Assembly: GCF_038049925.1 (NCBI RefSeq)
Contig: NZ_CP145809.1
Span: 3,630,599 to 3,694,598 of the forward strand
DNA: 64,000 nucleotides
DNA from: Georgenia sp. M64
GTDB lineage: Bacteria; Actinomycetota; Actinomycetes; Actinomycetales; Actinomycetaceae
Direction: 5' to 3'
Shown here piece by piece: positions 1-64,000 of this stretch (within the stretch, counting starts at the first letter, position 1; the number at the start of each line of letters is the position of its first letter). The translations under genes were made by a program, and so were the position numbers. The notes beneath the pieces were generated by a model, which was given only the letters and a program-made list of their open reading frames with translations, did not search any database and had not been told where the DNA came from.

Positions 1-1482
1 CGCGAGCAGGCGCGCGGCCCTGGTCCGCGCGTCGTCCGCCTCCGCGCGGGCGTCGGCGAGGAGCCGGGCGGCCTCAGCTCGGGCCTCCTGGCGTCGCTCC
101 TGCACCTCGCGCTGCGCGGCGCCGGTCTGCTCGGCGGCCTGCTCGCGCAGCACCCGGGCGCCGGCCTCGGCCTGGGTGAGCCGGCGCTCGGCGCGGTCGA
201 GCATCGCCATGGCGCGCCCCTCGGCCTCGGCGCGGACCTGCTCCGCCTGCCGCTGCGCCTCGGCCAGCTCCCCGGCCGCCTGCTCGCGGGCGACGCGCAG
301 GACCTCCTCTGCCTCCGCCCGGCCAGCCGCCGTGTCGGCGTCGGCCGCGGCCAGACGCTCCTGCACGGTGACGGCGCTGCGGGCGAGGACCTCCTCGAGA
401 CGCTCGCGGACCTCGCGGACCGCGGCGGCGCCGTCGGCGTGCGCACGGGAACGGGTGCGGTCGGCCTCGGCCTCGGCCGCGGCGAGGAGGCCGTCGACCG
501 TGCGGCGGGCCCACGCCGTCTGCTCCTGCGCCTCGGCGATCTCTCGTTGGGCGTCCGCGGTGGCGTCCTCGCGGGTGCGCCGGGCGTCGTCGCGCGCGTT
601 CTCCCGCTCGGTCTGTGCCTCACCCCGAGCCCGCTCCAGCTCAGCGGCCGCCTCGGCGCCGAGCTCGGCGGCCGTCGTCCGCGCGGCGGCGAGGACCCGC
701 TCGGCCTCGTCGCGGGCCTCGCCGAGGATCCGCGCCGCCTCGTGCGACGCGGCGGCGAGGACCTGCTCCTCCTTCGCCTCGAGGGCCGCGGTCCGGGACG
801 CGACGGCGGCCTCCGCGTCGTCGAGCACGCGCCGGCTCCGGGCGGCGGCGTCGTCGACGAGCCGTTCCGCGCGTTCCTGGCTCCCCGCTACCACCCGCCC
901 GGCCGCCGCACGGATCTCGGTCGCGGCCACCTCGGCCTGGGCGAGGATCTCGTCGCGGGATCGCGAGGCGGTCGCCAGCACGAGGGCGGCCTGCTCCCCG
1001 GCGTCCCGGATGACGTCGGCCGACTCCTCCTGCGCCGCTTCGAGCCGCTGCTCGGCCCTGCGGTGGAGGCGCTCGGCCTCCTCGCGAAGCCTGGCGGCCT
1101 CGTCGCGGACGGCCTCGGCGCTGCGCTCGGCGAGCGTGAGGAGGTTGACCGCCTCGTCGGCCGGCGTGGGCGGTGGGGGCAGGAGAACCGGCTCCGGCTG
1201 AACCGACGTGGCTGGCGTAGCCGGCTCCTCGACGTGCTCAGGCGACGCCGCGGCCTCCTCGACCGGCGCAGGCGCAGCGTTCCGCCCGCGCACGAGATTC
1301 CTCCACACGGGCCGGACGGGTGGCGGTGACTCGGCGGGCATCCACGGAGGACGAGCCGGCACCGGACGGGGTGCCTGGCTCGGGGTCATGAGTTCAACCG
1401 GTCCTGTCGGGTCCCCGCGACCGGCCGAAACGGCGGCGCCGGGCGTCTGCTGCGTCTGGTCGCGGAGGTTCTCCACGCTCAT
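1..1482 (-). CDS. Long coiled-coil protein, N-terminal part (partial)
   Basis: Reading leftward, the frame is open from an ATG at 1482 to the left edge, so at least 494 residues are present and the C-terminus lies outside the window. The first roughly 110 residues are Pro/Ala-rich and probably disordered. The rest is an almost uninterrupted Ala/Glu/Arg/Gln heptad-type coiled coil with no recognisable catalytic motif. Composition and build resemble Scy/FilP-type or DivIVA-associated cytoskeletal coiled coils of actinobacteria, but that is only resemblance. A second in-frame ATG at 1389 is an alternative start. Neither start has a strong ribosome site, so a leaderless or weakly translated start is possible. 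The strong codon bias of this frame marks it as the coding strand; open frames on the opposite strand are its shadows. Confidence 0.75.
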   Translation of the reverse strand, partial: MSVENLRDQTQQTPGAAVSAGRGDPTGPVELMTPSQAPRPVPARPPWMPAESPPPVRPVWRNLVRGRNAAPAPVEEAAASPEHVEEPATPATSVQPEPVLLPPPPTPADEAVNLLTLAERSAEAVRDEAARLREEAERLHRRAEQRLEAAQEESADVIRDAGEQAALVLATASRSRDEILAQAEVAATEIRAAAGRVVAGSQERAERLVDDAAARSRRVLDDAEAAVASRTAALEAKEEQVLAAASHEAARILGEARDEAERVLAAARTTAAELGAEAAAELERARGEAQTERENARDDARRTREDATADAQREIAEAQEQTAWARRTVDGLLAAAEAEADRTRSRAHADGAAAVREVRERLEEVLARSAVTVQERLAAADADTAAGRAEAEEVLRVAREQAAGELAEAQRQAEQVRAEAEGRAMAMLDRAERRLTQAEAGARVLREQAAEQTGAAQREVQERRQEARAEAARLLADARAEADDARTRAARLLA

Positions 1483-1534
1483 CCCGAACGGTACACGGAG
1501 GCAACCGACGCTTCCGCCCGGGCCGGGACGCCCA

Positions 1535-1560
1535 CACCTGCCGGGGCGACGCGGCAGGTG
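1535..1560 (-). terminator. Possible terminator hairpin downstream of the dehydrogenase operon
   Basis: CACCTGCC (1535-1542) pairs perfectly with GGCAGGTG (1553-1560) around a 10-base loop. It lies about 180 bases after the stop of the leftward zinc dehydrogenase gene and just upstream of the leftward coiled-coil gene. There is no T-run, which is usual for high-G+C actinobacterial terminators. Confidence 0.35.
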
Positions 1561-1740
1561 GGATGTCAATTCGGAAGCTGTCCGTGAATCGAACACCTTG
1601 TCCGCGACGTCGAGCGGGAGGTTCGATTCCGTCGCAGGTGTTCGAGACGACTACTCCTCCGCCGCCTCCATCGCGGCCATAGCCGTGCCGTCGGCACGCC
1701 CGCGACCGGGTGGTGGCGAGGGACGACGGCCAACGCGAGA

Positions 1741-2811
1741 TCAGGCGAAGGTGACCAGCACCTTGCCGGCCGGGTTGTCGCCCGCCGCCATCGCGGCGAA
1801 GGCGGCCGGGCCGTCCTCCGCGCGGACGGTCCGGGACACGAGCGCCCGGAGGAGCTCGGGGTGGTCCTGGGCCCACCGCGCCGTCTCGGCGAACTCGGCC
1901 GCCGAGTAGCAGAACGTCCCGACGATCGTGCGCTCGAAGGTGGAGACGGCGAACGCGTCGAGCTCCACCCGGGGGGCCGCCATCCCCACGAGGACGCAGA
2001 CCCCACCCGCCGTGGTCGCGGCGAGCGCCGTGCCGAGCGTGGCGGAGCTGCCGACGGCGTCGATGACGACGCTCGCGCCCAGGCCGCCGGTGCGCTCGAT
2101 GACCTCGACGGCAACGTCCACCGCGCCAGGGTCGAGCACGTCCACGCCGAGCCGGCCCAGCAGCTCACGCCGCTCAGGAGCCGGCTCGCTGACCGTCACG
2201 GAGGCAGCCCCGAGTCGCGCGCACGCCAGCGCCGCGGCCTGCCCGATGGGCCCGCCGCCGAGGACGAGGACGTCGTCACCGGCCCCGACTCCCCCGCGCA
2301 CCGCCGCGTGGTAGCCCACGGCGAGCGGCTCGACGAGCGCGCCGTGCAGCGTCTCCCCACCGAACGGCACGAGGTTGGCCACCGGGACGACGAAGTAGTC
2401 GGCGAACGCCGCGGAGATGGCCGGGTCCACCCCGACGACGCGGCGGTCGGCGCAGATGTGCGACATCCCGCGGGCGCACCGTTCGCACCCTCCGCAGGAG
2501 AGGGTCGGGTTGAGGACCACCACGTCTCCCTCGGCCAGGGGCACGGGGGACTGCTCGATCCCCGCACCGGGCCGTCCGGCGTCACCGAGCGTCACAACCG
2601 TGCCGACCGTCTCGTGGCCCATGACCTGCCCCGGCACCCGCCGACCGTTCTCGCCGGTGTACCCGTGGAGGTCGGAGCCGCAGATGCCGGTGGCGAGGAC
2701 CCGTACGAGAGCCTCGCCGGGGGCTGGTGCGGGACGTGGCCGCTCCACGAGGACGAGGTCGCCGAAGTCCTCCAGGACCAGGGCGCGCATGGTGGTGTCC
2801 GTCGTCGTCAT
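1741..2811 (-). CDS. Zinc-dependent medium-chain alcohol/polyol dehydrogenase
   Basis: This 356-residue protein is of MDR (sorbitol / L-threonine dehydrogenase) type and oxidises a secondary alcohol with NAD(P)+. Visible landmarks are the catalytic zinc site GICGSDLHG and GHE near residues 43-66, the structural zinc cysteines in CGGCERCARGMSHIC, and a Rossmann GGGPIGQ motif in the middle. Length is normal for the family. It is the last gene of the leftward set with the FAH hydrolase and amidohydrolase, separated by about 125 bases that hold its own IclR-type box. In that context it could oxidise the sugar or the 2-keto-3-deoxy intermediate; the exact substrate cannot be read from sequence. 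MTTTDTT precedes a second possible start at the eighth codon (MRALV). The ribosome site is weak. Confidence 0.88.
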   Translation of the reverse strand: MTTTDTTMRALVLEDFGDLVLVERPRPAPAPGEALVRVLATGICGSDLHGYTGENGRRVPGQVMGHETVGTVVTLGDAGRPGAGIEQSPVPLAEGDVVVLNPTLSCGGCERCARGMSHICADRRVVGVDPAISAAFADYFVVPVANLVPFGGETLHGALVEPLAVGYHAAVRGGVGAGDDVLVLGGGPIGQAAALACARLGAASVTVSEPAPERRELLGRLGVDVLDPGAVDVAVEVIERTGGLGASVVIDAVGSSATLGTALAATTAGGVCVLVGMAAPRVELDAFAVSTFERTIVGTFCYSAAEFAETARWAQDHPELLRALVSRTVRAEDGPAAFAAMAAGDNPAGKVLVTFA

Positions 2812-2818
2812 CGACGTT

Positions 2819-2836
2819 CCGTTCTATCCATGGAAC
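2819..2836. promoter_or_regulatory. IclR-type operator upstream of the zinc dehydrogenase gene
   Basis: The sequence CCGTTCTATCCATGGAAC matches the box in the iclR intergenic region (CCGTTCT-N5-TGGAAC) in 13 of 13 fixed positions. It begins 8 bases upstream of the dehydrogenase ATG, where it would cover the promoter of that gene. A further TTGGAAC half-site follows at about 2851. Assignment to the neighbouring IclR protein is inference. Confidence 0.6.
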
Positions 2837-2936
2837 ACGTATTTCTCACTTGGAACGAGAGTAGGCGAGGGAGGCAGACCGAGCAAGGACGGGACGCGAC
2901 AATCACGTGCAAGGGCCGCTCCGGTGCGCACCCGCG

Positions 2937-3782
2937 TCAGGCCTGCGCGAGCACCTGACGCTGCGTACCGATGCCCTCGATGGCGAGCTCGACGACGTCG
3001 CCGGCGCGCAGGTAGGGGAACCGCCCCGAGATCGCGACCCCCTGCGGGGTCCCGGTGTTGATGACGTCACCCGGCTCCAGCACCGCTACCTGACTGAGGT
3101 GCCACACGAGGTAGGGCACCGAGAAGACGAGGTCCGCCGTCGTCGAGTCCTGACGGGGCTCGCCGTTGACGGACGAGGTCAGCCGGACGTCGGAGACGTC
3201 GAGCTCGTCGGCCGGGACGAGCGCCGGCCCGAGGGGGTTGAAGGTCTCGGCGCACTTGCCCTTGGACCACTGACCCCCGGAGATCTCCAGCTGGAAGGCA
3301 CGTTCGGAGACGTCGTTGGAGATGGTGTAGCCGGCGATGTGGGCGGCAGCCTCCTCCGGCGAGTGGAGGTAGCGCGCGCGGCGGCCGATGACGACGGCGA
3401 GCTCGACCTCCCAGTCGGTCTTCTCCGACCCGCGCGGCACGAGCACCTCGTCGTAGGGGCCCACCACCGTGTTGGGGGTCTTGAAGAACAGCACCGGGAC
3501 CTCCGGGGGCGTCGCCCCGGACTCGGCGGCGTGCGCGGCGTAGTTCATGCCGATGCACCACACCGCCTGCGGGCGCGCCACCGGGGCACCCACGCGCTCG
3601 CCGGCGACGTCGGTGCGTGGGAGCGACCCGGCGGCCAGCGCCGTACGGGTACGAGCGATGCCGTCGGCGGCCAGGAAGGCGCCGTCGACGTCGTCCGTCA
3701 GGGGCCGGAGGTCGTAGGTGACGCCGTCGTGCTCGACGACCGGTCGCTCGGCGCCGAACGCGCCGACTCGCATGAGCTTCAT
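2937..3782 (-). CDS. Fumarylacetoacetate-hydrolase family protein (2,4-diketo-3-deoxy-sugar-acid hydrolase type)
   Basis: This 281-residue cytoplasmic metal-dependent C-C hydrolase has a short N-terminal segment and then the FAH fold. Visible signatures are CIGMNYAAHAAESG, the metal-ligand stretch EVELAVVIGRRARY, GYTISNDVSERAFQ and the C-terminal DVINTGTPQGVA. Relatives include L-2,4-diketo-3-deoxyrhamnonate hydrolase and 2-keto-3-deoxy-fuconate pathway hydrolases, which release pyruvate or lactate from keto acids. With an L-rhamnonate-dehydratase-like enolase and a lactonase-type amidohydrolase in the same locus, a role at the end of a non-phosphorylative deoxysugar-acid route is the best guess. 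The ribosome site GGAG lies 4 bases before the ATG. Confidence 0.85.
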   Translation of the reverse strand: MKLMRVGAFGAERPVVEHDGVTYDLRPLTDDVDGAFLAADGIARTRTALAAGSLPRTDVAGERVGAPVARPQAVWCIGMNYAAHAAESGATPPEVPVLFFKTPNTVVGPYDEVLVPRGSEKTDWEVELAVVIGRRARYLHSPEEAAAHIAGYTISNDVSERAFQLEISGGQWSKGKCAETFNPLGPALVPADELDVSDVRLTSSVNGEPRQDSTTADLVFSVPYLVWHLSQVAVLEPGDVINTGTPQGVAISGRFPYLRAGDVVELAIEGIGTQRQVLAQA

Positions 3783-3823
3783 GGTTCTCCAGGGTCGGGG
3801 GCGCCGGTGGGCGCCCGGTGTGC

Positions 3824-4735
3824 TCAGCCGTTGTCGGGCCGGGCAGGGATGATCGGACGGCGGGCCGGCTCGACGAGCCGCAGAGCGGTGCCACCGAGGA
3901 CGTCGGCGTCGCCGCCGGTGAGCTCGCGGACGAGCTCGAGCGACTGCCGGTAGGTCACGTGCGGACGCGAGACGGGAAAGTCCGAGCCCCAGAGCAGGCG
4001 GTGCGTCCCGAACGCCGCGAGCAGCGCATGCAGCACCGCATGGGTCTCGGGGTAGGGGTAGGCCCAGGGCCGGTCGGCGAGGTAGTGGAACCCCGAGACC
4101 TTGACCGCCACGCCCGGAACGGCCGCGAGATCGGTGAGAGCGACGAGGTCACGCTCGAACGTCGGTGAGCCCGGGACGACGTGACCCTGGTGGTGGAGCA
4201 GGACGACGAGGCCGGGAACGGCCCGCAGCGCCCGGCCCAGCGCCGCGAACCACGCCGGCCGGGCGTGCAGGCTCAGCGGCACGCCGGCGGCCGCGGCCCG
4301 GGCGAGGAAGGCCCGGCCCTCCGGCTCCTCGAACCAGCCGTCGACCTCGTCGGCGAGGTAGTGGCTCACACCCGAGGCACCCGTCTCGGCGAGGACGCGC
4401 TCGAGCCGGTCGGCCGCCCCGGGGCGGTGGTAGGTGCCGGACCAGCGCGAGTCGACGTCGACCAGGGCCGTGAGCCGGTCCGGGTGGGCGGCGACGGCAC
4501 GGGCGACGTCGGCGTTGTTCGCCGGGTTGGCCGTGCGCGGGTCCTCCCCGCCGATCGCGGCGCAGACGACGAGGGCACGCTCGACCCCGGCGGCGTCCAT
4601 CTCGTGCAGCAGCGCCGCGGCGCTGCCGCGGGTGGCGGGGTCGGGGACCGCGGCGTCGTAGGGCCAGCGGTCCCACGCGTGGACGTGGGCATCGACGATC
4701 ACGGGGGCCTCCTCCCGGCCGGGCACGGTGGACAT
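3824..4735 (-). CDS. Amidohydrolase family 2 protein, probable sugar lactonase
   Basis: This 303-residue TIM-barrel amidohydrolase is of the L-fuconolactonase / 4-sulfomuconolactone hydrolase kind. The metal-binding HxH of strand 1 is seen in VDAHVHAWD at about residues 14-22. Further barrel signatures are SLHARPAW, LLHHQGHV and the last-strand Asp in LLWGSDFPVSRP. No signal peptide is present. It is the first gene of the leftward operon, divergent from iclR, with 41 bases to the FAH gene. Members of this family open sugar-acid lactones to the aldonic acid, which would feed the enolase-type dehydratase across the divergent promoter. MSTVPGREEAP may be a short extra N-terminus before VIVDAHVH. 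Confidence 0.82.
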   Translation of the reverse strand: MSTVPGREEAPVIVDAHVHAWDRWPYDAAVPDPATRGSAAALLHEMDAAGVERALVVCAAIGGEDPRTANPANNADVARAVAAHPDRLTALVDVDSRWSGTYHRPGAADRLERVLAETGASGVSHYLADEVDGWFEEPEGRAFLARAAAAGVPLSLHARPAWFAALGRALRAVPGLVVLLHHQGHVVPGSPTFERDLVALTDLAAVPGVAVKVSGFHYLADRPWAYPYPETHAVLHALLAAFGTHRLLWGSDFPVSRPHVTYRQSLELVRELTGGDADVLGGTALRLVEPARRPIIPARPDNG

Positions 4736-4778
4736 CTCCCGGGGGACGCTAGTAGGTTCCGTTCAAAACCCGCAACCT

Positions 4779-4796
4779 CCGTTCTGCGTTTGGAAC
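4779..4796. promoter_or_regulatory. IclR-type operator in the divergent iclR / amidohydrolase promoter
   Basis: The box CCGTTCTGCGTTTGGAAC lies immediately in front of the iclR ATG at 4800. It shares CCGTTCT-N5-TGGAAC with the box at 2819. A related half-site, GGTTCCGTTC, starts at 4755. The spacing suggests autoregulation of iclR and control of the divergent leftward genes. Confidence 0.62.
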
Positions 4797-4799
4797 AGC

Positions 4800-5585
4800 A
4801 TGTCCGACGAGTCGTCCCCGCGCTTCGCCGCGCCCGCGGCGGTGCGCGCGCTGCGCGTCCTCGAGCTCCTCGCCGACGCGGGCGAGTCGCTCACCCTGAC
4901 CGAGGTGGCCGCCCGGCTCGGCCTGCCCAAGTCGAGCGTGCACCACGTCATCTCGGCGCTCGTCGAGCTGGGCTGGGTCGAGCGCGACCCGCAGACCCTG
5001 CGCCTGACGCTCGGGCTGCGCGCCTGGGAGGTGGGCCAGGCGTACGACCTCGCCCAGACCCTGAGCCAGCGGGCTCGGCCCTTCATGGACCGGGTGCGCG
5101 ACGAGATCGGTGAGACCGTGCGCCTGGCCGTGCGCTCGGGCAGCGACCAGGTGTGCATCGCCAAGGCCCTCGGCCCGCACACGCTCGTCTTCGACCAGCG
5201 GGTCGGCGCGCGACTGCCCTGCCACGCCACGGGCCTGGGCAAGGCGCTGCTGACCGGCCTGCCCGACGACGCCGTCGAGGCCCTCTACCCCGACGGCCTC
5301 GAGCGGTTCACCGAGACGACCCTGCCCGACGTCCCGACCCTCGAGCAGCACCTGTCCGAGGCCCGCGAGCGCGGCTACGCCGAGGACGACGGGGAGTACA
5401 TCCTCGGGATCCGGTGCGTGGCGGTGCCGGTGCGCTCACGTCTCGGCGAGGTGGTGGCGGCCCTGTCGGTCTCGGGACCCTCCCGGCGCTTCGACGACGC
5501 CCACATCGCCGAGTGCCGCGCAGCCCTGCAGAGCGCCGCCGCGGCGCTCGGCGCCCGACTCGGTGAGGAGACCGAGCTGTCGTGA
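4800..5585 (+). CDS. IclR-family transcriptional regulator
   Basis: This 261-residue regulator has an N-terminal winged helix at about residues 15-75 (recognition segment SLTLTEVAARLGLPKSSVHHVISAL) and a C-terminal effector domain ending in RRFDDAHIAECRAALQSAA. I chose ATG 4800 rather than an in-frame ATG at 4728. The upstream stretch would overlap the divergent gene and the operator, and the homology starts at MSDESSPRF. No clear ribosome site precedes it, so it may be leaderless. Its stop overlaps the GTG of the next gene (GTGA), so regulator and enzymes form one operon. IclR proteins of this type usually respond to an aromatic or sugar-acid ligand; the ligand here is unknown. Confidence 0.92.
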   Translation: MSDESSPRFAAPAAVRALRVLELLADAGESLTLTEVAARLGLPKSSVHHVISALVELGWVERDPQTLRLTLGLRAWEVGQAYDLAQTLSQRARPFMDRVRDEIGETVRLAVRSGSDQVCIAKALGPHTLVFDQRVGARLPCHATGLGKALLTGLPDDAVEALYPDGLERFTETTLPDVPTLEQHLSEARERGYAEDDGEYILGIRCVAVPVRSRLGEVVAALSVSGPSRRFDDAHIAECRAALQSAAAALGARLGEETELS

Positions 5586-8104
5586 CCACCTCTTCCGCGC
5601 GCCCCGCCATCGCCCGGCCCCTGCGCCGCGCCAACCTCGAGGTCTCCCTCAAGCCCTTCCCCTCCTTCGACGACGCCGCGGTCACCGACACGGTGCGCAC
5701 CCTGTTCGACCAGTGGCGCACCCTGCTCGCCACGGCGCAGGAGTGCTCCGTGCTGCTGTGGGTCTCCGACGGCAGCGAGATCCTCGACTGGGCAGGCGAC
5801 CTCACCGACGAGCTCGAATGGGCCCGCTTCATCGGGTTCAACAACACCGCCGCGAGCGCCTACGGCGAGGAGAAGGAGCCCGAGCGGGTGGCCATCCCCT
5901 ACCGCGCCGGCACCGGACCGATCACCTACGCCGACGTCGCGCGCGTCGTCGCCGCCATCAAGGCAGCCGGCGCCGAGGCGGGCATCCCCACCCGGGTGGG
6001 CGCCACGTTCGACCCCGGCCCCGAGTTCGCGCCGTCGGACTTCAAGTTCACCCGCCACCCCGAGGTGGTGGCGCGCGGGGAGGACGTGGGGATCGGGCCG
6101 ATCATCGCGATGGTCCGGCACTTCTCCGTCCTCGAGGGTGACGACCGGCCCTACGCCGCGTTCCCCGCGGGGATCCCCGCCGGGACGAGCTTCGGGGAGC
6201 TCCTCGGCAGGCAGTCCGAGGACTACCTCCGGGCGCTGGGGTTCGACTACCTGTGGCTGTCCAACGGCTTCGGGTTCAGCTCCTACGCGTGGTCCGAGCT
6301 GGGCGAGTCCTTCGACGGCGCCCGGTTCCGGCCCGAGCGCACTGGCGAGCTCCGCGAGTGGGCGCTGGGGTTCTGGGCCGACCTCACCGCGCACCTGACC
6401 TACCCCGTCCAGGTGCGCGGGACGAACCACACCGCGGGCATCGACATCGGCGCCGACTCCGTGCCGGCGCTGGAGGTCTACGAGCGCGGCTACCTCGAGT
6501 CCCCGCCGCCGAACTCGCCGTGGGGTCCACTCAACGAGGACTTCGGCATCGAGCTGTCCGGGCTGATGTCGCGGGTGGCCGTGCTCCCGGCCGGCGCGCA
6601 GGGCTTCCGGTTCCGGTTCTACGCCAACGACCCGTGGTTCTGGCAGCAGCCGTGGTGGGACTTCTACCACCGCGAGCCGTTCGACATCTACCTCCCCCTC
6701 GCGGTGGCCCGGCTCCGGGCGGACGGCTCCGTGGAGCCGGCGTCGGAGGTCAACGTCCTGACGGTGGACACCGCGCACGGCGTCCTGGACGAACGGTGTG
6801 GCCGGGAGGTCGGCACGCACGTCGCCACCGCGCTCGAGGCGCTGCCTGACGAGGCCGGGCCGGTGGTGTGGGTCTACCCGTTCCGGGAGTACCACGAGGC
6901 GATGGCCGCGGACCCGACGACGATCGGCCGCCCGCACTTCGAGGACTGGTACCTCACCGCGGCGATCAACGCCGGGCTGCCCCTGAACACGGTCGTCTCC
7001 ACCGACGACCTCGCCGGGGCGATGGCCGCGGGGGCGCTCGCCGGGCGCACACTCGTGGTCCCGGTCGGCGCACTGAGCGAGCCGGTGGCGCGGGTGCTGG
7101 CCGGGCACGTCCGCGGCGGCGGCACCCTGATCGCCTACGGCGCGCTCGACGGTGCCTCGTCGGCGGCCCGGGGGCTGCTCGGCGTCGCGGTCGACGACAA
7201 CGGTCTCGACGGCCTCGATGGCGACCTCACCCTGGTCTCGACGCTCGGCTCCGACGTCGTGCCCGGCGGTGCGCTGCCGACGACCGTCCGCCACGTGCCC
7301 CACCTCTCCGGCGGCCCGGTCCGGGAGGTCGCGGCGCCCGGCACGCAGGTCCTCGCCTCGGTGACGGACCGCAGGCCCGCCCGCCCGGCCCGCATGGCCC
7401 CCGGGCCCGCCGGCCAGGCCCGCGCCTACGCCACGGCGCGTCCTCTCGGGGCCGGTGAGGTCCGGTGGGTGCGCGGCTCTTCGCCGTTCCGGTACGCCGA
7501 CCCGGACGCCCAGGGCCGCCGTGCGCACGTCCCCCACGACCGTGCCGCCCTCGCCGACCCCGCCGCCCTCCTGCGCGACCTGCTCCGCCGAGGTGGGCTG
7601 CACGTCGCTCACGAGCTGCGCACGCCGGCCGCCGGGCGCGCCGTGCACGCCGTGCACCGTTCGGCCGGCGCCTACTGGTTCACCGGCTACCTGCCGGACA
7701 CCACCACGCGGCTGAGCCTGGCCCTGCCGGCCGGGGCGCCGCTGCTCAACCACCAGGAGTGCTGGTACGACGGCGCGACGGCCACCTACCAGCTGCCCAA
7801 GTCCTTCCGCGCCGAGTGCCGGGTGCTCGTCGACCAGGCCACGGCCGGGGTGCTGCGCTGCCGGGAGATCGCGCCGTACCCCGCGCACATGACCCGGGCG
7901 ATGCGGGTGACCGGGCTGGTGGACGCCACCGTCACCCTCCTGCTTCCGCCGTCGGCGGCCGAGGTGCGGGTCGACGTCGACGACGTCCCGTTCGATCTCG
8001 ACGAGCTCGCCACCGCCGACGACGTGCGACGGGCGTCCGGCGCGGCGGCACGGCACCTGACCGGTGTGACCGGCACCCTGACCCTGGCCTGGGAGGAACG
8101 ATGA
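5582..8104 (+). CDS. Uncharacterised 840-residue protein, glycosidase-like
   Basis: I do not recognise the family. It has no signal peptide and is translated from a GTG overlapping the iclR stop. The N-terminal half (about residues 15-400) is rich in aromatic and acidic residues typical of TIM-barrel carbohydrate enzymes, for example SLKPFPSFDD, LLWVSDGSEILDWAG, ATFDPGPEFAPSDFKF, LWLSNGFGFSSYAWSE and NDPWFWQQPWWDFYHREPFD. A later region (about 460-520) reads like a Rossmann or class-I glutamine-amidotransferase-like fold, as in the trimerisation domains of GH42 enzymes (TLVVPVGALSEPVARVLAGHV). The C-terminus is beta-rich. Its tight coupling to a sugar-acid dehydratase and a Gfo/Idh oxidoreductase suggests it releases or processes an intracellular oligosaccharide. 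That is inference. Confidence 0.7.
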   Translation: MTTSSARPAIARPLRRANLEVSLKPFPSFDDAAVTDTVRTLFDQWRTLLATAQECSVLLWVSDGSEILDWAGDLTDELEWARFIGFNNTAASAYGEEKEPERVAIPYRAGTGPITYADVARVVAAIKAAGAEAGIPTRVGATFDPGPEFAPSDFKFTRHPEVVARGEDVGIGPIIAMVRHFSVLEGDDRPYAAFPAGIPAGTSFGELLGRQSEDYLRALGFDYLWLSNGFGFSSYAWSELGESFDGARFRPERTGELREWALGFWADLTAHLTYPVQVRGTNHTAGIDIGADSVPALEVYERGYLESPPPNSPWGPLNEDFGIELSGLMSRVAVLPAGAQGFRFRFYANDPWFWQQPWWDFYHREPFDIYLPLAVARLRADGSVEPASEVNVLTVDTAHGVLDERCGREVGTHVATALEALPDEAGPVVWVYPFREYHEAMAADPTTIGRPHFEDWYLTAAINAGLPLNTVVSTDDLAGAMAAGALAGRTLVVPVGALSEPVARVLAGHVRGGGTLIAYGALDGASSAARGLLGVAVDDNGLDGLDGDLTLVSTLGSDVVPGGALPTTVRHVPHLSGGPVREVAAPGTQVLASVTDRRPARPARMAPGPAGQARAYATARPLGAGEVRWVRGSSPFRYADPDAQGRRAHVPHDRAALADPAALLRDLLRRGGLHVAHELRTPAAGRAVHAVHRSAGAYWFTGYLPDTTTRLSLALPAGAPLLNHQECWYDGATATYQLPKSFRAECRVLVDQATAGVLRCREIAPYPAHMTRAMRVTGLVDATVTLLLPPSAAEVRVDVDDVPFDLDELATADDVRRASGAAARHLTGVTGTLTLAWEER

Positions 8105-9198
8105 GCCTGCGCATCACCGACGTCATGGTGCGCACCGCACCGTTCTCGGCGGGCACGTGGCTGGACGAGAGCCGGATCTCCACCCCGATGTCCCCCTACC
8201 CCGCGTTCGCCGAGCGCCGCTCCAGCTGGCGCGGGCCGGGCAGCGACCTCGTCTGGCTCTACCTCGGCACCGACGACCCGGAGGTGTTCGGCATCGGGCA
8301 GACCCGCGGCGGCACGGCCGTCGAGGCCGTCGTGGACCACCTGGTCACCCTCCTGCCCCGCACCGGCACGGGCCCCGCCGCGGCGGCCGAGCAGCTGCGC
8401 CGCGCGGCCGAGCCCTACGCCGCCGGCGGAGGCGCGGCCATGGCCGTCTCCGCCGTCGAGCTCGCCCTGTGGGACCTCCAGGCGCGGTCGCTGGGAGCGC
8501 CCCTCCACCGCCTCCTCGGCGGCCGGTCCGGCCCGTTGCCGTACTACGTCACCGCCCCGCATCCCGACACCCTCGCCGAGGTCGACGCCGACCTGCTCGC
8601 CGGCGCCCGGTACGTCAAGGTGCCCATGGCGTACGGTCCCGCCGACGGCCCCGCGCACCTGCGGGACAACCTCGATCGGCTCGCCGAGGTGCGCCGCCTC
8701 GTCCCCGGGCACATCCCGCTGGCGGTCGACTGCTTCATGTCGTGGGACGTGCCCTACGTCCTGCGGTTCGCCGCGGAGGCCGCCGGGCTGGGGCTCGGCT
8801 GGGTCGAGGAGCCGCTCGCCCGGGACGACCTCGCCGGGCACGCGGAGCTGCGCGCCCGCCTCGGCCCGGTGGGCGTGGCCGCCGGGGAGCACGCCTTCGG
8901 TCTGACGGAGGGGCTGGCCCTCCTCGAGGGCCGCTGCGTGGACGTGCTGCAGAGCGACGTCACCTGGTGCGGCGGCCTCGGCGTCGCACGGACGCTCGGG
9001 GAGGTGGCCGTGCGCCGCGGGGTGACGTTCGCCCCGCACAACGCCGCGATGCACCCGTGGGCGCTGCACCTGCTCTCCGCCCTGGGGCCGAACGTCCTCG
9101 CCGAGGTGCTCGTGGGAGCCGGCGCGCCGGCGGTCGTGCCGACCGTGACCGACGTCCCCGGCGCCGGGACCGACAAGCGTGCGGCGGGCTTCGGATGA
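8101..9198 (+). CDS. Enolase-superfamily sugar-acid dehydratase (L-rhamnonate-dehydratase-like)
   Basis: This 365-residue mandelate racemase / muconate lactonizing subgroup enzyme dehydrates an aldonic acid to the 2-keto-3-deoxy acid. It shows an N-terminal capping domain and then the barrel residues YVKVPMAYGPADG, the Mg ligand in LAVDCFMSWDVPY, the EEP motif in WVEEPLARDD and GEH in AAGEHAFG, followed by FAPHNAAMHPW. The DCFMSWDVPY and GPADG stretches are like L-rhamnonate dehydratase. The gene overlaps its neighbours on both sides (ATGA), so translation is coupled. With the FAH hydrolase, lactonase-like amidohydrolase and dehydrogenases of this locus it fits a non-phosphorylative pathway. 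Exact stereochemistry cannot be read from sequence. Confidence 0.85.
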   Translation: MSLRITDVMVRTAPFSAGTWLDESRISTPMSPYPAFAERRSSWRGPGSDLVWLYLGTDDPEVFGIGQTRGGTAVEAVVDHLVTLLPRTGTGPAAAAEQLRRAAEPYAAGGGAAMAVSAVELALWDLQARSLGAPLHRLLGGRSGPLPYYVTAPHPDTLAEVDADLLAGARYVKVPMAYGPADGPAHLRDNLDRLAEVRRLVPGHIPLAVDCFMSWDVPYVLRFAAEAAGLGLGWVEEPLARDDLAGHAELRARLGPVGVAAGEHAFGLTEGLALLEGRCVDVLQSDVTWCGGLGVARTLGEVAVRRGVTFAPHNAAMHPWALHLLSALGPNVLAEVLVGAGAPAVVPTVTDVPGAGTDKRAAGFG

Positions 9199-10241
9199 CC
9201 GCGCCGGTGCGGCTGGCCGTCGTCGGCGCGGGCTGGTGGGCCGGAACCCACCACCTCCCCGCCCTCCTCGCGCACCCGGACGCGCGCGTCGTCGCCGTGT
9301 GCGACCCGGTGCCGGAACGGGCCGCGGCGCTCGCCGGCCCCGCCGGCGCCCGGACGTTCACCACGGTCGCCGAGGCCGTGGAGGCGGGCGGGCTCGACGC
9401 CGTCGTCGTCGCCACCCCGAGCGCCGCGCACCACGCGGCCGCGGCCACCGCCCTCGACGCCGGCCTGCACACGTTCGTCGAGAAGCCGATGACCCTCACC
9501 CGGGCCGATGCCGTGGACCTGCTGCGGCGCGCCGAGGCCGCGGCGGTCCACCTGAGCGTGGGCTACACCCACCAGTTCGAGCCCGGCGCGTTCTTCGCCC
9601 GGGAGGCGGTCCGCACGCAGATCGGGCGGCTGGTCCAGGTGACCGTGGAGTTCGCCTCCCGGGCGGGCGCGCTCTACGCCGCGGCCGAGGCGGAGCACCC
9701 TGCCCGGACCGTCGCCGGCCAGCACCCGGAGGCCTACTCCGCGGCGAACGGCGGGGGGCAGGCACACACCCAGCTCACCCACGCGCTCGGCATGCTGTGC
9801 TGGGTGACGGGCGACGAGGTGGCCCAGGTGTGCGCGTTCACCGAGCACCATGGGCTCTCGGTCGACGTCGACGACGTCGCCGCCTTCCGGCTGCGGGGCG
9901 GCGCCACCGGCGTCGCCGTCTCCTCCGGGGCGACGGGTGCGCACCTGCCCGCCCGCCAGCACGTGCGCTACCTCGGCACCGACGGCGTGGTGGAGCAGGA
10001 CCTCCACCGCGCGAGGGTCATCCTGCACCGGGCTGACGGCAGCCAGGTGGTGCGCGAGCCGGGCCAGCACGAGCCCGCCTACCGCGCGGGTGAGCCGGTC
10101 CGGGCGTTCGTCGACCTGGTCCTGGGCCGCGGGGAGAACCTCGGTCCGGGCGGTGACGCGGCGGCCGCGGTCGCCGCCACCGAGGCCCTGCTCGTCGCCG
10201 CGCGTACCGGCACGATGACCGAGGTCGCCTCGGTCCGCTGA
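9195..10241 (+). CDS. Gfo/Idh/MocA family NAD(P)-dependent oxidoreductase
   Basis: This 348-residue protein has an N-terminal Rossmann fold (RLAVVGAGWWAGTHHLPAL) and the family EKP motif in HTFVEKPMTLTRADAV near residue 100. The C-terminal alpha/beta domain contains GGGQAHTQLTHALGMLCW, where the catalytic His is expected. It overlaps the enolase gene by ATGA and ends the operon. Such enzymes oxidise or epimerise sugars and inositols. Here it may act on the sugar before lactonisation or on a side-chain epimer. The 61 bases that follow separate it from the convergent beta-mannosidase gene and hold no obvious strong hairpin. Confidence 0.87.
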   Translation: MTAPVRLAVVGAGWWAGTHHLPALLAHPDARVVAVCDPVPERAAALAGPAGARTFTTVAEAVEAGGLDAVVVATPSAAHHAAAATALDAGLHTFVEKPMTLTRADAVDLLRRAEAAAVHLSVGYTHQFEPGAFFAREAVRTQIGRLVQVTVEFASRAGALYAAAEAEHPARTVAGQHPEAYSAANGGGQAHTQLTHALGMLCWVTGDEVAQVCAFTEHHGLSVDVDDVAAFRLRGGATGVAVSSGATGAHLPARQHVRYLGTDGVVEQDLHRARVILHRADGSQVVREPGQHEPAYRAGEPVRAFVDLVLGRGENLGPGGDAAAAVAATEALLVAARTGTMTEVASVR

Positions 10242-10302
10242 CGCCTCCGGCGGCCACCGTGCCTGAGCACGAGGGACGTCGGATGGCCGTGCCGGCCTTC
10301 CG

Positions 10303-12903
10303 TCACAGACCTCCGCCGACGGACACCTCGGCCGTCTCGCGCACGGAAGCTGCTGCCACGACCTCCGGGGCCACCTCGGTCGCCGACGGAGCGGCGACGA
10401 GGTCGTTCGCCGTCCGCAGCACCGGACGCGTGGTCAGGGCCGCCGGGTCGAGCCGCGCGCTGCTGCGGACGCGCAGCTCGGCGCTCTCGCCCGGCAGCAG
10501 GGTGACGAGGGCACGGTCGACGGTGGCGCCGGGGTCCGCATGGTCGACGAGCAGGGTGAGGTCCTTGACCAGGGCGCGCGCACGGACCCGCACGACGTAC
10601 CCGCCCTCAGCCGGTTCCGCGGAGACCTCGGCGGCGTCGGCGGACAGGGCCAGACAGGTGTCCTCGGCGAAGTACCACAGGCCCCGCTCCCCGGTGGCCG
10701 CGTCGGCCACGAGGACCTCGGCGGTGGGGTCGGCGGCGACCGTGAGGGCGGGCGGTAGCGGGAGTGTGGCACTGCCCCGGGGACCCACCTCGGCCGGCAT
10801 CTCGGCGACGGCGAGGGTCGCGCCGTCGAGACGCAGCCGCCGTACGGTCACCGCGGCGCGCCACGGCTCGTCGGTCTCGTTGTGCAGGACGACGGCGGGC
10901 GAGCCGTCACGCGACTGGACGGTGACCAGCCGGTCGGCGAAGACCTCCCGCAGGGCGAACCACAGGGGCTTGCGGATCCTGTGGGAGTCGACCGCCGCCC
11001 AGGAGACCACCGGCCAGCAGTCGTTGAGCTGCCACATCACCGCACCGGTGTTGTACGGCGCGAGCGAGCGGAAGTGCTCGATGCCGTACCGCACGGCCCG
11101 CGCCTGGTTGAGCTGGGTGGCCCAGTGCCAGTCGACGTAGTCGGCCGGCAGCGGCAGGTGATCCCCCAGCCCGCGCTCGAGCTTGCCGTTGCCGTCCTCG
11201 GCCTTCTGGTGGACGAGCATCTGCGGGCCGTGGGGCGAGCGGGGCTCGTCCCGCACGACCGACTCCAGCGTCGAGAACGCCGGAGGGCCCTGGAAGCCGA
11301 ACTCCGAGACGAACCGGGGGCGGTAGTCGCGGTAGGCGGTGTAGTCGCGACGGTTCCAGACGTCCCAGATGTGCATGGTGCCGTTGACGTCGTCGTTGGG
11401 GTGGAGGTACCGGTCGAACGAGTAGGGGCTGCCCTCGCAGTACGGGACACCGGGGGCGAGCTCGGCCACGACATCGGGGAGGAGCCGCGTGTAGTAGCCC
11501 TCGCCCCAGGTCGCGCCGCGCAGGGCGGCGCGCCAGCCCCAGTCGGCCCAGCCCCAGATGTTCTCGTTGCCGCCGTTGAGCAGGGCGAGGGACGGGTGGG
11601 CGCACAACCGCGTCACGGCCTCCCGTGCCTCGGCCTCCAGCTCCTCCGCCAGGGACGCGTCCTCGGAGTAGGCGGCGCAGGCCAGGGTGAAGTCCTGCCA
11701 GACCAGGAGGCCGAGCTCGTCGCACAGGCCGTAGAAGTCGTCGGACTCGTAGATGCCCCCGCCCCAGACCCGCAACAGGTTCATGTTCGCCTCGACGGCG
11801 TCGGCCAGGGAGGCGGCGAGGGACGCGCGGTCGACCCGCGGCAGGTAGGTGTCGTCGGGGATCCAGTTCGCGCCACGGACGTAGACATCCGTGCCGTTGA
11901 CCCGGATCACGAAGCCGTTCCCGACGTCGTCGGGGCTGGTGTCGATGGTGACGGTGCGGAAGCCCACACGTCCGGTCCACACGTCCACGACAGCGCCGTC
12001 GGGACCGGCGAGGGTGACGGTGACGGGGTAGAGGGGCTGCCCGCCGTGGCTGCGCGGCCACCACGGTGCGGCGCCCGGCACAGCCAGCTCGACCTGGGTC
12101 TCCCCCACACCGGCGCCCGTCGTCGCGGAGACGAGGACCGCGCTGGTGGCGTCACCCGCCTCGCCGGTCCCGCGGACCTCGACGGTGATGGTGTGGCCCG
12201 GAGCGGGCTGGTCGATCTCTGCCCGGAGGTCCAGCCGGGCGCCGTCGGCGCCGTAGGACGTCAGCGGGCGGACGGCGGAGAGGCGAGCGGTGGAGCGGCC
12301 CTCGAGGCGGATCGTGCGCCAGATCCCGGCGGTGACGAGCTCCGGCCCCCAGTCCCAGCCGAAGGCGTAGGCCGGCTTGCGCAGCGCGTTGAAGGGGTGC
12401 GGGTTGGAGTGCGGCCGCGCGCCCAGCTCCGCCTCGCGCCGCTCCGCCTCCTCCAGGGCGGAGGTGATGACGACGCGCACGTGGTTGGTCCCGGGCCGGA
12501 GCAGGTGAGCGACGTCGAACCGGTAGCCACGGTGGTGGTTCTGCGTCCGGCCCACCTCGGCGTCGTTGAGCCAGATCGTCGCGACGGTGTCCAGGCCCGC
12601 GGCGACCAGCTCGTGGCGGTCGTGCCCGTCGGGGACGTGCTCGAAGCTGCGGGAGTACTCCCAGTCGGTGCGCCCGACCCAGGTGAGCCGAGCCTCGTTC
12701 TCACCGACGTACGGGTCCGGGATGAGACCGGCCGCGAGGAGGTCGAGGTGGACGACGCCGGGCACCGTGCCAGGGATTCCCGCCCGCAGGCGGTCCGCCA
12801 GCTCGGCGGGGACCGGACCGGCGAGGGCGCGGCACGTCCACCGTCCGCCGAGGTCGGTGGAGGTGGGCTCGGGCGCGCGGGGCGCCGGGGCTGGGGTGTT
12901 CAC
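10303..12903 (-). CDS. Beta-mannosidase, glycoside hydrolase family 2
   Basis: This 866-residue intracellular GH2 enzyme removes beta-mannosyl residues from the non-reducing end of manno-oligosaccharides. Domain order is an N-terminal jelly roll with WEYSRSFE near 81 and GWDWGPELVTAGIW near 182, an immunoglobulin-like domain, a TIM barrel and C-terminal beta domains. The acid/base Glu is E447 in GGNENIWGW, and the nucleophile is E534 in FVSEFGFQGPP. The start is GTG 12903, preceded by GGAG seven bases upstream; the frame continues upstream but that stretch crosses the operator and the lacI gene. It is divergent from the LacI gene, with operator TAAAGCGGTTTA between them. Absence of a signal peptide fits cleavage of imported oligosaccharides. 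Confidence 0.93.
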   Translation of the reverse strand: MNTPAPAPRAPEPTSTDLGGRWTCRALAGPVPAELADRLRAGIPGTVPGVVHLDLLAAGLIPDPYVGENEARLTWVGRTDWEYSRSFEHVPDGHDRHELVAAGLDTVATIWLNDAEVGRTQNHHRGYRFDVAHLLRPGTNHVRVVITSALEEAERREAELGARPHSNPHPFNALRKPAYAFGWDWGPELVTAGIWRTIRLEGRSTARLSAVRPLTSYGADGARLDLRAEIDQPAPGHTITVEVRGTGEAGDATSAVLVSATTGAGVGETQVELAVPGAAPWWPRSHGGQPLYPVTVTLAGPDGAVVDVWTGRVGFRTVTIDTSPDDVGNGFVIRVNGTDVYVRGANWIPDDTYLPRVDRASLAASLADAVEANMNLLRVWGGGIYESDDFYGLCDELGLLVWQDFTLACAAYSEDASLAEELEAEAREAVTRLCAHPSLALLNGGNENIWGWADWGWRAALRGATWGEGYYTRLLPDVVAELAPGVPYCEGSPYSFDRYLHPNDDVNGTMHIWDVWNRRDYTAYRDYRPRFVSEFGFQGPPAFSTLESVVRDEPRSPHGPQMLVHQKAEDGNGKLERGLGDHLPLPADYVDWHWATQLNQARAVRYGIEHFRSLAPYNTGAVMWQLNDCWPVVSWAAVDSHRIRKPLWFALREVFADRLVTVQSRDGSPAVVLHNETDEPWRAAVTVRRLRLDGATLAVAEMPAEVGPRGSATLPLPPALTVAADPTAEVLVADAATGERGLWYFAEDTCLALSADAAEVSAEPAEGGYVVRVRARALVKDLTLLVDHADPGATVDRALVTLLPGESAELRVRSSARLDPAALTTRPVLRTANDLVAAPSATEVAPEVVAAASVRETAEVSVGGGL

Positions 12904-13001
12904 GGGTGTGCTCCGCTGGTGTGGGGAGGAAGTGTCGATGAGCCGGCCAGCCCCGCGAACGGCACCCACCGGACGAGCGTAGCCCGGGCGACCACAGGAT
13001 G

Positions 13002-13013
13002 TAAAGCGGTTTA
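13002..13013. promoter_or_regulatory. LacI-type operator, mannoside set, copy 1
   Basis: TAAAGCGGTTTA is a near-palindrome about 100 bases upstream of the beta-mannosidase start and 56 bases upstream of lacI. The same 12 bases recur at 21356, in front of the GH5-like gene. A closely related palindrome precedes the ABC transporter at 14176. Confidence 0.7.
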
Positions 13014-13068
13014 GTGACGTCAGGCCGTCGCGGCCCGTCCACAGACGGCGCGTCGTTACGCTGCGTCC

Positions 13069-14136
13069 ATGGAGACCACTGCGAGCCCGCCCACCACGGA
13101 CGGTCCGGCCGGCCGGCCGCGACGGCTGACGATCGCCGACATCGCAGCGCGGGCGCAGGTCTCCCCGTCGGCGGTCTCCTTCGCCCTCAACGGCCGGCCC
13201 GGGATCTCGCCGGAGACGCGCGAGCGCATCCTCGCCGTCGCCAAGGAGGCGAACTGGCGGCCGAACTATGCCGCCCACGCCCTCTCGACCGCGCGGTCGG
13301 GCGCGATCGGCGTGGTCACCATCCGCGAGCCGGAGCAGCCACTGTGGTCGGCGAGCTTCGGCGGGCACTTCCTCGCCGGCGTCCAGGCCGAGCTCGCCGA
13401 GCGCGACGTCCTCCTCATCCTCCACACGGTCGCGGACCTGGAGGCCGAGTCGGCGCTGTACGACCGCTGGCTCGGCGAACGCCGCGTGGACGGCGTGCTC
13501 GTCATCAATCCCGAGACCGACGACCCGCGGCTCGCCGCACTGGAGTCCCTGGACCTGCCCGCCGTCGTCGTCGGCGACGTGCGCGACCGCTCGGCGCTGG
13601 GCTGCGTCTGGACCGACGACGCCGCCGCCACCACACTCGCCGTCGAGCACCTCGCCGGGCTGGGCCACCGCAACGTCGGCCGCATGAGCGGCGACTCGCA
13701 CCTCCTGCACTACGCGATCCGCGAGCGGGCCTACCGCGACGCGCTCGCCGCGCACGCCATGCGGACCGAGCAGCGCACCCTCACCCACGACCAGCACGGG
13801 GCGGAGGAGATCCGGGACCTCGCCCGGCGCGGCACCGACCCCCTCACCGCCGTCATCGTCGAGGACCTCGAGGTGGCGGTGCAGCTCACCGCCAACCTCG
13901 CCCAGCTGGGCATGTCCGTCCCGGGCGACATCTCGGTCCTCGCCTGGGACGACGGCGCGGCCGCCACCCTCCTGCGCCCCTCGCTCACGGCCCTGCACCG
14001 CGACATCGCGGGGTACGGGCGGCTCGCCGCGCAGGAGCTCGTGCGCACGATCGACGGGGGCGCCCCGCGCAGCCTGCAGGGGACCACGACGACGCTCGTC
14101 GCCCGCCAGAGCACCGGTCCGGCACCGGTCCGCTGA
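13069..14136 (+). CDS. LacI-family transcriptional regulator of the mannoside cluster
   Basis: This 355-residue protein has an N-terminal LacI helix-turn-helix (LTIADIAARAQVSPSAVSFALNG at about residues 22-44, hinge through NYAAHALS) and a periplasmic-binding-protein-like effector domain ending in SLQGTTTTLVARQSTGP. The VSPSAVSFALNG form of the recognition helix differs from the VSIATVSRSLNG of the pectin-locus LacI at 34345, consistent with the two different operator sequences. It lies between the beta-mannosidase and the ABC importer and most probably represses both until a manno-oligosaccharide is imported. The ligand is inferred from gene context only. Confidence 0.92.
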   Translation: METTASPPTTDGPAGRPRRLTIADIAARAQVSPSAVSFALNGRPGISPETRERILAVAKEANWRPNYAAHALSTARSGAIGVVTIREPEQPLWSASFGGHFLAGVQAELAERDVLLILHTVADLEAESALYDRWLGERRVDGVLVINPETDDPRLAALESLDLPAVVVGDVRDRSALGCVWTDDAAATTLAVEHLAGLGHRNVGRMSGDSHLLHYAIRERAYRDALAAHAMRTEQRTLTHDQHGAEEIRDLARRGTDPLTAVIVEDLEVAVQLTANLAQLGMSVPGDISVLAWDDGAAATLLRPSLTALHRDIAGYGRLAAQELVRTIDGGAPRSLQGTTTTLVARQSTGPAPVR

Positions 14137-14168
14137 GCGTGGAACCTGCACGGCGAACGGCGAGCCCC

Positions 14169-14189
14169 TTGACAACTAAAGCCCTTTAG
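14169..14189 (+). promoter_or_regulatory. Promoter -35 element and LacI operator of the mannoside ABC importer
   Basis: A consensus TTGACA (14169-14174) is followed two bases later by the perfect palindrome CTAAAG-CC-CTTTAG (14176-14189), which would sit between -35 and -10. No convincing -10 hexamer is visible at the usual spacing. The palindrome is the symmetrical version of the TAAAGCGGTTTA boxes at 13002 and 21356. Confidence 0.65.
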
Positions 14190-14267
14190 TCGTTGACTGC
14201 GCGTACCGGCCAACCCCGCACGCCCCCCAGACAGTCACTCAACGACGAGAAGGATCCGAGGACCATC

Positions 14268-15584
14268 ATGCGTGTACTGAACAGGCGTCGCGGCATCGCG
14301 ACGGCGAGCGCCGCCCTGACCGTGACACTGCTCGCGGCCTGCGCGGGCAGCAGCGGCAACGAGCCGGGCGCGGCGGGCACCACCGCGGGCGGTGGGTCCG
14401 AGACCGCCGAGCTCGGCGGCACCCTCGCCCTGGCCACGACGAGCGAGCGTGGCCTCGAGCTGTTCATGGACGACTTCGAGGCCGAGACGGGCGTGTCCAT
14501 CGACGGCACGTTCGCCGAGGCGGGCGCCCTGGGCGAGCAGCTGCGGATCCAGATCACCTCCGGCACCGCGCCGGACCTCTTCCGCTCCGCCCCGGGCTAC
14601 GCCGCGCCGTCGTCCGTGCTCAACCTCGCCACGGAGGGCGCACTGCGGGACCTCTCCGACCAGGAGTGGGCGCAGTACGTGCCCGAGTCGTTCGCGCCGC
14701 TGCAGGTGCTCGACGGCGCCACCTACGCGTTCCCCACCTACGGCCAGGCGATCCTCGCGTTCTACAACAAGGACGTCTTCGAGGAGGTCGGGGTGGAGCC
14801 GCCCACCACGTGGTCGGAGTTCATCGAGGTCGCCGACCAGCTCAAGGCGGCCGGCAAGGTCCCGCTGGCGCTGGGCCTGGCGGACAACTACATCATCCAG
14901 TTCCTGCCGTACGCGCTGTCCGCGACGCTCGTCAACGGCCAGGAGCCCGACTTCTACGAGCAGCTCGAGGCCGGCGAGACCTCCTTCGCCGAGTCCGAGG
15001 GGTGGCGCGAAACGTTCGAGCTGTTCTTCGGGCTCATCGAGGACGGCTACACCACCCCCGACCCGCTCGGGATGCCGGGCGACCCGGCCATGCAGTCCGT
15101 GGGCAACGGCGAGGCCGCGATCGTGGTCATGCCCTCCGCCGCCTCCCCGGTCCTCGCCGGCTTCATGTCCGGCGGGGAGGACCGCATGGGTTCCTTCGCG
15201 ATCCCGGCGACCGACGACGCCGCCGAGACGCACATCCCCTTCACCCCGGACTACCTCGTCGTCAACGGCGACGCGGAGAACGAGGCCGCGGCGCTGGCCT
15301 TCCTCGACTACATCGCCGAGCCCGAGCGCACCGCCGCCTGGGCCGCCGACACCGGCGCCATCCCGGCGCTGACCAACGCCGAGCCCGTGGACAACGCGCT
15401 CAACGAGACGGTCCAGCCCTTCCTCTCCGAGGGCCGCACCACGCCGTTCGCCAACCACGTGTGGCCCGGCGGGCAGGTCGCGGTGGCGCTGATGGAGACC
15501 GGCCAGCAGGTGGTCGACGGCTCCAAGAGCATCGACGACCTCCTCGCCGCCCTCGACGCCGCCTACGAGGAGAGCATGTCGTGA
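14268..15584 (+). CDS. Sugar ABC transporter substrate-binding lipoprotein
   Basis: This 438-residue solute-binding protein of cluster-B/CUT1 type begins with the lipoprotein signal MRVLNRRRG...TLLAACAGS, with lipobox LAAC and Cys near residue 24. A Gly/Ala/Thr linker and a maltose-binding-protein-like fold follow, with DLFRSAPGYAA, YAFPTYGQAILAFYNKDVFEE and the C-terminal YEESMS. ATG 14268 is preceded by GAGGA. An in-frame ATG 75 bases upstream is rejected because it lies ahead of the signal peptide. The stop overlaps the first permease gene (GTGA). It probably binds manno-oligosaccharides imported for the beta-mannosidase. Confidence 0.92.
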   Translation: MRVLNRRRGIATASAALTVTLLAACAGSSGNEPGAAGTTAGGGSETAELGGTLALATTSERGLELFMDDFEAETGVSIDGTFAEAGALGEQLRIQITSGTAPDLFRSAPGYAAPSSVLNLATEGALRDLSDQEWAQYVPESFAPLQVLDGATYAFPTYGQAILAFYNKDVFEEVGVEPPTTWSEFIEVADQLKAAGKVPLALGLADNYIIQFLPYALSATLVNGQEPDFYEQLEAGETSFAESEGWRETFELFFGLIEDGYTTPDPLGMPGDPAMQSVGNGEAAIVVMPSAASPVLAGFMSGGEDRMGSFAIPATDDAAETHIPFTPDYLVVNGDAENEAAALAFLDYIAEPERTAAWAADTGAIPALTNAEPVDNALNETVQPFLSEGRTTPFANHVWPGGQVAVALMETGQQVVDGSKSIDDLLAALDAAYEESMS

Positions 15585-16525
15585 GCACGACGCTCGCCGT
15601 GAGGGGGGCCGCCGCCGTGCGGTCCCCCTCCGGGGCACCCGGCCGGCCGCGGCGGGCCGGCCACCTGCGCCTGGTGCCCCAGTGGTTCCTCCTGCCGGCA
15701 CTGGCCTTCTACCTCGTGGTGGTGCTCTACCCCTCGGTCGCCGGTGGCCTGTACGCGTTCACCGACTGGCGCGGCGGCGCCGACGCCGGCTGGACCGGGC
15801 TGGAGAACTTCCGCCGGCTGCTCGCCGACGAGGCGGCGATCGCCTCCCTGCGCAACACCCTCCTCATCGCGGTGAGCCTCACCGTGGCCCAGACGGGCCT
15901 CGGTCTCCTGCTCGCCCTCGCGCTGAGCTCGGCGATCCGCGGCCGCAACCTCCTGCGCACCCTGTTCTTCGCGCCCATGATGCTGCCGCCGGTCATCACC
16001 GGTCTCCTCTGGCAGTACATCTACACCCCGAACGGCCCGCTCGACACGGTCCTGGACGGGCTGGGCCTGGAGGCCCTGCGCCAGAGCTGGCTGGGCAACG
16101 CCGACATCGCCCTGTGGGCGATCATCGCCAGCGTCATCTGGCACCACGTCGGGATGTCGATGGTCATCTTCCTCGCCGGCCTGCAGGGGATCCCCGAGGA
16201 GCTGTACGAGGCGGCCGCGCTCGACGGCGCCGGCCCGGTGCGCCGGTTCTGGTCCGTGACCCGCCCGCTCCTCGGGCAGGCGACCACGATCGTGACCGCT
16301 CTGACCATGACGTCGTCGCTCAAGCTCTTCGACCAGGTCTTCGTCATGACCGGTGGCGGCCCCGGGGTCTCCACCCAGACCTTGTCGCTGATCATGTACC
16401 GCGAGGCGTTCGTCTACGGCGAGTACGGCTACGGCTCGGCGATCGCCCTGGTCCTGACGATGATCGTGGCCTTCATCGTCTTCCTCCAGATCTCCGTCAC
16501 CCGCAGAGGGGAGGTCGAGGCATGA
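15581..16525 (+). CDS. Sugar ABC transporter permease, MalF/UgpA type
   Basis: This 314-residue membrane protein has six predicted transmembrane segments. The first is WFLLPALAFYLVVVLYPSVAG after a basic cytoplasmic N-terminus. The EAA loop that contacts the ATPase is EELYEAAALDGAGPVRRFW near residues 207-225. The GTG start overlaps the stop of the binding protein, and the stop overlaps the next permease (ATGA), so the three are translationally coupled. No ATPase gene is present in the cluster, so the pair probably uses a shared MsmK/MsiK-type ATPase encoded elsewhere. Confidence 0.92.
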   Translation: MSTTLAVRGAAAVRSPSGAPGRPRRAGHLRLVPQWFLLPALAFYLVVVLYPSVAGGLYAFTDWRGGADAGWTGLENFRRLLADEAAIASLRNTLLIAVSLTVAQTGLGLLLALALSSAIRGRNLLRTLFFAPMMLPPVITGLLWQYIYTPNGPLDTVLDGLGLEALRQSWLGNADIALWAIIASVIWHHVGMSMVIFLAGLQGIPEELYEAAALDGAGPVRRFWSVTRPLLGQATTIVTALTMTSSLKLFDQVFVMTGGGPGVSTQTLSLIMYREAFVYGEYGYGSAIALVLTMIVAFIVFLQISVTRRGEVEA

Positions 16526-17412
16526 CCGCGACCCTGAGCCAGGCCCCGATCCCGGCCCCGTCCACGACCGAGCACCGGCCGGCCCGGCGCCGTCGGTACG
16601 GCTACGGCCGGCCGCTGCTCGAGATCGTCATGGTGCCGATCACCATCGCCTACCTCTTCCCGCTCTACATCATGGTCTCGATGTCGTTCAAGACGACGTC
16701 GGAGATCGCGGCGTCGACGGTGACCCCGCCGGCGTCGGTGTTCCTGGGCAACTACGCGACGGCGTGGACCGAGGCGGCCATCGGCCGCGCCATGATCAAC
16801 AGCCTCCTCATCACGACCGTGAGCATCACCGTCGCCATCCTCGTCGGCTCCATGGCGGCCTACGCCATCGTCCGCGGCAGCCGCCGGACGTCCGGGCCCA
16901 AGCTCATGCTGTTCCTCCTGGGGATGATGATCCCCGGCCAGCTGGGCATGGTGCCGCTGTACATGCTCATGCGCGACGCGGGGCTGCTGCAGTCCCACGC
17001 CTCCCTGATGATCTTCTACGTCGGCTCACTCATGCCGATGACGGTCTTCCTCTACACCGGGTTCCTCAAGACGCAGTCCCCCACCTTCGAGGAGGCCGCG
17101 AAGATCGACGGCGCGAGCTGGTGGCAGACCTACTCCCGGGTGGTCTTCCCGCTGCTGCGGCCGGTCACCGGCACGGTGATCATCGTCAACACCATCAACA
17201 CCTGGAACGACTTCCTCACCCCGCTGCTCTACCTGGCCGGCACCGACAACCGGACGCTGCCGGTGGCGGTGTTCTCCTTCCAGGGCGAGTTCGCCAGCGA
17301 GTGGGGCCTCATCTTCGCGGGCATGGTGGTGGCGGCCCTGCCGGTGCTCATCGTGTACTTCTTCCTCCAGAGGCACATCATCCAGGGCTTCGCCGGCGGC
17401 CTGAAGGGCTGA
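16522..17412 (+). CDS. Sugar ABC transporter permease, MalG type
   Basis: This 296-residue membrane protein has six predicted helices. The first is LLEIVMVPITIAYLFPLYIMV, and the EAA motif is FEEAAKIDGASWWQTYSRVV near residues 192-211. The tail ends QGFAGGLKG, as is common for CUT1 permeases. Translational coupling on both sides (ATGA before, TGATG after) places it in one operon with the binding protein, the MalF-type permease and the SGNH esterase. Confidence 0.93.
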   Translation: MTATLSQAPIPAPSTTEHRPARRRRYGYGRPLLEIVMVPITIAYLFPLYIMVSMSFKTTSEIAASTVTPPASVFLGNYATAWTEAAIGRAMINSLLITTVSITVAILVGSMAAYAIVRGSRRTSGPKLMLFLLGMMIPGQLGMVPLYMLMRDAGLLQSHASLMIFYVGSLMPMTVFLYTGFLKTQSPTFEEAAKIDGASWWQTYSRVVFPLLRPVTGTVIIVNTINTWNDFLTPLLYLAGTDNRTLPVAVFSFQGEFASEWGLIFAGMVVAALPVLIVYFFLQRHIIQGFAGGLKG

Positions 17413-18521
17413 TGACGCTGCGCCCGGTGGGCACGAACGTCCACCTCCTCGTGCGGGTCGCCGAGCCGGACAACCTCACCGACGGCCGGGCGACGTCGAT
17501 CACGACGACCCTCCACCACGAGGTGCTCGAGGACGCCGCCGGGCTGCGTCTGGTCTTCGCCAACCGTCACAACCGACTCGGCCACGACGAGCCCGGCCCG
17601 GACCCCATCGAGGTCCGGGCCGGGCTCGCCCGTCCTGGGGGCCGATCCGTGCCGGTCCGGTTCGACGGTGGGGAGTCGGCGCTGCTGGCGCCGGGGGCGG
17701 TCGTCCTGTCCGACCCCGTGCGCGTCGTCGTCACCGCCGGTGAGGTGCTGACGTCGCGGACGACGGCGACCGTCCAGGCCGGTGGTCGCATCCCGCTCGG
17801 CCCAGAGCCGGACGTCCTTGCCGGCGAGCAGGTCGAGGCGTCCGGCCCCGGCGCGCCGCCCCGGCACGGATATGGGCCGTGGCAGGTCCTCGGCGAGGGT
17901 GCGGCGACGGCACCCGTTGTCGTCGTGGCCGGCGACTCCAACGCGGTCGGCTTCGGCGACGTCCGCGGCTCCGCCCGGCACCGCGGCTGGGTGCGGCGTG
18001 CCCTGGAGCCGTCCCGGATCCCCCACGTCAACCTCTCGGTCAGCGGCGCCACGGCGCTGGGCGCGTCCACACCCGACGGTCTCGCCGACCGGCTCACGTT
18101 GCTGCGCTGGACCGACCCGACCCTCGCCGTCGCCGCCCTGGGCACCAACGACCTGCAGGGCGGCGGACCGGACCTGCCCGAGATGCAGCGGCGCCTCACG
18201 GCGCTCTGGCGCCTCCTCAGCGGTGCCGGGCGCCCGGTGGTCGCCTGCACGCTGCCGCCGGTGACGCTGTCCTCGGACGGGTGGCGGACCACCGCGGGGC
18301 AGCGGCCCGACGCCGGGCTCGCGGTGCGCGAGCGGGTCAACGACTGGGTGCGCACCCTGCCGGAGCCCCTCACCGGGGTCGTCGACCTCGCGGCCGCTGT
18401 CGGCGCCGACGGACGATGGCTACCCGGCTGCACCGACGACGGGGTCCACCTCAGCGCCGCCGGGCACGCCGCAGCGGCCGCCGGCGCCGCGCGCGCTCTC
18501 TGGGACCTCGCCCTCCCGTAG
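17412..18521 (+). CDS. SGNH/GDSL-type esterase, probable carbohydrate deacetylase
   Basis: This 369-residue protein has a beta-rich N-terminal domain (about residues 1-155) that may bind carbohydrate. An SGNH hydrolase domain follows with block I VVVAGDSNAVGFGD (Ser176), a Gly in SVSGATALG, block III ALGTNDLQGG and block V DGVHLSAAGH. There is no signal peptide, so it acts inside the cell. Coupled to the mannoside ABC importer (TGATG overlap), it most likely removes acetyl groups from imported acetylated manno-oligosaccharides before the GH2 enzyme cuts them. The two-domain layout resembles CE2-like acetylesterases. The substrate is inference. Confidence 0.85.
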   Translation: MTLRPVGTNVHLLVRVAEPDNLTDGRATSITTTLHHEVLEDAAGLRLVFANRHNRLGHDEPGPDPIEVRAGLARPGGRSVPVRFDGGESALLAPGAVVLSDPVRVVVTAGEVLTSRTTATVQAGGRIPLGPEPDVLAGEQVEASGPGAPPRHGYGPWQVLGEGAATAPVVVVAGDSNAVGFGDVRGSARHRGWVRRALEPSRIPHVNLSVSGATALGASTPDGLADRLTLLRWTDPTLAVAALGTNDLQGGGPDLPEMQRRLTALWRLLSGAGRPVVACTLPPVTLSSDGWRTTAGQRPDAGLAVRERVNDWVRTLPEPLTGVVDLAAAVGADGRWLPGCTDDGVHLSAAGHAAAAAGAARALWDLALP

Positions 18522-18554
18522 CAGCGGTCTCCGGCGGTGCTGGGCCGAACAGAC

Positions 18555-18585
18555 CGCGACCCCCGGTTCGGGGCCGGGGGTCGCG
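18555..18585. terminator. Strong intergenic hairpin between convergent genes
   Basis: CGCGACCCCCGG (18555-18566) pairs perfectly with CCGGGGGTCGCG (18574-18585) around a 7-base loop. It lies between the esterase stop and the stop of the leftward GH5-like gene, so it probably ends transcription from both sides. Confidence 0.75.
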
Positions 18586-18629
18586 GGGTTCGGGCGGAAC
18601 CGGTCGCGGGGTTCGGGCGGGACCGAGCC

Positions 18630-21242
18630 TCAGCTTTCGATGCGCAGGATCACGCTGTGCCACTGCTCGAGCTCGAGATCGAGACCGCGGGCCAGGAGCG
18701 TCCCCGCGTTGCCCTCGTAGGCGACGCCGCCGTCCTCGGCGACGAGGCGGAAGCTGCCGTCGCGCCGCACCCTGGGGAAGATCCGGGTCCGCGCGGGGTT
18801 CTTGGCCGCGCGCCGGTAGACGACGAGGTGCTCAGGTCCCTCGATGAGCTGGAAGTCCGTCCCGGTCTTCTGGTCCACCGGCACACCCGCGCCGGTGAGG
18901 AAGCGCGCGAGGTCCTCGCGTGTGAGGGTGGCGACGTCGTCGAGCCACAGCACCGGGACACCGAGGTCCTCGCGGTCGAGGACCGAGCGGACGCGCTCGT
19001 CGAGGTTGCGGCGGTCGACGACCACGGCCTTGTAGGCGAACTCGGCGCTGAGGCCGTCCACCTGCTCCAAGCCGGTCGGGACCTGGGTGAGCATCGTGTC
19101 GATGATCTCGTCGTCGGTGAGCAGGTGGAACGTGGGGAGGTGGAGGTCGAGGGCCAGCCGTACGAACGGCACCACCGACCAGTTGTGGCCGTTGGAGACC
19201 GGCACCGCGGCCGGGTTCTGCACGAGGGCGACCGGCGCCGCACGCCAGTCCACCGGTCCGGCGGCGTACACGGGGGCATAGCGACGGTAGAGCCGGTCGA
19301 AGATCTCCTCGAACGGCACGAAGTCCTTGGCGTTGTGCCACAGCGCCCAGTGCAGCTGACCGACGGCGCCGGCCGCGTAGTACTGCGCGAGTCCGGCCTC
19401 GATCATGAGCTCGGCCGCCTCGACGTTGGTGAGGTCGGGGAGGAAGGAGTCCCACCCGTAGCTGCCGCCCTCGCCGTTGTACACCGGCGCCCGGGAGGTC
19501 GAGTACGGGGCGAAGAGCGAGGCGATCGCGTGGGAGAACACCTCGTCGACGTCGCGGGCGAGCCAGGGCGAGTGCCGGTCGGGGGCGTCCGGGCGCGGCT
19601 CGATGGGCGCGTTGGGCATGTAGTGGTGCGGCGCGTTGCCGTCGACGACGCCGGGCAGCTGCCAGGTCGGGGCAGCCGTCGAGACGTCGTGCCCGTACGC
19701 CGGCGCCATGGCGAAGGTCAGCCGGTCCGGATCGCCCGCCTTCACCGCGAGGGCGGCGCGCTCGGTGACGCGGCGCCAGTTGGCCTGGACGGACATGTAG
19801 GCGTCGTGGGGCTCGTTGTGCGGCACCTCGATGCCGAGCAGTCCCGGGCTGCCACGGAAGTGCGCGGCCAGCCACCGGTGCGCGTCCAGCAGCGCGTCGA
19901 GATGGGCGGGGTCGGACATGTTCAGGGTTCCGCGCTCGGTGAGCGAGGGCGCGAGGTAGGCGAAGGCGGTTCCGTCCTTGCCGGTACCGGCGTCCTGGGT
20001 GCGGCCCCCGCTCCAGTAGTCGTAGGGGTCGACCGGGAACCGGTGCCAGTCGAGGATGAGGCGGACGCCGTGACGCCCGGCCCGCTCGACGAAGTGGTCC
20101 AGCATGTCCATCCACTCGGGATTCATCCCGCGGGAGGTCATCTCGCCCGCCCAGGCGTCGTCGTCGGGGAAGACCCCCCGCGCGGGCTGGACCATGCCGA
20201 GGTTGAGCGGGACCCGCACAGCCCCGAGGCCCCAGTAGGCCATGAGCGCGATGTCTGCGTCGAGCCCGGTCCAGTCGGCCCGCCGTGGGAAGCCGAGCAT
20301 CATGAGGTCGTAGTTGAAGCCGGTGAAGCCCAGCGGGCGGTCACCCTCGAGCAGGCGCCCGTCGACGACGGTGGGCATGACCAGCTCGCGCGGGACCCGC
20401 ACCTCGATCGGGAAGCTCTGGACGACACCGAGGTGGTCGATCCCGATCTCCGCGGTGCCCGCCGCGACAGGCGTGAGGTACCCGTAGGGGTCGATCCGCA
20501 GGACGGCCGGGTCGGAGCTCGTCAGGGTGGAGTGCTGGGTGACGTCCATGGCGGACCCGCCGTCGTACTGCGCCCGGACGACGAGCGGGACGAGGTCGAC
20601 GTCGTCGGTGAGAACCACGGGCAGCCCGCTGGTCTCGAGCGACGCGGGGACCACGGGGCTGACGGTGTGCTCGACACGGACGTCGTCGAACCACACGGTG
20701 GCGGCCGTGCGGCCACCGAGGTGGTCCTTCCACACCTGCAGCTCCAGCCGGACGACGTCCTCCATCCCGGCGATGTTGTTGAAGTGGGTGACCTCGACGG
20801 GCGTCCAGGACCCCGGCGAGGCGGGGATGTTGACCTGGGTGTTGCGCAGGACGTTCGAGCCGCTCACGAGCCGGACCTGCACCCGGCTGGCTCCCTGGCT
20901 CATCACGGCGAAGGTGACCTTCGTGATGTCGAGGTGGTCCAGAGTCTTGCGCAGGGCGACATAGCGTCCGGCGGCGGAGAAGTCGGCGGTGAGCTTCCCG
21001 GACCGCTCCCCCACGGCAGACACGGTGGCGTCACGCTCGAAGGTGGCGGTGGCCGCTCCGTACTCGTTGCCGAGATGCACCGCCCACGGCTCGTGGCGGG
21101 ACTCGAAGTGCCCGACGACGTCGATCCACGTCGTCGGCGCAGCGGCGGCCGGCGCCGCCGTGGCGGAGGCGATCGCCGACGTCGCAACCACGACCCCCGC
21201 CCCCTTGAGCATCGTTCGCCTCGTCATGCCGGCGTTCTCCAT
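18630..21242 (-). CDS. Tat-exported GH5-like glycoside hydrolase with N-terminal accessory domains
   Basis: This 870-residue protein has a twin-arginine signal at its N-terminus (MTRRTMLKGAG, then a hydrophobic segment and AAAAP, cleavage near residue 35). Residues about 38-195 form a beta-sandwich like carbohydrate-binding modules (WTPVEVTHFNN, ATVWFDDVRVEH). Residues 200-285 look like a bacterial Ig-like domain. From about 290 a GH-A clan TIM barrel follows with LILDWHRFPVDPYDYW, acid/base Glu477 in VPHNEPHD and nucleophile Glu591 in VYNGEGGSYGW. The C-terminal 250 residues are of unknown type. A mannan- or xyloglucan-type target is likely from context. The start MENAG at 21242 has GGGAG five bases upstream. 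Two operators of different regulators lie in front of it. Confidence 0.8.
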   Translation of the reverse strand: MENAGMTRRTMLKGAGVVVATSAIASATAAPAAAAPTTWIDVVGHFESRHEPWAVHLGNEYGAATATFERDATVSAVGERSGKLTADFSAAGRYVALRKTLDHLDITKVTFAVMSQGASRVQVRLVSGSNVLRNTQVNIPASPGSWTPVEVTHFNNIAGMEDVVRLELQVWKDHLGGRTAATVWFDDVRVEHTVSPVVPASLETSGLPVVLTDDVDLVPLVVRAQYDGGSAMDVTQHSTLTSSDPAVLRIDPYGYLTPVAAGTAEIGIDHLGVVQSFPIEVRVPRELVMPTVVDGRLLEGDRPLGFTGFNYDLMMLGFPRRADWTGLDADIALMAYWGLGAVRVPLNLGMVQPARGVFPDDDAWAGEMTSRGMNPEWMDMLDHFVERAGRHGVRLILDWHRFPVDPYDYWSGGRTQDAGTGKDGTAFAYLAPSLTERGTLNMSDPAHLDALLDAHRWLAAHFRGSPGLLGIEVPHNEPHDAYMSVQANWRRVTERAALAVKAGDPDRLTFAMAPAYGHDVSTAAPTWQLPGVVDGNAPHHYMPNAPIEPRPDAPDRHSPWLARDVDEVFSHAIASLFAPYSTSRAPVYNGEGGSYGWDSFLPDLTNVEAAELMIEAGLAQYYAAGAVGQLHWALWHNAKDFVPFEEIFDRLYRRYAPVYAAGPVDWRAAPVALVQNPAAVPVSNGHNWSVVPFVRLALDLHLPTFHLLTDDEIIDTMLTQVPTGLEQVDGLSAEFAYKAVVVDRRNLDERVRSVLDREDLGVPVLWLDDVATLTREDLARFLTGAGVPVDQKTGTDFQLIEGPEHLVVYRRAAKNPARTRIFPRVRRDGSFRLVAEDGGVAYEGNAGTLLARGLDLELEQWHSVILRIES

Positions 21243-21323
21243 CGGTCTCCCTCTCCATCGAGTTCGGCCGTGTCGGAGAGCACGACCGGGCACGTCCGCG
21301 TCAGAGAAATGGCGCGCAGGAAT

Positions 21324-21339
21324 GTTCCTGATCTGGAAC
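21324..21339. promoter_or_regulatory. IclR-like box upstream of the GH5-like gene
   Basis: GTTCCTGATCTGGAAC is an inverted repeat that fits the GTTC(T/C)-N5-TGGAAC pattern of the boxes at 2819 and 4779. It lies 16 bases from the LacI box at 21356. This suggests control of the exported glycosidase by both regulators. Confidence 0.5.
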
Positions 21340-21355
21340 AGACCGACCATTCTCC

Positions 21356-21367
21356 TAAAGCGGTTTA
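21356..21367. promoter_or_regulatory. LacI-type operator, mannoside set, copy 3
   Basis: TAAAGCGGTTTA is identical to the box at 13002 and is followed by an additional half-site, CAGTTTAGG, at 21371. It stands about 115 bases upstream of the leftward GH5-like gene. Confidence 0.68.
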
Positions 21368-21513
21368 GCGCAGTTTAGGGAGATGATTGCGCGGGGGTCA
21401 ACACCTTCCGTCCCGGCGGGCCGACGCTCCTCCTCCGCGGCGGTCCGGTGCTCCACTTCGGGCGTCTCGGTACCGGGCGGTGAGCGCCGGTCGGTCATCG
21501 CTGGGCAGGACGA

Positions 21514-21548
21514 AGCGGCGGGGTGGACGCCTCGCCCACCCCGCCGCT
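21514..21548. terminator. Orphan bidirectional hairpin
   Basis: AGCGGCGGGGTGG (21514-21526) pairs perfectly with CCACCCCGCCGCT (21536-21548) around nine bases. No intact gene ends next to it, so it may be the terminator of a gene lost from this interval. Confidence 0.55.
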
Positions 21549-21771
21549 CCGTTCTCCTGCGCGCCGGCCGCTGTGTCGGCTTCCCCGATCCGCCGGCGTG
21601 AGCCCTACCCGCGGGAGGACCGGGGATCGCGCTCGCGCGGCGCCCGGCCCTTGTCCTAGCCCGCCAGCTGGACCGTGCAGGTCCGCTCCTGGGCGCCGTC
21701 CCGCTGGTCACGGTCACCGTGGCCGTGGGGTCCGACCGCGTCGGCTGGGTCACGACGACCTCGGCGTAGGG

Positions 21772-22467
21772 GTCGGCACCCAGGGTCTGGTCCGGGGAGC
21801 CTTCACCCGGCTGGGCGAGCTCGCCGTCGACGCCGTGATCGTGGTCATGGAGGTCCACCTCCTCGACGCCGTCCGGATCACGCTGCCGCCGGACGCGAAC
21901 GTCGTGGTGGTCGACTCCGACGCGGACGAGCAGTACACGGTCGTCGACACCGACCAGGCGGACGGCTCGCGTCAGGCGGTCGAGCACCTGCTCGGGCTGG
22001 GGCACGAGACGGTCTGGCACGTGGCCGGGCCGGACGGTTCCTTCGCCGCCCAGCGCCGGGCGGCTGCGTGGGCCGAGACCCTGCGGTCGCACGGCCGGCC
22101 GGTGCCCCGCATGTTGCACGGCGACTGGTCGTCCGCGTCCGGCTACCAGGCCGGCCTCGCCCTGCCGGACGAGTGCACGGCCGTGTTCGCGGCGAACGAC
22201 CAGATGGCCCTGGGCATCCTCCGCGCGCTGCGCGAACGGAGGATTGCGGCGCGGCAGCACGTGAGCGTGGTCGGGTTCGACGACGTCCCGGGGGCTGCGT
22301 CCTACTGCCCGCCGCTGACGACGATCCACCAGGACTTCGCCCAGGTCGGCCGGCGCTGCGTGGACAAGGCGCTGCGCCAGATCGAGGGACACGGGCCCGA
22401 GGCGGGCCGGACCCTCGTCCCGACGTCGCTGGTGGTCCGGGACTCCACGGCGCCGCCCGCCGGGTGA
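21772..22467 (+). pseudogene. Decayed LacI-family regulator (effector domain only)
   Basis: A continuous frame of 232 codons encodes the C-terminal two thirds of a LacI regulator. It starts in the first PBP subdomain (LVRGAFTRLGELAVDAVIVV), runs through VVVVDSDADEQYTVVDTDQ, HVAGPDGSFAAQRR, VFAANDQMALGILRALRE and VSVVGFDDVPGAASYCPPLTTI, and ends LVVRDSTAPPAG. The helix-turn-helix and hinge are missing, and the DNA upstream carries only fragments in other frames with stops. It therefore cannot bind DNA as encoded. It may be a remnant of a third local sugar regulator. An alternative start giving an intact effector-only protein cannot be excluded. Confidence 0.7.
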
Positions 22468-22501
22468 CGGAACCCACGGCGCCACCTGCCCGGTGACGAA
22501 A

Positions 22502-22536
22502 GACCGGCCCTCCCCCGGTGCGGGGAAGGGCCGGTC
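22502..22536. terminator. Terminator hairpin next to the LPxTG gene
   Basis: GACCGGCCCT...CCCC pairs with GGGG...AGGGCCGGTC across 22502-22536 with a small loop, starting 18 bases after the leftward LPxTG gene stop. It is preceded by an A-rich run on the plus strand (GACGAAAGA), giving a short U-run for leftward transcripts. It serves convergent genes. Confidence 0.8.
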
Positions 22537-22553
22537 TCGGCCGTGCGCGGTGG

Positions 22554-23792
22554 TCAGACGCGGGCGCTGCGGCGGATCATCGCAGCACCCAGGGCCACGG
22601 CGGCGAGGGCCGCGATGGCGAGGGGGCCCGTGGTGCCGCCGGTGTTGGGCAGCGTCTTCACGGTCACGGTCCTGGCGGCGACGGCGGACTCGGTCACGAC
22701 GGGCGTGGTGACCGGGGCTCGGCCGACGAGTCCGTCGAGCGAGCGGGAGGCGGGCTCATCCATGCGGCCCTCCTCGACGTCGGACGTGCCGGTGTCGACC
22801 GGCGTCGAGGGTGTCGTCGGGTCGGGCGTCTCGTCGACCGGGGTCGTCGGGTCGGGCGTCTCGTCGACCGGCGTCTCGGGGTCCGGCGTCTGGTCGTCCG
22901 GCGAGGTGCCGCCGTCCGGGATGTCGACCGGGGGCTCGGCCGGCGGCTCCTCCTCGACGGGCGGCTCCCCGTCGGCGACGGCGCAGCCGGCGGCGAGGAT
23001 GTCCTGGTCACCGAAGGGGCCGTAGGTCTCACCGAGGTAGGTGAAGACCGGGACGATGTCGTCGCCACCGAGGTGCCCGTTGTAGGCGGCGGCAGCGTCG
23101 ACCGTGATCGTCACGTAGGGGTTCTGCTCCGAGGCGGTGGCCTGGCAGATCGTGACCTTGGGGTCTGCCGGCTCGACGGCGGGGGGCTCCGGCGTCTGCT
23201 CGTCGGGCAGTGCGCCTCCGTCGCCGGGCTCCTCGACCGGGGGCACCTCAGCCGGCGGCTCCTCGGCCGGGGGCTCCTCGGCGGGCGGCTCCTCAGCCGG
23301 GGGCTCCTCGGCGGGCGGCTCCTCAGCCGGCGGCTCCTCGGCCGGGGGCTCCTCAGCCGGCGGCTCCTCGGCCGGGGGCACCTCAGCGGGCGGCTCCTCG
23401 GCCGGAGGCTCCTCAGCAGGCGGCTCCTCGGCCGGAGGCTCCTCAGCAGGCGGCTCCTCAACCGGGGGCTCCTCGGCCGGCGGCTCCTCGACGGCAACCG
23501 CGCAGCCGGCGGCCAGGATGCTCTGGTCGCCGAAGGGGCCGTAGGTCTGGCCGAGGTACGTGAAGACGGGCACGACGTCGCCGCTGCCGAGGTGACCGTT
23601 GTAGGCCGACGCAGCGTCGACCGTGATCATGACGTAAGGGTTCTTCGCCGAGGCGGTTGCCTGGCACAGCGTGACCCTGGGGTCCGGGACCTCATCCTGT
23701 CCGCGACCGTTGTTGGCGTAGGCAGGGACGGAAAGAGCTCCGGCGATCAGGATCGCCGTCGCAACCGAGGCGCCCCTCAAGGTGTTCTTCAC
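22554..23792 (-). CDS. LPxTG cell-wall-anchored protein with a duplicated domain and Glu/Pro linker
   Basis: This 412-residue surface protein starts at GTG 23792, with GGGGAGA eight bases upstream, and carries a Sec signal ([22 protein letters not shown]). Two near-identical domains of about 58 residues follow ([20 protein letters not shown]... and [20 protein letters not shown]...), each with two cysteines that could form a disulfide. They are joined by a long EEPPA repeat (about 23247-23490) and followed by a Thr/Pro/Asp stalk. The sorting signal is LPNTGG, a hydrophobic segment and RRSARV. The domain resembles the VTICHAT-type domains of other Micrococcales surface proteins. Function is unknown. 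No class-C sortase gene is adjacent, so the housekeeping sortase is presumably used. Confidence 0.88.
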
Positions 23793-24152
23793 AGCTTCTG
23801 TCTCCCCAATTCTTGTCCCCCACAAATGACGCAAGAAGGGCCACTGATTCTTGCTGAGCGGCTGTCACTTCCCACGTCAATGACGTTATGGGGCAAGGCG
23901 CTGCATCGCGCAGCGAGGGGGTCCGGATTACCTGAAGATTCCCTCAGTGCGCGGACGTCACATTTGGGAAAAATTGAGGAAACGGGCAATGGAGCGCCGG
24001 TAGCGGCTCAATGGCGGGAATTCCCACCTCAAGATTGGCTCAAGATGGACCGGCGTCAGCGTCCACGATCTCGGACTCAGCCAGGGCGTCCGGGTGGCCG
24101 GCTGTCAGCTCGCCGCTGGGACGTCCTTTTGACCTGCAACGAGACGTCCAGC
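23793..24152. other. Gene-free 360-base interval of lower G+C
   Basis: This stretch is visibly less G+C-rich than its surroundings (for example CACATTTGGGAAAAATTGAGG near 23958) and has no convincing reading frame. It separates two leftward genes and probably carries the promoter of the LPxTG gene. No clear operator or riboswitch was recognised. Confidence 0.4.
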
Positions 24153-24560
24153 TCACTCCTCGCCGGAGAAGCGCTCCCAGGCGGACTGCCTCGTCATGCC
24201 GAGGGCCGCACCGATCCGCGCCCACGTGACGCCGTGGTCACGCAGCCTGCCCACACACTCGCGCAGCCCGGAGGCGACCTGGTCCGAGGCCGCGACGATG
24301 CGGGGCAGGTACTCGAGCAGCTGCTCGTCGGTCATGTCGTCCCAGACGGCCAGCCGGGTGTCGGGCACCTCGACGCCCGCGCCGTCGACCTCCTCCCTGC
24401 CGGTGGCTGCCGCGTCGGCCGCGAGGATGTCCCGGCAGAGGTCCACACAGATGTTGCAGATGTAGACGCCGGGCCCCGCGATCACCTTGGCGACCTCGTG
24501 CGCCGCCTTGCCGCAGAACGAGCAGCGCATCGATACCGCGACTTCCTCCGAACGCGCCAT
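24153..24560 (-). CDS. ClpX-type C4 zinc-finger protein with C-terminal helix-turn-helix
   Basis: This 135-residue protein has a ClpX-like zinc finger formed by Cys13, Cys16, Cys35 and Cys38 ([31 protein letters not shown] in outline). An acidic linker follows, and then a C-terminal helical segment [21 protein letters not shown] that looks like a helix-turn-helix. The start has GAGGGGA six bases upstream. It lacks any AAA+ domain and is therefore not ClpX. Such small fusions are common in actinobacteria and are probably regulators or adaptor proteins, but the function is not known. Confidence 0.82.
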
Positions 24561-24612
24561 CAGTGATCCCCTCAGCCGTCAGGGACCTCCTGACGTGTCA
24601 GGTTCGACCTTA

Positions 24613-25002
<390 letters not shown>

Positions 25003-25055
25003 CGGGGTCCACTGATGGCTGCCCGTCGCCGGGCCCCCGCTCTACGCTCAGGTCC

Positions 25056-25670
25056 ATGGGCCGCATCGTGTTCGACACCGCCACGAGCATCAACGGCTGG
25101 ATCGCCGACGAGGACAACTCGCTCGCCTGGTTGTTCGCCGTCGAGAACGGCGAGACGCCCGACGACGAGCTGTTCCCCTCCGGCGCCGCGGTGCTCGTCG
25201 AGGGCTCGACGACGTACGAGTGGATCCTCGCCGAGCAGGACATCCTCGCCCACCCCGAGAAGTGGCGGGAGTTCCACGGCGAGAAGCCGACTTTCGTCTT
25301 CACCACCCGCGACCTGCCGGTGCCGGACGGCGCGGACGTGCGCTTCGTCTCCGGTGCGGTGGCGGACGTGCTCCCGGAGATCCGCCGTGCCGCCGGCGAC
25401 GGCGACATCTGGGTGGTGGGCGGGGGCGACCTCGCCGGTCAGTTCCTCGACGCCGGTGCGCTCGACGAGATCGCGCTGTCCGTGGCGCCGGTCGCGCTGA
25501 CGGGCGGGGCCCCGCTCCTCCCCCGTCGGGTGGAGTCGGACCGGCTCCGGCTGGTCTCGGCGACCGCCGTCGGACAGTTCGCCCGCCTGGTCTACGCGGT
25601 GAGAGCTGCCGGCTCCGAGGCGATCGGCGAGCGCGACGGTGGCGCCGGTCCGGCTGGGCAGGCTCCGTAG
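25056..25670 (+). CDS. Dihydrofolate-reductase-like (RibD C-terminal) family protein
   Basis: This 204-residue protein of the RibD_C / DHFR-like fold starts RIVFDTATSINGWIADEDNS and contains VLVEGSTTYEWIL and IWVVGGGDLAGQFLDAGALDEIALSVAPV, the NADPH-binding signature. It lacks the riboflavin deaminase domain and is one of the many small standalone reductases of actinobacteria whose substrate is not known. ATG 25056 is chosen because homology starts there; the upstream in-frame extension runs into the palindromic repeat. Confidence 0.85.
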   Translation: MGRIVFDTATSINGWIADEDNSLAWLFAVENGETPDDELFPSGAAVLVEGSTTYEWILAEQDILAHPEKWREFHGEKPTFVFTTRDLPVPDGADVRFVSGAVADVLPEIRRAAGDGDIWVVGGGDLAGQFLDAGALDEIALSVAPVALTGGAPLLPRRVESDRLRLVSATAVGQFARLVYAVRAAGSEAIGERDGGAGPAGQAP

Positions 25671-25704
25671 CGCCGGCCACGACCACGGGTGGCAGGATCC
25701 CTGC

Positions 25705-26475
25705 ATGGAACGACCCGTGCGCATCGCCGTCCAGCTCCAGCCGCAGCACGCGGACTACCCGCAGATCCGGGACGCCGTCGCGCGTGCCGAGGACGCGGGC
25801 GTCGACGTCGTCTTCAACTGGGACCACTTCTTCCCGCTCGACGGCGACCCGGACGGCAAGCACTTCGAGTGCTGGACCATGCTCGGCGCGTGGGCCGAGG
25901 CCACGAGCCGGGTCGAGATCGGCGCGCTCGTCACGTGCAACAGCTACCGCAACCCCGAGCTCCTGGCCGACATGGCGCGCACGGTCGACCACATCAGCGG
26001 CGGCCGCCTCATCCTCGGTATCGGCGCGGGATGGTTCGAGCGGGACTACCGCGAGTACGGCTACGACTTCGGCACGCCCGGCACCCGTCTCGCCGACCTG
26101 CGGCAGGCTCTGCCGAGGATCCGGTCGCGCTGGGAGCGGCTCAACCCTGCGCCCACGCGGGAGATCCCGGTGCTCGTCGGCGGTGGCGGGGAGCGCAAGA
26201 CGCTGCGCTACACCGCGGAGCACGCCGACATCTGGCACGCCTTCGGCTCCCTCGAGACGATCCGGCACAAGAGCGCGGTGCTCGACCGGCACTGCGCCGA
26301 CGTCGGGCGCGACCCGGCCCGGATCGAACGGTCCACCGCGGTGCGCCGTCGTCCCGAGGACGTGGCCGGGGGCCTCCTCGATGCCGGCGTCACCCTGTTC
26401 ACCATCGGCAGCAGCGGACCTGACTACGACCTCGACCTCGTGCGCCGGTGGGTGGCGTGGCGGGACGCTCGCTGA
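25705..26475 (+). CDS. LLM-class (luciferase-like) F420- or flavin-dependent oxidoreductase
   Basis: This 256-residue TIM-barrel oxidoreductase starts RIAVQLQPQHADYPQIRDAV. Family signatures are VVFNWDHFFPLDGDPDG, VEIGALVTCNSYRNPELLADMARTVDH, RLILGIGAGWFERDYREYGYDF and IPVLVGGGGERKTLRYTAEHADIW. Mycobacterial relatives of this type use coenzyme F420. ATG 25705 has AGGA eight bases upstream; an in-frame ATG at 25639 would overlap the previous gene. It is 34 bases downstream of the DHFR-like gene and may share its transcript. Substrate unknown. Confidence 0.88.
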   Translation: MERPVRIAVQLQPQHADYPQIRDAVARAEDAGVDVVFNWDHFFPLDGDPDGKHFECWTMLGAWAEATSRVEIGALVTCNSYRNPELLADMARTVDHISGGRLILGIGAGWFERDYREYGYDFGTPGTRLADLRQALPRIRSRWERLNPAPTREIPVLVGGGGERKTLRYTAEHADIWHAFGSLETIRHKSAVLDRHCADVGRDPARIERSTAVRRRPEDVAGGLLDAGVTLFTIGSSGPDYDLDLVRRWVAWRDAR

Positions 26476-26476
26476 G

Positions 26477-26684
26477 CACGAGTCTGCTCGATCGGGCGCG
26501 ATTGACGACCATCTCAGCAGTCTCGTCAGCCGGGGCGGACCCCGTCGGCCGACACGGTTGCTGAATTGGTCGCGATTGACAGCCACCTCAGCACCCCGTG
26601 CGCCGGTGGGCCGGGTGGCGGGACGAGCGGCGGGCACGAGGTTGCTCAAATGGTCGTTATCGACAGCCATCTGAGCAACCTGGT
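26477..26684. repeat. Three degenerate copies of the palindromic intergenic repeat
   Basis: Copies at about 26477-26525, 26553-26600 and 26635-26684 share the pattern CACGAG-TTGCT-N(5-6)-TGGTCG-GATT-GAC-GCCAT-T-AGCA-CTCGTG with the perfect copy at 24925. Each keeps its arms roughly complementary despite base changes, suggesting selection on the hairpin or mobility of the unit. The rest of 26476-26837 holds no gene. Confidence 0.7.
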
Positions 26685-26837
26685 GAACCGGCTGGGGCCA
26701 TCGACGCCCGGCTCGAACGCCGTCGCCCGGCTCGAACGCCGTCCGTCGGCTCGGGCCACTGGCCGGCTTCGACCGCCATGTCTCAGGACATCGGTGACAG
26801 TGGGCGCGCGCAGGTAGGGCGCTGAGCGTCTCCTGCC

Positions 26838-27845
26838 TCAGGCGCTCAGCGCCAGCCCTGCGAGCCCGACCACCGCGATGACGGCGCCGGGGTAGTACCC
26901 GGTGGGCGGCCGGTACCCCTCGAGCCACCGCGCGAACGGGATCGCGATGAGCGGTGCCATCGCGGCCACCGCCTGGACGACGCCCGGCTGCATGGTCTGC
27001 AGCGCCCACACCATGGCGGTGACGCCGAGGATGGGTCCGAAGAGGGCGTTGGCGCCCACCCAGAACCAGGCCCGGTCGGGCAGGCGGTTGCCGAGCGGGC
27101 CGAGCTCCGTGCGCGGTCCGCGGCCGCCGACCACGCCGGGGGCGGGGGCCAGTGCGGCCTTCGCCCAGGCCCGGCGGCCGGCGAGCAGCCGCACCAGGAC
27201 CAGCGCCACGAGCGCCACGGCGACCCCGCCGGTGAGCCGGTCGAACGCCGCGGTGCTCACCTGCTCGATGCTGCGGCCGACCGGGGGCGTCTGCCCGCCC
27301 GCGGCGGCGTTCTCGGCCTGCTGGATCGCCAGGAGCGCCCGGCGGCTGATGACGGCGCTGCCCGCCTGGGCGAGCGCGGCAAGGACAGCCAGCGCGGCAC
27401 CGAGTGCCACCCGCGGCCGTTGGGTGCCCCTGACGTACGGCAGCAGCCCGAGGACCACCCCGGTGAGGATGACGAGGCTGAAGGTGATCTCCCGGGCGGT
27501 GATGGCGTCGGCGAACCAGACGAGCGCCAGGATCGCCGCGGCGAAGGCCGCCGTGGTCTCGACGACGAGCGAGGCGAGCGGGGCGCCGAGCAGCGGCAGG
27601 GCGCGGAACATCGCCAGCCCGCCCACGCCGAAGCCCAGGGCGCCGGCGGCGGCGAACATCGCGTAGTGGTCCCCCACCCCGCGGCCCACCGTGAACGCGA
27701 GCACGCCCATGACGACGGCGGCGACCGTGAGTCGGGCGAGGTTGGCCTTGACGTAGCCGAGCAGGCGGATGGCGCGCCGGGCGCAGACGGGGGTGATGCC
27801 GTAGAAGAAGGCCGTCAGCCCCGCCGCGGCCAGGCCGGGGGTCAC
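26838..27845 (-). CDS. EamA/DMT-family membrane transporter
   Basis: This 335-residue membrane protein with about ten predicted helices in two EamA halves starts GLAAAGLTAFFYGITPVCARRAIRLL. It has the typical MFRALPLLGAPLASLVVETTAAF and, in the second half, VTAMVWALQTMQPGVVQAVAAMAPLIAIPFA. A longer than usual cytoplasmic loop between the halves (about residues 180-260) is polar. Its GTG start overlaps the hydC stop (GTGA), so it is co-transcribed with the hydrogenase genes although a functional link is not obvious. Substrate unknown. Confidence 0.87.
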   Translation of the reverse strand: MTPGLAAAGLTAFFYGITPVCARRAIRLLGYVKANLARLTVAAVVMGVLAFTVGRGVGDHYAMFAAAGALGFGVGGLAMFRALPLLGAPLASLVVETTAAFAAAILALVWFADAITAREITFSLVILTGVVLGLLPYVRGTQRPRVALGAALAVLAALAQAGSAVISRRALLAIQQAENAAAGGQTPPVGRSIEQVSTAAFDRLTGGVAVALVALVLVRLLAGRRAWAKAALAPAPGVVGGRGPRTELGPLGNRLPDRAWFWVGANALFGPILGVTAMVWALQTMQPGVVQAVAAMAPLIAIPFARWLEGYRPPTGYYPGAVIAVVGLAGLALSA

Positions 27846-28495
27846 GGCGCCTCGCCGGGGGCATCCGTCGCGCCGACGGCGGCCGGCTCGCCCTCGGCAG
27901 CCGGCTCGCCCCCGACAGCCGGCTCACCCTCGGCAGCGTGCTCGCCGACGGGATCCAGGTCCCGCGCGACCGCGACACTCACCGCAGCGGCCGCGGACTG
28001 CGGCGTGAGGTGGCCGTACGCGGCGTCGTCGAGCAGCATCGCGGGCGCCTGGTCGCACAGGCCGATGCAGTGGACCTCCTCGACCGCGACGCTCCCGCCG
28101 GAGGCGGCAGCCCGGGCCGCGGTCCCCGCCAGACGCTCGGCCACCGCGGCGGCGCCGGCCAGCTCGCAGCTGATCGTGCGGCACAGCCGCACCCGGTGGC
28201 GCGCGGGCGGGGCGGAAAGGAAGGCGTAGAACGTCACGACGCCCTGGATCTCGACCGGCGGCAGAGCGAACCGTGCGGCGAGGAGCTGCATCGCGCCGTC
28301 GTCGATCGCACCTGCGGCGGCGAGCTCCTGCAGGACCGGCAGGAGTGCGGACCGCTCGGTCCCGTGCCGGGCCATCGCGGCCTCCGCCAGCGCGAGGTGC
28401 GCGGCGCTCCCCCCGCCGGGCGCACGGTCGGGCCGCACGGCGGAGGCGCCGGCCGTCGTCGCGTCGCGGCCAGAGGTCTCGGGCAGGGTCAGCAC
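27842..28495 (-). CDS. hydC: NuoE-like 2Fe-2S subunit of the NAD-linked [FeFe]-hydrogenase
   Basis: This 217-residue protein has a thioredoxin-like 2Fe-2S domain. The cluster cysteines are in RLCRTISCELAG and HCIGLCDQAPAM, and the helical start is MARHGTERSALLPVLQEL. It corresponds to HydC/HndA/NuoE, which passes electrons to the flavin subunit. The GTG start lies seven bases inside the hydA gene end. The last 40 residues are a Gly/Glu/Pro/Ala-rich tail (EGEPAVGGEPAAEGEP) not usual for the family. Together with the next two genes it forms a soluble trimeric hydrogenase. Confidence 0.9.
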   Translation of the reverse strand: MLTLPETSGRDATTAGASAVRPDRAPGGGSAAHLALAEAAMARHGTERSALLPVLQELAAAGAIDDGAMQLLAARFALPPVEIQGVVTFYAFLSAPPARHRVRLCRTISCELAGAAAVAERLAGTAARAAASGGSVAVEEVHCIGLCDQAPAMLLDDAAYGHLTPQSAAAAVSVAVARDLDPVGEHAAEGEPAVGGEPAAEGEPAAVGATDAPGEAP

Positions 28496-30411
28496 GGCTC
28501 CTCCCTTCCGGCGGCGACGAACTCGCCGCGCTCGGTGTACCTGGTGTGCAGGAGGTGGTGGGCGGTGCGCCCGCCGGGGCCCTCGGTGAGGAGCTCGCGG
28601 TACAGGCGCAGGACCGCGGGGTTCTCGTGGCTCTTGCGCGGCCGGCCCTGGAGGCCGTAGGCGGCGTCCTCGGCGTAGATGGCTCGCGCGCGGGCGGCGC
28701 GGATCTCCGCGCTGGTGGGGATGGGCTGGCCGCCGCCGCCCAGGCACCCGCCGGGGCAGGCCATGAACTCGATGAAGTGGCAGCGGGAGAACTCCCCGCC
28801 GGCGCGGATGTCGTCGAGGATGCGGTGGGCGTTGGCGGTGCCGTGCGCGACGGCCAGGCGCAGGGTCGCGCCGCGCAGCCACTCGAGGTCGGGGACGAGG
28901 TGGGCGATGAGGTCCGGGACCGGCCCGACCTGGTCGATGGTCACCTCGACCAGCCGGACGCCGTCGAACCCGCGCACGGGCAGGACGTCGGCGTGGGTGA
29001 AGTACTCCTCGGCGGGCCGGCCGGTGACGAGCTCGATGACGGTGCGCAGCGCGGCCTCCATGACCCCGCCGGTGGCGCCGAAGATGACGCCGGAGCCGGT
29101 GGCGGTGCCGAAGGGGTTGTCGAAGTCCGAGGCCTCCTCGTTCGGCAGGTCGATGCCGCGCTGGCGGATCATCTTCGCGGCCTCGCGCGTGGTGAGTGCG
29201 ATGTCGACGTCGGGCCGGCCGTCGCGGGAGAGCTCGGGGCGGGCGGCCTCGAACTTCTTGGCGGTGCAGGGCATGAGGGAGACCGAGACGACGTCGGCGG
29301 GGTCGAGGTGGTTGGCGTCGGCGTACCAGGTCTTGATGAGCGCCCCGAACATCTGCTGCGGGGAGCGGCAGGTCGACATGTGCGGCAGCAGGTCGGGGTA
29401 GCGGTGCTCGATGTCCTTGACCCAGCCGGGGCTGCAGGAGGTGAACATGGGCACGGGGCGGGTGGTGTCGCCGCGGACGAGGTTGTCGTACAGGCGCGAG
29501 AGGAGCTCGGCGCCCTCCTCGATGATGGTGAGGTCGGCGGCGAAGTTGGTGTCGAAGACCCGGTCGAAGCCCAGCTCGCGCAGGGCGGTGTTGAGCGGCC
29601 AGGTCAGGGCCGTGCCGGGCTCGAGGCCGAACTCCTCGCCGATCGCGGCGCGCGGGGCGGGCGCGGTCTGGACGACGACGTGCTTGGTGGGGTCCGCGAG
29701 CGCCGACCACACCGCGGCGGTGTCGTCGACCGCCTGCAGGGCGCCGGTGGGGCAGCGGTTGATGCACTGCCCGCAGCCGATGCAGCTGAGCTGGTTGAGC
29801 GGCAGGTCGAGGTAGGTGCCGATGGTGGTGGCGTCCCCGCGGCCGAGGACGCCGAGGATCCCGATGCCCTGGAGCTCGGCGCACGTGCGCACGCAGCGCA
29901 GGCAGTGGACGCACTTGTCGAGGTCGATGGTCACCGACGGGCCGAGGAGGTCCTGACGACCGGTGGGCTCGGTTCGCCGGCCGAGGCGCCAGGAGTCGAC
30001 GCCGTGCTCGGCGGCGAGGTCCTGCAGCTCGCAGCTGCCGTTCCGCGCGCACGTGGGGCACTCCCCCACGTGCTCGGAGAGCATGAGGTCGACGACGTCG
30101 CGGCGGGCCTGCGCCACGCGTGGGCTGTGCGTGCGGATCTCGACCGGGACGGTGAGCGGGTACGCGCACGCGGCCTGCAGGGCACGCTGCCCCTCGATCT
30201 CGACGACGCAGACCCGGCACACGCCGGCGTCGGGCAGGTCGGGGTGGTGGCACAGCGTCGGGATGCGGATGCCGGCCTGCTTGGCGGCGTCGAGGACGGA
30301 CGTGCCGGCGGGGACCTCGACGGGACGGCCGTCGATGGTGACGGCGACCGGCACGGTGGTGGGGGCCGCGGTGGGCGGGGCCCACGGGGCGGGGGTGGCC
30401 TGGGCGACCAT
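28489..30411 (-). CDS. hydA: [FeFe]-hydrogenase catalytic subunit (NAD-linked, group A type)
   Basis: This 640-residue protein interconverts protons and H2. Domain order is a plant-type 2Fe-2S ferredoxin (cysteines near 54, 65, 68, 82), a His-Cys 4Fe-4S site (HVGECPTCARNGSC, 114-127), two 4Fe-4S sites (CVHCLRCVRTC near 167, CIGCGQCINRCP near 210) and the H-cluster domain. There, L1 is TSCSPGW (324-330), L2 is MPCTAKKFE (380-388) and L3 is FMACPGGCLGG (549-559), followed by the small-subunit segment. The usual L1 is TSCCPxW, so the second cysteine is a serine here. GAGGAG lies six bases before the ATG. HydEFG maturases are not in the window. Confidence 0.93.
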   Translation of the reverse strand: MVAQATPAPWAPPTAAPTTVPVAVTIDGRPVEVPAGTSVLDAAKQAGIRIPTLCHHPDLPDAGVCRVCVVEIEGQRALQAACAYPLTVPVEIRTHSPRVAQARRDVVDLMLSEHVGECPTCARNGSCELQDLAAEHGVDSWRLGRRTEPTGRQDLLGPSVTIDLDKCVHCLRCVRTCAELQGIGILGVLGRGDATTIGTYLDLPLNQLSCIGCGQCINRCPTGALQAVDDTAAVWSALADPTKHVVVQTAPAPRAAIGEEFGLEPGTALTWPLNTALRELGFDRVFDTNFAADLTIIEEGAELLSRLYDNLVRGDTTRPVPMFTSCSPGWVKDIEHRYPDLLPHMSTCRSPQQMFGALIKTWYADANHLDPADVVSVSLMPCTAKKFEAARPELSRDGRPDVDIALTTREAAKMIRQRGIDLPNEEASDFDNPFGTATGSGVIFGATGGVMEAALRTVIELVTGRPAEEYFTHADVLPVRGFDGVRLVEVTIDQVGPVPDLIAHLVPDLEWLRGATLRLAVAHGTANAHRILDDIRAGGEFSRCHFIEFMACPGGCLGGGGQPIPTSAEIRAARARAIYAEDAAYGLQGRPRKSHENPAVLRLYRELLTEGPGGRTAHHLLHTRYTERGEFVAAGREEPC

Positions 30412-30421
30412 GGCGGGCTCC

Positions 30422-31645
30422 TCAGATGGCCGGCGCAGGTGCGGCGGCCCGGGTGAGCTCGTCCCCGAAGTGCTCGAGGATCGAGAGGAAGACGTTCGGG
30501 CTGGACTGGCCGAGGCCGCACTTCGACGCCACCTGCATGGTCGCGCCGAGGCGCTCGAGGTCCGCCAGGTGCTCGGCGGTGCAGGTGCCGGCCCGCAGCA
30601 TCGCGATGCCCTCGAGGATCTTGACGTTGCCGACGCGGCAGGGGGTGCACTGCCCGCACGACTCGTCGGCGAAGAAGCTCATGATGTTCTCGGCCGCCTC
30701 GAGGAGGTCACGGTCGGGGCCGAGGACGATGACGGCGCCGCCGGTGGCGACGTCCTCGTAGCTGATCGCCCGGCCGAACTCCGTGGCCGGCACGCACCGG
30801 CCGGCTGCCCCGCCGACGATGACGGCGCGGGCGTCCAGCCCGCCCGCCGCGGTGAGGACCTCCCCGATGGGCACCCCGAGGGGGAACTCGTAGACGCCCG
30901 GCCGCTCGACGTCGCCGGAGACGCTGAGGAGCTTGGGCCCGGTGGACCGGTCGGTGCCGATCGCGGCGAACCACTCCGGCCCGCGGGCGAGGATCGCCGT
31001 CACCCAGGCGAAGGTCTCGACGTTGTTGACCACGGTCGGCGCGCCGTGCAGCCCGCTGATGACGGGGAAGGGCGGGCGGTTGCGCGGCTCGCCGCGGCGG
31101 CCCTCGAGGCTCTCGAGCAGCGCGGTCTCCTCGCCGCACACGTAGGCGCCGGAGCCGAGGTGGAGCCGGATGTCGAAGGGGGCGCCGGGGCCGAGGGCGT
31201 CCGGGCCGAGCAGGCCGTCCGCGCGGCGGGCGGCCAGGCGGGCGAGGAGGTGCTCGCGCAGGTACACGTACTCGCCACGCAGGTAGAGGATCCCCTCGGC
31301 CGCGCCGATCGCGTGCCCGGCGATGGTCATGCCCTCGAGGACGAGGTCGGCGAGCTCGGCGAGGAGGACGCGGTCCTTGAACGTCCCGGGCTCGCCCTCG
31401 TCGGCGTTGCAGACGACGTAGCGCCGCCCGTCCGGCGCGGGCGCCCCGGCGGCCAGGGCCCACTTCAGCCCGGTGGGGAATCCTGCTCCGCCGCGGCCCT
31501 TGAGGCCCGAGCCGGTCACGGCGTCGACGACGTCGGAGGGGGCCAGGGCGAGCGCGGCGCTCAGGCCGGCTCCGACCTCGACGTCGGACAGGGTCAACGG
31601 GGTACGCACGGTCGAGCCGGGTGTGGACGGGGTACGCACGGTCAT
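30422..31645 (-). CDS. hydB: NuoF-like flavin subunit of the NAD-linked [FeFe]-hydrogenase
   Basis: This 407-residue protein binds FMN, NAD(P)H and a 4Fe-4S cluster. Signatures are GLKGRGGAGFPTGLKW (FMN), VVCNADEGEPGTFKDR, GSGAYVCGEETALLESLEG (NAD) and the C-terminal cluster SCGQCTPCRVGN. It is the core length of NuoF and lacks the extra N-terminal 2Fe-2S and C-terminal ferredoxin domains of Thermotoga-type HydB. ATG 31645 is preceded by a textbook AAGGAG six bases upstream; an in-frame ATG at 31714 lacks one. It is the first gene of the operon hydB-hydA-hydC-transporter. Confidence 0.93.
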   Translation of the reverse strand: MTVRTPSTPGSTVRTPLTLSDVEVGAGLSAALALAPSDVVDAVTGSGLKGRGGAGFPTGLKWALAAGAPAPDGRRYVVCNADEGEPGTFKDRVLLAELADLVLEGMTIAGHAIGAAEGILYLRGEYVYLREHLLARLAARRADGLLGPDALGPGAPFDIRLHLGSGAYVCGEETALLESLEGRRGEPRNRPPFPVISGLHGAPTVVNNVETFAWVTAILARGPEWFAAIGTDRSTGPKLLSVSGDVERPGVYEFPLGVPIGEVLTAAGGLDARAVIVGGAAGRCVPATEFGRAISYEDVATGGAVIVLGPDRDLLEAAENIMSFFADESCGQCTPCRVGNVKILEGIAMLRAGTCTAEHLADLERLGATMQVASKCGLGQSSPNVFLSILEHFGDELTRAAAPAPAI

Positions 31646-31803
31646 CGGGCGCTCCTTGCGCCCGGGCGCCGGGCGCTCCTCGCGCCGCCCACGGAACCGG
31701 GGCGGCGTCTTCACGCTACGACGGGGAACCGCGCCGGACCCGGGCCGTCCGTCCTTTCGGACGAATCACCCTCGAATGCAGGCGACCGAGCCCTCCGTTC
31801 CAC

Positions 31804-32154
31804 TCACGGTGCGTCGATGTCGAGCTCGACGCGTCGCCCGCCGACGGTCATCGTGATGGCCACATCGACGGCCCCCGCGGCATGTAGGTAGTTGCGGAGC
31901 GTCGAGAGCAACATGTCCTCGCGGTGTTCGGTGCGAGAGACGGCGTCCTGGCCCACACCAAGCCGTTTCGCCAGCTCCTCCTGAGTGAGCTGGCCCGCCT
32001 TGCGGACGGTGGCGAGGTTCATCGCGTAGATGCGGTCCTCCTCTGCCATGCCCGCACGGATCTTGGCGACCTCAGTCGCGCGCTCCGGGTCAGACAGACG
32101 CTCCTTGAGCCAATCGTTCCCGCGCGTGGAGCGTGACCTCTCCATGGGGCTCAC
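31804..32154 (-). CDS. XRE-family antitoxin (HigA-like)
   Basis: This 116-residue protein has a helix-turn-helix of XRE type at about residues 50-80 (LTQEELAKRLGVGQDAVSRTEHR) and a C-terminal beta segment (VDVAITMTVGGRRVELDID). The GTG start overlaps the stop of the upstream toxin gene (GTGA), the toxin-first order typical of higBA. It probably neutralises the toxin and represses the shared promoter at 32544-32573. A Met three codons downstream (MERSR) is an alternative start. Confidence 0.85.
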   Translation of the reverse strand: MSPMERSRSTRGNDWLKERLSDPERATEVAKIRAGMAEEDRIYAMNLATVRKAGQLTQEELAKRLGVGQDAVSRTEHREDMLLSTLRNYLHAAGAVDVAITMTVGGRRVELDIDAP

Positions 32155-32537
32155 TTCCCGTCCTCCTGCATGAACTTCTCGATGATCTGATCGGCCCGGG
32201 TGCCTACGCTGTCGTAGAACACATCACCCATCCCCGCTTTGTCGCCGCTGAAGAGCACCACCACCGCGGTCTCTGTGTCCATGAACCACACGATCGTCCT
32301 CACGGCGATTCCAGGTTCGAACGGATGCGACAAGCGCCAGACCGGGTACCTCTTCGACTGCCTGACCCGCCTGAGAGTCGGACTCTCGTCGCGTGGCTCG
32401 TCGTCGAGCTCCTCGATGTACTGGATCTGGGCTGCGATGAGGTCCAGCTTCCGTTGCGCCGACCAGTCACCGCCGGTGGCCTTGCGCTCAAGATCGTCAA
32501 GCATCCGCTGGAAGTCGTCGTTCCAGTCGACCAGCAT
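32151..32537 (-). CDS. RelE/HigB-like toxin (phage-derived Gp49-like)
   Basis: This 128-residue protein has the mRNA-interferase-like layout with LRRVRQSKRYPVWRLSHPF and AVRTIVWFMDTETAVVVLFSGDK in the core beta sheet, followed by a C-terminal helix. It is coupled to the downstream XRE antitoxin. Ribosome-dependent mRNA cleavage is the family activity. A promoter with a leader of only a few bases lies directly upstream, so translation may be leaderless. Confidence 0.82.
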   Translation of the reverse strand: MLVDWNDDFQRMLDDLERKATGGDWSAQRKLDLIAAQIQYIEELDDEPRDESPTLRRVRQSKRYPVWRLSHPFEPGIAVRTIVWFMDTETAVVVLFSGDKAGMGDVFYDSVGTRADQIIEKFMQEDGK

Positions 32538-32543
32538 CCACTC

Positions 32544-32573
32544 AGTATGACGCGAAAATCATATGACCCGCAA
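32544..32573 (-). promoter_or_regulatory. Promoter of the HigBA-like module
   Basis: Reading leftward, TTGCGG (32573-32568) and CATACT (32549-32544) are separated by 18 bases. The -10 ends six bases before the toxin ATG at 32537. The spacer contains the palindrome TCATATGA, a possible antitoxin site. Confidence 0.5.
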
Positions 32574-32678
32574 CGCATCTTGGTGGTGACGACAGCCCCA
32601 GTTGCCGATTTGGCCTCAGACGGTATGTAGTGCGGCTGGTGTTGGGTCTCGGGGTCGCGCCGCTGGTTGGTGATTGTG

Positions 32679-32761
32679 GTGGTTGTCGGTGGGGCGTCAA
32701 GGCACTTCGTCCCCTGCGGGGCGGGCCTGCGGCCCGGTCTTGACTCCCCACCGACAACCAC
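32679..32761. ncRNA. Candidate bridge-RNA region of the IS110 element
   Basis: A 16-base perfect stem (32679-32694 with 32746-32761) continues, after one mismatch, into six more pairs (GTCAAG / CTTGAC). It encloses two small GC stems with TGC loops (CCCC-TGC-GGGG and GGGCC-TGC-GGCCC). The structure lies in the non-coding left end, where IS110 elements encode their guide (bridge) RNA. The strand and the RNA ends are not known. Confidence 0.4.
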
Positions 32762-32938
32762 ACCTTCGCCTGGAGGCGGCGCGATCTGTGAGCCTGCGCG
32801 GTAAAGGGCCCCCTGTGACGGCGTGTCTGTGGGACTGACCGGGGGCTGGTCAGCAGGAGCCCCCGCGGCGCATCGTCGTGAGTTACCACCGGTGACCAAT
32901 CCGGGGCGCCGGTGGATCACAGTCGTCGGGAGGCTCCT

Positions 32939-34039
32939 GTGTTCACCAACATAATCCCTGCCGCTCGTGAGCGGTGGGTCGTGGGTCTAGACGTCCACGC
33001 CCGTTCCATCAGCGCGTCCGCGCTCGACCTGACCACCGGCGAGCTCATCAATGCCCACCTGGCCGCAGAGACCACCGCGGTGCTGCGGTTCCTCACCGGT
33101 CTGAACGGCCCGGCAGCGGTGGCCTACGAGGCCGGCCCGACCGGGTTCGGCCTCGCTAGGGCGTTGGACCAGGCCGGGCTGCGGTGCGTGGTCGCCGCCC
33201 CCTCCAAGATCGCCCGCGCATCGGGCGACCGGGTCAAGACCGACAAACGTGACGCGACTCTGCTGGCCCGGCGCCTGGCAGCCGCGGACCTGACCGCGGT
33301 ACGGGTCCCGACCCCGACCGAGGAAGCCGCTCGAGACCTGACCCGCGCCCACGAGGACGCCCGCACCGACCTGATGAGCGCCCGGCACCGCGCCTCCAAG
33401 CTCCTCCTGCGCCACGGCATCGTCTACTCCGGCGGGAGAGCATGGACTCTGGAGCACCACGCCTGGCTGGCGCGGATCCGTCTCCCGCAGCCGGCTTCCC
33501 AGACCGCCTTCGACGACGCCCACCAACACGTCCTGCTGCTGGAGGCCCGCAAGAAGAACCTCGCCCACCAGGTCGCCCTCCTGGCAGCCGAGAGTGAGTT
33601 CACCGGCGTGTTCCACGCCCTGGGCTGCCTACGCGGTATCGCCGGCATCACCGCGATGTCGTTGGCCGTAGAGATCGGTGACTGGGACCGGTTCACCGGC
33701 GCCTCGATCGGCGCCTACCTCGGCCTGACCCCGACCGAGCACTCCTCCGGAGGCACCCGGCGCCTGGGGCCGATCACCAAGGCCGGCAACCCCCACGCCC
33801 GCCGACTGCTCGTCGAAGCGGCCTGGCACCACCGCCCCGGCTACCGGGTCGGGACCATCTTGCAAGCTCGTTTCGATGCCGCCACCCCCACCCAGGCCGC
33901 CCGCGGCCACGAGGGCAACCTGCGCCTGCACCGCCGCTGGGAACACTTCGACACCGAGCACAAACGCACCACGGTCGCGAACATCGCGATCGCCCGAGAA
34001 CTCGCCGGATGGTGCTGGTCCCTGGCCACCACCCGGTGA
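32939..34039 (+). CDS. IS110-family transposase (DEDD recombinase)
   Basis: This 366-residue protein has an N-terminal RuvC-like DEDD domain (VVGLDVHARSISASAL, AYEAGPTGFGLARAL, VKTDKRDATLLARRLAAADL), a coiled central region and the C-terminal Tnp20 domain (LRGIAGITAMSLAVEIGD, GAYLGLTPTEHSSGGTRRLGPITKAGN) with the catalytic serine in SSGG. GTG 32939 has GGGAGG five bases upstream. The gene looks intact. IS110 enzymes use an RNA-guided mechanism without terminal inverted repeats. Confidence 0.93.
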   Translation: MFTNIIPAARERWVVGLDVHARSISASALDLTTGELINAHLAAETTAVLRFLTGLNGPAAVAYEAGPTGFGLARALDQAGLRCVVAAPSKIARASGDRVKTDKRDATLLARRLAAADLTAVRVPTPTEEAARDLTRAHEDARTDLMSARHRASKLLLRHGIVYSGGRAWTLEHHAWLARIRLPQPASQTAFDDAHQHVLLLEARKKNLAHQVALLAAESEFTGVFHALGCLRGIAGITAMSLAVEIGDWDRFTGASIGAYLGLTPTEHSSGGTRRLGPITKAGNPHARRLLVEAAWHHRPGYRVGTILQARFDAATPTQAARGHEGNLRLHRRWEHFDTEHKRTTVANIAIARELAGWCWSLATTR

Positions 34040-34344
34040 ACAAGCCCTGACCCGCCGGCCCTGCGGCGAGGAAGCAGCGTGAGGGGACGACCCACGAATC
34101 GGCTGTGAGCCCCCGGACCCTGACCAGGCCGGGCACGCCCGACCTCAGACCGTGCCGACCGTCCCCGCCGAAACCACCGTCATGCGGCAACGAACCCGCG
34201 CATATCAGACTCGACACCGCGTCGAACAGACACGCACCCCACCCAGGACTCACAGGCCAGGAAAAGGGAAAGCCGCCCGATCCGGAGCAACCCAGCCCCG
34301 GACCGGCGGCCAACCCCTGCCCACTTGACAAACCGCCCTACATA
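34040..34344. other. Non-coding right end of the IS110 element
   Basis: About 300 bases lie between the transposase stop and the lacI stop. They contain a possible hairpin at about 34273-34310 (GCCGCC / GGCGGC and CCGG / CCGG) and the subterminal repeat at 34333-34344. No gene was seen. In the IS1111 subgroup the guide RNA lies on this side. Confidence 0.5.
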
Positions 34345-35352
34345 TCAGCCGATGGCGCGGGCCGCCTCGCGCGTGCTCTCCACCGGCCCGGTCGACCCGC
34401 GGACGACGAGGGTGGAGCGGAGGAGCTCCGACGCCGGCGGCAGGGTGACGTCAGCGAGGCGCCGCTCGAGCATCTCGGCGGCGATGGTGCCCATCGACCC
34501 ACTGCGGGCCGCGATCGTCGTCAGGCCCGGGGTGACCATGCCCTCGTCGAGGGAGTCGTCGAAGCCGGCGATGCTCAGCCGGCCCGGGACGTCGACGCCC
34601 ATCTCGCGCACCCGGGTGAGCAGGCCCCACGCGATGAGGTCGTCGAAGCCGATGACGGCGGTGCGACCGGAGTCGACGACCTTCTGTGCGGCGGCGCGGC
34701 CACCGGCGAAGGTGGGCGCGTGCGGGCCGGCGATGCGCAGGTCCACCCCGAGCCGGTCGGCGGCCGCCGTGAGGCCGGCGCGCTTCGCCCGGCCCGACCG
34801 CGAGGCGGCCGGGCCGTCGAGGTAGAGCACGGAGGTGTGACCCATGCGCGCGAGGTGGGTGAGCAGGTCGTCCATGCCCTGGGCGGCGTCGATCGCCACG
34901 CCGTCGACGCCGTCGACGAGGCGGTTGACCAGGACGGTGGGGCGGCGCTGCGCGAAGACGCGGACGTCGTCGTCCTCCAGGCGCGAGGCGATGAGGATGA
35001 GGCCGTCGACCTGCTGGCTCAGCCGCGCGACGAGCTCGGGCTCGACGGAGGGGTCCTCGCGCGAGTCGGCGAGGAACATCCCGAAGCGGCGCTCCTGCGC
35101 GACCTGGGCGATGCCGGCGACGATCGGGCCGAAGAACGGGTTGGACACGTCGGGCAGCAGCACGCCGACGTTGCCGAGCTTGCCGGTGGCCAGACCCCGG
35201 GCGGCGAGGTTGGGGCGGAAGTTGAGCGCCTCGGCCGTCTCGATGACGCGGCGCCGGGTCTCGGGGTTGACGCGCGCGGCGCCGTTGAGCGAGCGGGAGA
35301 CGGTCGCGATCGACACCCCCGCCTCGCGTGCGACGTCGTGGATGGTCGCCAT
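34345..35352 (-). CDS. LacI-family regulator of the pectin/hexuronate regulon
   Basis: This 335-residue protein has a canonical LacI helix-turn-helix (ATIHDVAREAGVSIATVSRSLNG, residues 2-24, hinge NLAARGLATG) and a PBP-like effector domain (VGVLLPDVSNPFFGPIVAGI, AVIGFDDLIAWGLL, SIAGFDDS). GAGGAGG precedes the ATG. It is divergent from altronate dehydratase, with the box TGAAAGCGCTTACG between them. Six closely related boxes stand in front of other pectin genes here, so it is the likely regulon repressor responding to a uronate intermediate. The IS110 element ends exactly at its stop codon. Confidence 0.92.
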   Translation of the reverse strand: MATIHDVAREAGVSIATVSRSLNGAARVNPETRRRVIETAEALNFRPNLAARGLATGKLGNVGVLLPDVSNPFFGPIVAGIAQVAQERRFGMFLADSREDPSVEPELVARLSQQVDGLILIASRLEDDDVRVFAQRRPTVLVNRLVDGVDGVAIDAAQGMDDLLTHLARMGHTSVLYLDGPAASRSGRAKRAGLTAAADRLGVDLRIAGPHAPTFAGGRAAAQKVVDSGRTAVIGFDDLIAWGLLTRVREMGVDVPGRLSIAGFDDSLDEGMVTPGLTTIAARSGSMGTIAAEMLERRLADVTLPPASELLRSTLVVRGSTGPVESTREAARAIG

Positions 35353-35385
35353 GGGGGTGGTCCTCCTCTCGCGGGGACGGTACGA

Positions 35386-35399
35386 TGAAAGCGCTTACG
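35386..35399. promoter_or_regulatory. Pectin-LacI operator 1 (lacI / altronate dehydratase)
   Basis: TGAAAGCGCTTACG is nested in a longer inverted repeat, GGTACG...CGTACC (35379-35410). It lies in the 100-base divergent promoter and overlaps a TACGAT -10-like element for the rightward gene. Confidence 0.75.
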
Positions 35400-35452
35400 C
35401 CTAGCGTACCGGGCCATTTGCCTCTTGGGGAGAGGTCCACGGAAAGGTTCTC

Positions 35453-37018
35453 ATGTCAGACACGCTCCGGACCACGACACCGCTTCCGCTCGCGGAGGCG
35501 ACGATCCTCCTGCGCCCCGACGACGACGTCGCGATCGCCACCCGCGACCTGCTCGCCGGCACGGTGCTCGAGCGCGAGGGCGCCGAGCCGCTCGTCGTCG
35601 CCGCGACCGTCCCGCGCGCCCACAAGCTCGCCGTGCGCGCCGCGGCCGCGGGTGGTCAGGTGCGCAAGTACGGCCAGTCGATCGGCCGCGCCACGCGGGA
35701 GATCCTCCCCGGCGAGCACGTCCACGGCCACAACCTCGCCATGGACGACGGCGAGCACGACTACGAGTTCGGCACCGCCCGGGTGACGGTGCCGCCGACG
35801 ATGCGGGGGCGGACGTTCCGCGGCTACCGCCGGGCCGACGGGCGCGTGGGCACGCGCAACTTCATCGGCGTCATCACCTCGGTCAACTGCTCGGCCAGCA
35901 CCGCGAAGATGATCGCCGACCAGTTCCGCGGCATCGGGGTCCTCGACGAGTTCGAGCACGTCGACGGCGTCATGGCCATCACCCACGGCTCGGGCTGCGG
36001 CCTCGTGCCCGACTCCAACGGCGGGCAGACCCTCCTGCGCACGCTGCGCGGGTACGCCCACCACCCGAACTTCGGCGGCCTGCTCGTCCTCGGGCTGGGC
36101 TGCGAGATGATCCCGGTGCAGTCCCTCACCGCGGGCCTCGACCTGCCCGAGGGCCTCCACGTGGAGACGATGACGATCCAGGACAGCGGCGGCGTGCGGG
36201 CCACCGTGCGCGAGGCCGTGGCGAAGATCCGCGCCATGCTGCCCGAGGTGAACCAGGCGCGCCGCGAGGACGCCGACATCTCCGAGCTCGTCCTCGGCCT
36301 GAACTGCGGCGGCTCCGACGGGTACTCCGGTATCACCGCGAACCCCGCGCTCGGCCACGCCTCGGACCTCCTCGTCGGGGCCGGCGGCACCTCGGTGCTC
36401 GCCGAGACACCGGAGGTCTACGGCGCCGAGCACCTGCTCACCCGGCGCGCGGTGAGCGAGGAGGTCGGTCGGAAGCTGCTCGACCGTATCGCGTGGTGGA
36501 AGGACTACGCCGCGGCGGGCGGTGGGACGCTGGACAACAACCCCTCCCCCGGCAACAAGGCCGGCGGGCTGACGACGATCCTCGAGAAGTCCCTCGGCGC
36601 CGTCGCCAAGGGCGGGACCGCCGAGCTCTCCGCCGTCTACGAGTACGCCGAGCCGATCGAGCGCGGCGTGGGCTTCGCGTTCATGGACACCCCCGGGTAC
36701 GACCCGGTCTCGGTCACCGGGCTGGTGGCGGGTGGCGCGACGGTCGTCTGCTTCACCACCGGGCGCGGCTCGGTGCTGGGCTCCAAGCCGGCGCCGACGA
36801 TCAAGCTCGCCACCAACACCGAGATGTACGAGCGCATGCACGAGGACATGGACCTCAACTGCGGGCGCATCGTCGACGGGACCGCGACGCTGACCGAGGT
36901 CGGCGAGGAGATCTTCGAGAAGATCATCGCGGTGGCGTCCGGGGAGGCGTCGGTGAGCGAGGAGCTCGACCTCGGCCAGGAGGAGTTCGTGCCGTGGCAG
37001 CTGGGGGCCGTGACCTGA
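35453..37018 (+). CDS. uxaA: Altronate dehydratase (UxaA/GarD family)
   Basis: This 521-residue enzyme converts altronate to 2-keto-3-deoxygluconate in galacturonate breakdown. It joins an N-terminal SAF-like domain (about residues 10-110, GEHVHGHNLAMDDGEHDYEFG) to the large UxaA/GarD catalytic domain with FRGYRRADGRVGTRNFIGVITSVNCSAS, ITHGSGCGLV, LGLGCEMIPV, LGLNCGGSDGYSGITANPALG and NNPSPGNKAGGLTTILEKS. The cysteine and histidine residues of these motifs bind the metal. GGAAAGG lies five bases before the ATG. It is transcribed divergently from lacI under operator 1. A closely related galactarate dehydratase role is possible, but the length and the partner enzymes favour altronate. Confidence 0.9.
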   Translation: MSDTLRTTTPLPLAEATILLRPDDDVAIATRDLLAGTVLEREGAEPLVVAATVPRAHKLAVRAAAAGGQVRKYGQSIGRATREILPGEHVHGHNLAMDDGEHDYEFGTARVTVPPTMRGRTFRGYRRADGRVGTRNFIGVITSVNCSASTAKMIADQFRGIGVLDEFEHVDGVMAITHGSGCGLVPDSNGGQTLLRTLRGYAHHPNFGGLLVLGLGCEMIPVQSLTAGLDLPEGLHVETMTIQDSGGVRATVREAVAKIRAMLPEVNQARREDADISELVLGLNCGGSDGYSGITANPALGHASDLLVGAGGTSVLAETPEVYGAEHLLTRRAVSEEVGRKLLDRIAWWKDYAAAGGGTLDNNPSPGNKAGGLTTILEKSLGAVAKGGTAELSAVYEYAEPIERGVGFAFMDTPGYDPVSVTGLVAGGATVVCFTTGRGSVLGSKPAPTIKLATNTEMYERMHEDMDLNCGRIVDGTATLTEVGEEIFEKIIAVASGEASVSEELDLGQEEFVPWQLGAVT

Positions 37019-37088
37019 CCGGCACCGCGAGCGATCACCCCGTCGCCGAGCGAGAGCGGTGTCGCCGAGTGAGAGTGGTGTGCGGGGA

Positions 37089-37547
37089 TCATTCGGCAAC
37101 AGAGGGATCGTTCGTGGCGAGACCGCCGAAGCGGCGCACGAACCGCCGCTGCCCGGCTGTCTCGACGGCGCGGCGGGCGTAGCGCTCCCGCACGAAGGCG
37201 ACGGCCTCGCCCGGCGGGACGCCGTCGAGGACTGCCAGGCAGGCCAGGGCGGTACCGGTGCGCCCGAGGCCGCCGGCGCACGCGATCTCCACGCGCTCCG
37301 TGGCTGCCCGCTGCCACGCCTCGCGCAGGGCGTCCGCCACCGCTCCGGGATCGGCGGGAAGCCGGAAGTCGGGCCAGCGCAGCCACCGGCTCTCCCACTG
37401 CGCGGGCGCGACCGGTCGCGCGGCGAGGTAGAGCGCGAACTGAGGCGGCGGGCCGGGCGGCAGCGCGCGCAACGACCGGCCCCGGACGAGCCTGCCCGAC
37501 GGCAGGGCAAGCACCCCTGCCCCACCGGGTTCCCACGCTGCGCCCAC
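37089..37547 (-). CDS. Small protein-tyrosine-phosphatase-like protein
   Basis: This 152-residue protein contains the cysteine phosphatase loop CAGGLGRTGT (Cys90, Arg96), followed by ALACLAVLDGVPPGEAVAFVRERY. This identifies the dual-specificity / PTP-like fold with an unusual N-terminal half. The general-acid Asp is not obvious; WPDF near residue 58-61 is a candidate. GTG 37547 starts five bases after the stop of the acetyltransferase gene, so the phosphatase, acetyltransferase and antitoxin genes form a leftward operon. Substrate unknown. Confidence 0.75.
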   Translation of the reverse strand: MGAAWEPGGAGVLALPSGRLVRGRSLRALPPGPPPQFALYLAARPVAPAQWESRWLRWPDFRLPADPGAVADALREAWQRAATERVEIACAGGLGRTGTALACLAVLDGVPPGEAVAFVRERYARRAVETAGQRRFVRRFGGLATNDPSVAE

Positions 37548-37551
37548 GTCC

Positions 37552-38088
37552 TCACAACCTCTTCGAGCGCCGGAGCACGTCGGCAACCGTCGCCACCTTG
37601 ATGACGAGCCGATCACTTCCGCCGATTCGCGTGAAGCCGTGGTGCTCGTAGAAGGCACGCGCCATCTCGTCGATCGCGTCCACGACGACCAGCCTGCCGC
37701 CGCCGAGCTCGGCGGCCTCGACGACCAGCTCGAGAGCGTCGAGGAGGAGCTCGGCACCAAGGCCTCGACCCTGGAGCTCCAGGTCGACGGCCAGCCTGGC
37801 AACCAGGTACGCCGGCACAGAGGTGTACCCCGCCGACATCGACCGCGAGAGTCCGTCCGCCCGGTTCAGCTGCGTGGGAGCGACGGCGTAGTAGGCCCTG
37901 ACCGACAGGCTTCCCCGCACGGTCCACACGTGGGTCCGGGCGGTGCCCGCCCGCTGTGCCCGGAGTGCCTGCTCCCGGAGCCACAGGTCGAGCGAGGTGC
38001 GACCGCATGTGAAGTCGTCGAGTCGGTGCTCCGGCGACAGTGGTTCTGACAGGAAGTGCTGCTCGTCAGACCGACGCGGCCGGTTCAT
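37552..38088 (-). CDS. GNAT acetyltransferase, TacT-like toxin
   Basis: This 178-residue GNAT-fold protein has the acetyl-CoA loop in LAVDLELQGRGLGAELLLDAL and the C-terminal RAFYEHHGFTRIGGSD. It is paired by an ATGA overlap with an upstream DUF1778 antitoxin. GNAT toxins of this pairing acetylate aminoacyl-tRNA and stop translation. The N-terminal FTCGRTSLDLWLREQALRAQ is typical of TacT proteins. Confidence 0.87.
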   Translation of the reverse strand: MNRPRRSDEQHFLSEPLSPEHRLDDFTCGRTSLDLWLREQALRAQRAGTARTHVWTVRGSLSVRAYYAVAPTQLNRADGLSRSMSAGYTSVPAYLVARLAVDLELQGRGLGAELLLDALELVVEAAELGGGRLVVVDAIDEMARAFYEHHGFTRIGGSDRLVIKVATVADVLRRSKRL

Positions 38089-38354
38089 GCACGGTCGAAC
38101 CGACGACGCCGTGCTGCCGCCCGTGCCAGGGCGGGTGCCTGATCAGCGCGCTCCAGAGTCTCCATCAAGGCGTCGAACTGCTCGGCCGGCATGAGCGTGA
38201 CGTCCGCCCGGGCAAGCACCCGGCCCGCCTCCGCACGGGCGGCCCGCGTCACGAAGGTCGACACCGGCTCGCGCGACAGCGAGGCGGCGCGACTGAGCAG
38301 CGCGCTCGTCTCCTCGTCGACGCGCATCTCCAGCCGCTTGCTCTTCGTCGCCAT
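38085..38354 (-). CDS. DUF1778 (TacA-like) antitoxin
   Basis: This 89-residue protein has an N-terminal ribbon-helix-helix (SKRLEMRVDEETSALLSRAASLS) and a C-terminal segment that would wrap the toxin (LMPAEQFDALMETLE). ATG 38354 has GGAGG seven bases upstream. The stop overlaps the GNAT toxin start. It likely represses the pair. Confidence 0.87.
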   Translation of the reverse strand: MATKSKRLEMRVDEETSALLSRAASLSREPVSTFVTRAARAEAGRVLARADVTLMPAEQFDALMETLERADQAPALARAAARRRRFDRA

Positions 38355-38465
38355 CTCCACGCCTCCGGCACCAACTGTACGGGAGTTGTACGGCACCTCT
38401 CCAGAGGGTGTGGATCACGAGGTCGCGGGCGCTTCTGAATGGCGGCCCCTGAGGTGGCGACGGGG

Positions 38466-40058
38466 TCAGGGCCGGCGTGCGCTGCCCACCCGCTCCGCCT
38501 GGAGATCGGCCACCTGCTCGCGCACGGCGGCGCGGAAGGCGTCGTCGCCGGCGAGGTCGGCCGGGAAGATCTCGCCCAGGTCGAGCAACCGGTCCGCGAG
38601 GCCACTGCTCGCAGCGCCACCGGCCGAGCCACCTGCCCCACCAGCAGAGCCACTCGCGGTCCCGTCGGCACGGCCACCACTTGCGCCGGAGTCACCCGAC
38701 GCCGCAGCCTGCAGCCGGCCGGCGAGCGGGTCGTCGAGCACGAGGTCGCCGTCGGCGGTCCGACTCACGAACACCATCCACGACGCCACCGCCCTGGCCA
38801 CCTGGTGCGGCACGGCGCCGCCGGCGAGCCGGTCGGTCGCGGTGCCGAGGAGGCGCACGGGGAGCTTCTGCGAGCCGTCCATCGCCACCTGGATAGTCGT
38901 GTGCCCCGTGGCCGGGTTGGCGAAGCGCTCGAGCACCGAGTCGCGGTAGGCGGACAGGTCGAGCCCGGGCGGCGCGGCGAGCGTGGGGATGACGTCGTCG
39001 TCGATGAACGCGGTGACGTCGGCGAGGAGCCGCGGGTCGCCGACCGCCTCGGCGATGGTCCGGTGGCCGAGCACGGCGCCGCGGTAGGCGAGGTAGGAGT
39101 GCGAGCCGTTGAGGATGCGCAGCTTCGCGTCCTCGTAGGGGGCGACGTCGTCGGTGAGCGTCGCCCCGGCCCGCTCCCACGCCGGCCGGGGGCCGGCGAA
39201 GCGGTCCTCGATCACCCACTGGGTGAACGGCTCGGCCACGACCAGGCCGTGGTCCTCGACCCCGGAGATCGCCTGCGCCTCGGCGCGGTGCTCGGCGGTG
39301 GTGGCCGGCACGATCCGGTCGACCATCGTGGAGGGAAAAGTGACGTGGGTCCGCACCCAGGCGGCGACCTCCTCGGCGCGCGGGGCGTCGGCGGCCGTGT
39401 GGAAGTCGGCCACGAGGCCCTCGAGCATGGCGCCGTTGTGGACGATGTTGTCGCAGATGACCACGGTCATCGGCCCGGCGTCGTGCAGCGCCCGGCGGGC
39501 CAGACCCCGGGCGAGCATCCCGATGGCCGAGCGAGCGGCGGCGTCCTCGGCCCGCCCGGTGCGCAGCTCGGCGGACAGGGCGGCGAGGTCGGCGCGGACG
39601 TCGTCGTCGGCCAGGTCGAGCCGGCCCCCGGCACGCCGGTAGCCCTTCTCGGTGACGGTCAGGGTGACGACGTGCGTCGTCGGGGCGGCGAGCCGGTCGA
39701 GGACGGCGCCGGTCTGCTCCCCCGGGAAGGAGACGTCGCGCAGCGCACCGATGACCCGCATGGACGCCGTCGGGGCGCCGCCGTGGTCGAGGCCCTTGGT
39801 GAGCACCCCGTAGAGCCCGTCCTGGGGGGCGAGCTGCTCCGCCACCCGGGGCGAGCGCTGGGTGACGGCGTGGATGCCCCAGGTGGTCTCACCCGCGGCA
39901 GCCATGGCGTCCTCGGTGTAGACGGCCTGGTGGGCACGGTGGAAGGCACCGACCCCGAGGTGGACGGCACCGACGCTGACCTCCCGCGGGTCGACGGCGG
40001 GGCGGGCGACCGCCGCGGGCAGCCGGTCGAGGGTGGTGAGGTTCAGTCGCGCGGTCAT
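38466..40058 (-). CDS. Mannitol-dehydrogenase-family hexuronate reductase (UxuB/UxaB type)
   Basis: This 530-residue long-chain polyol dehydrogenase interconverts a ketohexuronate and the hexonate with NAD(H). Signatures are VHLGVGAFHRAHQAVYTEDAM, TLTVTEKGYR, VVICDNIVHNGAML, TFPSTMVDRIVPAT and KLRILNGSHSYLAYRGAVLGH, where Lys and Asn/His form the active site. Context with UxaC and UxaA argues for tagaturonate reduction to altronate, while the sequence type is close to fructuronate reductase. Residues about 452-485 are a Gly/Ser/Ala-rich insert inside the conserved C-terminal domain. The ATG at 40058 has GGAG eight bases upstream. It is divergent from uxaC, with operator 2 in between. Confidence 0.9.
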   Translation of the reverse strand: MTARLNLTTLDRLPAAVARPAVDPREVSVGAVHLGVGAFHRAHQAVYTEDAMAAAGETTWGIHAVTQRSPRVAEQLAPQDGLYGVLTKGLDHGGAPTASMRVIGALRDVSFPGEQTGAVLDRLAAPTTHVVTLTVTEKGYRRAGGRLDLADDDVRADLAALSAELRTGRAEDAAARSAIGMLARGLARRALHDAGPMTVVICDNIVHNGAMLEGLVADFHTAADAPRAEEVAAWVRTHVTFPSTMVDRIVPATTAEHRAEAQAISGVEDHGLVVAEPFTQWVIEDRFAGPRPAWERAGATLTDDVAPYEDAKLRILNGSHSYLAYRGAVLGHRTIAEAVGDPRLLADVTAFIDDDVIPTLAAPPGLDLSAYRDSVLERFANPATGHTTIQVAMDGSQKLPVRLLGTATDRLAGGAVPHQVARAVASWMVFVSRTADGDLVLDDPLAGRLQAAASGDSGASGGRADGTASGSAGGAGGSAGGAASSGLADRLLDLGEIFPADLAGDDAFRAAVREQVADLQAERVGSARRP

Positions 40059-40153
40059 GGCGGAGAGCTCCGTCTGGTCGTCGGGTGCGGACCCGGCCCG
40101 GGGTACCCCTTCGGTGGGGCCGCCCGTTGCTGGTACGTTGGGCAAGTCACGCG

Positions 40154-40167
40154 TGCAAGCGCTTACA
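40154..40167. promoter_or_regulatory. Pectin-LacI operator 2 (reductase / uxaC)
   Basis: TGCAAGCGCTTACA, in the 157-base divergent region, is close to the other boxes of the set, with the fixed core AAGCGCTT. Confidence 0.72.
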
Positions 40168-40215
40168 TGCTAGCGCCGGCGCCGCTGTTGCCGCCAGACC
40201 CGAGGAGCACTTCGC

Positions 40216-41643
40216 ATGACCGAGCACTGGACCCTGCACCCCGACCGAGCCCTGCCCGCCGGCGAGCTGAGGCCGATCGCGCGGGAGATCTACAGCCACA
40301 CGGCGCCCCTGCCGCTCGTGTCCATGCACGGGCACGTCGACGCCGCCGTCTTCGCCGAGGACCAGGCGTTCCCCGACCCCGCACAGCTTCTCGTCGTCCC
40401 GGACCACTACCTCGTGCGCATGCTCGTCTCGCAGGGCATGACGGTGGCCGACATGGGCGTCCGGCCGGTGACGGCGGACCCGGGAGTCACGGTCGAGACG
40501 GACGCCCGCACGATCTGGAAGCGCTTCTGCGATCACTGGCACCTCTTCCGCGGCACGCCGACGCGGTACTGGCTCGAGCACGAGCTCGTCGAGGTCTTCG
40601 GGGTGACGCAGCGCCCCTCCGCCGAGACCGCCGACGCGCTCTTCGACGAGCTGAGCGAGCGCATCGCCAGCCCGGCGTTCCGGCCGCGCGCGCTGTTCGA
40701 GCGGTTCAACCTCGAGATCCTCGCGACGACGGACCCGGCCACCTCCGAGCTGCCGCACCACGCGGCGCTCGCCGACGAGGGCTGGGGCGACCGGATCGTC
40801 CCCACGTTCCGGCCCGACCCGCTGCTGCACGTGACCCGGCCGGACTGGACCGGGCTCGTCGACGAGCTCAGCGCCGTCTCCGGCGTCGACGCCTCGGACT
40901 ACGCCGGCTACCTCGCCGCCCTGCGCCAGCGCCGGCGGGCGTTCGTCGCCGCCGGTGCCCGCGCCACCGACCACGGCCACCTCTCGGCCGACACCACCGA
41001 GCTGTCGGCGGAGGAGGCTGCGCGGATGTTCGCCGCGGCACGCCGCGGGGACGCCACCGACGCCGAGGCCCAGGCCTTCAGCGGGCACATGCTCTTCGAG
41101 ATGGCGCGGATGTCCACCGAGGACGGCCTGGTCATGCAGCTCCACCCCGGCTCGCTGCGCGACCACGACGCCGCCGTCGCCGCCACGTTCGGCCCCGACA
41201 AGGGCTATGACATCCCGGTTTCGACCGAGTACACGCGGTCGCTGCGGCCGGTGCTCGAGGCGTTCGGGCACCACCCGAGCTTCGGGCTCATCGTCTTCAC
41301 CCTCGACGAGACGACGTTCTCGCGCGAGCTCGCCCCGCTGGCCGGGGTCTACCCGGCGATGCGGCTCGGGGCGCCGTGGTGGTTCCTCGACTCCCCCGAC
41401 GGCATGCGCCGCTACCGCGAGGCCGTGACCGAGACGGCCGGGTTCTACAACACGACAGGGTTCGTCGACGACACCCGCGCCTACGCCTCCATCCCCGCCA
41501 GGCACGACCTCGCCCGGCGCATCGACGCCGGCTACCTCGCCCGGCTCGTCGCCGAGCACCGGATCGACCTCGACGAGGCCGTCGAGACTGCCGTCGACCT
41601 CGCGTACCACCTGCCGAAGGCGGCGTACCCGGCGCTGCGGTGA
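40216..41643 (+). CDS. uxaC: Glucuronate/galacturonate isomerase
   Basis: This 475-residue amidohydrolase-superfamily uronate isomerase converts D-galacturonate to tagaturonate and D-glucuronate to fructuronate. It begins with the metal site VSMHGHVDAAVF. Other signatures are WKRFCDHWHLFRGTPTRYWLEHELVEVFGV, LEILATTDPATSELPHH, MQLHPGSLRDHD and APWWFLDSPDGMRRYREAVTETAGFYNTTGFVDDTRAY. GGAG lies eight bases before the ATG. It is divergent from the hexuronate reductase under operator 2. It starts the intracellular route from pectin monomers to 2-keto-3-deoxygluconate. Confidence 0.94.
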   Translation: MTEHWTLHPDRALPAGELRPIAREIYSHTAPLPLVSMHGHVDAAVFAEDQAFPDPAQLLVVPDHYLVRMLVSQGMTVADMGVRPVTADPGVTVETDARTIWKRFCDHWHLFRGTPTRYWLEHELVEVFGVTQRPSAETADALFDELSERIASPAFRPRALFERFNLEILATTDPATSELPHHAALADEGWGDRIVPTFRPDPLLHVTRPDWTGLVDELSAVSGVDASDYAGYLAALRQRRRAFVAAGARATDHGHLSADTTELSAEEAARMFAAARRGDATDAEAQAFSGHMLFEMARMSTEDGLVMQLHPGSLRDHDAAVAATFGPDKGYDIPVSTEYTRSLRPVLEAFGHHPSFGLIVFTLDETTFSRELAPLAGVYPAMRLGAPWWFLDSPDGMRRYREAVTETAGFYNTTGFVDDTRAYASIPARHDLARRIDAGYLARLVAEHRIDLDEAVETAVDLAYHLPKAAYPALR

Positions 41644-41727
41644 CGCCGGGCTCCCGTGCTGCCGCGGGCTGGCGCCCGGTCTGCCGCTAGGTCGGCCGGG
41701 TCGCCGGGGTCAGCCAGCTCGCCGGCG

Positions 41728-42897
41728 TCAGCCGGCGAGGGAGCGCTCGAGGAACGCGCCGACGCGCTCCTGCGCACCCACGCTGAACACGTGACCGCCG
41801 GGGAGGATCGCCTCCTCGAGTGAGCCGGCCGCCCCCGGGAACCGCTCCCGCAGCTCGGCGTGGGCGGCGCGGACGCCGTCGGGCGGGAAGAGCTCGTCGC
41901 CGTCGAAGGACAGCACGAGCAGGTCGTGCGCGCCCCGCGCGGCAGCGATCTCCGGCAGCCCCGTGCGGTGCAGCAGGCCAGGCGTGGCCAGCAGCCACGA
42001 GTGGGCGTCCGCGAAGGCCGGGAACAGGGCCGCCGTCGTCGTCATCATGGCGACGACGGCGCTCGCGCGGACCTGCGGGTCAAGCGCCGCAAGCGTGGCG
42101 GCGCGGCCCCCGCCGCCGGAGAAGCCGGCCGCGCCCGTGCGCGCCGGGTCGACGCCCGGCAGGGCGCGCAGGACTGATGCGGCGACGAGGTCGTCGTGGG
42201 CCACCATGCCCGCGAACGAGGTCCCGAGGAGGCCCGCGGCCTTGGCGACGACGTGCTCGTGGAGGCCCGCGGCGACGTCGTAGGCCGCGTCGTCGGGCTG
42301 ACCAGCCTCGGCCACCGCGGTCGCGGCACCGGCGCGGTCGGGGTCGGTCGGGGCGTCCGCCCCGGCGAGGGCCGCCACAGCCAGGGAGCCCTGCGCGGCG
42401 ATGCTGGCCGGCGGCGGGTCGAGGACGAAGCGCCGCGAGCCCCACCCGAAGGTGTCGTGGGCGAGCACGACGAACCCGCGCCGGGCGAGGTCCTCGGCGA
42501 ACGCCCGGCCCTCGTAGAGGTCGCGGCGGAGCTGCTCGGCGACGGCGGTGGGTTCGGGCGTCCGGACCAGCCGTTCCGCGCCGACCGACTTCACGCCCGC
42601 GTGGCAGTGGAGGAGCAGGACGCCGGGCAGGGGCCCGTCCGCGCGGGCCGGCCGGACGGTCCAGGCGCGGGTGGGTGGGCCGACGCCGGTGGACCACTCG
42701 AGCTCGGCGACCGTCACGCCGTCGCGGTCCCACTCCCGCACGGTGCGCACCACCGGAGCGGGACCGGGCGCGGGGACACCGAGAGCGGCGGCGAGGCGGG
42801 TGGTGAGGGCGTCGCCGTCGAGCAGCCGCCGGCCGGTGAGCCAGGCCGGCCAGTCCTCGTAGCCGCCGATCGCGCTCGGCCTGGCCGTCATCGTCAC
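41728..42897 (-). CDS. Alpha/beta-hydrolase esterase (dienelactone-hydrolase / acetyl-esterase-like)
   Basis: This 389-residue cytoplasmic alpha/beta hydrolase has the nucleophile elbow GFSGGGGR (Ser in the second third), the acid residue in LVLSFDGDELFPPDG and His in LPGGHVFSVG. The strand-3 region LPGVLLLHCHAGVKSVG and RRGFVVLAHDTFGWGSRRF is typical of large-cap acetyl-esterase-type proteins in carbohydrate loci. GTG 42897 has GAGGAG five bases upstream; an ATG two codons later is the alternative. Placed between uxaC and pectinesterase, it may remove acetyl or methyl esters from imported galacturonides. Substrate inferred. Confidence 0.78.
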   Translation of the reverse strand: MTMTARPSAIGGYEDWPAWLTGRRLLDGDALTTRLAAALGVPAPGPAPVVRTVREWDRDGVTVAELEWSTGVGPPTRAWTVRPARADGPLPGVLLLHCHAGVKSVGAERLVRTPEPTAVAEQLRRDLYEGRAFAEDLARRGFVVLAHDTFGWGSRRFVLDPPPASIAAQGSLAVAALAGADAPTDPDRAGAATAVAEAGQPDDAAYDVAAGLHEHVVAKAAGLLGTSFAGMVAHDDLVAASVLRALPGVDPARTGAAGFSGGGGRAATLAALDPQVRASAVVAMMTTTAALFPAFADAHSWLLATPGLLHRTGLPEIAAARGAHDLLVLSFDGDELFPPDGVRAAHAELRERFPGAAGSLEEAILPGGHVFSVGAQERVGAFLERSLAG

Positions 42898-42969
42898 GAG
42901 CACTCCTCGGTGGTGGGCGTCGGGCGTCACGATGTCACGATCCCGGGACAGCGCGGCGCCCGACCCAGA

Positions 42970-43000
42970 CTGCCCGCCGCGAACGTGTCGCGGCGGGCAG
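42970..43000. terminator. Terminator after the pectate lyase / pectinesterase operon
   Basis: CTGCCCGCCGCGA (42970-42982) pairs perfectly with TCGCGGCGGGCAG (42988-43000) around five bases. An outer GACCC / GGGTC extends the stem. It lies about 60 bases past the leftward pectinesterase stop. Confidence 0.8.
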
Positions 43001-43060
43001 CGGGTCGGCCTGCGTTCGACGTGACCGGGCTCGCGGGCGGGCGCCGGCACGTCACACCCC

Positions 43061-44161
43061 TCAGCGGCCGGTCGTCGGGTCCCACCCGTCGTCGCCGGCG
43101 AGGTAGTCCGCCACCTCGTACGAGGCGGCCGCCTCGTCGTCGAGCTGCGGCCGGTCGGCGTTGATCTCGGCCCCGGGACCCCAGTTCCGGTACTCCAGGG
43201 CACGCCCGTCGGCCCAGTCCTTGCCCGACATCGACGTCCACGGGTCGTCCTTGATGTGGTTGCCGAGGAACGAGTCGCGCACGACCACCTGCGGCTCCGC
43301 CGTCGGGTAGCTGCTCGGGCGCCACGGGCGGCCGAGGAAGTAGCTGTCGGGCCCGGCGTTCGAGATCAGCCTGCTGTCGGTGATGAGGAAGCCGAGCCAG
43401 TCCGCCGAGGAGGTGCTGGGCGCGACGATGTAGCCGCTCGGGTCGCTGTCGCGCCGGAGCGCCTTGATCGTCGAGTCCTCGATGACGGCGGTCGCGCGGC
43501 CGAAGATGAAGTCCACGTCGCCCTCGATCCAGGAGTCGTGGACGTACACCCGCGCCGGTGTGGTCGCGTTCGGCGAGTCCAGGTAGAGCGTGTCCTGGTT
43601 GCCGAGGAACCGGACGTCGTCGAAGACCATCCGGTCGGCCGTCGTCTTGACGGCGACGGACTGCCGGTTGGTGATCTCCGGGTGGGCCTGCTCGTCGAAG
43701 GCGTTCTCGAAGGTCACGGACTCGGCGGTGAAGCCGGCGCCGGCGAGCGTCACGGTGGCGCTGCCGGTGGTCCCGTAGGTGCCGGAGCCGTCCGGCTTGG
43801 GCGTGCCCGCGGCGTTGTCGTAGGTGATGACGACATCCGCGGGGTCGCCGGTGGCGCCGACGAACGACAGGTTCGGCTTGTCGCGGCCGACCTTGACGAC
43901 CTCGCGGTAGACGCCCGGCTGGATGACGATCTCGACGCCCTCGGTGGAGCCGGCAGGTGCGGCGTCGACCGCGGCCTGCACCGTGGTGACGTCACCGCTG
44001 CCGTCCTGGGCGACGACGATGGTCGTCCCTGCTGCGGCGGCGTCGAGGGCCGGCGTGGCGTCGAGGACCGGCCTCGCGTCGTGGGCCGGCGTGGCGGCCG
44101 ATGCGGGCGCGGCCAGGAGGCCGGCGCTCACCGCGGCGGCGGTGACGAGGAGGCGCCTCAT
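43061..44161 (-). CDS. Secreted pectinesterase (CE8)
   Basis: This 366-residue protein has a Sec signal peptide (RRLLVTAAAVSAGLLAAPASA). The parallel beta-helix enzyme demethylates pectin. Motifs are TIVVAQDGSGDVTTVQAAVDAAP, NRQSVAVKT, GNQDTLYL (Asp190), DFIFGRATAVIEDS (Asp217, nucleophile), YIVAPSTSS and FLGRPWRP (substrate-binding Arg). The length is compact and lacks additional modules. Its ATG overlaps the pectate lyase stop (ATGA), so the two secreted enzymes are co-translated. This is sensible because demethylation makes pectin a lyase substrate. Confidence 0.95.
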   Translation of the reverse strand: MRRLLVTAAAVSAGLLAAPASAATPAHDARPVLDATPALDAAAAGTTIVVAQDGSGDVTTVQAAVDAAPAGSTEGVEIVIQPGVYREVVKVGRDKPNLSFVGATGDPADVVITYDNAAGTPKPDGSGTYGTTGSATVTLAGAGFTAESVTFENAFDEQAHPEITNRQSVAVKTTADRMVFDDVRFLGNQDTLYLDSPNATTPARVYVHDSWIEGDVDFIFGRATAVIEDSTIKALRRDSDPSGYIVAPSTSSADWLGFLITDSRLISNAGPDSYFLGRPWRPSSYPTAEPQVVVRDSFLGNHIKDDPWTSMSGKDWADGRALEYRNWGPGAEINADRPQLDDEAAASYEVADYLAGDDGWDPTTGR

Positions 44162-45552
44162 CGCAGCACGCCCGCGCCGGCCTGGAGCTCGACCTTGGCC
44201 TGGACGGCCGGCGTCGGCTCGATCCGGCCGTGGAGCGTGGGGTCCCAGCTCGCCGGGGAGGGGATCCGGTCCTCGGCCTCGGCGTCGGCGTTGTACAGCT
44301 CGAGCGCGGAGACCCAGCTGCCGTCGATCATGGTGCCGGTCTCCGTCATCGCCTCGCCGCGGGACAGGTCGGTCCACAGCGCGATGATGTCCGCGGGGTC
44401 GGAGCCCTCGGCGAGCTCGACGTAGTTGTTCTCGGCGACGATCTGCGACTCGCGCCCGACGCCCCAGTAGTAGCTGAAGCCCTCCGACGTGGTCTGCGTG
44501 TAGAGGTTGTTGTAGACGTGCACCTGCCCGTAGCGCACGCGCGGGGCGCGCTGGCCGATGTCGGTCCAGTGGTTGTGGTGCAGGGTCACGCGCAGGGTGC
44601 CGCGGTCCTGGGTGCGTCCGTCGGAGGAGCCGATGAGCATGGTCTTGTCGTGCTCGCCGAACTCGTTGTACGAGACCGTGACCAGGTCCGAGCTGTGGGT
44701 GAGGTCGAGCAGGCCGTCGTGCACCTCGTAGGGCCGGCCGTAGACCGTGTCCAGCTGCGACGGCGGGATCGCGCCCGAGTCGAGGGTGTTGTGGTCGATC
44801 CACACGTGCGTGGACGTCCAGACCGAGATGTTGTCGTAGCGCGAGTTCCAGTTGCCGGCGCCGGTGTCGCTCGGGTCCCACTCGGGGAAGCAGTCGGTCG
44901 AGTCCGAGACCGTGAGGTTGCGGACGATGACGTTGTCGGCGTCGCGGATCCGCAGGTTCGCCCCGACGATCCGGGCGTCGTCGCCGACCCCCACGAGGGT
45001 GGTGTTCGAGCCGATGTGCTGCTGGGTCTGGGCCGCCTGGGCGCTCGCGGCCTCGTCCTGGTGGTCCTGGAGCGCCTCGCGCTCCCCCTCGCTGACGGTG
45101 TAGGCCCAGGTCTGCGGGTCGAACGCGGCGATGTACGCGTCCTGGCTGAAGCCGGTCGCCTCCTCGAACGTCTCGCAGGTGGTGAGCGTGCCGTCCGCGC
45201 GCTCGAAGGCGTTGAGCTCGCCCTCGACGTAGATGATCTTCGCGGTGTCGTTGTCCCGAGCACCGGAGCCACCGAGGGCCGCCTGGAGCTCGGCCCAGGT
45301 GTCGACGTGGAAGACGTTCTCCTCGGTGGCGGCCGCGCCGCCCGTGGTGCCGCCCTCCGCGGCCGCCCAGCCGTCGTTCTCGCCGAGGACCGCCCGACCG
45401 AGGTCCCCGCGCGGTTGACCGACCCCGAAGGTGCCGTTGTCGCCCCGCTCGTCGGGCTTCTCGGCCGACGCCGGGGCGCCGAGGCCCAGGACGATGGCCG
45501 ACGTCGCCGCCACGAGGGGCAGCAGCGTTCTGGTGGTGCGTCGTACCTGCAT
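44158..45552 (-). CDS. Secreted pectate lyase (PL1)
   Basis: This 464-residue protein has a Sec signal (TTRTLLPLVAATSAIVLGLGAPASA). It cleaves polygalacturonate by Ca-dependent beta-elimination. PL1 beta-helix motifs are IGSNTTLVGVGDDARIVGANL, WIDHNTLDSG, HDGLLDLTHSSDLVTVSYNEF, HDKTMLIGSSD and LHHNHWTDIGQRAPRVRYGQVHVYNN, with the catalytic Arg in RAPRVR. An insertion rich in Glu/Asp/Gln (about residues 155-190) is unusual. ATG 45552 has GGGAG eight bases upstream. It is the first gene of the operon under the perfectly palindromic operator 3. Confidence 0.95.
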   Translation of the reverse strand: MQVRRTTRTLLPLVAATSAIVLGLGAPASAEKPDERGDNGTFGVGQPRGDLGRAVLGENDGWAAAEGGTTGGAAATEENVFHVDTWAELQAALGGSGARDNDTAKIIYVEGELNAFERADGTLTTCETFEEATGFSQDAYIAAFDPQTWAYTVSEGEREALQDHQDEAASAQAAQTQQHIGSNTTLVGVGDDARIVGANLRIRDADNVIVRNLTVSDSTDCFPEWDPSDTGAGNWNSRYDNISVWTSTHVWIDHNTLDSGAIPPSQLDTVYGRPYEVHDGLLDLTHSSDLVTVSYNEFGEHDKTMLIGSSDGRTQDRGTLRVTLHHNHWTDIGQRAPRVRYGQVHVYNNLYTQTTSEGFSYYWGVGRESQIVAENNYVELAEGSDPADIIALWTDLSRGEAMTETGTMIDGSWVSALELYNADAEAEDRIPSPASWDPTLHGRIEPTPAVQAKVELQAGAGVLR

Positions 45553-45590
45553 GTGACGAACTCCCTTGTCCGTGCTCACGCCACCGTTGG

Positions 45591-45604
45591 CGTAAGCGCT
45601 TACG
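45591..45604. promoter_or_regulatory. Pectin-LacI operator 3 (pectate lyase)
   Basis: CGTAAGCGCTTACG is a perfect 14-base palindrome, the most symmetrical member of the set, 39 bases upstream of the pectate lyase ATG. Confidence 0.8.
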
Positions 45605-45695
45605 CGTTAACCCTGACACAGGGGGCAGAGCGACGGCAAGAGGTGGAGGTCGGCGGGCTCACGATGTGGATGGTGAGCCACGCGCGGCTGCCTGG

Positions 45696-45760
45696 GTGCG
45701 GGGTGCCGGGTGCCGCGTGCCGCGTGCGGGGTGCCGGGTGCCGGGTGCCGCGCGCCGGGT
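45696..45760. repeat. Tandem GGGTGCC-type simple repeat
   Basis: Seven-base units of the type GGTGCCG / CGTGCCG are repeated with variation between the pectate lyase promoter and the end of the AEC transporter gene. No gene was seen in 45605-45812. Confidence 0.7.
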
Positions 45761-45812
45761 GGCCATCTGCGGGCGGCGCGGCACGTCGTCCGGACCTGCC
45801 GCCGCCCGGCCT

Positions 45813-46880
45813 TCAGCCGAGGAGGACCGAGACGACGACGATCGCCGGCAAGGCGAGGACCGTCGTGAGCAGCACGGTGCTGCGGGCCAGGCCGCGCGAC
45901 TCGTCGTAGTTGACGGCGTAGACGTAGATGTTCTGGGCGGCGGGCAGCGCCGCGATGACGGTGAGGGCGAGGAGCTCACGACCGGAGAGACCGAGCAGGC
46001 TCCCGACGCCGAAGGCCACGGCCGGGTGGACGGCGACCTTGAGCGCGGTCGCGAGCAGGACGTCGCGGGAGAAGTCCGCCACGCCCAGGCGCATGCCCCG
46101 CAGCGACATCCCGAAGACGAGGAGGGTGAGCGGGACCGCGGCCCCGGCCAGCAGCGACACGGGCTCGGTCACCCAGTCGGGCAGGTCCAGGCTCAGCAGG
46201 TTCGCGGCCAGGCCGAGCAGCGACGCGACGATGAGGGGGTTGCGCAGCGGCCTGGTCCACCGTGCCAGGCGGGCGCGGCGGTCGGGGTGGTCGGCGCCGG
46301 CAGCGCCCACGCGACGGTCGGCGTCGCCCTGGCTCGCGGCGCGCGGCCGGTCTGCCAGGTCCGGACGATCGGCCCGGTCCACCCGGTCAGCCCGGTCAGC
46401 CCGGTCAGCCCGGTCAGCCCGGTCAGCCCGGTCAGCCCGGTCAGCGACGATGTCGAGCACGGCCAGGGCGACGGGCGCGGCGAGGACGAGCTGGAAGAGC
46501 AGGACGGGTGCGACGTAGGAGGCGTCCCCGAGCACGTAGAACGCGATCGGGATGCCGAGGTTGGCGCCGTTGACGTACGACGACGCCAGGCCGCCGATGA
46601 CCAGCTCACCGGTGCGACGCCCCCACCACCGGGCGACGACCACGAACACCAGGGCCACGATCGTGCTCGAGAGCGCCACCCCGACGAGCAGGAGCGAGAG
46701 CACCGTCTCGACGGGCGCGTCGAGGAGCGTGGTGAACAGCAGCGCCGGCGAGGCGTAGGTGAACGCGACCTTCGCCAGCACCTCCTGGCTCCCGGGCGGG
46801 AGCGTGCCCCGCCGGGCCGCGAGGTATCCGATCGTGACGAGGACCAGCAGGATCGCGAAGCCCGTGAGGATCCCGCCCAC
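45813..46880 (-). CDS. AEC-family transporter (auxin efflux carrier type)
   Basis: This 355-residue membrane protein has ten predicted helices in two halves (GGILTGFAILLVLVTIGYLAARRG at the start, ASSYVNGANLGIPIAFYVLGD, NPLIVASLLGLAANLL, NIYVYAVNYDESRGLARSTVLLTT). AEC proteins export or import small carboxylates such as malate. The central cytoplasmic loop contains a run of ADR tripeptides encoded by 9-base tandem repeats (about 46382-46443), not a normal family feature. GTG 46880 has GGGAG five bases upstream. It is divergent from the tartrate-dehydratase-like gene, with operator 4 upstream, so it may move a uronic- or aldaric-acid-derived carboxylate. Confidence 0.88.
   Translation of the reverse strand: MGGILTGFAILLVLVTIGYLAARRGTLPPGSQEVLAKVAFTYASPALLFTTLLDAPVETVLSLLLVGVALSSTIVALVFVVVARWWGRRTGELVIGGLASSYVNGANLGIPIAFYVLGDASYVAPVLLFQLVLAAPVALAVLDIVADRADRADRADRADRADRADRVDRADRPDLADRPRAASQGDADRRVGAAGADHPDRRARLARWTRPLRNPLIVASLLGLAANLLSLDLPDWVTEPVSLLAGAAVPLTLLVFGMSLRGMRLGVADFSRDVLLATALKVAVHPAVAFGVGSLLGLSGRELLALTVIAALPAAQNIYVYAVNYDESRGLARSTVLLTTVLALPAIVVVSVLLG
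46382..46443. repeat. Perfect 9-base tandem repeat inside the transporter gene
   Basis: The unit GGTCAGCCC is repeated about seven times without interruption and encodes Ala-Asp-Arg on the minus strand. The repeat is in frame, so copy-number changes would lengthen or shorten the loop without breaking the gene. Confidence 0.9.
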
Positions 46881-46992
46881 ACCGTCTCCCGTCGTCCTGT
46901 CGTCTGCCGGCGACCGGCTGGACCCGCCTGTCGTCGGCCGGCGCACGGCCGGACCCGGTCGCCGGTGGTGGCGGCGCTCCCACCGGCGCATG

Positions 46993-47006
46993 TGAAAGCG
47001 CTTCCG
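46993..47006. promoter_or_regulatory. Pectin-LacI operator 4 (AEC transporter / enolase)
   Basis: TGAAAGCGCTTCCG is in the divergent region, 44 bases upstream of the enolase-family gene. Confidence 0.7.
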
Positions 47007-47049
47007 CTAGGCTACACGAATTCAGTCGCCAGCCCGCCGGGAGACCACG

Positions 47050-48213
47050 ATGCGCATCGTCGACATCCGGGAGCGGACGCTCCCCATCAGCTCGCCCATC
47101 CGCAACGCCTACATCGACTTCTCGACGATGACGCTGAGCCTGGTCGCCGTCGTCACCGACGTGGTGCGCGACGGCCGGCCGGTGGTCGGGTACGGCTTCA
47201 ACTCCAACGGCCGTTACGGCCAGGGCGCGCTCCTGCGGGAGCGGTTCATCCCGCGCGTCCTCGCCGCGGACCCGGCGTCCCTGGTCGACGACGACGGCAC
47301 GAACCTCGACCCGCACCGCATCTGGGCGACGGCGATGACGAACGAGAAGCCCGGCGGGCACGGCGAGCGCTCGGTCGCCGTCGGCACGCTCGACATGGCG
47401 GTGTGGGACGCCGTCGCCAAGATCGCCGACCGGCCGCTGCACCACCTGCTGGCCGAGCGGTACGGCAGCGGGACCGCGGACCCGCGGGTGTTCGTCTACG
47501 CCGCGGGCGGCTACTACTACCCGGGCAAGGACGTCTCGGCGCTCCAGGACGAGATGCGCGGCTACCTCGACCGCGGGTACCGCGTGGTGAAGATGAAGAT
47601 CGGCGGCGCCGGGCTGGGCGAGGACGTGCGCCGGATCGAGGCGGCCCTCGACGTGCTCGGCCCGGGCCGGCAGCTCGCCGTCGACGCCAACGGCCGCTTC
47701 GACCGCGACACCGCCCTCGCCTACGCCGACGCCCTGAGCGCCTACGACCCCTTCTGGTACGAGGAGCCCGGCGACCCCCTCGACTACGCCCTCAACGCCG
47801 CCGTCGCCGAGCGCTACGCCGGGCCGCTCGCCACCGGCGAGAACCTCTTCTCCGCCCAGGACGCGGCCAACCTGCTGCGTTACGGCGGGATGCGCCCGGA
47901 CCGTGACTGGCTCCAGCTCGACTGCGCCCTGTCCTACGGGCTCGTGGAGTACCTGCGGGTCCTCGACGTCGTCGGCGAGCACGGCTGGTCCGCGAGCCGG
48001 TGCATCCCGCACGGCGGCCACCAGATGTCGCTCGCGATCGCCGCGGGGCTCGGGCTCGGCGGCAACGAGTCCTACCCGGACCTCTTCCAGCCCTTCGGGG
48101 GCTTCCCCGACGGCGTCGCCGTGGTCGACGGCTACGTCACCCTGCCGGACCTGCCAGGCATCGGGTTCGAGGGCAAGAAGGACCTCATCGAGGTCATGCG
48201 CTCCCTCGCGTAG
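47050..48213 (+). CDS. Enolase-superfamily dehydratase, D-tartrate-dehydratase-like
   Basis: This 387-residue MR/MLE-subgroup enzyme shows VVKMKIGGAGLGED (KxK motif), VDANGRFDRDTAL (first Mg ligand), FWYEEPGDPLDY (second), TGENLFSAQDA (third) and the catalytic His in CIPHGGHQMSLAIAAG. The GGHQMSL and YEEPGDPLDY stretches are those of D-tartrate dehydratase (TarD). Dehydration of a hydroxy diacid or related acid sugar is expected. In this pectin locus an aldaric acid would make sense, but the active-site type favours tartrate-like substrates. GGGAG lies six bases before the ATG. Confidence 0.85.
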   Translation: MRIVDIRERTLPISSPIRNAYIDFSTMTLSLVAVVTDVVRDGRPVVGYGFNSNGRYGQGALLRERFIPRVLAADPASLVDDDGTNLDPHRIWATAMTNEKPGGHGERSVAVGTLDMAVWDAVAKIADRPLHHLLAERYGSGTADPRVFVYAAGGYYYPGKDVSALQDEMRGYLDRGYRVVKMKIGGAGLGEDVRRIEAALDVLGPGRQLAVDANGRFDRDTALAYADALSAYDPFWYEEPGDPLDYALNAAVAERYAGPLATGENLFSAQDAANLLRYGGMRPDRDWLQLDCALSYGLVEYLRVLDVVGEHGWSASRCIPHGGHQMSLAIAAGLGLGGNESYPDLFQPFGGFPDGVAVVDGYVTLPDLPGIGFEGKKDLIEVMRSLA

Positions 48214-48252
48214 GGGGTCGCGCTCCGCCTGCGACCTGTGCATCCAGCCTTC

Positions 48253-48281
48253 TGCATCATAGGTGCATCACCTATGATGCA
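48253..48281 (+). promoter_or_regulatory. VapB operator and promoter
   Basis: TGCATCATAGGTG (48253-48265) and CACCTATGATGCA (48269-48281) form a perfect 13-base inverted repeat around CAT. It ends three bases before the vapB ATG at 48285. The right arm contains TATGAT, a good -10, so repressor binding would directly block transcription, and the mRNA is probably leaderless or nearly so. Confidence 0.8.
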
Positions 48282-48284
48282 CCC

Positions 48285-48515
48285 ATGCGCACGACGATCG
48301 ACCTCCCCCCGGCAGTGCATCGTCGGGCTCGTGAGCTGGCGGCTCAGCGCGGGAAGTCCCTCTCCGCCGTCCTCGTCGACCTCACGGTCCGGGGCCTGGC
48401 GCAGCTGGACAGCCCGGTCGAGCTCCTCACCGACGAGCAGACCGGCCTGCCGGTCCTCTCGCTCGGACGGCGCATCACCTCCGCCGAGGTGGCAGACGTC
48501 CTGGACGACGAGTGA
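48285..48515 (+). CDS. vapB: VapB-type ribbon-helix-helix antitoxin
   Basis: This 76-residue protein has an N-terminal ribbon-helix-helix (MRTTIDLPPAVHRRARELAAQRGKSLSAVL in outline) and an acidic C-terminus (SAEVADVLDDE) that would bind the toxin. It overlaps vapC by GTGA. A strong palindrome directly upstream is the expected autoregulatory site. Confidence 0.9.
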   Translation: MRTTIDLPPAVHRRARELAAQRGKSLSAVLVDLTVRGLAQLDSPVELLTDEQTGLPVLSLGRRITSAEVADVLDDE

Positions 48516-48904
48516 GCCCCTGTCTCCTCGACGCCAACGTGCTCATCGCCCTGGTGGTCGCGGAGCACGAGCACCACGACCGGGCCGGCCACTGGCTCGC
48601 GAGCGTTCCCACCTTCGCCGTGTGCCCGGTGGTCGAGGGCGCACTGGTCCGCTTCGTGCTGCGGATGGGCGAGAGCACCGCCACCGCCACAGCCCTGCTC
48701 GAGCGGATCACCGCGCACCCGCGGTGTCTCTTCTGGCCCGACGACATCTCGTACAAGGATGTTGCTCTGACCGGCCTGCAGGGCCACCGCCAGGTCACCG
48801 ACGCCTATCTCGCCGAGCTCGCCGCCGCCCATGGCGGAAAGCTGGCCACCTTCGACCGGGCACTGGCCGCCCTGCGCCCTGAGACCACCCTCGTCATCCC
48901 CTGA
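48512..48904 (+). CDS. vapC: VapC-type PIN-domain ribonuclease toxin
   Basis: This 130-residue PIN domain has the conserved acidic residues in LLDANVLI (Asp7), VVEGALVRF (Glu), VTDAYLAELA (Asp) and ATFDRALAAL (Asp). It is a Mg-dependent RNase, probably cutting tRNA or rRNA when free of VapB. The GTG start lies inside the vapB stop, so translation is coupled. Confidence 0.93.
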   Translation: MSPCLLDANVLIALVVAEHEHHDRAGHWLASVPTFAVCPVVEGALVRFVLRMGESTATATALLERITAHPRCLFWPDDISYKDVALTGLQGHRQVTDAYLAELAAAHGGKLATFDRALAALRPETTLVIP

Positions 48905-48931
48905 CCAGTCATCCCCTGACCCGCACACGGC

Positions 48932-48965
48932 GACGGCGCCACCCCCTCGCGGGAGTGGCGCCGTC
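48932..48965. terminator. Terminator between vapC and the ABC importer
   Basis: GACGGCGCCAC (48932-48942) pairs perfectly with GTGGCGCCGTC (48955-48965). The flanking genes are convergent, so it likely acts in both directions. Confidence 0.78.
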
Positions 48966-49038
48966 GTGGCACCCGGTCCGGACAGCCGGTGCCGGTCCGC
49001 GGTCGGCGCCGGCTGCTCGCCGACGCCGACCCTGTGGA

Positions 49039-50397
49039 TCAGCCGGTGACCGAGGCGGCCTCCTCGATGAAGGCCTCGGCGGCGGCCATGGGCTCCATCT
49101 GGCCGAAGAGCACCTGCTCGTTGTAGCGAGCCAGGATCGCGGCGACCTCACCGGCGCCGACGGGCGGCGGGGCGGGGGCGTCCTCGATGTCGGCGCTGAC
49201 GTCCTCGATGAACTCGGCCGCGTACTGCTCGGCCTCGCCCAGCTCGGGCAGGATCGCCGCACGCACGTCCTCGTTCGCGGGCAGGCCACGGTCGGAGAGG
49301 ATGATCTTCCCGGCCTCCTCGCTGTTGAGCATCCAGTCGATGAACGTGGCCGACGCCTCGGGGAACTCCGTCTCGGCCGACATCGAGATGGCCATCGCCG
49401 GCTTGAGGTACAGGCCGGTCCGGTCGAACTCGGTCTCGCCCGGGTAGCGCAGCATCTCCAGGTCGCGGCCGGCGGCCGAGGAGATCGCCTCGAGCTGGTT
49501 GGTCCAGAACCGGGCGACAGCGGCGCGGTTGGTCGCGATCAGGGACTGCTCCGGACCACCGGCGTCGATCTCGAGCGCCTCGCTGGCCGGCGGGGCGCCG
49601 CCGTCCTCGATGATCTGCAGTGAGCGCTCCCACAGCTCGGCGATGAGCTCGGCGTCGACGGCGATCTCACCGTTCTCGTCCCAGAGCGCCTGGCCGTGCT
49701 GGCGGGCCCAGATCGACAGGTCGGGCTCGATGAATCCGTAGTCCTGGGCGCCGTAGCCCTCGGTGTTCTCCGCGATCTGCACCATGAGGTCGTGGTACTC
49801 GTCCCACGTCCAGGTGGTGTCGTCCGGCATCTCGACGCCGGCCTCCTCGAAGATCTGCGGGTCCGCCATCATCACGCGGACGTTGACGCCGGTGGGGATG
49901 CCGTACAGGCCGCCGTCCAGCTCGCCGGAGGAGACGAGCGCCTCGTCCATCGCCGAGGTGTCGATGTCGTACTCGCTCAGGTCGGCCAGGACCCCGCGGT
50001 CGGCGTACTCGCGCAGGTAGCGCTCCTCCTGCATGAGCACGTCGGGCGTGTCACCACCGGCGGTCTGGGTGGCGAGCTTGTCCCAGTAGCCGCCCCAGTC
50101 CGTGTAGTCGGGCACCACGGTGATGTCGGGGTGCTCCTCCATGAAGGCGTCGATGAGGTCCTGGTTCAGCTGGTGGCGGGTGTCCGAGCCCCACCAGGAG
50201 AAGCGGATCTCCGCCTCGCCCTCACCCCCGGCGGCCGTCTCGCCGCCGGCGGCGGAGGTCTCCTCGGCGGCGCCACCCTCGGCGTCCTCCTCGAGGTTCT
50301 CGGCCTGGCCGCACGCGCTCAGCGCCAGCGATCCGGCCATCACCAGGGCCGCCGCCTTGAGGACGGTGCCGCGTCGGTTCGTCTTGTTGAGTCTCAT
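49039..50397 (-). CDS. Sugar ABC transporter substrate-binding lipoprotein (pectin locus)
   Basis: This 452-residue CUT1-type binding protein has a lipoprotein signal (LKAAALVMAGSLALSACGQ, lipobox LSAC). An acidic Gly/Glu/Ala linker and the mature fold follow, starting IRFSWWGSDTRHQLNQDLIDAFMEEHPDITV. Later motifs are GLYGIPTGVNVRVMMADPQIFEEAGVEMPDDTTWTWDEY and AMAISMSAETEFPEASATFIDWML. Two consecutive ATG codons (50400 and 50397) are possible; the second has the better distance (seven bases) from GGGA. It is the third gene of the leftward set after two permeases. The ligand is probably an oligogalacturonide or rhamnogalacturonide, judged from location. Confidence 0.92.
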   Translation of the reverse strand: MRLNKTNRRGTVLKAAALVMAGSLALSACGQAENLEEDAEGGAAEETSAAGGETAAGGEGEAEIRFSWWGSDTRHQLNQDLIDAFMEEHPDITVVPDYTDWGGYWDKLATQTAGGDTPDVLMQEERYLREYADRGVLADLSEYDIDTSAMDEALVSSGELDGGLYGIPTGVNVRVMMADPQIFEEAGVEMPDDTTWTWDEYHDLMVQIAENTEGYGAQDYGFIEPDLSIWARQHGQALWDENGEIAVDAELIAELWERSLQIIEDGGAPPASEALEIDAGGPEQSLIATNRAAVARFWTNQLEAISSAAGRDLEMLRYPGETEFDRTGLYLKPAMAISMSAETEFPEASATFIDWMLNSEEAGKIILSDRGLPANEDVRAAILPELGEAEQYAAEFIEDVSADIEDAPAPPPVGAGEVAAILARYNEQVLFGQMEPMAAAEAFIEEAASVTG

Positions 50398-50498
50398 CAT
50401 CTTTTCCCTGTGCGGTTCGCAGGACGGCAGAGCGGCCACGGTGCGGCCCTCCGGCCGGGGACCTTCGTCGGTCCCCGGGCTTGCTGTGGTGCGCATGG

Positions 50499-51443
50499 TT
50501 ACTTGATCCCCGTGGTCGCGATCCCCTTGACCAGGTAGCGCTGGCCGAAGAGGAACACGAGGAAGAGCGGCAGGAGCGAGATGACCGACATCGCGAACAT
50601 CGGTCCCCACGAGCTCTCGCCGGTGGAGTCCAGGAACGTCCGCAGCGCGATCGGGACGGTGTACATGTCCGGGTCGGTGAGGAAGATCAGCTGGCCGAAG
50701 AAGTCGTTCCACGTCCAGATGAAGGTGAAGATCGCCGTCGTCGCCAGCGCCGGCAGCGAGAGCGGGAGCATGATCTGGAAGAAGATCCGGATGTGGCCCG
50801 CCCCGTCGATTCGGGCCGCCTCGTCCAGCTCCTTGGGGATGCCCCGGAAGAACTGGACCATGAGGAAGACGAAGAAGGCGTCCGTGGCCAGCAGCTTCGG
50901 CACGATCAGGGGCCAGAAGGTGTTGATCCAGCCGAGCTCGGAGAACAGCACGTACTGCGGGACGATGATGACGTGGATCGGCAGCATGATCGACATGAGC
51001 ATGATCCCGAACCACAGCCCGCGGAGCCGGAAGTTCAGCCTCGCGAAGGCGTAGGCGGCCAGCGAGGTGGACACGAGGTTCCCGATCACCGACCCGGCCA
51101 CCAGGATGAAGGAGTTCATGAGGTAGTGGCTGAACGGGTTGAGCAGGGCGGTCCAGCCGCGGCCGTAGTTCTCGGCGGTGGTCTGGCTCGGGATGAGGCC
51201 GGGCTCGCGGAAGATGAGGGCGTCCGGCTTGAAGGAGCTGGCCACCATCCACAGCAGCGGGTAGATCATCGCGAAGCCGGCGAGGATCAGCAGCGCGTGC
51301 TTGACCAGCGACCGGGCTCGACCGCCCCACTCACCTGAGGGGCGCGCGCCGTCGGGCATGGAGTCGGCGATCTCGGTCAGGGTCTCCGGGCGCCGGGGCT
51401 CGGCCGGCGTCAGGACCTCGGATGCGGATGCGCGGTCAGTCAT
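50499..51443 (-). CDS. Sugar ABC transporter permease, MalG type
   Basis: This 314-residue protein has a polar N-terminal extension of about 45 residues and then six predicted helices starting LVKHALLILAGFAMIYPLLWMVASSF. The EAA loop is IPKELDEAARIDGAGHIRIFFQIMLP. It overlaps the end of the upstream permease by eight bases. The transport cluster lacks its own ATPase. Confidence 0.93.
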   Translation of the reverse strand: MTDRASASEVLTPAEPRRPETLTEIADSMPDGARPSGEWGGRARSLVKHALLILAGFAMIYPLLWMVASSFKPDALIFREPGLIPSQTTAENYGRGWTALLNPFSHYLMNSFILVAGSVIGNLVSTSLAAYAFARLNFRLRGLWFGIMLMSIMLPIHVIIVPQYVLFSELGWINTFWPLIVPKLLATDAFFVFLMVQFFRGIPKELDEAARIDGAGHIRIFFQIMLPLSLPALATTAIFTFIWTWNDFFGQLIFLTDPDMYTVPIALRTFLDSTGESSWGPMFAMSVISLLPLFLVFLFGQRYLVKGIATTGIK

Positions 51444-52374
51444 TGTAGAAGACCCAGAACTTGGAGGCGTAGAAGTTGATGGCGGTCAGGCCGGCGATGA
51501 TGACCAGCAGGAGCCACGCCATCGCCGACGCGTAGCCCATGTCCAGGGCTGCGAAGCCGCGCTGGTAGAGGTAGAGCGTGTAGAAGAGCGTCGAGTCGAC
51601 CGGTCCGCCCGTCCCGTTGCTGACGATGTAGGACTGCGTGAAGCTCTGGAACGCGCCGATGACCTGCAGGACGAGGTTGAAGAAGATGATCGGCGTGAGC
51701 ATGGGGATGGTGATCGAGATGAACTGCCGCACCTTCGAGGCGCCGTCGATCGAGGCGGCCTCGTAGTACATCTCCGGGATCTGCCGCAGGCCGGCCAGGA
51801 AGATGATCATCGGTGAGCCGAACGTCCAGACGTTGAGGATGATCAGCGTGCCCAGGGCGGTGTCGGGGTTGGAGATCCACGACTTGCCCTCGACGCCGAC
51901 CAGCGCGAGGACCTGGTTGATGAGGCCGTTGCTGCCGAAGATCTGGCGCCACAGGATGGCGACGGCGACCGAGGAGCCCAGCAGCGAGGGCAGGTAGAAG
52001 ACGGACCGGTAGATCGCCAGGCCACGCAGGCCGCGGTCGAGCAGGAGCGCCAGGCCGAGGGCGGCGGCGAGCTGCAGCGGGACCGAGACGAAGACGTAGA
52101 CGAAGGTCACCTTCAGCGAGGCGAGCAGGCGCGGGTCCTCGGCCATCCGCTGGTAGTTCTCCAGCCCGATGAAGTTCGGGTCGGAGAGCAGGTCGTAGTC
52201 CGTGAAGGACAGGTACAGCGACGCGACCAGCGGCCCGGCGACGATGAGCACGAGACCCACGAACCACGGTCCGAGGAAGAAGATCGCGTACTTGCCGTCG
52301 TTCTTCTCACCGGGGCTGAGGCTCCGGGCGCCCTTCTGCCTGCGTAAGGTGCTGAGCTCAGAGAGCGCGGACAT
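51436..52374 (-). CDS. Sugar ABC transporter permease, MalF/UgpA type
   Basis: This 312-residue protein has six predicted helices, the first AIFFLGPWFVGLVLIVAGPLVASLYLSFTDYDLL. The EAA loop is IPEMYYEAASIDGASKVRQFISITIPML. AGGAGG is eight bases before the ATG. It is the first gene of the leftward importer operon, about 140 bases from operator 5. Confidence 0.94.
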   Translation of the reverse strand: MSALSELSTLRRQKGARSLSPGEKNDGKYAIFFLGPWFVGLVLIVAGPLVASLYLSFTDYDLLSDPNFIGLENYQRMAEDPRLLASLKVTFVYVFVSVPLQLAAALGLALLLDRGLRGLAIYRSVFYLPSLLGSSVAVAILWRQIFGSNGLINQVLALVGVEGKSWISNPDTALGTLIILNVWTFGSPMIIFLAGLRQIPEMYYEAASIDGASKVRQFISITIPMLTPIIFFNLVLQVIGAFQSFTQSYIVSNGTGGPVDSTLFYTLYLYQRGFAALDMGYASAMAWLLLVIIAGLTAINFYASKFWVFYND

Positions 52375-52514
52375 GACCCTGCCCTCCTGCTGCGGGACGG
52401 GCGACGTCGCGCCGGCGTCCCGCGGTGGGGGTGCGGCTCATGCGTCCTCCTCGGTGGATCGTCGTTGATGAACCCGGGGGCGGCCCGCGCACGTTCATGG
52501 GGCCGATGGAAGTA

Positions 52515-52528
52515 GGTAAGCGCTTCCA
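52515..52528. promoter_or_regulatory. Pectin-LacI operator 5 (ABC importer)
   Basis: GGTAAGCGCTTCCA is 141 bases upstream of the first permease gene and shares the AAGCGCTT core with the other boxes. Confidence 0.68.
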
Positions 52529-52671
52529 CTATGCGGCCCGGGACAGTGTGGCGTCAAGCACAGCTCAACGGCGAGACGCGATCGTGACCAACTTTCGCCG
52601 GGCCGGCTGGGTACTTGCCGCCGGACGCGGCGCGGCGCGGCGCAGTGCGGCCAGCACACCCGGCCGCCCAG

Positions 52672-52769
52672 CGCGGCCAGCGCGGCCAGCGCGGCCAGCG
52701 CGGCCAGCGCGCCCTGCCTGCCCAGCGCGCCCTGCCGGCCCAGCACGCCCTGCCGGCCCAGCGCGGCGC
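52672..52769. repeat. Short tandem repeats (9-base CGCGGCCAG and 18-base units)
   Basis: Four exact CGCGGCCAG units (52672-52707) are followed by roughly 18-base units of the type CAGCGCGCCCTGCCGGCC with small changes. Confidence 0.8.
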
Positions 52770-52920
52770 CGCCCGGCAGGGTGTCGCTCCATGACGTGCG
52801 GCGGCAGGTCGCACTGCACTGCCGTGCAGGTCGCACTGCACCCTCGCCCATGCCGTCAAGGACGTCCCTCACCCGCGCTACGCTCGGCAGGAGGCTCCAC
52901 CTCCGCGGAGCCGTCCTCGC

Positions 52921-52953
52921 TTGACATCCCCACTGAGGGCGGAAACGCTTTCG
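52921..52953 (+). promoter_or_regulatory. Promoter with operator 6 for the Gfo/Idh-DUF6807 gene
   Basis: TTGACA (52921-52926) is a consensus -35. The LacI-like box GGAAACGCTTTCG (52941-52953) sits where the -10 should be and ends two bases before the ATG at 52956. Transcription from this promoter would start at or very near the start codon. Confidence 0.58.
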
Positions 52954-52955
52954 CC

Positions 52956-55034
52956 ATGGTTGATGCCGCCGTACCCGAGCCCGCCCGCCCTCTGCGCGTC
53001 GCCGTCGTCGGAGCGATGGGCTACGGCGTCAACCACCTGCGCGCCCTGCGCGGGCTCGCCGCCGAGGGTCGGGCCGTCCTCGTGGCGGTCGTCGACCGCC
53101 GTCCGCTCGAGGGCGAGGCCGCGGAGCTCGCCGGCGACGCCGCCTACCACCAGGACCTCGCCGACGTCCTGGCCGTCGACCCGCCCGACATCGTCACCAT
53201 CGCCACCCCCATCCCGTCCCACGCCCCGCTCGCCACGGCGGCGATGCGGGCCGGGTGCCACGTCCTGCTGGAGAAGCCCCCGACGGCCTCCCTCGCCGCG
53301 TACGAGGAGCTGCTCGCCGTCGCCCGGGAGACCCGCCGTGCCTGCCAGGTCGGTTTCCAGGCCAACGGCTCGAGCGCCTACGCCGTCATCGACGAGGTCG
53401 TGGCCGACGAGGAGATCGGCGAGGTCACCGGCATCGGTGTCGTCGGTACGTGGGTGCGGCCGACCTCCTACTTCGAGCGCGCCCCGTGGGCCGGGCGGCG
53501 GCGCCTCGACGGGGTCGACGTCGTCGACGGTGTCGTGACCAACCCCCTCGCCCACGCCGTCGCCGCGGCCCTGCGGATCGACGGCTCCACGCGCGCGGAG
53601 GACGTCGCCGTCGTCGAGGCCGAGCTCTTCCGCGCCAACGACATCGAGGCCGACGACACCTCCTCCGTGCGGATCATCACCACCGGCGGGCGCAAGATCG
53701 CGCTCGGGCTGACCGTGTGCGCGGCCGAGGCGTCCGAGCCGCGCGTCATCGTCCACGGCACGGACGGCCAGGTGGTCTTCCGGTACAAGACCGACGAGGT
53801 GGACGTCGACGGCGTCTCGGGCCGGCGCACCGTCACGTGCACGACGACGCCGCTGCTGACCAACCTCGTCGACCACCTCCACGACGCCGACGTCCCGCTC
53901 CTCAGCTCGCTGGAGGACGCCGGCGCGTTCATGCGCGTCCTCGAGGCCGTGCGCACCGCCGACGAGCCGGCGCCGATCCCGGCCGCACTGGTGGACTGGC
54001 GCGAGGGCGAGGAGGGCCGCCACGTCGTCGTGCACGACGTCGAGCACTGGTGCGCGCGGGTGGCGGACGAGCTGCGCACCTTCACCACCCTCGGTGCGCC
54101 GTGGGCGCCCGCCCACGCCGCGCTCGCCAGGCTGACCGTCGACGGGGCCGACGTCGCGACCTACGTCGACGGCGCCGGCACGTCGGCGCTGGACAGCCCC
54201 CGCCCTCACCTGCACCCGGTACGCACCCTTGCCGGGGTGTGCGTCACCGACGTCGCGCCGTCGGACCACACGTGGCACGCCGGCGTCGGGCTGGCGGTGC
54301 AGGACGTGGACGGCAACAACCTGTGGGGCGGGCGCACGTACCTTCCCGGGCGCGGGTACACCTGGCGGCCCGACCACGGCCGGATCACCCACGAGGGGTG
54401 GGTGGAGCCGCCGACAGGTGCGGTGCAGCCTGACGTCGGGGGCGCCGAACCGGCCACCGGCGCCGAGGCCTCCACGGGCCGCGCCGTCGAGGGCCTCGCC
54501 TGGCGGGGTCACGACGGCACGGTGCTGCTCACCGAGACCCGCACCCTGACGTGGACCGCGGCGCCGGAGGGCTGGGAGCTCGGCGTGGAGTCGGTGCTCA
54601 CCGCCGACGGAGCCCCCGTCACGCTCGGCTCACCGGGCACGAACGGTCGCGAGGGCGGCGGCTACGGCGGTTTCTTCTGGCGGCTGCCGTCGTGCACCGA
54701 CGTCGACGTGCACACCCCTGAAGCCGCCGGCGAGGAGGCCGTCCACGGCACGGTCGCCCCGTGGCTGGCGTGGTCGGCGAGCACGTCCGGCGGGAACTTC
54801 ACGCTGGTCCTGGCGGGCGCGACGTCCGAGACCGCCGCCGACCCGTGGTTCGTCCGCGTCTCGGGCTACCCGGGGATCGGCTCGGCCCTGGCGTGGGAGG
54901 AGCCCGTGGTGGTGACGCCGGGCAAGCCCCTGACTCGCGCGTTCCGGGTGCTCGTCGCGGACGGACGGTTGTCCGGCGAGGCGGTGGCCTCCGCCGGTGC
55001 GCGCCTGGCGACGGGGGCGTCCGCGCCGGCCTGA
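52956..55034 (+). CDS. Fusion of Gfo/Idh/MocA oxidoreductase with a DUF6807/PmoA-like domain
   Basis: This 692-residue protein has two parts. Residues 10 to about 390 are a Gfo/Idh/MocA oxidoreductase (LRVAVVGAMGYGVNHLRAL, IATPIPSHAPLA, EKP motif in HVLLEKPPTASLAAYEE, GVVTNPLAHAVAAALRI). From about 410 to the end is a beta-rich domain of the DUF6807 (PmoA-like) kind, with RPHLHPVRTLAGVCVTDVAP, DHTWHAGVGLAVQDVDGNNLWGGRTYL and GGYGGFFWRLP. Both parts occur separately in sugar catabolic loci; here they share one chain. The start at 52956 lies close to the operator. Function is unknown, probably oxidation or rearrangement of a modified sugar. Confidence 0.85.
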   Translation: MVDAAVPEPARPLRVAVVGAMGYGVNHLRALRGLAAEGRAVLVAVVDRRPLEGEAAELAGDAAYHQDLADVLAVDPPDIVTIATPIPSHAPLATAAMRAGCHVLLEKPPTASLAAYEELLAVARETRRACQVGFQANGSSAYAVIDEVVADEEIGEVTGIGVVGTWVRPTSYFERAPWAGRRRLDGVDVVDGVVTNPLAHAVAAALRIDGSTRAEDVAVVEAELFRANDIEADDTSSVRIITTGGRKIALGLTVCAAEASEPRVIVHGTDGQVVFRYKTDEVDVDGVSGRRTVTCTTTPLLTNLVDHLHDADVPLLSSLEDAGAFMRVLEAVRTADEPAPIPAALVDWREGEEGRHVVVHDVEHWCARVADELRTFTTLGAPWAPAHAALARLTVDGADVATYVDGAGTSALDSPRPHLHPVRTLAGVCVTDVAPSDHTWHAGVGLAVQDVDGNNLWGGRTYLPGRGYTWRPDHGRITHEGWVEPPTGAVQPDVGGAEPATGAEASTGRAVEGLAWRGHDGTVLLTETRTLTWTAAPEGWELGVESVLTADGAPVTLGSPGTNGREGGGYGGFFWRLPSCTDVDVHTPEAAGEEAVHGTVAPWLAWSASTSGGNFTLVLAGATSETAADPWFVRVSGYPGIGSALAWEEPVVVTPGKPLTRAFRVLVADGRLSGEAVASAGARLATGASAPA

Positions 55035-55151
55035 GACGGCTCGGCGCCCGGGCGCCGGGGCGGTGTCACGAAGTCGTCCCGCGTCCGCGGAACCGCAACG
55101 CCGCAATCAGCAACGACCGAAGTCACGACCCGCGCCGCAGCCACCACCCGC

Positions 55152-55385
55152 GAGCGCGATGTGACGGAATGGTCGTCCCGACTCCGCGAAGAACCGCACT
55201 AACGCAACATCGCAGGGCCGGAGCCGCTAGCCGGAGCGCGATGTGACGGAATGGTCGTCCCGACTCCGCGCGGAACCGCACTAACGCAACATCGCAGGGC
55301 CGGGAGCCGCTAGCCCGAGCGCGATGTGACGGAATGGTCGTCCCGACTCCGCGCGGAACCGCACCAACGCAACATCGACTGGCAG
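55152..55385. repeat. 82/83-base tandem repeat
   Basis: Units start with GAGCGCGATGTGACGG at 55152, 55234 and 55317. The first two are nearly identical over their full length, and the third matches for about 65 bases before diverging. Confidence 0.9.
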
Positions 55386-55453
55386 GGTCGCGTGCCGCGC
55401 CTTCCGGGTGCCGCCCCTCGACGGATGGCGGCAGCCAGCTCGCACCTGGCGCA

Positions 55454-55512
55454 TCGAGTTGGGGGTTGTTGCAGTCCCGAGGCAGATTGGGCAGCCACAA
55501 CCCCCAACTCGA
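55454..55512. repeat. 16-base perfect inverted repeat
   Basis: TCGAGTTGGGGGTTGT (55454-55469) and ACAACCCCCAACTCGA (55497-55512) enclose 27 bases. It could form a terminator for either convergent gene or be a small element. Confidence 0.8.
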
Positions 55513-55636
55513 CGACGCGCGTGACCGGCGGACCCACGCGCGGGCGCGGACCCGCGGACCCACGCGCGGGCGCGGACCGGCGGACCCACACCGATCGCCG
55601 CACCGTGCGCGCCCGATGACGACCCCCCGCGCCCGG

Positions 55637-56986
55637 TCAGCGCTTGGCGAGCTCCACCCCGAGCTCGAGGTCGTCGACGACCACCGGCAGCCCGGTGCGG
55701 ATCGACTCGTTCGCCGCGATGCCCACAGCCACCGCCCGCACGCCGTCGACGTAGCCCGCGGGCCGGCCCAGCGGGTCCTCGCCGGGGCCGCGGAAGACGT
55801 CGGAGAGCAGGATCCTGTCGCCGCCGCCGTGCGAGCCCTCCCCCATGGGGATCTCGACCTCCTGCGCGCGCTCCCAGTGGTTCTGGACGATGAGGCGCTC
55901 ACCCTTGGGGCGCAGCACATCGGCGCTCTCGGCCTCGCGGGCGCTGGGGTCGAGGACCGCCCGGCCGGACGCGTCGAACTCCACCGACCCGCGCTCGACG
56001 ACCTCGAGCTCGGCGCGGCCCTTGGTGCCGTTGACCGTGACCTTGTAGCCCTCCCACGGCGCGTGGGCGTTGAGGGAGTACGTGAGCAGGGCGCCGCCGC
56101 GGTAGTCGACGATCACGGCCATGTTGTCCTCGATGGTGATGCCGGGGGCGAAGACGTCCTGGTCCCGGTGGTAGCCGTCGTAGCCCTCGGCGTCGAGGTA
56201 GAGCCGCCGCAGCCGCTCGTCCTGGCGCATGTCGAGCGACCAGCGGTCGCCCGGCTCGGCGTCGACCCCGCGGGCCGGGCGCGGGCCGGCCTGCGCGGCG
56301 CCGGCACCCTGGTCCCCGTAGAAGGCCAGGCGTCCGCGGGCGTAGACGCGCTCGGGCGCGTCGTCGAGCCACCAGTTGACCAGGTCGAAGTGGTGCGACG
56401 ACTTGTGCACGAGCAGGCCGCCGGAGAGGGCCTTCTCCCGGTGCCAGCGGCGGAAGTAGTCCGCGCCGTGGACGGTGTCGAGCGCCCACTCGAAGTGCAC
56501 AGACGTCACCTCGCCGATCCGGCCGGACGCGATGACCTCCTTGAGCGCGGAGTTGCGCGGCGAATAGCGGTAGTTGAACGTCATGACGACGTTGCGGCCG
56601 GTCCGTTCAGCACCGGCGGTGATCTTCTTGCAGCCCTCGGCGTCGATGGTCAGCGGCTTCTCCACGACGACGTCGGCGCCGGCGTCCATGGCGCGGGTGA
56701 CGAGGTCGGCGTGGGTGTGGTCCGGCGCGGTGATGACGACCGTCTCGATCTGGTGCTCGTGCACCATCTCCTCGAGCTGGCTCGGCTCGTAGCGCGGCAG
56801 CGGCTTCCTGCCGGCTGCGCCGATCACCTCGTCGTAGTAGGCGGCGCGGCCGGGGTTCGGCTCGCACCAGGCCACGAGCTCGGCGACCTCGGCGTGGTCG
56901 CCGACCATGGCGTCGATGTACATCTGGGCGCGGTGACCGGTCCCCGCCACGGCGTAACGGCGGACGATGGTGAGCTCGGACGTCAT
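55637..56986 (-). CDS. Gfo/Idh/MocA family oxidoreductase
   Basis: This 449-residue protein has a Rossmann start (RRYAVAGTGHRAQMYIDAMV), a DHTHADL segment and the EKP motif (VVVEKPLTIDAEGCKKI). The C-terminal domain has NYRYSPRNSALKEVIASGRIGEV, the catalytic-type GGLLVHKSSHHFDLVNWWL, and YVDGVRAVAVGIAANESIRTG near the end. It belongs to the longer relatives common in pectin and rhamnogalacturonan loci. GAGGAG is seven bases before the ATG. Operator 7 is 20 bases upstream. Substrate unknown. Confidence 0.9.
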   Translation of the reverse strand: MTSELTIVRRYAVAGTGHRAQMYIDAMVGDHAEVAELVAWCEPNPGRAAYYDEVIGAAGRKPLPRYEPSQLEEMVHEHQIETVVITAPDHTHADLVTRAMDAGADVVVEKPLTIDAEGCKKITAGAERTGRNVVMTFNYRYSPRNSALKEVIASGRIGEVTSVHFEWALDTVHGADYFRRWHREKALSGGLLVHKSSHHFDLVNWWLDDAPERVYARGRLAFYGDQGAGAAQAGPRPARGVDAEPGDRWSLDMRQDERLRRLYLDAEGYDGYHRDQDVFAPGITIEDNMAVIVDYRGGALLTYSLNAHAPWEGYKVTVNGTKGRAELEVVERGSVEFDASGRAVLDPSAREAESADVLRPKGERLIVQNHWERAQEVEIPMGEGSHGGGDRILLSDVFRGPGEDPLGRPAGYVDGVRAVAVGIAANESIRTGLPVVVDDLELGVELAKR

Positions 56987-57307
56987 TGGCGTGCTCCTCG
57001 AGTTGTGAAAGCGCTTACCTACAGTCTGCCACGTCACGGCCGGCGGCGGCAGGCCCCTGGTCCTCCAGGTCGCGGCGCCCGCACTCCCCGGACCGCCGAA
57101 CCGACACGACCCCGGGCTGCCGAGCCGGGACACCGGGCGACCGAGCCTCGCACGCACGTTCTCCGAGCACTGACGCCCCGCCCCCGGGCCCGCGAGCACA
57201 CACCGCTGCCGCACGCCTGCGGGTCCCTTTCCGCGGCCGGCGGACCGCCGTAGGGTCGTAGCGACATTTACGGACGGCAGGGCGCTGCCGCCTTCCCGGG
57301 AGGTCCC
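56987..57307. other. Divergent intergenic region with operator 7
   Basis: The interval has 321 bases without a gene. The left 35 bases carry the LacI box for the leftward Gfo/Idh gene. Nothing else was recognised; no riboswitch-like structure was seen before the rightward PLP enzyme. Confidence 0.5.
57006..57019. promoter_or_regulatory. Pectin-LacI operator 7 (Gfo/Idh)
   Basis: TGAAAGCGCTTACC differs from operator 1 only at the last base and is 20 bases upstream of the leftward Gfo/Idh ATG. Confidence 0.74.
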
Positions 57308-58468
57308 ATGAGCACCGACTTCGACGCCATCACCGTCGAGGAGCTGCGCGCCGTCGGCGGGCTCAAGTGGTCGGCCTTCCCCGACACCATCGGGGCCTGG
57401 GTGGCCGAGATGGACTTCGGCGCCGCCGAGCCGGTCACCGCCGCTCTTCACGCGGCCGTCGACCGCGGGCTCTTCGGCTACCTGCCCACCGCCGTCGCCA
57501 AGGAGATGTCGGCCGCGTATGCCGGGTGGGCGCGCGAGCGCTACGGCTGGGACGTGCCGACCCGCAACGTCCGGGCCATGGCCGACGTCCTGGCCACCCT
57601 CGAGATGACCATCACCCACTTCACCGCGCCGGGCTCGCCGGTCATCCTGCCCACGCCGGCGTACATGCCCTTCCTCACCCTCCCGCCCGCGCTGGGGCGG
57701 GAGGTCATCCAGGTGCCGCTCCTGGTCGAGGACGGCCGCTACGTCTACGACCTCGACGGCGTCGACGCTGCGTTCACCGCCGGCGCCGGGCTGCTCATCC
57801 TGTGCAACCCGCACAACCCCGTCGGCCGGGTCCTGGAGCGGTCGGAGATGGAGGCGATCGCCGCCGTCGTCGACGCCCACGGCGGCCGGGTCTTCTCCGA
57901 CGAGATCCATGGCCCACTCGTCTACCCCGGGCGCACCCACGTCCCGTACGCCTCGATCTCCGCGACGACGGCGGCCCACACCATCACCGCGACGTCGGCG
58001 TCGAAGGCCTGGAACCTGCCCGGGCTCAAGGCGGCGCAGGCCGTGCTCTCCAACGACGCGGACCGGCGGCGCTGGACGGAGGTGGCGACCTGGGCCGAGC
58101 ACGGCGCCGCCAACCTCGGCGTCATCGCCAACACGGCCGCCTACACCGACGGCGGGCCGTGGCTGGCGCGGGTGCTGGACTACCTCGACGGCAACCGCCG
58201 CCGCCTGGGAGAGCTCCTCGCCGAGCGCATCCCCGAGATCGGCTACACCGAGCCGGAGGGCACGTACCTCGCGTGGCTCGACTGCCGCGCGCTCGAGCTG
58301 GGCGACCGGCCGTCGGAGTTCTTCCGCGCCGAGGCGAAGGTGACCATGATCGACGGGGTGCTCTGCGGCGGGGCCGGTGCGGGCTTCGCCCGGTTCAACT
58401 TCGCCATGCCGCGCCCGGTGCTCGAGCAGGCGGTCGACCAGATGGCCGAGGCGCTGGCGCGGCGCTGA
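57308..58468 (+). CDS. MalY/PatB-type PLP-dependent aminotransferase / cystathionine beta-lyase
   Basis: This 386-residue fold-type I PLP enzyme starts LKWSAFPDTIGAWVAEMDFG, the typical MalY/PatB N-terminus. It has ILPTPAYMPFLTLP, LLILCNPHNPVGRVL, RVFSDEIHGPLVYPG and the PLP lysine in ATSASKAWNLPGLKAAQ. Members cleave cystathionine or transfer amino groups; some also affect sugar regulation. AGG lies five bases before the ATG. It is outside the run of LacI boxes and probably not part of the pectin regulon. Confidence 0.92.
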   Translation: MSTDFDAITVEELRAVGGLKWSAFPDTIGAWVAEMDFGAAEPVTAALHAAVDRGLFGYLPTAVAKEMSAAYAGWARERYGWDVPTRNVRAMADVLATLEMTITHFTAPGSPVILPTPAYMPFLTLPPALGREVIQVPLLVEDGRYVYDLDGVDAAFTAGAGLLILCNPHNPVGRVLERSEMEAIAAVVDAHGGRVFSDEIHGPLVYPGRTHVPYASISATTAAHTITATSASKAWNLPGLKAAQAVLSNDADRRRWTEVATWAEHGAANLGVIANTAAYTDGGPWLARVLDYLDGNRRRLGELLAERIPEIGYTEPEGTYLAWLDCRALELGDRPSEFFRAEAKVTMIDGVLCGGAGAGFARFNFAMPRPVLEQAVDQMAEALARR

Positions 58469-58583
58469 GGCGGGCCACCGGCGCCCGTTGCCGGCCGGCC
58501 ACCGACGCCCGTCCCCCGACGCCACCGACGCCGGGCCGGCGCCCCCTGCGCATCCGGTCCCGGCGTCGGCCCCTGCCGTGGTC

Positions 58584-59144
58584 TCAGTCCTCGTCGGAGT
58601 CGTCCTCCACCGAGGCGGTCGGGACCCCGTCGACGCACACAGCCTGCACCTTGGTCTCGGACTCCCCGCTCCTGAACTCGACCTCGAGTTCGTCGTCGTC
58701 GGCGTCGCCGAGGTCCACGGTCCACCCCTCCACGGGTGTGGCGTAGAGCAGGTGGAGCGTCGCCCCCCGGCACACCACACCCACCTGGCCGCCGGCGACG
58801 TCCCAGGTGCGGGCGACCTCGCCGGCCCCGGTGGGCGCGTCGGTCGGGTCCGCGGTGGGCTCCGGGGTCGGGCTCGGTGTCGTGCTCGGCGTCGGGCCGG
58901 CGGTGGGATCGGGCGCCGCGGCCTCCTGGGCCGCGCGGGCCGACTCGACCTCGACCGGGCTGAGCACGCTCGCCCGGCCCTCGCCCGGGTCGACGACGGC
59001 GGCCACGGCCCACCACGCGACGACACCGACGAGCGCGACGGCGAGCACCCAGGCGAGGACCATGACCGCGCCGCCGACGCGGCTCGCGCCGTCGCCGCCG
59101 GCGCTCCCGCCCCGGCGCCCTGCGCCGCCGCCCGTCCCGTCCAT
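58584..59144 (-). CDS. Membrane-anchored acidic protein of unknown function
   Basis: This 186-residue protein has a Gly-rich N-terminus, one transmembrane segment (VMVLAWVLAVALVGVVAWWAVAAVV, about residues 28-52), a Thr/Pro-rich stalk and an outer domain with two cysteines (GVVCRGATLHLLYATPVEGWTVDL, VQAVCVDGVP). It ends in an acidic tail (SVEDDSDED). It is transcribed away from the two-component system 125 bases to the right. I do not recognise the family; a cell-surface or sensor-accessory role is possible. Confidence 0.72.
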   Translation of the reverse strand: MDGTGGGAGRRGGSAGGDGASRVGGAVMVLAWVLAVALVGVVAWWAVAAVVDPGEGRASVLSPVEVESARAAQEAAAPDPTAGPTPSTTPSPTPEPTADPTDAPTGAGEVARTWDVAGGQVGVVCRGATLHLLYATPVEGWTVDLGDADDDELEVEFRSGESETKVQAVCVDGVPTASVEDDSDED

Positions 59145-59268
59145 GCCCCCATGGTGGCGCGCCGGAGGGTTAACGCGGGGCTAAGGCGGTCACAAACCTG
59201 TCGTGGGACGCCGCCCGTCCGTCCACAACGCCCGCGACGGCCCGCTGTCATGCCCTACCGTCAGGATC

Positions 59269-59949
59269 GTGGCCGACGTGCTCATCGTCGAGGACGATGC
59301 GACGATCCGCACCGCTCTGGTGCGGGCTCTCAACGCGCGTCACCACTCCACCATGACGGCGCCCGACGCGATGAGCGGGCTGCAGTCGCTCGTCGAGCAC
59401 CGCCCCGACGTCGTCCTGCTCGACCTGGGCCTGCCCGACCTCGACGGCGCCGCCCTCCTGGCGATGATCCGGGCCGTGAGCGACGTGCCGGTCATCGTCG
59501 TCAGCGCCCGGGACGAGGGGGCGGGGATCGTCGAGCTCCTCGACGCCGGGGCGGACGACTACCTCGTCAAGCCGTTCGCCGCGGACCAGCTCGAGGCCCG
59601 CATCCGGGCGGTGCTGCGCCGCGCCGGCGCCCCGGGACCGTCCGGACCCCTCACCGTGGGCGGCCTGGTCGTGGACCCGCGCGCGCGAACCGTCCGGCTC
59701 GACGGCGCCGACATCGAGCTCAGCCCCAAGGAGTTCGACCTCCTGCACTACCTCGCCGAGCGCCCCGGCGAGGTGGTCAAGAAGCGCGAGCTGCTCGCCG
59801 AGGTGTGGAACCAGCCCTACGGCGGGGCGGACAAGACGGTCGACGTCCACCTGCACTGGCTGCGGCGCAAGCTCGGCGAGACCGGCGACGGCCCGCGCTA
59901 CCTGCACAGCGTGCGCGGCGTCGGGGTGAAGCTGGCCCCGCCGCCATGA
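59269..59949 (+). CDS. OmpR/PhoB-family response regulator
   Basis: This 226-residue regulator has a receiver domain with acidic residues in VLIVEDDATIR, phosphoacceptor Asp52 in VVLLDLGLPDLDG and Lys101 in DDYLVKPFAADQ. A winged-helix output domain follows (ELSPKEFDLLHYLAERPGEVV, TVDVHLHWLRRKLG, YLHSVRGVGVKL). GTG 59269 is chosen by homology; no well-spaced ribosome site is seen. It overlaps the kinase gene (ATGA). It probably controls the downstream ApbE/ferric-reductase operon. Confidence 0.93.
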   Translation: MADVLIVEDDATIRTALVRALNARHHSTMTAPDAMSGLQSLVEHRPDVVLLDLGLPDLDGAALLAMIRAVSDVPVIVVSARDEGAGIVELLDAGADDYLVKPFAADQLEARIRAVLRRAGAPGPSGPLTVGGLVVDPRARTVRLDGADIELSPKEFDLLHYLAERPGEVVKKRELLAEVWNQPYGGADKTVDVHLHWLRRKLGETGDGPRYLHSVRGVGVKLAPPP

Positions 59950-61241
59950 GGCGCCTGCTCCTGCTGTACGGCCTGGCGATGACGACGGCGGTGCTCGTCG
60001 CGTTCCTCATCCCGCTCGGCCTGCTCGCCCGCTCGCTGGCGCAGGAGCGCGCGCTCGACGCCGGCCGGCAGGACGCGCAGGGCGTCGCGGTCTTCGCGGG
60101 CGGGGTGGCGGCCGACGCCGCCCGGCTCGAGGCGGCCGTCCTCGACGTCAACGCCGGTCCGCGCACGACCACCGTCTTCCGCCCCGACGGGTCCCTCGTC
60201 GGGCCGGCCGCGCCGGTGTCGACGGCGGTGGAGGTGGCTGCCGGTGGTCGCGCACTGACCGCCCGGACCGACGGCGGCGTGGAGGTGCTCCTGCCCGTGG
60301 GCGGCGCCGACGGCGTGAGCGTGGTCCGCACGTTCGTCCCCGACGGCGAGCTCACCGCCGGGGTGGCGCGGGCCTGGCTGGTGCTGGCCGGGGTCGGGGC
60401 CGTCGTCCTGGCGGCGACGGTGATCGCCGCCGACCGGATCGCCGCGCGGCTCTCCCGCTCGGTGCTCGACCTCGCGACGGTCGCCGGGCGGCTCGGCGCC
60501 GGGGACCTCACCGCGCGCGTGGAGCCCTCGGGGCCGCGGGAGGTGGTCGCCGTCGGGCACGTGCTCAACGGCCTCGGCGCACGGGTGTCGGCGCTGCTGG
60601 CGGACGAGCGCGAGCTCGTCGCGGACCTCTCCCACCGGCTGCGCACCCCGATCACGGCGCTGCGCCTGGACACCGAGCTCCTCACCGACCCGGCCGAGCG
60701 CGAGCAGGTGACCGGCCACGTCGACCAGCTCGTCGCCGGGCTGGACGCCGTCCTGTGGGCGGCGCGCCACCCCGCCCACGAGGGGGCCACCGGCCGCTGC
60801 GACGCCGCCGCGGTCGTCCGCGAGCGCGGAGCGTTCTGGGAGGTGCTGGCGTCCGAGCAGGGTCGCGTGCTCACCGTCGAGGCGGCCGGCCCCGCCGAGG
60901 TGGCCGTGGGCGCGGACGAGCTCGGTGCGGCCCTGGACGTCCTCATCGACAACGTCTTCAGCCACACCCCCGACGGCACCGCCTTCCGCCTGGCGGTGGA
61001 GCGCGACGCCGTCGGGACGGGCGACGCGCCGGTGGTGAGGGTCGTCGTCGAGGACGACGGGCCCGGGTTCGTCGACCTCCGGCTGGCCGAGCGCGGTCGC
61101 TCCGGCACGGGGTCGACCGGTCTCGGGCTCGACGTCGCCAGGCGGACGGCCGAGCGGGCCGGCGGTCGCCTCGTGCTCGGAAACGGAGCGACCGGCGGAG
61201 CACGGATCGTCCTCGAGCTGCCGGCCTTGAGGGAGCCTTAA
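59946..61241 (+). CDS. Membrane sensor histidine kinase
   Basis: This 431-residue kinase has a first transmembrane helix at about residues 8-28, an extracytoplasmic sensor segment (30-140) and a second helix (143-163). A HAMP domain follows, then the dimerisation His230 in ADLSHRLRTPITALRLDTE and the ATPase motifs LIDNVFSHTPDG (N box), VVEDDGPGFVD (G1) and GSTGLGLDVARR (G2). It pairs with the overlapping response regulator. The small sensor domain is Ala/Val/Gly-rich without a recognisable ligand fold. Confidence 0.93.
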   Translation: MRRLLLLYGLAMTTAVLVAFLIPLGLLARSLAQERALDAGRQDAQGVAVFAGGVAADAARLEAAVLDVNAGPRTTTVFRPDGSLVGPAAPVSTAVEVAAGGRALTARTDGGVEVLLPVGGADGVSVVRTFVPDGELTAGVARAWLVLAGVGAVVLAATVIAADRIAARLSRSVLDLATVAGRLGAGDLTARVEPSGPREVVAVGHVLNGLGARVSALLADERELVADLSHRLRTPITALRLDTELLTDPAEREQVTGHVDQLVAGLDAVLWAARHPAHEGATGRCDAAAVVRERGAFWEVLASEQGRVLTVEAAGPAEVAVGADELGAALDVLIDNVFSHTPDGTAFRLAVERDAVGTGDAPVVRVVVEDDGPGFVDLRLAERGRSGTGSTGLGLDVARRTAERAGGRLVLGNGATGGARIVLELPALREP

Positions 61242-61326
61242 CCGTTCCTTGCCGCGGCGCTCACCTCGGCGGCGCGAGCGTGGGGTTGTCAGGTCGAACA
61301 GACCCCCCGCAGTGAGAGGAACGATC

Positions 61327-62070
61327 ATGAGCTGGAAGAAGCGCACCGCCGTCGCGGCGGCCTCGGCCGCCCTGCTGGCCACCGGCGGCTTCGCCGTCGC
61401 CAACGCCGTGGGCCCGGCCCCGGCCGAGAAGGACACGGCGCCTGTCACCCACGACGCGTCCACGAGGTCGGCGCTCGAGCAGGAGCTCGACGCCCTCATG
61501 GCTCAGGTCGACGCCATGGAGTCGGCGGCCCCGGACGGCAGTCACGACGCGTTCGACGACAAGGGCGGGGAGCGGCCCGAGGGCATCTCCGACGACACCG
61601 GCTACGACGACAACGGCGGCGACCGCCCCGACGGCATCTCCGACGACACCGGCTACGACGACAACGGCGGCGACCGCCCCGACGGCATCTCCGACGACAC
61701 CGGCTACGACGACAACGGCGGCGACCGCCCCGACGGCATCTCCGACGACACCGGCTACGACGACAACGGCGGCGACCGCCCCGACGGCATCTCCGACGAC
61801 ACCGGCTACGACGACAACGGCGGCGACCGCCCCGACGGCATCTCCGACGACACCGGCTACGACGACAACGGCGGCGACCGCCCCGACGGCATCTCCGACG
61901 ACACCGGCTACGACGACAACGGCGGCGACCGCCCCGACGGCATCTCCGACGACACCGGCTACGACGACAACGGCGGCGACCGCCCCGAGGGCGTCTCCGA
62001 CGACGATGACGACGACGCCTGGGACGACCACGGGCACGACGACGATGACGACGACTGGGACGACGACTGA
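61327..62070 (+). CDS. Exported acidic protein with 17-residue Asp-rich repeats
   Basis: This 247-residue protein starts at ATG 61327 (GAGAGGA six bases upstream). It has a Sec-type signal (KKRTAVAAASAALLATGGFAVANA) and a short helical segment (RSALEQELDALMAQVDAME). Eight units of the form GGDRPDGISDDTGYDDN and a C-terminus of Asp with Trp and His (DDDAWDDHGHDDDD) follow. Asp/Gly spacing in DDTGYDDNGGD resembles calcium-binding loops of thrombospondin-3 or RTX repeats, so metal binding outside the membrane is likely. It lies in one operon with ApbE (TGATG overlap with the next gene). Confidence 0.82.
   Translation: MSWKKRTAVAAASAALLATGGFAVANAVGPAPAEKDTAPVTHDASTRSALEQELDALMAQVDAMESAAPDGSHDAFDDKGGERPEGISDDTGYDDNGGDRPDGISDDTGYDDNGGDRPDGISDDTGYDDNGGDRPDGISDDTGYDDNGGDRPDGISDDTGYDDNGGDRPDGISDDTGYDDNGGDRPDGISDDTGYDDNGGDRPDGISDDTGYDDNGGDRPEGVSDDDDDDAWDDHGHDDDDDDWDDD
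61564..61971 (+). repeat. 51-base tandem repeat, eight units
   Basis: The unit at 61564-61614 is a slight variant. Seven units from 61615 to 61971 appear identical at the DNA level, including third codon positions. A partial divergent unit starts at 61972. The unit length is 17 codons, so expansions stay in frame. Confidence 0.95.
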
Positions 62071-62468
62071 TGTCGACCCCGCAGCGGTCGTGGGCGGCAC
62101 TCGTGCTGCTGCCTGCCACCGCCGGGCTCTTCGGCGGGACGCTGGCCTGGGCGGTCGACCACGACCCCTCGGGAGCCGCACCGCTCCCGACGACGATCTC
62201 CCCGGCCGGGTCGCTCCCGGCCGGGGAGTCCGGGGTCGCCGAGCCTGTGACCGGCGCGGTCGTCGGACCCGGCGCGGCGGACGAGGACCTCGCCGAGCTG
62301 GCCGGACGGATCTCCGAGGCCCGCGAGCGCATCGAGACGCTCCGCGCGACGCTCGAGGACCGGCCGGTCGCTCCGGCGCTCCCCGCCGCGCGGACGGGGG
62401 ACGGCACCGCCCCGGCGGCCGGCACCGACACGGTCCCGCCGGTCGACGCGACCACGGGGGCGTCATGA
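62070..62468 (+). CDS. Small membrane-anchored protein ending in an ApbE flavinylation motif
   Basis: This 132-residue protein has an N-terminal transmembrane segment or uncleaved signal (WAALVLLPATAGLFGGTLAWAV, about residues 8-29), a Pro/Gly/Ala linker and a short predicted coiled coil (DLAELAGRISEARERIETLRATLE, 73-96). A disordered tail whose last residues are VDATTGAS follows. DxxTGA(S/T) is the consensus around the threonine to which ApbE attaches FMN. There is no FMN-binding domain; the motif sits at the extreme C-terminus. The gene overlaps the repeat-protein gene before it and apbE after it, which strongly supports it being the ApbE substrate. Confidence 0.78.
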   Translation: MSTPQRSWAALVLLPATAGLFGGTLAWAVDHDPSGAAPLPTTISPAGSLPAGESGVAEPVTGAVVGPGAADEDLAELAGRISEARERIETLRATLEDRPVAPALPAARTGDGTAPAAGTDTVPPVDATTGAS

Positions 62469-63439
62469 GCGCCGTCACGACCACCGCGCCGGCCGTGCGC
62501 GAGTTCCGCTCGATGACCAGCCCCGTGCGGGTGACCCTCACCGACCCGGGCTCGGCCGCCCAGGAGCTGCTCGACGACGTCGAGACCGTCTTCACCGAGG
62601 TCGCTCGAGACTGCACACGGTTCGGCCCGGTCGGCCCGCTCGTGGCGGCCAACGCCGACCCCGGCGCCTGGCACGACGCCCCACCCGCCCTGGCCCACGC
62701 GCTGGTCCAGGCCCAGCGCGCGCACCGCGCCACCGACGGCCTGTTCGACCCGCGCGTGCTCGACGTCCTCACCGCCTGGGGCTACGACCGCACCCTGCCG
62801 TTCACCGACGACGGACCAGGACCGGTGGTCGAGCCTCGCCGCACCGCCGCGGTAGCCGGTACCGCGCCGACGCCGTGGGAACCGCGGGTCGAGCGTCGCA
62901 CGCACGGCTGGCGCATCCACCTCGGCGGCGTCCCGGTCGACCTCGGCGGCATCGGGAAGGGTCTCGCGGTCCGCTGGGCGGCGGCCTTCCTCGCCCGTGC
63001 CGGCCAGGCCTTCCTCCTCGACGCCGGGGGTGACCTCGCCGTGCGCGGCCCCGCCCCGCACGGCGGGCCCTGGCGCGTCGCGGTGGAGGACCCGGCCGGC
63101 GGTGGCCCGCGCCTCGTCCTCTCCCTCGACACCGGTGGGTGCGCGACGTCGTCGACCCGGCGTCGCCGCTGGGTCTGCGGGGAGCAGGCCGTCCACCACC
63201 TCGTCGACCCGCGCACCCGACGGCCCGGCGGCGCGGGCCTGGCCGCCGTGACGGTCGTCGCAGCCGACACCGCCTGGGCCGAGGTGTGGAGCAAGACCCT
63301 CTTCCTCGCGGGTGCCGACGGCGTGCGCGAGCGGGCGGCGGAGCTCGGGCTGGCTGCGGCGTGGGTGCGCGAGGACGGCGGCGTCGGCACCACCGCGGCC
63401 CTGGACGACCTCGTCATCTGGCGGCGGACCGATGGCTGA
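62465..63439 (+). CDS. apbE: ApbE-family FAD:protein FMN transferase
   Basis: This 324-residue protein transfers FMN from FAD to a Thr/Ser in target proteins. Motifs are TDGLFDPRVLDVLTAWGYD, VDLGGIGKGLAVRWAAAFL, AFLLDAGGDLAVRGPAP and ATSSTRRRRWV...HHLVDPRTRRP, plus the Mg-site segment VVAADTAWAEVWSKTLFLAG. No signal peptide is visible. It overlaps the tag protein before it by ATGA and the haem membrane protein after it by eight bases. Confidence 0.93.
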   Translation: MSAVTTTAPAVREFRSMTSPVRVTLTDPGSAAQELLDDVETVFTEVARDCTRFGPVGPLVAANADPGAWHDAPPALAHALVQAQRAHRATDGLFDPRVLDVLTAWGYDRTLPFTDDGPGPVVEPRRTAAVAGTAPTPWEPRVERRTHGWRIHLGGVPVDLGGIGKGLAVRWAAAFLARAGQAFLLDAGGDLAVRGPAPHGGPWRVAVEDPAGGGPRLVLSLDTGGCATSSTRRRRWVCGEQAVHHLVDPRTRRPGGAGLAAVTVVAADTAWAEVWSKTLFLAGADGVRERAAELGLAAAWVREDGGVGTTAALDDLVIWRRTDG

Positions 63440-64000
63440 GCGCGGGCGAAGGGGCCGCTCCCCCCGACCGCTCGCCCTCGCCGAGGGGGCGGCCGTCGTC
63501 CTCGTCGTCGTCGCCGGGGCGGTGTCGGTCGCCCTCGCCACGGTCCTGGTCCTCGACGTCGCGCAGGGCGAGACCGCCCTGTGGGTCCTGGGCCGGGCCA
63601 GCGGGGTGACGTCCTACGTGCTGCTCGTGGCGCTGGTGAGCACCGGCCTGCTCCTCGCCCACCCCTGGGCCCGGCGGCTGCGCCGTCCCCGGCCGACGAC
63701 GGTCCAGGCCGTGCACGTCTCCCTCGCCACGTTCACGCTCACCTTCACCGTGCTGCACGTGGCCGTCCTCGCCACCGACCCGTGGGCACAGGTCGGCTGG
63801 CGCGGCGCGCTGCTGCCGATGGCGTCGCAGTACCGCCCGGTCGCCGTCACGCTGGGGGTCCTCGCGCTCTGGTCGGGGCTGGTCACGGGGCTGACCGCGC
63901 GGCTGGCCGGGCACGCCGCCGCACGGGTGTGGTGGCCGGTGCACAAGGTCGCGGCCGGGGTGCTGGTGCTCGTGTGGGCGCACTCGGTCCTCGCGGGGAC
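63432..64000 (+). CDS. Ferric-reductase-like haem membrane protein (partial, right edge)
   Basis: At least 189 residues are open to the window edge. After a basic N-terminus there are several transmembrane helices (AVVLVVVAGAVSVALATVLVL, GVTSYVLLVALVSTGLLLA, FTLTFTVLHVAVLA, VAVTLGVLALWSGLVTGL, KVAAGVLVLVWAHSVLAG). Histidines at QAVHVSLATF, VLHVAV, WWPVHKVA and WAHSVL are spaced as in ferric reductase / MsrQ-like cytochromes that hold two haems. It overlaps the apbE gene end, so the protein probably passes electrons across the membrane to the flavinylated protein. The C-terminus is outside the window. Confidence 0.85.
   Translation, partial: MAERGRRGRSPRPLALAEGAAVVLVVVAGAVSVALATVLVLDVAQGETALWVLGRASGVTSYVLLVALVSTGLLLAHPWARRLRRPRPTTVQAVHVSLATFTLTFTVLHVAVLATDPWAQVGWRGALLPMASQYRPVAVTLGVLALWSGLVTGLTARLAGHAAARVWWPVHKVAAGVLVLVWAHSVLAG

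Follow-up and report, generated by a model that had tools for sequence, protein, structure and literature searches.

The operon at the right-hand end of the window (the whole stretch analysed: 64,000 nt, positions 3,630,599-3,694,598 on the forward strand of NZ_CP145809.1, assembly GCF_038049925.1, Georgenia sp. M64) probably encodes a flavin carrier that lacks a flavin-binding domain. A dedicated ApbE subfamily would flavinylate a serine in the C-terminal tag of a small anchored protein, and the leashed FMN, fed by a membrane haem protein, would form part of an outward electron path. It is also fairly likely that the operon belongs to a widespread class in Actinomycetota and Chloroflexota, in which domain-less, membrane-anchored proteins act as swinging arms, flavinylated on their C-terminal Ser by a dedicated ApbE subfamily. 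The metal site of these enzymes would be remodelled (Asp mostly changed to Glu or Asn, Thr often to Lys), and tag sequence would vary in step with enzyme subtype.

Operon layout and the tag protein

The features of the operon and its neighbourhood are the following, in window coordinates.

59203..59949, + strand: response regulator with receiver and winged-helix domains (PF00072, PF00486)
59949..61241, + strand: sensor histidine kinase with HAMP, HisKA and HATPase domains (Pfam)
61327..62070, + strand: acidic repeat protein, exported or anchored
61554..62004, + strand: 51-bp in-frame repeat within the acidic protein, 8.8 copies
62070..62468, + strand: 132-residue tag protein ending PPVDATTGAS before the stop, with hydrophobic N-terminal helix, coiled coil, linker and C-terminal tag
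62274..62360, + strand: residues 69-97 of the tag protein, predicted helix (coiled coil; structure prediction)
62445..62465, + strand: DATTGAS tag, residues 126-132 (sequence; alignment of 28 relatives)
62463-62465, + strand: codon of Ser132, proposed FMN acceptor (only invariant column in the alignment)
62465..63439, + strand: ApbE-family protein, FAD:protein FMN transferase (PF02424, E 1.8e-44)
63149..63151, + strand: ApbE Ser229 (107/107 haem-linked ApbEs)
63197..63199, + strand: ApbE His245, taken as general base (107/107 haem-linked ApbEs)
63281..63283, + strand: ApbE Glu273, in the position of Treponema pallidum Ftp Asp284
63293..63295, + strand: ApbE Lys277, in the position of T. pallidum Ftp Thr288
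63432..64154, + strand, crossing the window edge at 64000: ferric-reductase-type, putative haem b multi-helix protein
64151-65456, past the window edge: NuoF-like protein (PF01512 and PF10589)
65452-65664, past the window edge: Fer4_15 ferredoxin

The first-pass annotation had placed the acidic protein, the 132-residue protein, ApbE, the haem protein and the two-component system (59203-61241) correctly. The operon is longer than it had it, as a NuoF-like gene and then a ferredoxin gene lie beyond the right edge. A homologue of the kinase also adjoins tag operons at eight surveyed loci (L030, L031, L032, L034, L035, L037, L038 and L042).

The motif forms the very last seven residues of the 132-residue protein, as already noticed in the first pass, and DATTGAS satisfies the ApbE-substrate motif D-x-x-[ST]-G-A-[ST]. 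Among 28 aligned tag proteins, hand-chosen from the group with GAS/KAS-type tags, Ser132 is the sole invariant column. Since the known motif carries the flavin on its last residue (PMC12052999), the expected acceptor is this C-terminal Ser and not the Thr that had been proposed. The AlphaFold2 model of the protein has two longer helices and no domain; its best-predicted segment is the coiled-coil helix at residues 69-97, and the linker has no predicted structure. A Pfam scan of the window protein and 27 relatives returned no match to FMN_bind (PF04205). Export through the Tat pathway was dropped as a general rule, as a twin Arg occurs in the N-region of 30 of 103 upstream proteins and is absent from that of the window.

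The first-pass annotation had suggested that electrons pass to metal held by the Asp repeats of the acidic protein, a suggestion that found no support. Acidic tails are common in the relatives' upstream protein, and 12 of 48 acidic counterparts (where there was more than one fitting candidate, the most acidic was taken, with doubtless some mis-picks) hold their own internal [HDQ]xx[ST]GAS motif, which is absent from the window protein. For this reason, the acidic protein seems more akin to a second carrier of flavin, one without its tag in the window.

The C-terminal tag across relatives

A haem protein is encoded downstream of apbE in 108 of the 153 ApbE loci that we examined; those from one of the searches are its best-scoring matches rather than a random sample, with around 15 partial matches (125-266) left out. 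We scored the 103 anchored proteins encoded 5' of haem-linked apbE genes; some were read from an internal start codon (121 rather than 132 residues in the window), which affects only N-termini. A C-terminal [ST]x[GA][ST] followed by zero to four residues is found in 88 of the 103, compared to a mean of 17.0 and a maximum of 28 in 2000 shuffles of the last 60 residues, a control uncorrected for kinship. As many as 64 end in exactly [ST]x[GA]S (shuffles: 2.2, maximum 9). The last motif residue is Ser in 88 out of 88, although the pattern permitted Thr. When the upstream proteins are grouped by clusters of their ApbEs, at least one member bears the tag in 55 of 63 clusters at 60% identity and in 16 of 18 at 50%. 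In Chloroflexota, 12 of 26 proteins match the strict pattern and 22 of 26 a looser, post hoc one, with shuffles done there on 24 residues and not 60. The patterns were composed after the first tails had been inspected, and the looser one after the misses and the Chloroflexota tails.

The tag is more permissive than the canonical motif. Only 17 of the 103 proteins carry [ST]GA[ST] near the C-terminus, compared to the 88 with the loose form; in many tags Lys, Arg or Ser takes the place of Gly, and His or Gln that of the first Asp, with Asp at the first motif position in 6 of 88. This speaks against the proposal, as in the Klebsiella enzyme G->A in the motif is already described as cutting modification to about half (PMC12052999). 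Loss of the motif beside apbE, which the first-pass annotation had set against its own proposal, is frequent for the strict DxxTGAS (replaced by TKAS, as in Cellulomonas, TRAS or TxGS), but the Ser-ending tag mostly stays, and simple motif decay in the homologues is rejected on these grounds. The 15 upstream proteins that miss the pattern include 2 mis-picked kinases, 6 that fit the looser pattern and 4 with unrelated ends (L180, L181, L186 and L191). Truly exceptional upstream proteins occur in three of 80 genomes with haem-linked ApbE (G776, G764 and G730), of which G764 and G730 have no FMN_bind. The operon itself is patchy: within the window's genus a match is present in 2 of 9 genomes, and among 396 genomes of the order E 1e-25 is reached in 7. 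Overall, comparison across relatives strongly supports, although it does not demonstrate, the initial proposal that a disordered, anchored protein bears a flavin on its short C-terminal tag.

Tag sequence and enzyme type are associated. GAS/KAS-type tags occur at 27:4 with E..K enzymes and at 4:43 with N..T enzymes (P-value 1e-12, Fisher test without E..T enzymes and unclassed tags, uncorrected for kinship).

The enzyme, the electron route and alternative readings

The window ApbE scores 152.7 bits against PF02424 (curated cut-off 25.6) and is the sole match to this family in its one-contig genome. Haem-linked and FMN_bind-linked ApbEs form separate groups (148 of 149); 24 further ApbEs belong to neither, 19 of them falling in the tag clade (10 E..K and 9 N..T) and 5 outside it (D..T). 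The position of Ftp D284, an Asp of the metal site and triad, is occupied by Glu273 in the window, by Glu or Asn in all 107 haem-linked enzymes and by Asp in 41 of 42 FMN_bind-linked ones. Lys replaces Ftp Thr288 in 36 of the 107. Because the metal-site Asp is gone from all 107 haem-linked actinobacterial enzymes, activity cannot be assumed. The loss is not universal, as 3 of the 27 Chloroflexota enzymes readable by text pattern keep the Asp (D..K; the other 24 are E..K).

The chemistry of the tag-type ApbEs could have changed, with dinucleotide binding and Ser modification kept but another group moved, or with FAD hydrolysis alone and the tag serving otherwise. The altered metal site and the deviation of most relatives' tags from the canonical motif speak for this reading, which we nonetheless regard as improbable: Lys165, Ser229 and His245 are invariant in haem-linked ApbEs (the last two in 107/107), His in ApbE being assigned the role of general base (PMC12052999), and the adjoining electron-transfer genes suit a flavin. 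Moreover, the window tag is a canonical DxxTGAS, and the three Chloroflexota enzymes that keep the Asp lie beside tags of like kind.

Even at E values as high as 5, the haem protein matches no Pfam family, PF01794 included. Four residues, His95, His109, His171 and His184, are invariant in 36 aligned sequences (of 102 extracted) and would provide two bis-His haem sites within the membrane helices, where we infer the haems. The predicted model (pLDDT 84.7) has as its six best Foldseek matches chains of STEAP2, STEAP1, SpNOX and NOX5, with probabilities of 0.99-1.00 but weak E values (0.05-0.18); none reaches E 0.001, and TM scores are 0.43-0.52.

Under our preferred reading, electrons supplied by NAD(P)H or ferredoxin would be taken up in the cytosol by the NuoF-like protein and the ferredoxin, pass through the membrane along the haems of the ferric-reductase-like protein and arrive at FMN on the tag protein. 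ApbE would join this FMN by a phosphoester to the Ser of the short tag (DATTGAS here, with [ST]-x-[GA]-S as the general form). With no flavin-binding domain around it, the flavin could swing on a membrane helix, coiled coil and disordered linker, and so link the haem protein to an acceptor presumably outside. The acidic protein would be a companion, itself tagged in several relatives.

It is rather doubtful that the C-terminus of the tag protein is instead cytosolic, with its flavin shuttling along the inner face, between the NuoF-like protein or ferredoxin on one side and the haem protein on the other. FAD is cytosolic, and by a hydrophobicity test ApbE has no export signal: a hydrophobic N-terminus is absent from the window enzyme and present in 4 of 107 haem-linked ones. 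It is, however, equally lacking in FMN_bind-linked actinobacterial ApbEs (0 of 42). The tag protein has a basic N-terminus ahead of its helix, acidic residues behind it and AxA-like sites (LAWA), features that would favour an outside C-terminus. With an apparently outward-facing tag and nearly all ApbEs without a hydrophobic N-terminus, the order of modification and export appears hard to reconcile.

A substrate of ApbE elsewhere in the genome, with the small protein as a structural subunit, could belong to another family such as DUF2271, DUF3570, RnfD/NqrB, Flavodoxin_4 or FMN_red, our search having been for FMN_bind. We judge this very unlikely. No FMN_bind domain was found in the window genome by PF04205 search, and the possibility of a missed FMN_bind gene just past the right edge, raised in the first pass, is rejected from the downstream genes and the genome search. 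Nor was such a gene found at any of the 108 haem-linked loci, as judged by our own profile and by Pfam scans of the 28 tag proteins and the 15 exceptions; the profile was built from 15 sequences and missed L016 and about ten Corynebacterium-like loci, which were placed in the FMN_bind group by hand. At the genome level, 37 of 80 genomes with haem-linked ApbE (32 of 68 good ones) have no FMN_bind, and G000 and G006 each give a single match to ApbE and none to FMN_bind. The invariance of Ser132 as the only such column also argues against a structural subunit.

Finally, we reject a nucleotide-level origin of the C-terminal pattern, as an artefact of the ATGA overlap and the ribosome site of apbE. 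In the TCATGA of the window, the tag-protein stop and the apbE ATG do share 4 nt, and Gly codons can resemble a Shine-Dalgarno site, but the 69 Ser-ending proteins use all six Ser codons, AGY included, their stops lie between -115 and +25 as counted from the start of the apbE model, 24 of 88 motifs are displaced from the stop by further residues, and internal copies occur in the upstream protein.

Comparison with known systems

The closest systems are the MsrQ-like flavinylation clusters of Actinobacteria (Meheust et al. 2021, PMC8238504). They share with the window an ApbE beside a six-helix di-haem protein and, in a minority (31), a NuoF-like protein (PF10589) through which electrons enter. 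As described there, the clusters typically include a gene with an FMN_bind domain, whereas the window operon has a domain-less C-terminal tag, and the haem protein of the window, unlike that of the clusters, has no Pfam match. The filter of that survey, as given in the paper, asks that ApbE, FMN_bind, DUF2271 or DUF3570 bear a signal peptide or lipidation site, and tag operons would normally fail it.

In the ApbE substrates described in these sources, the flavin is held in or beside a folded domain (PMC12052999, PMC8238504). DUF2271 and DUF3570 resemble the tag protein in being substrates without FMN_bind, but are domains of around 135 and 420 residues, unlike a bare tag (PMC8238504). FMN_red is likewise flavinylated outside FMN_bind on an unstructured C-terminal extension; its sites, however, adjoin a folded flavin-binding domain, and we found no folded domain in the tag protein. 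In the accessible text of open-access papers other than preprints, we found no report of domain-less ApbE substrates.

If our reading is true, hardly any protein carrier of flavin simpler than the tag protein can be imagined, and the target motif of ApbE widens to one with Ser only and no fixed Asp or Gly. The tag would be a candidate substrate in the 37 genomes with haem-linked ApbE but no FMN_bind, and would account for part of the genomes with 'orphan' apbE. The class, seen in two phyla, also raises the question of how ApbE works without its usual metal-site Asp. The tag would further be the natural counterpart of the engineered flavin-tag (Tong et al. 2021), a seven-residue motif that is reported to suffice for ApbE and to work best at a terminus (PMC12052999). 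While the flavin-tag is engineered, the tag of the window type is natural, restricted to Ser, relaxed at Asp and Gly, and paired with another ApbE subfamily.

An ApbE operon with a C-terminal tag protein

The Georgenia sp. M64 genome is a single contig of 4.18 Mb, of which the window covers bases 3630599-3694598. Its operon opens with genes for a response regulator and a histidine kinase, followed by those for an acidic repeat protein, a 132-residue membrane-anchored protein, ApbE and a haem protein; a NuoF-like protein (PF01512, PF10589) and a Fer4_15 ferredoxin come last. The features are, in window coordinates:

59203-64000 and 1.7 kb past the window edge, + strand: operon of eight genes
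61554-62004, + strand: 51-bp repeat, 8.8 copies, inside the acidic protein

A Pfam search returned no match for the acidic, 132-residue and haem proteins of the window. The first-pass annotation had reported an ApbE-type motif at the end of the 132-residue protein, and this observation was borne out: the protein ends in DATTGAS, and its gene overlaps apbE by 4 nt. The proposal that this short tag carries flavin in place of an FMN-binding domain holds in its core, as a reading of sequence; Thr as acceptor does not, and Ser132 is the likely one. The AlphaFold2 model of the tag protein has two longer helices (residues 15-30 and 69-97); most remaining parts, the tag included, are modelled with low confidence. 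The haem protein model (pLDDT 84.7) finds its best fold matches, with weak E-values, among STEAP and NOX proteins, and four His are retained in 36 aligned sequences.

A same-genus relative with the operon, G006, has a homologue with the identical DATTGAS end. Its 51-bp repeat array appears much shorter by eye, and the acidic protein thus varies in length within the genus. The G006 apbE has an in-frame TAG at the window's Trp codon (L011:1705-1707), either a pseudogene or a sequence error; its tag gene is open. Matches to the window's ApbE occur in 2 of 9 genomes of the genus, and 7 of 396 in the order reach E 1e-25, which makes for a patchy distribution of the operon in this close form.

Downstream (L009 ~8150-10068, window ~66150-68067) lie, by appearance, a SipW-type signal peptidase and TasA/camelysin-like proteins. 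The product of a divergent gene (window 58584-59144, - strand) is small and exported and has a Ser/Thr/Pro-rich linker; lookalikes, by eye, occur near the tag operon in four loci (L030, L031, L035, L037).

Distribution and variation of the tag

In Cellulomonas, Propionibacteriaceae and other actinobacterial assemblies the tag ends are VHVVTRASG, VHVTTKASG, VQTVTKASKKP, VHTTTKAS and PQTTTKSSG, and in two Chloroflexi relatives TQATTGASG and VHATSGASGAKP. These ends thus often have Lys or Arg where the known motif has Gly, and they retain Ser. A PF02424 search of 394 genomes of the class gave a match at E 1e-15 in 213, and we examined 153 loci (30 best-scoring, 100 further regions and 23 earlier loci). 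A haem protein is encoded downstream of ApbE in 108 of them, and none of these haem-linked loci holds FMN_bind by our own profile. Among the 103 with an anchored upstream protein, 88 carry [ST]x[GA][ST] followed by 0-4 residues at the C-terminus (shuffled mean 17.0, maximum 28; 2000 rounds, last 60 residues per protein). All 88 have Ser as the final motif residue; at position -6, where the known motif has Asp, His occurs in 33, Gln in 16 and Asp in 6. The last codons of the 69 Ser-ending proteins are TCG (19), TCC (19), AGC (15), TCA (11), AGT (4) and TCT (1). At least one member has the pattern in 55 of 63 ApbE clusters at 60% identity and in 16 of 18 at 50%. An anchored protein was picked at 8 of the 17 loci with FMN_bind by our profile (pattern in 0 of 8), and at 20 of the 28 with neither haem protein nor FMN_bind by our profiles (pattern in 6). 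Taken more widely, the tag proteins probably form a new class of ApbE substrates, to which a distinct ApbE subfamily belongs.

None of the 15 pattern misses has an FMN_bind match; two are wrongly picked histidine kinases, and six end in [ST]x[ST]S (TKSS, TKTS and similar). Adding this ending, a post hoc choice, gives 94 of 103. The nine left are the two kinases, L097, L114, L124, and L180, L181, L186 and L191, whose upstream proteins have unrelated C-terminal sequence. Two longer upstream proteins, of 229 and 231 residues (L118:2370-3056 and L123:2345-3037, both - strand), end in VTTYTRGS or LTTYTRGS and may each be a folded protein bearing a tag; at both loci apbE follows, with a haem protein that matches weakly. 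At four ApbE loci with no haem match (L149, L155, L174, L182) the upstream anchored protein ends in a Cys-containing tail, for example CQSGNHGQSKSS.

Many operons have a second anchored protein upstream of the tag gene, its tail often acidic or His-rich. An internal [HDQ]xx[ST]GAS occurs in 12 of 48 such proteins (some of the 48 doubtless mis-picked), in most of the 12 shortly before an acidic tail, longer or shorter. Since this copy is well distant from the apbE start, it supports selection on the protein. A motif of this type is absent from the window's acidic protein.

The search of 251 Chloroflexota genomes gave a match at E 1e-20 in 87, and 30 of the loci were read. Of their 26 anchored upstream proteins, 12 have [ST]x[GA]S with 0-4 residues after it at the C-terminus (mean of shuffles 1.3, maximum 7). 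The looser, post hoc [ST]x[GAST]S with 0-3 residues after it fits 22 (mean of shuffles 1.9, maximum 8); the shuffles were over 24 residues.

The ApbE subfamily and the search for other carriers

In the ApbE tree, 107 haem-linked enzymes are split from 42 FMN_bind-linked ones (support 0.936; one exception, L016), and 19 of 24 enzymes in neither group cluster with the former. Lys165, Ser229 and His245 are invariant across the 107. In an alignment to solved ApbEs, with positions counted along the alignment, the window's Glu273 and Lys277 align to Asp284 and Thr288 of T. pallidum Ftp, which we take to be metal-site ligands. Of the 42 FMN_bind-linked enzymes, 41 have D..T at these two positions, whereas the haem-linked ones have N..T (57), E..K (36) or E..T (14). 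With tags classed as GAS/KAS-type or xGS, the former accompany 27 of 31 E..K enzymes and the latter 43 of 47 N..T enzymes. Among the 30 Chloroflexota loci, 27 enzymes could be read by a text pattern, 24 of them as E..K and 3 as D..K; the loss of Asp is thus not universal. The three D..K enzymes (L235, L237, L238), adjacent to tag-like proteins ending SSGGS, TTRAS and VTRTS, are possible intermediates. A 2025 review (PMC12052999) gives a proposed catalytic triad of Asp, Ser and His for the V. cholerae and Listeria enzymes, and we take its Asp to be the Asp284-equivalent position. The active-site difference between haem-linked and FMN_bind-linked ApbEs is real, and is the main reason for caution. 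A hydrophobic N-terminus is missing in 103 of 107 haem-linked and in all 42 FMN_bind-linked enzymes, so modification likely takes place in the cytosol, prior to export, in both sets.

FMN_bind has no match in a whole-genome Pfam search of the window's genome or of G006, and each of these two genomes matches ApbE once. All 11 remaining genomes searched, two of which (G064 and G426) are apparently one and the same assembly, match FMN_bind and have additional ApbE matches. Across 80 genomes from haem-linked survey loci, FMN_bind matches at E 0.01 in 43 (41 above cut-off) and is absent from 37; the good-quality genomes divide into 36 with and 32 without a match, out of 68.

Comparison with known ApbE systems

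According to the 2025 review (PMC12052999), seven residues are enough for an ApbE target and Ser is accepted; replacing Asp had minor effects in one protein tested, and changing Gly to Ala lowered modification to about half. The further substrates of a 2024 study are related to known flavoproteins (PMC11334425). The open-access literature searched, preprints excluded and some sources available in part, gave no report of natural ApbE substrates lacking a domain. A 2021 survey (PMC8238504) describes 670 genomes with ApbE and no known substrate, NuoF-like proteins in 31 clusters, and MsrQ-like clusters in Actinobacteria. The latter typically hold an FMN_bind gene, unlike our 108 haem-linked loci, where our profile finds none. 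That survey admitted clusters only where one of four target genes bore a signal peptide or lipidation site, and this may explain why tag operons escaped it.
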